Assembly: GCA_023146575.1 (NCBI GenBank)
Contig: JAGLBU010000158.1
Coordinates: forward strand, 1-10,955
Source of the DNA: Methylococcales bacterium
GTDB lineage: Bacteria; Pseudomonadota; Gammaproteobacteria; Methylococcales; Methylomonadaceae
Length of the DNA stretch: 10,955 nt
Reading direction: 5' to 3'
Part shown: positions 1 through 10,955 of the stretch, one piece after another
How positions within the stretch are numbered: the stretch's first letter is position 1
Layout of the letters: every line of letters begins with the position of its first letter
Program-made: the position numbers and the translations under genes
Notes under the pieces: model-generated
What the model saw: the letters and a program-made list of their open reading frames with translations, nothing else
Databases searched by the model: none
Told to the model about the DNA's origin: nothing

Positions 1-2
1 TA

Positions 3-1190
3 AAAATCGACTCACTGGTTATTTATGATGCAAATGATGAAATTGTTGAGCGTGAAATTAAAGAAAGTCAACTCAGCGCCCAATCAAGTGACAAAGGTGA
101 ATACCGTCACTATATGCTCAAAGAAATTTATCAACAACCACAAGCCGTTAGACAAACATTAGAAGGGAATTTTCTAGCTAATGTCTTACAAGACAGCGCT
201 TTTGGTCACCAAGCGGCTGAAATTTTTAATAAAATTAAGACGGTTCAAATTATTGCCTGCGGAACCAGTTATCATTCAGGGCTAGTCGCACGCTATTGGT
301 TTGAACAATTAGCAAAAGTCCCTTGCCAGATTGATGTTGCCAGTGAATTTCGATACCGCTCGCCCGTTATTGCTGAAAATACTTTAATTGTCACCATTTC
401 ACAATCAGGTGAAACTGCTGATACACTCGCCGCCTTAAAAGAAGCGAAAAACCTTGGTGCTAAATACTCCCTAACCATTTGTAACGTTGCCGAAAGCTCC
501 TTAACCCGTGAATCAGATCTCTCTTTTTTAACCAAAGCTGGCGCTGAAATTGGTGTTGCCTCGACCAAAGCCTTTACCACTCAATTAGTTGCGCTATTAA
601 TGTTAGTCATGGCAATTGGAAGACGCTTTGAATTAAGTCAAACCCAAGAAGAGAAAATTACCACCGCCTTATTCAGCTTGCCAGAAAAAATAGAACGGGT
701 CTTAAAACTCGACCAACCAATCAAAGACTTATCCGAGCAATTTACCGAAAAACAACATGCTTTATTTTTAGGTCGTGGAACGCATTATCCCATTGCAATG
801 GAAGGGGCATTAAAGTTAAAAGAAATTTCCTATATTCATGCCGAAGCCTATCCTGCTGGCGAACTTAAACATGGGCCTTTAGCCTTAATTGATAATGACA
901 TGCCCGTAATTATTATTGAGCCGAATAACAGCTTGTTAGAAAAATTAAAATCGAATATGCAAGAAGTCAGCGCTCGTGGCGGACAATTGATCGTCTTTAT
1001 GGATGAAAGCCTGAAAGCCTCTGAGGATGAAAACACCCAAATTATTAACATCCCTAGCATTACTGCCAATGAAATTGCACCGATCATTTACACCATTCCA
1101 CTGCAATTATTGTCCTACCATGTCGCGGTGTTAAAAGGTACTGATGTCGATCAACCTCGAAACTTAGCCAAATCAGTTACGGTTGAATAA
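3..1190 (+). CDS. glmS: Glutamine-fructose-6-phosphate aminotransferase (isomerizing), 5'-truncated
   Basis: GlmS makes glucosamine-6-phosphate from fructose-6-phosphate and glutamine, the entry step to UDP-GlcNAc, peptidoglycan and LPS, in the cytoplasm. The frame is open from the first bases, so the true start and the N-terminal glutaminase domain lie upstream; about 395 codons are present of roughly 609 in E. coli. The fragment holds the end of the glutaminase/linker region ([10 protein letters not shown], with the Met at position 114 being internal, not a start) and both SIS sugar-isomerase domains. Visible sugar-phosphate binding and catalytic motifs are [52 protein letters not shown], and the C-terminal LAKSVTVE whose Lys forms the sugar Schiff base. 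It is nearly collinear with the E. coli enzyme. Regulation (for example a GlmZ-like sRNA) cannot be judged because the leader is outside the window. Confidence 0.98.
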
Positions 1191-1204
1191 TTAACCTTAC
1201 CACC

Positions 1205-1240
1205 TTAGCCCATGTCATTTTCGTGGGCTAAATTCTTTTG
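1205..1240 (+). terminator. Hairpin terminator after glmS
   Basis: A perfect 8-bp inverted repeat, TTAGCCCA (1205-1212) and TGGGCTAA (1224-1231), encloses an 11-base loop and is followed by a T-rich stretch (ATTCTTTTG). It starts 15 bases after the glmS stop and lies between two convergent genes. The T-tract is modest, and the opposite strand lacks a good one, so it probably serves mainly glmS. Confidence 0.7.
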
Positions 1241-1243
1241 CAA

Positions 1244-2092
1244 TCACCCCAATTTATATAACCACTCTAAAATATAATCATTAACCAAAGTTATTAAACA
1301 AATACCATCTTCTATACAGGCTATTTGCGACAACTTAAACAACCCTAACCCACTCACCACAACTAATCCTGCACCGACCCAGCGCTTAAACACCCGATCA
1401 TTTTGCGTGATTTTATGATGCGCTTTTAGCCCCACGATGTGTCCAATCGCCGCAATAGGGATAAAACATAATGCTTCTATAAAATGCACATCAACCGATA
1501 AAACCACAAAGGTGGTCATTTTAATCGTCACTAGCGTAAACCAAAGCACAAACAAAGTATCACGCAGGCGTTCACGTTCTACATTTCGCATAAAGACTGC
1601 CACCATTAACGGTGCACCTGTTAACGAAATACCTGCAACATAACCGCCGACAATCAACAATAATTTGTCTACCCAGTTTTTTTGACTTTCAATCGCGCGG
1701 TTAAACAACCAAATAGTGCCATAAAAAATAGTGACCGTATAAATAAACACATTTAGCCATAATGTGGGTAAATTCACCAATCCAAACACCCCCATCAACG
1801 CAGGCGGAATGATAAACCTCAGCGAATAACCTAAATAACGCCAATCCACATGATGCAAACGGCGACTCAAGGTTAAGCCAGAAAAAAACAGTAAATGCAC
1901 GCCAATCATCGGCAGCCACAATAATAAATCAGGACGAACAAATAACATCAGCGGTAAGCCCAACGCCGCACCACCAAAGCCTAACCCCGTACGTACAAAC
2001 CCCGTCCAAATAAATAAAAGTCCAATAATCAGGGTTTCATTTAAGCTTAAATCAAATAGAATCGGCTGAAATTGGTTTAAAAAATCAATCAT
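1244..2092 (-). CDS. TSUP (TauE/SafE) family sulfite/organosulfonate permease-like membrane protein
   Basis: Integral inner-membrane protein of 282 residues with about eight hydrophobic helices. The family carries small anions, often sulfite, sulfonates or thiosulfate, across the membrane; the actual substrate cannot be read from sequence. The characteristic pair of half-repeats is visible: glycine-rich TGLGFGGAALGLPL near residues 35-48 in the first half and GGYVAGISLTGAPLMVAV near 149-166 in the second. The region near 227-254 (HKITQNDRVFKRWVGAGLVV) matches the usual last helix of the family. A tail of about 28 residues with two cysteines (C259, C265) extends beyond that point. The start at 2092 precedes the first hydrophobic segment; its ribosome site is weak, so translation may depend on the gene at 2131-2508, which ends 38 bases upstream on the same strand. 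No other sulfur genes are in view. Confidence 0.85.
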   Translation of the reverse strand: MIDFLNQFQPILFDLSLNETLIIGLLFIWTGFVRTGLGFGGAALGLPLMLFVRPDLLLWLPMIGVHLLFFSGLTLSRRLHHVDWRYLGYSLRFIIPPALMGVFGLVNLPTLWLNVFIYTVTIFYGTIWLFNRAIESQKNWVDKLLLIVGGYVAGISLTGAPLMVAVFMRNVERERLRDTLFVLWFTLVTIKMTTFVVLSVDVHFIEALCFIPIAAIGHIVGLKAHHKITQNDRVFKRWVGAGLVVVSGLGLFKLSQIACIEDGICLITLVNDYILEWLYKLG

Positions 2093-2130
2093 TAAAAAAA
2101 TACCGCATGTAAGTCATTTTATGAACCTGT

Positions 2131-2508
2131 TTATTTTTTACTCGGACAGCGGTATCTAAATGCTGGGGTTTCGGTCAGTGGGTCGGTAATATCGGTTAAT
2201 TGGCGTTTATCTTTTGATAAGCGATAATAATTAAACGCGAGCCATGTTTCACCTTCACCTGTTAGTGCTGAAACAAACGCAACCTCATTCTCTCCATTTT
2301 TGACAATTGAAACAATTCGTCCCTCACTTTCCCACGCCTTAATATAGCGTGCGGTAATGGTTAAATTCATAACATCTGTTGCACCACAATGTTTTAAGTC
2401 ATCCGCCCAGTCGCCCTGATATTGCATAGGAACACCACCTTTAGATTCTCCCTCCGCAAAAGCTTGGCTCGCCATTAAAATAAAAACCATTAATACTAAT
2501 TTGAACAT
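2131..2508 (-). CDS. Small exported protein of unknown function
   Basis: 125 residues. A typical Sec signal peptide is visible (hydrophobic LVLMVFILM, then ASQAFA, likely cut before residue 19), leaving a mature protein of about 107 residues, probably periplasmic. The mature part opens with YQGDWADDLKHCG and ends with FRYRCP; C41 and C121 are the only cysteines and could form a disulfide joining the two ends. The strand-rich middle (WESEGRIVSIVK, GEGETWLAFNYYRL) suggests a small beta-barrel-like fold, which is inference. The start is supported by an AAAGG ribosome site (complement of 2517-2521) eight bases upstream. It probably shares a transcript with the TSUP permease that follows 38 bases later, but nothing links the two functionally. 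I do not recognise the family. Confidence 0.75.
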   Translation of the reverse strand: MFKLVLMVFILMASQAFAEGESKGGVPMQYQGDWADDLKHCGATDVMNLTITARYIKAWESEGRIVSIVKNGENEVAFVSALTGEGETWLAFNYYRLSKDKRQLTDITDPLTETPAFRYRCPSKK

Positions 2509-2616
2509 GTTTTACACCTTTCTTAAGATTGAAAATTTAATTCTATCCTAATTCCTCATAACGCCTCTATCTGTGCTATAAATTAATTTTAGTTTTTTAT
2601 TTTCAGAGTAAATTCA

Positions 2617-2730
2617 ATGACCAAAACAGAGTATGATTTATGTGTTATTGGTGGTGTGGCAAGGCTTGTGACAGCGGCTGGAGCAGCGACATTAGACGTA
2701 AAAGTTATTAGAATTTATACAAGATTTTAA
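2617..2730 (+). pseudogene. Decayed 5' fragment of a flavin-dependent disulfide oxidoreductase gene
   Basis: A 37-codon frame begins MTKTEYDLCVIGG and continues with LVTAAGAATL. This matches the N-terminal FAD-binding beta-alpha-beta (GxGxxG) segment of mercuric reductase/dihydrolipoamide dehydrogenase-like enzymes, which usually read close to DLCVIGGGAAGLxxAAGAATLGAKV. Here the GGGAAGL core has become GGVARL, the next conserved region is altered (TLDVKV), and the frame stops where an intact enzyme would continue for about 450 residues. The conserved CxxxxC redox centre is not found before the protease gene at 2878. The likely reading is a remnant left by a deletion with local substitutions. 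It could still be expressed as a short peptide, but no conserved function is expected. Confidence 0.6.
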
Positions 2731-2877
2731 GTGAAATCATGATAACATTATCACAAAAGGATGCGTTGTTTCACTGTTTTAAAGCGTTTCGTTTTTCGAG
2801 TAACGCCTCATCTTAGCCTCTCCACTTACGTTTTGAATAACTGTTTGAACTTTTAAAATAATAGGACAAATAATGCT
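2731..2877. other. Gene-free spacer upstream of the ClpP-like gene, with a small palindrome
   Basis: This follows the oxidoreductase remnant; together with 2509-2616 it makes a gene-poor stretch of about 370 bases. It contains the 14-base palindrome TGATAACATTATCA (2740-2753), flanked more widely by GTGAAA (2731-2736) and TTTCAC (2769-2774), which could be an operator or a weak hairpin. A poor promoter-like pair, TTGAAT (2833) and TAAAAT (2854) with a 15-base spacer, precedes the downstream gene. No other coding remnant was recognised. Confidence 0.3.
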
Positions 2878-3675
2878 ATGACAAATAATCTACAAAACCT
2901 TACAAACCTTGATATTGCACGTGCAAAAAGTATTAATAGTGAATTTCACACCCTCTTTATAGATGATCGAGGGGAGCGAAAAACACTGGTTAGCGCCGAA
3001 GAAAAAACCTATAAAATTACCCCCAAATACCGTGTTTTTCGAGTCTATATTTCAAGTTTTAGTGAAATAAAAAAAGGCTTACATGCGGTTTTTAATGAAT
3101 TAAGAAAAGCCAACCCAAATGATGAGCTAGAGCTTAGAATTAATTCTGGCGGTGGTTATGTGAGGGAAGGTCAACAGTTTTTTAATGTGATGCTCGAAAA
3201 ATTTAGCGGTCGCACCACAGCGTACTTGGATAACGTTGGCTACAGTATGGGCGCGTTGTTATTTTGTATGGCTGAAAAACGGGTAATTTACCCTTATTCT
3301 GATCTCATGTTTCACGATTATGCGCATTTTGTGGTGGGAAAAGGCGGCAATGTTAAAAGTCGAGTCAAACACAGCTCACGAACCATGAAACAATTTTTCC
3401 ATGATATTGTGGTACGTCAAGATTTTTTGACCGAAGCTGAATTTAAAGAAATGTTACTTGGTAAAGATTTCTGGATGAATGCGAAAGAAATGTGCCAGCG
3501 TGGTATTGCAACAGATGTGATGATAAACGGCAAAACTATTACAGCGAAAGCCTTTTTAAAATTACTAAAAAGAAAGAAAAAAACAGCAAAAAAACGAATG
3601 GAAAAAGAAAATGCGTTGTTATCTAAACCCAAAACCGTTGAAAAAAAATCAGTGCAGAAAAAAGTTAAAAAATAA
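2878..3675 (+). CDS. ClpP-like serine protease with basic C-terminal tail
   Basis: 265 residues, no signal peptide, so presumably cytoplasmic. Residues about 52-230 form a ClpP/crotonase-fold protease domain. LRINSGGGYVREG (86-98) corresponds to the INSPGG substrate-binding strand of ClpP. GYSMGA places the nucleophile at Ser123, MFHDY the histidine at His146, and GKDFWMNAKE the aspartate at Asp197, so the triad looks complete. It differs from housekeeping ClpP in its long N-terminal region (about 50 residues) and a lysine-rich tail (about 230-265, e.g. KRKKKTAKKR). Such divergent ClpP-like proteins also occur in phages as head-maturation proteases, but no phage gene is nearby. Start: ATG at 2878 with AGGACA at 2863-2868; the nearby ATG at 2873 stops after two codons. 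It is apparently monocistronic, ending at a hairpin. Whether it needs a Clp ATPase partner is unknown. Confidence 0.8.
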   Translation: MTNNLQNLTNLDIARAKSINSEFHTLFIDDRGERKTLVSAEEKTYKITPKYRVFRVYISSFSEIKKGLHAVFNELRKANPNDELELRINSGGGYVREGQQFFNVMLEKFSGRTTAYLDNVGYSMGALLFCMAEKRVIYPYSDLMFHDYAHFVVGKGGNVKSRVKHSSRTMKQFFHDIVVRQDFLTEAEFKEMLLGKDFWMNAKEMCQRGIATDVMINGKTITAKAFLKLLKRKKKTAKKRMEKENALLSKPKTVEKKSVQKKVKK

Positions 3676-3687
3676 TAGGTAAATATA

Positions 3688-3728
3688 AAAGAAGGGTGCT
3701 TAAACAATAGCCTTAAGCACACTTCTTT
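3688..3728. terminator. Bidirectional hairpin terminator between convergent genes
   Basis: AAAGAAGGGTGCTTAA (3688-3703) pairs with TTAAGCACACTTCTTT (3713-3728), a 16-bp stem with one mismatch and a nine-base loop. The stem edges give an A-run on one side and a T-run on the other, so it can work in both directions. It lies 12 bases after the ClpP-like gene and just beyond the stop of the leftward gene ending at 3735. Confidence 0.8.
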
Positions 3729-3734
3729 ACCGTA

Positions 3735-4241
3735 TCATTCAAGATCAAAATTAATGCACGTTTTATTTGCTGATTGGTCTGCTGATTTTCGTGCTAATTC
3801 ATTTTGCGATACCTGTACGGGGATTCTCTCAACAAGACAGGTTACTTTATCCGTAATTTTTGTCACGCTTAAATATGCTTTACTATCACTTCTTATATCG
3901 CTCACTCTTATAATAACAGCCATTGGAATTAATTTTTTCCCCACTTTTTTCATTCGCCATTCTGCCTTTTTTCCAACAGATGAAATATTTAAAGCAATCG
4001 TACTCTGGTGATTATCTGGCGCTTCAATCGAAAGGTTTTCGTGATAATTTTCATCAATGACATTAATCGAATACCCCTTAATCCCCACGCAATGTTTTAG
4101 TGAAGCAGGAATGCCATCTGGACGATGGTTAAATGCAAGTGTTTTGCATTGTGATAAATCAGTGTAAACCGAGGTATTTTCTTGTGCAAGCAACAAGGGA
4201 GGAAAAAATAAGCTACTTAATAAGAAAATAATGCGTTTCAT
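3735..4241 (-). CDS. Exported hypothetical protein with four cysteines
   Basis: 168 residues with a clear signal peptide (KR, then hydrophobic IIFLLSSLFFPPLLLA, probable cut near residue 19-20). The mature protein has four cysteines, C32, C51, C135 and C162, enough for two disulfides. The pattern (VYTDLSQCK near the start, HCVGIKGYSINV, EWRMKKVGKKLIPMAVIIR, then a cysteine strand, NELARKSADQ and a final Cys near the C-terminus) resembles from memory a widespread uncharacterised exported protein family of proteobacteria with a GY...EWR...P.AviR...NelAR.iAD signature; its function is not known to me. It lies 13 bases after the NlpE-like gene on the same strand, with AAGG as a weak ribosome site, so the two are probably co-transcribed and may act together in the periplasm. 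Confidence 0.75.
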   Translation of the reverse strand: MKRIIFLLSSLFFPPLLLAQENTSVYTDLSQCKTLAFNHRPDGIPASLKHCVGIKGYSINVIDENYHENLSIEAPDNHQSTIALNISSVGKKAEWRMKKVGKKLIPMAVIIRVSDIRSDSKAYLSVTKITDKVTCLVERIPVQVSQNELARKSADQSANKTCINFDLE

Positions 4242-4254
4242 TTTAAAACCTTGG

Positions 4255-4788
4255 TTAATGAATATGAACTGAACGGGCTTTATTTTTATCGGTTCTCAGT
4301 AAGGTATATTTATTTTGATTGCCTTTGAGTGTCACACCATCTGGGCTTAATAGAATTAATTTTCCTTCATTTTTGATTCTATATTTTTGTATCTTTCCAG
4401 CTTTTCGTGACGTGAGTGTGACCATGCGCGTTTTTTTATTCCACTCATATTTTCCCTTCTCATAATATTCTTTATTAGAGGATCGGGCATATTGCGTGAC
4501 CAACAAATAATTTTGTTTATTTTTAAGCGATAAGGTCATCTTTACACCCGCGCAATCATCACACGGTAAATAACCATAAAAAACCCCGCGATATTTTTGA
4601 CTTTCCTCAACAGGTTTCATCTCATGTTTCGCGTGTCCCGCTTTTTCACGTAATTTTTCTCTGGCTCGCTGTACGTCCGCCATAATTTCCATATCAGACT
4701 TGGCGCTAGCAGGGTTAAAAGCAATGGATGATACACTGACTGATAATAATATAAGTATTTTTGCTGGAGAAATTAAGCGTATTTTCAT
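4255..4788 (-). CDS. NlpE N-terminal-like periplasmic protein with CxxC motif, no lipobox
   Basis: 177 residues from ATG at 4788. The signal peptide runs through KILILLSVSVSSIAFNPASA. After a charged helical stretch (about residues 33-63) comes an NlpE N-terminal-like beta-barrel: YRGVFYGYLPCDDCAGVKMT, with C76 and C79 forming the CxxC that in NlpE is linked to copper and to surface sensing, then YEKGKYEWNKKTRMVTL and LSPDGVTLKGNQNKYTLLR, the usual strand order. NlpE is an outer-membrane lipoprotein that activates the Cpx envelope stress pathway; here the signal peptide has no cysteine, so the protein should be soluble in the periplasm, and the second (OB-fold) domain of E. coli NlpE is absent. 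A TTG in frame at 4803 would add five residues; ATG is preferred although neither has a strong ribosome site. Role in metal or envelope stress is inferred. Confidence 0.75.
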   Translation of the reverse strand: MKIRLISPAKILILLSVSVSSIAFNPASAKSDMEIMADVQRAREKLREKAGHAKHEMKPVEESQKYRGVFYGYLPCDDCAGVKMTLSLKNKQNYLLVTQYARSSNKEYYEKGKYEWNKKTRMVTLTSRKAGKIQKYRIKNEGKLILLSPDGVTLKGNQNKYTLLRTDKNKARSVHIH

Positions 4789-4803
4789 AATTTTTTTAAC
4801 CAA

Positions 4804-4822
4804 GGGATTGTGAAGAAATCCC
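4804..4822 (-). promoter_or_regulatory. Small hairpin just upstream of the NlpE-like start
   Basis: On the minus strand GGGATT (complement of 4817-4822) and AATCCC (complement of 4804-4809) form a 6-bp stem with a seven-base loop, 15 bases before the ATG. The G-run adjoining it is the only purine-rich sequence near the start. It might affect translation or end transcription coming from the arsS-like gene, but no T-tract follows directly. Confidence 0.25.
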
Positions 4823-4882
4823 CCCTATTTAACCGCAATAAAGCGCTTGTTTACAACTTTTTTTCAAATCAAACGCCCGATA

Positions 4883-5842
4883 CTAGGAAAGTGCGCCACT
4901 ACAGCTACTGCCTTGCCCTGCGGTACAGCCATAACAATGCTGACGAGTTGCAATTTTGGACGGGATAAAATGGCCGTCAATTAAATCACTCAGATGGGTT
5001 TGGCTGTGTTGATTTGATAACGATAATTTCAGCATTTGATTAAAATCACAATCATAAACAAAGCCTTGCCAATCAACACTAATGGTATTAAGACACATCA
5101 CTTGTGCCAAGGTTTCAGGATTATGGTTTTTCACTAATAATTGCATATAGTCATCAAACCCTCCTTTACTGATCAAAGTACTACCAAAGCGTTTAATTGG
5201 CATATTGGTAATGGTGTATAAGTGGTTAAAATCAATATTATAGTGTTGTTTTAAATGGATTTTATAGCTGGCTTCTAAGGCTTTTTGAGGGGGTGGCAGA
5301 GTTGCATCTTGTGGATTAAAAACTAAATCCAGTTTTAAAGGACTATTTTTTTGTCCATAACCCAAATCATTTAAGCGTTTTAAGGCGGTTAAACTTTTTT
5401 GAAATACACCATTACCGCGTTGTTTATCGACATTTTCTTCTAAATAGCAAGGCAATGAGGCAACGACGATCACCTTATATTCGGCCAAAAACTGCGCTAA
5501 ATTTTCATACTCAGGTTCTTCTAAAATCACTAAATTACAGCGATCAATCACTTCAATATTTAATTGCGTGGCTTCTTGAATCAAATACTGAAAATGTGGA
5601 TTCATCTCAGGCGCACCCCCTGTTAAATCCAGCATTTTAACCCCTGTTTTTTGTGCAAACGCTAACACTTGATCAATAGTGTCCTTGCCCATTAATTCAC
5701 TACGCGTAGGGCCTGCATTCACATGGCAATGCAAACAACTCAAATTACATAAATAGCCTAAATTAAGTTGTAGTATTTCTAATACCCCACGGGTTAACGT
5801 TGGAAAAGTCGAGCTTTCTAAATGCGGCAGGGTTTCAATCAT
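4883..5842 (-). CDS. arsS: Radical SAM/Cys-rich protein, arsenosugar biosynthesis ArsS type
   Basis: 319 residues, cytoplasmic, close to the usual length. The radical SAM cluster motif CxxxCxxC is at C32, C36, C39 (LCNLSCLHCHVNAGP), followed by LDLTGGAPEMNP near 71-82, the SAM-binding equivalent of the GGEP motif. The C-terminal part carries further conserved cysteines (VMCLNTISVDWQGFVYDCDF and QHCYGCTAGQGSSCSGAL), typical of the ArsS family and suited to binding extra iron-sulfur clusters. ArsS forms the dimethylarsinoyl-5'-deoxyadenosine-type precursor of arsenosugars from methylated arsenic made by ArsM. Some family members carry selenocysteine at the C-terminus; here there is an ordinary TAG stop and only cysteines. 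No arsM or other ars gene is in the window. The start ATG at 5842 has no clear ribosome site. The 79-base gap to the NlpE-like gene leaves co-transcription open. Confidence 0.85.
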   Translation of the reverse strand: MIETLPHLESSTFPTLTRGVLEILQLNLGYLCNLSCLHCHVNAGPTRSELMGKDTIDQVLAFAQKTGVKMLDLTGGAPEMNPHFQYLIQEATQLNIEVIDRCNLVILEEPEYENLAQFLAEYKVIVVASLPCYLEENVDKQRGNGVFQKSLTALKRLNDLGYGQKNSPLKLDLVFNPQDATLPPPQKALEASYKIHLKQHYNIDFNHLYTITNMPIKRFGSTLISKGGFDDYMQLLVKNHNPETLAQVMCLNTISVDWQGFVYDCDFNQMLKLSLSNQHSQTHLSDLIDGHFIPSKIATRQHCYGCTAGQGSSCSGALS

Positions 5843-6183
5843 AAATTTTTAGCTTTTGAGAGGGCATAACAATCGTTCAATACCCTTTATGGATACAAGG
5901 TTTTATCAGGGCTAGTGATCGTAATAGAAACTCAACCATCTTCTTTTAACCTGAGCAAAGTTGTTTGGACGAATTATCTTCTTCATACTCTATTGAGGAT
6001 AAAATCTTGCATTTATTATCTGTTAAATTAGTATATACTGAACAAATGCTTTTTTTTCTGTAGTGGCGGCTGTAGAGCTTAAAAATACCAGTACTCTATT
6101 CATAAAAACCACCTTTTGAGTATAAATGAAGGCTCCATATTATACCAAAAATAATAATAATTTTATCTATTTATAACCTTCCT
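5843..6183. other. Divergent intergenic region, 341 bases, no gene seen
   Basis: AT-rich spacer between the leftward arsS-like gene and the rightward channel gene. It holds the candidate promoter at 6116-6143 and a perfect 10-base palindrome AGTATATACT (6030-6039) that could be an operator. TTGCAT (6007) stands 21 bases before TATACT (6034), too far for a normal promoter. No tRNA, riboswitch-like structure or coding remnant was recognised. Confidence 0.4.
6116..6143 (+). promoter_or_regulatory. Candidate sigma-70 promoter for the channel gene
   Basis: TTGAGT (6116-6121) and TATTAT (6138-6143) are separated by 16 bases, matching four and five of six consensus positions. Transcription would start near 6150, leaving a leader of about 34 bases before the ATG at 6184. 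In such AT-rich DNA chance matches are common. Confidence 0.35.
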
Positions 6184-9117
6184 ATGCCAATCACTCGTCA
6201 GAAAAAACTTTTTTTTATAATTTGCATAATAATAGCCCTTGGAATAATAGGTTCACTAATCACCTACTTTTTTTTATTTCAAAAAAATAAACGTGAAATA
6301 ACCTATATAGGACTAACCGTTACAGAAGACAGGTCTATTGAAAAACCAACTCTTTCCATGCAAAATGGCGCACAACTTTTTTTAGATGAGTTTAATAGTT
6401 CTAAGCGTTTAAAAAGCCATAAAATTAATTTAAAAAATATTTCTCTCTCTACTTCGGGGAATAATGCGTTTAATAATGCCAAAACATTAGAGAGTGTCGT
6501 GGCTATTATTGGTAATATAAGCGCAAATAATATTTCATATATTGACACACTTTATAACAATAAAAATATTTCTCTCTTAAATAACCAGTCTATTAAAAAA
6601 GTTATTACCACTCGTAATAACTGGCTTTATTCATTAAGTTTTGAGGAAGACCACCAAGCAAAATTTATTGCAAATTACACTCATAATGTTTTAGATGAAG
6701 ATATTATTACCATTGTTCATGCCAATACAAACCAAGCCCTTAATATCACAAATCAGTTTGCCGCTGTCTATGAACGTTTTGGAACTTTAATTAATTACAC
6801 CTATCCTTTTGATATCAACAATACACAGCAATCTATTGCTGATATTATTTATGAAATAAAAGACAAGCAAGATTTAGGGATGATTTTTATTGTAGGCAAT
6901 GCCGTTGAGTCTGCCCGTTTTATTGTTCAAGCACGTCAGGCTGGCATCGAAAATAAAATAGTGGGTACGGATGTTGTTGGTCACAATGAATTTATCAATG
7001 CAATCAATCAATTAAAAAAAGACAATACGCCAACTGCAGATTATACCCATCAATTACTATTTACCTCCCCTTTATTATTTGATACCGCAAATGCTAAAGC
7101 CCAGCAGTTTAAAAACCTTTATTTAAATAAATATGGCATAGAGCCTGATTGGGTTGCTGCTTATGCTTATCATGCGGCAAAAATAATTACAGCAGGAATG
7201 TTAGAAAATTCAACAAAAAAATTAGCTCCAACCCCATCCTATCGCCAAAAAATTAAAGCCTATCTTGCTACTTTATCTGATAAAGGAAAACAAAAAATAG
7301 ATATTGGCGAGGCTGTTTTTCTAACAAAAAATGGGGAAAGAAAAATTCCCGTTCAAATGGGTATTTATGAAGGGCGTGACATTATTGCCGCAACAACACA
7401 ACTACAACCCATTAAAAAAAATATCACTATTGATTATTTGCAAGAATTAAAAAAAGGTAAAATTTTATATGTAAATAATACATTTATGTATAAAACAGAT
7501 GTTATTTATACGGGAATTGAATTAAAAAGAATAAATAGTATTGATTTTGACAAAGAAATAGCAGAATTAGACTTTAACATTTGGTTTCGTTATAAAGGAA
7601 ACTTTAATCCAGCCGATATTGTATTTTCAAACCTTGTTGCAGATCAAAAAATTTCACTTAAAAAACCTCTTTTATCGGATGAAAAAAAAGGTTATTTCTT
7701 TCGGTTATATCATATTAAAGCAAAATTTAAATTAAATTTTCAATCGTTTAAAAGAGTTTATGGTTCACATTTAATAGGTTTAGATTTTAAGCATAGAGTC
7801 TTAAATAAAAATAATATTATTTATGTAGCTGATGTTTTGGGTATGAACTTCTCTAAAAAATTACGTTTAAAAGAAAAACTTGAAAAAAATACTCTCTTAT
7901 TACCCTCTTTAGGTTGGGGAATTCAAGATGCATGGCTTTCACAAGGAATCAAACGCGAGTCTTCTTTAGGGGATCCATCCTATGTTGGCTATAATGTAAT
8001 GCCCGCTCTATTTTCAAATATAAATTACAGTATTTTATTAAAAGAAACAAAGGTCAACATACATAACTTAATTCCTACTGGCTATTATATTTATATTAGT
8101 ATTTTTGGTTTTGTTGCAGCCGCTGCTGCACGGATTATTGATCAAAAGCTTACAGGGCATTTTTGGTTAATGTCTTCTTGGATTATTCGTGTTATCTCTT
8201 GGCCATTACTGCTTATTTCTATCAGTAACTTAGGAATTGAAGAGGCGCTTAAAAAAGAACTTACCCCTGAATACATAGAACAATTAATACGAGCATCCGA
8301 TGCTGGGCTTTGTTTATTAATTTCGGTATTAGTTAATTTAGCTATTAATCGATTTTACTTTAAATCTATAGAACAAAAAACAGGGCATAAAGTTCCAGGG
8401 TTAATTCGATATTGCATCACCATTATTGTTTATATTATAAGTATCTTTTATATTATCGCTGTTATCTATAATAAGCCTTTAGGGCATTTATTGGCAGGAA
8501 GTGGTGTTTTAGCCATGATTATTGGTATTGCTATTCAAGGTAATGTTGCTAATATTTTTTCTGGTATTTTACTCAATATAGAAAAACCTTTTTCTATTGG
8601 TCATTGGTTAAAAATTGGTGCGTTTGATAAAATAAAAGTAATTGATATTACATGGCGATCAGTGCGGGTAATAGATCGACAAAATAATATTATTAGTATT
8701 CCTAATGGAACGGTAGCAAGCAGCCAAATAATTAATTATTCTTCTACCTATAGTCGTATTGACCAAGAATTTTCATTTTCAGAAGAATATAAGCCCTCAT
8801 TAGTTATTTCCTTACTTAAGAGGTCATTAGAAAATATGCCTGAAATAAATATCATAAAAGCAACACAACAAAGCTTAATATCCTTAGAAGTTAATGGTAC
8901 AAATACTTATTTAGTGAGTTTTTTTATTAAAGATATTGGTGAAGAAATACCGCTCAAAGTGAAAGTTTTAGAAGCTATTCATGCCTCTTTTTTACAAGCA
9001 GGTTATATCACTATAGCGCCAGATGAAAATACCAGTACAGAAGATACGCCCCTAGTTCATCCTTCAACGCCTAAAAGTTCTCTTGAACCTTTAAATAATG
9101 ATGCAGATAATAATTAA
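6184..9117 (+). CDS. Multidomain MscS-type channel with N-terminal type 1 solute-binding and ligand-gated-channel-like domains
   Basis: 977 residues. A basic N-terminus and a membrane anchor (about 9-33) place residues 38-630 in the periplasm. Residues 38-405 look like a type 1 periplasmic binding domain of the branched-chain amino acid receptor kind: ITYIGLTVTEDRSIEKP, VVAIIGNISANN, DLGMIFIVGNAVESARFIV, and YGIEPDWVAAYAYHAAKIIT. Residues about 415-630 are beta-rich (ELDFNIWFRYKGNF, GYFFRLYHIKAKFKLNF, HRVLNKNNIIYVAD, NINYSILLKE then LIPTGYY) and resemble the extracellular domain of prokaryotic pentameric ligand-gated channels; this is weaker inference. Then come helices at about 632-652, 660-683, 704-723 and 739-763, and the MscS pore helix and beta domain (LLAGSGVLAMIIGIAIQGNV, NIFSGILLNIEKPFSIGHWL, ITWRSVRVIDRQNNIISIPN) and a short cytoplasmic C-terminus. 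The helix count puts the MscS domain in the cytoplasm, as expected. No clear ribosome site precedes the ATG. The repeat-protein gene follows 21 bases later. Confidence 0.85.
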   Translation: MPITRQKKLFFIICIIIALGIIGSLITYFFLFQKNKREITYIGLTVTEDRSIEKPTLSMQNGAQLFLDEFNSSKRLKSHKINLKNISLSTSGNNAFNNAKTLESVVAIIGNISANNISYIDTLYNNKNISLLNNQSIKKVITTRNNWLYSLSFEEDHQAKFIANYTHNVLDEDIITIVHANTNQALNITNQFAAVYERFGTLINYTYPFDINNTQQSIADIIYEIKDKQDLGMIFIVGNAVESARFIVQARQAGIENKIVGTDVVGHNEFINAINQLKKDNTPTADYTHQLLFTSPLLFDTANAKAQQFKNLYLNKYGIEPDWVAAYAYHAAKIITAGMLENSTKKLAPTPSYRQKIKAYLATLSDKGKQKIDIGEAVFLTKNGERKIPVQMGIYEGRDIIAATTQLQPIKKNITIDYLQELKKGKILYVNNTFMYKTDVIYTGIELKRINSIDFDKEIAELDFNIWFRYKGNFNPADIVFSNLVADQKISLKKPLLSDEKKGYFFRLYHIKAKFKLNFQSFKRVYGSHLIGLDFKHRVLNKNNIIYVADVLGMNFSKKLRLKEKLEKNTLLLPSLGWGIQDAWLSQGIKRESSLGDPSYVGYNVMPALFSNINYSILLKETKVNIHNLIPTGYYIYISIFGFVAAAAARIIDQKLTGHFWLMSSWIIRVISWPLLLISISNLGIEEALKKELTPEYIEQLIRASDAGLCLLISVLVNLAINRFYFKSIEQKTGHKVPGLIRYCITIIVYIISIFYIIAVIYNKPLGHLLAGSGVLAMIIGIAIQGNVANIFSGILLNIEKPFSIGHWLKIGAFDKIKVIDITWRSVRVIDRQNNIISIPNGTVASSQIINYSSTYSRIDQEFSFSEEYKPSLVISLLKRSLENMPEINIIKATQQSLISLEVNGTNTYLVSFFIKDIGEEIPLKVKVLEAIHASFLQAGYITIAPDENTSTEDTPLVHPSTPKSSLEPLNNDADNN

Positions 9118-9138
9118 CAGGTGACTGGGGTATATAAA

Positions 9139-10955
9139 ATGAATAAATTTAAGACATTCAGTTTAAATTTCATCCTATTGATTAACATTATATTTTTCTC
9201 ACCTTTAGAGGCAAAAGAAAATAACAAAGTACCTCATATTGTTTCTGAACAAGAATATAAGTCCTTAAAAAAAGCACTTTACACAGGAAAAAATTTAAGT
9301 CCTTTATTAAAAGGAATATTATCAAAACTAAAAACTAAGAAGGAACAAGCTTTATTTCTTAAATCCCTTCAGCGATCATTTAAAAAAAATAAATCCATTG
9401 AAAAAGCCTTGGCGTTAGCGAGATCAAGCCTTGTATTACATCGTAAAACCCGTCAAAAAATCAAGAAACCCCACTCGAATTCTCCTTTTATTAAAACACT
9501 TGCATCAGGAAAAAGTATTAAAAAGGTATTTCCATCCTATTCTCCTAAGTCACAAAATAGGCTATTCAATAAAAAACTATTAACCGAGTTGGGTAAGGGT
9601 AAAACAACGAAAACCGCCATTTTAAATGCAAATAAACATATTACAACAATTACTGCGACCAAAAAATCAATTTCACAAAAAAATAATAGCGTCTTGTTAG
9701 CACTTGCAAAAGGTAAATCTGTTGAAGCCTTTATGGATAAACAAGGTATTCCTGCTTTTGCTCAAAAAAAATTTAAAAAAACATTTCTTAAAAAAATAGC
9801 AGGAGGCCATTCCATTTCAAAAGCTAATGCCCAAGCAAAGAAAATTATTGGTATGTCTAAAAAAAAGCCATTAAGCTTTTTGCAAGCCTTAGCAACGGGA
9901 AAAAACATTGATAAAATAATAGCAAATAAAAATATTAAAAAAAACCTTAATTCTATATTATCAAAGGGAGGAAATCCTTCAACAGCTATTGCCACAGCAG
10001 TTAAAAACACCAAAATATCTATTGCAACTAAAATCAATCAGGATAACCCTAAAATAAAATTATTCACTGCTTTATCCTCTGGAAAAAACGTCTCGAAAGC
10101 GGTAAACCAAGTGATAAAAAGTAATGGTGAAACTGGAAGCATAACCCCTAAAAAATTAGTGTCATCTATTGCCAGAGGTGCAAATATTTCTACCGCATTA
10201 AAGCGAATAAAAAACCTATCCGAAACTCGAAAAAAGTTAAAAACAAATACCGCCCCATCGCCTTTAATTACTGCCATTGCATCGGGTAAAAATATCCGTC
10301 AAGCGGTAAAAAATAAACCTCAGTTTCAATCAAAGGTTATTAAACAATTAAACAAAGGAAAAAGTCTTTCAACCGCCATTAGAACAGCACAACAACAAAC
10401 CGAGCAACTTGAAATAGCATCCGCTAGAACAACACAGCCTCAAAGTGATTCAGGTTTAATGGTGGCACTGGCAACAGGAAAAAATATAACGGGTTCGTTC
10501 GATAAACTACCAACTAAAATATCACCTAAAACAGTTCTTGCTGATTTAAACAAAGGGAAAACCCTTATCGTGGCACTAAATCAAAACGATACAGCTAAAA
10601 CAATTACAGCAGAAAAAGGTTTATCAACTGAAACGACTAATGAAATAATTGTTGCTACGACCTTAAATAACAAAAATCCTCAGCGTAAACCTAAAAATAA
10701 AACAGTTATTGCAACACCTCCAAAGAAAAATAAACCTCAGCGTAAGCCTAAAAATAAAATAGTTATTGCGGCCGTTTCAAAGAAAAATAAACCTCAGCGT
10801 AAACCTAAAAATAAAACAGTTATTGCGGCCGTTTCAAAGAAAAACAAACCTCAACGTAAACCTAAAAATAAACCAGTTATTGCGGCCGTTTCAAAGAAAA
10901 ATAAACCTCAGCGTAAACCTAAAAATAAAACAGTTATTGCGGCCGTTTCAAAGAA
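9139..10955 (+). CDS. Exported lysine-rich repeat protein, 3'-truncated by the window
   Basis: Open for 605 complete codons with no stop before the window end. ATG at 9139 follows CTGGGG (9125-9130) by eight bases, a usable ribosome site, and lies 21 bases after the channel gene, implying one transcript. The start MNKFKTF plus hydrophobic SLNFILLINIIFFSPLEA reads as a signal peptide, probably cut near residue 25 before KENNK, so the protein should be exported. Residues about 41-482 hold fourteen degenerate units centred on GK (for example FLQALATGKNIDKI and IKQLNKGKSLSTAI). From residue 510 a 19-residue tandem repeat, KKNKPQRKPKNKTVIAAVS, runs to the window end. The composition is dominated by Lys, Ala, Thr, Ser and Asn with no cysteine seen, giving a very basic protein. 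No known domain is recognised; binding of polyanions (cell-surface polysaccharide, extracellular DNA) is a guess from charge. The minus-strand frames opposite it are shadows. Confidence 0.8.
   Translation, partial: MNKFKTFSLNFILLINIIFFSPLEAKENNKVPHIVSEQEYKSLKKALYTGKNLSPLLKGILSKLKTKKEQALFLKSLQRSFKKNKSIEKALALARSSLVLHRKTRQKIKKPHSNSPFIKTLASGKSIKKVFPSYSPKSQNRLFNKKLLTELGKGKTTKTAILNANKHITTITATKKSISQKNNSVLLALAKGKSVEAFMDKQGIPAFAQKKFKKTFLKKIAGGHSISKANAQAKKIIGMSKKKPLSFLQALATGKNIDKIIANKNIKKNLNSILSKGGNPSTAIATAVKNTKISIATKINQDNPKIKLFTALSSGKNVSKAVNQVIKSNGETGSITPKKLVSSIARGANISTALKRIKNLSETRKKLKTNTAPSPLITAIASGKNIRQAVKNKPQFQSKVIKQLNKGKSLSTAIRTAQQQTEQLEIASARTTQPQSDSGLMVALATGKNITGSFDKLPTKISPKTVLADLNKGKTLIVALNQNDTAKTITAEKGLSTETTNEIIVATTLNNKNPQRKPKNKTVIATPPKKNKPQRKPKNKIVIAAVSKKNKPQRKPKNKTVIAAVSKKNKPQRKPKNKPVIAAVSKKNKPQRKPKNKTVIAAVSK
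9259..10584 (+). repeat. Degenerate protein repeats with GK core, 14 units in seven A/B pairs
   Basis: Within the exported protein the pattern hydrophobic-x-x-L-x-x-G-K-(S/N/T)-(I/L/V)-x-x-A recurs with its GK position at residues 50, 84 (NK), 124, 154, 192, 223 (GH), 254, 277 (GG), 315, 347 (GA), 383, 407, 447 and 473. Odd units read like SPLITAIASGKNIRQAV, with A(S/T)GK; even units read like KQLNKGKSLSTAI, with (K/R)G and a following STA. A-to-A spacing is 74, 68, 62, 61, 68 and 64 residues. DNA identity is low, so these repeats are old. Each unit could be a short helix-loop-helix with the GK at the turn. Confidence 0.65.
10666..10955 (+). repeat. 57-bp in-frame tandem repeat array, running off the window
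   Basis: Units of exactly 57 bases start at 10666, 10723, 10780, 10837 and 10894, with a sixth beginning at 10951. Each encodes 19 residues, consensus KKNKPQRKPKNKTVIAAVS. The first unit is the most diverged (NNKNPQRKPKNKTVIATPP); the later ones differ by a few substitutions (T to I or P in the TVIA segment, AAC for AAT, CAA for CAG, AAG for AAA). High DNA identity and a fixed in-frame period point to recent duplication or gene conversion, so copy number probably varies between strains. Confidence 0.95.

Follow-up and report, generated by a model that had tools for sequence, protein, structure and literature searches.

A pLGIC-type sensor apparently combined with an MscS-type pore in a family of bacterial channel proteins

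Introduction

Channels in which a solute-binding domain precedes a receptor domain are known among the pentameric ligand-gated ion channels (pLGICs). The bacterial PBP-I pLGICs (Tasneem et al., PMC549065) share with the protein reported here a type 1 periplasmic binding domain (PBP) followed by a pLGIC ligand-binding domain, both outside the membrane. They continue, however, into their own four-helix pLGIC pore, whereas our protein has an MscS pore and has not kept the pLGIC coupling pair. DeCLIC (PMC9897478, PMC12664993) likewise carries an extra periplasmic domain ahead of its pLGIC extracellular domain (ECD), but it combines two beta-rich lobes with a pLGIC pore where our protein has a PBP and an MscS pore. 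A 2016 paper described what prokaryotic pLGICs do biologically as unknown (PMC4795631).

A protein is counted in the MscS superfamily if it is homologous over the pore helix and upper vestibule, a stretch of about 90 residues (PMC4560390). YnaI, a low-conductance E. coli MscS channel that has five helices and forms a heptamer (PMC8137935), shares the five membrane helices, pore, and cage with our protein and is the closest solved relative of its C-terminal half; the match is limited to the helices and cage (residues 678-889), and the PBP and ECD have no counterpart there. The bCNG channels (cited in PMC4560390) likewise join an MscS pore to an added ligand domain. In the titles and abstract beginnings covered, among which subscription papers are thinly represented, we did not recognize a fusion of PBP, pLGIC ECD, and MscS channel. 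Because 'ligand binding domains' are mentioned for some MscS subfamilies in PMC4560390, PBP-MscS proteins may already be listed in a 2012 review of MscS subfamilies.

Results

The window, by which we mean the whole stretch of DNA analyzed (10,955 nucleotides from a Methylococcales bacterium), contains on its forward strand a single uninterrupted open reading frame of 977 amino acids (6184..9117), which encodes a PBP, a pLGIC-type ECD, and a five-helix MscS channel. An earlier note on this DNA had described a solute-binding, a beta-rich, and an MscS part in one frame, and both the frame and the proposed order and boundaries of the domains were borne out by Pfam, PDB sequence matches, and hydropathy. 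Mean hydropathy over the 59 rows of alignment A1 (the window protein plus P0002-P0059, which are 24-64% identical to it) peaked at residues 10-25, 637-647, 669-681, 707-720, 745-764, and 770-790, which we read as an N-terminal segment followed by four helices and then the pore helix. The N-terminal hydrophobic segment (residues 10-25; 6211..6258, +) is a candidate anchor or signal peptide. Loop charges and hydropathy together support a topology in which PBP and ECD are predicted to lie in the periplasm, followed by five helices and a cage in the cytosol.

A database search, in which the 8000 candidates with the most shared words were scored, returned 62 matches. The homologue search suggested in the earlier note was thereby answered, as 59 full-length proteins (P0001-P0059) list both end domains, PF13458 and PF00924; three of the 59 (P0049, P0052, and P0053) also carry a cyclic-nucleotide domain. 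When one genome per species was considered, 239 of 299 pattern-matching stretches encoded a relative. The best 80 of these 239 were kept, and they include loci from the isolates Azospirillum brasilense ATCC 49958, Magnetospirillum moscoviense BB-1, and Pseudoduganella ginsengisoli KCTC 42409. Presence close to the window is patchy, with the full-length gene found in 2 of 41 near genomes (the window's own and one of five genus-mates), and no relative was found in viral contigs. Comparison with the same-genus orthologue gave a dN/dS of 0.20 overall (0.24 for the PBP, 0.14 for the ECD, 0.25 for the first helices, 0.17 for the pore and beta domain, and 0.23 for the C-terminal part), estimated at a dS of about 0.9-1.4, which is close to saturation; the values indicate purifying selection on each of the five parts. 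Chance or misassembly cannot account for the layout, given the 59 relatives, the isolate loci, and dN/dS values of 0.14-0.25.

The PBP occupies residues about 38-405 (6295..7398, +). Peripla_BP_6 matched residues 58-339 with an E value of 3.6e-12 (47 bits, cut-off 31.7), which places the domain among the type 1 periplasmic binding domains; ANF_receptor scored 19.8 bits, under its cut-off of 25.4. By sequence, the best PDB counterpart reported for this part was 4gnr, an amino-acid ABC binding protein, which matched residues 41-336 (E 5.8e-13). The earlier note had offered an amino acid as an example of a ligand. The S/T amino-acid pocket motif, which we take to be the classical motif of LivJ-type proteins, is present in four basal rows among the 20 displayed and was not seen in the window's PBP. 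With the motif apparently degraded, an amino-acid ligand finds no support for the window's member, whose PBP may bind something other than an amino acid, or nothing. A further PBP match in the window's own genome (L003) was set aside; read by eye, it runs on into repeats of the calcium type and ends in a part resembling OmpA.

The middle domain (residues about 430-632; 7471..8079, +) gave little when searched alone. No Pfam family scored above its cut-off in residues 415-630, and Neur_chan_LBD gave no match to the window protein; DUF7940 reached 15 bits at residues 627-654, below its cut-off of 27. Searching the PDB with a profile of 13 middle-domain pieces (A2) yielded no match at E up to 1. 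On single relatives, Neur_chan_LBD appeared below cut-off (E 0.02-0.16) in one of six, one of four, and four of ten proteins from three sets. Two database matches, P0060 and P0061, combine a PBP and the middle domain without MscS, and by eye they show a pLGIC-like Pro-loop and pre-M1 strand; we therefore tested the homology of the middle domain.

From the 59 A1 rows we built an HMM covering window residues 430-640 and used it to search 4695 proteins and frames, to which shuffled and reversed decoys were added. It gave 142 strong matches, followed by P0066, P0063, P0060, P0064, and P0061 (6.5e-30 to 1e-16) and then by stand-alone pLGICs, namely L086 (1.7e-11), L085 (3.3e-11), L110 (5e-10), L111 (8.4e-9), and L108 (0.005); the next match had an E value of 9. 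Six distant, canonical pLGICs in the searched set (L103-L107 and L109; L103-L111 had been collected through Pfam Neur_chan_LBD) were not listed as matches. L086 itself matched GABA-A pi (3.9e-10), ELIC (3.8e-7), and GLIC (1.4e-4) in the PDB. In hhalign comparisons, the profile of MscS-attached ECDs reached a probability of 99.9 with seven PBP-ECD proteins and 97.9 (E 3.8e-13) with five near pLGICs, and just 6.8 with the six canonical pLGICs, a weak direct match. The canonical profile in turn gave 99.0 with the near pLGICs and 96.3 with the PBP-ECD proteins. The controls stayed low: 40 column-shuffled decoys scored at most 1.4, the reversed profile 0.2, and eleven unrelated profiles at most 0.4. 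Reverse searches agreed, with the near-pLGIC HMM finding MscS-attached proteins down to 5.6e-11; the canonical-pLGIC HMM reached an MscS-attached protein only at 0.027 (reversed decoy 0.76).

Further intermediates came from the order of Desulfamplus (Desulfobacterales), where matches to P0060 at 1e-20 or better were found in 33 of 145 genomes, some of these matches being lone PBPs or MscS fusions. Ten loci from this order (L120-L129) encode a PBP, an ECD, and membrane helices, with two to four hydropathy peaks beyond the ECD at our threshold. Their E values ranged from 5e-51 to 5e-35 with the MscS-attached ECD profile and from 1.6e-19 to 5.8e-10 with that of the canonical pLGICs. Aligned with hhalign, their profile gave 100.0 (E 5.9e-51) with the window's family, 99.2 (1.2e-19) with near pLGICs, and 97.8 (1.2e-12) with canonical pLGICs. 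Against the PDB, it retrieved 267 distinct sequences at E up to 1; among the best 60 of these, the top match was a chimeric alpha-1 GABA-A receptor (1.1e-13), accompanied by GLIC/GABA-A chimeras, GABA-A subunits from 5e-11, and GLIC and the glycine receptor near 3e-9. These matches take in the membrane domain, either by itself or together with the second half of the ECD; over the first third of the ECD, the alignment is collinear at a noise-level score. The Pfam family for the pLGIC membrane domain reaches its cut-off in one of the ten proteins (L121), and Neur_chan_LBD stays below its own in all ten. The alignment runs collinearly through the place of the Pro-loop and on to the pre-M1 strand. 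Thus, by way of these intermediates, the middle domain of the window protein is almost certainly homologous to the ECDs of pLGIC receptors. The likeness to pLGIC ECDs noted earlier therefore stands, supported by profile matches through intermediates and by the tree described below; residues 415-630 do have profile relatives among ligand-gated channel domains, reached through intermediates.

The features that couple the ECD to the pore in pLGICs fared differently. Tasneem et al. (PMC549065) describe the charge pair of the Pro-loop and pre-M1 strand as universal and as possibly having a part in gating. In the 12 pLGIC-type rows of alignment A4, the Pro-loop proline and the pre-M1 arginine are each present in all 12 and the Pro-loop acid in nine, so that the pair is complete in 9 of 12. 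The window protein reads RVYG at the place of the Pro-loop motif (residues 524-527; 7753..7764, +) and has a glutamate at the place of the pre-M1 arginine (residue 621; 8044..8046, +), where the register of the alignment is uncertain by one to two residues. With Gly 527 and Glu 621, the window protein lacks the coupling pair. The Pro-loop motif pattern was found in none of the 59 MscS-attached rows, of which 21 have the proline and six the acid. At the pre-M1 place, one row has arginine and 14 of 59 have lysine or arginine, counts that depend on the register, as basic residues are frequent at the neighboring columns 620 and 623 and the position depends on the alignment. A Pro-loop acid together with a basic pre-M1 residue occurred in 0 of 59 rows, and from the acid alone an intact pair would be possible in at most 6 of 59. 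Because the pair is not kept, coupling in this family must differ from pLGIC coupling.

The membrane part is that of an MscS channel. MS_channel_2nd matched residues 788-853 (E 4.3e-14; 52.8 bits, cut-off 20.2), and in the PDB, YnaI matched residues 678-889 with an E value of 3.1e-13 and MscS with 2e-11, which bears out the pore proposed in the earlier note. Four membrane helices, resembling the YnaI paddle, precede the pore helix (residues 633-765; 8080..8478, +; the YnaI match begins at 678). Mean conservation in the family is highest in the pore helix and beta domain (residues 766-860; 8479..8763, +), at 0.533 versus 0.431 for the ECD. By the Pfam and PDB matches, homology covers the pore helix and upper vestibule that define the superfamily. 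A weakly conserved alpha/beta cage part follows (residues 861-945; 8764..9018, +), into which the alignment with E. coli MscS extends as far as residue 940. The pore is, with hardly any doubt, of the MscS type. Since its membrane part is MscS and not a four-helix pLGIC domain, the window protein is not a pLGIC. Nor does it belong with the bCNG channels, as Pfam found no cyclic-nucleotide domain in it; the bCNG sensor is cytosolic, in contrast to the periplasmic pLGIC-type sensor predicted here.

A tree of ECDs was built from 20 of the 59 MscS-attached rows (midpoint root, some pLGIC branches long, L120-L129 left out). In it, the MscS-attached ECDs form one clade (99/97), which groups with seven PBP-ECD proteins that have pLGIC-like helices (100/99); these seven are weakly grouped among themselves (61/55). 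Because the MscS-attached ECDs form a single clade beside such proteins, the sensor probably moved once onto an MscS pore. Both kinds of gene also occur side by side. In L130, a PBP-ECD-MscS gene with a cyclic-nucleotide domain and a PBP-ECD-pLGIC gene lie 1.3 kb apart on the same strand, and in L085 and L086, the MscS fusion is followed by one small gene and then by a stand-alone pLGIC. As far as the domain assignments go, an MscS pore bearing a pLGIC-type sensor is a natural and widespread combination.

Clustering of neighboring genes at 82 loci (probably 81, as L004 and L023 lie on contigs of equal length, 61968, and are probably the same contig, neither being among the full-flank loci) revealed TolC-, ABC-, and HlyD-like genes. 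The complete trio was present at 39 of 82 loci and at 33 of the 47 whose flanks extend 5 kb or more in each direction, as scored with component profiles built from those same loci; because the ABC profile may match other exporters, only loci with all three components were counted as type I secretion systems (T1SS). Against NCBIfam, a Desulfamplus example passed for HlyD (366.6 over 208.65), with TolC (153.2 of 225.15) and ABC (337.6 of 693.1) both below cut-off. As background, the matches listed for 12 host genomes (about 64.4 Mb) include 51 HlyD proteins over cut-off, an expectation of about 0.012 per 15-kb locus, and 7 of the 12 channel loci of these genomes have all three genes. Examples of further neighbors are a giant LamG/cadherin protein (L048) and a YDG/MBG protein (L086). 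Single-linkage cluster C2 merges unlike repeat proteins, and its counts were excluded from the main evidence. No T1SS gene was seen in the window, and no HlyD match in its genome, which is 73% complete. We rate a functional tie to secretion as somewhat more likely than not for the family and as less likely for the window's genus.

Discussion

The explanation that we favor, with moderate confidence, is a chemically tuned channel in which a two-story sensor of PBP and pLGIC-type ECD has been joined by domain transfer to a YnaI-type MscS subunit. Such an inner-membrane channel would carry the PBP clamshell atop the ECD, joined to the five helices of the MscS part. Binding of a periplasmic solute to the PBP, and perhaps at ECD interfaces as well, would change the packing of the ECD ring, which would pull on the first paddle helix through the short linker between ECD and helix and so shift the tension at which the pore opens. 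A YnaI-MscS chimera study reports that the threshold pressure is set by the paddles, and a sensor on the first paddle helix would be well placed to tune it. Chemical gating or tuning, as the earlier note suggested, is in our estimate somewhat better than an even bet. The weakest step is that in many relatives the channel would work with type I secretion of large surface proteins.

The periplasmic domains might instead be a mechanical or structural module that tethers an exporter, the outer membrane, or a surface protein, the pore opening by tension or by a pull on the tether. The T1SS and giant surface-protein neighbors, the degraded amino-acid motif of the window's PBP, and the loss of the pLGIC coupling pair would all fit such a module. 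Nevertheless, both PBP and ECD are under purifying selection (0.24 and 0.14), basal members retain the amino-acid-type motif, and the identical type of sensor occurs on pLGIC-type pores, which together make a pure tether unlikely. Quite improbable is a solute receptor that no longer conducts and whose MscS part acts as a scaffold for assembly or as a signal transmitter to the cytosol. It would accord with experiments in which some MscS subfamilies were not mechanosensitive (PMC4560390) and with the cytosolic cyclic-nucleotide domain of three relatives, but no part of the family is more conserved than the pore helix and beta domain, which exceed the ECD in this respect. That the middle domain is an unrelated beta-sandwich merely resembling a pLGIC ECD would agree with the weak direct comparison to six canonical pLGICs (6.8) and the lack of PDB and Pfam matches for this domain alone, but we consider it very improbable in view of the chain of matches from the family to the PBP-pLGICs (5.9e-51) and on to canonical and near pLGICs (1.2e-12 and 1.2e-19), the quiet decoys, and an alignment that stays collinear across the Pro-loop region up to the pre-M1 strand.

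Nature appears to have moved the chemical sensor of one channel family onto the pore of another. In its fullest form, which we hold to be about an even chance, the protein is a chimera of two unrelated superfamilies, in which the complete sensor of a pentameric receptor (PBP and ECD) moved once onto a heptameric MscS pore and was rewired, the ECD either forming a ring of seven or, with a different symmetry, driving a pore of seven subunits; the protein would in many lineages have become a chemo-mechanical sensor for the type I export of giant surface proteins. The symmetry question raised in the earlier note, of a pentamer-type sensor on a heptamer-type pore, is a real one. If the reading is true, the sensor of a pLGIC can function on a pore that differs in fold and subunit number, and what the ECD needs in order to gate becomes directly testable. 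L130 amounts to a natural swap experiment, with one type of sensor on two kinds of pore in adjoining genes, and as Azospirillum and Magnetospirillum isolates carry the gene, experiments are feasible. The T1SS linkage of the MscS-fusion family moreover gives the pLGIC sensor module a genomic context.

The gene next to the channel in the window (9121..10953, +) starts 3 bases after the channel stop, encodes a repeat protein, and runs off the window. A kinship of this protein with the secreted cargo of other loci was considered and dropped; its cross-matches to repeat proteins were weak (L037 8e-14, L036 4e-9). In the genus-mate (L004/L023), a homologue of this gene (E 5e-91) likewise lies after the channel gene.

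Binding-domain fusions with MscS or pentameric channel pores

The MscS and pentameric ligand-gated channel (pLGIC) fusions were found side by side in locus L130, where a protein combining a type 1 periplasmic binding domain (PBP), a pLGIC-type extracellular domain (ECD), an MscS pore and a cyclic-nucleotide domain (1603-5034) adjoins a PBP-ECD-pLGIC protein (6302-8518), both on the minus strand. In two further loci, a small gene and a stand-alone pLGIC lie 3' of the MscS fusion (L085, 5724-7301; L086, 6971-8581; plus strand), and the small gene of L085 is DUF4337.

Judged by eye, only three membrane helices follow the ECD in the PBP-ECD proteins P0060, P0061 and P0063-P0067, which thus seem to lack the last pLGIC helix, M4. 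These proteins are 646-706 amino acids long.

PBP-pLGIC genes also adjoin genes for Peripla_BP_6/SBP_bac_5 proteins of ~930 amino acids (L131, 1018-3810 and 8457-11237, both minus strand). Each of the latter is a single polypeptide that combines binding proteins of two different types. An HflC/band-7-like membrane protein adjoins a PBP-I protein in two settings (L003, 195-3471; L032, 8334-10378; plus strand); the HflC match, present in L032 only, is weak and below cut-off (E 2.6e-4).

Genes neighboring the channel gene

Directly 3' of the channel gene in the window lies a repeat protein gene (9121-10953, plus strand), which likewise follows the channel gene in the same-genus genome carrying a full-length copy. 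Its product likely has a Sec signal and ends in a K/P-rich repeat; a Pfam search assigned it no family. Elsewhere in the window, the Pfam search revealed a Clp-protease-like serine protease, standing alone (2878-3675, plus strand). The minus strand encodes an ArsS-family radical SAM protein at 4883-5842 (TIGR04167, 460 bits, cut-off 300); this family belongs to arsenosugar biosynthesis.

Among the Azospirillum channel loci, a TssM-like gene lies near the channel gene in L056 (10319-13693, plus strand; E 4e-19, below the NCBIfam cut-off). Such a gene was also observed in further Azospirillum loci.
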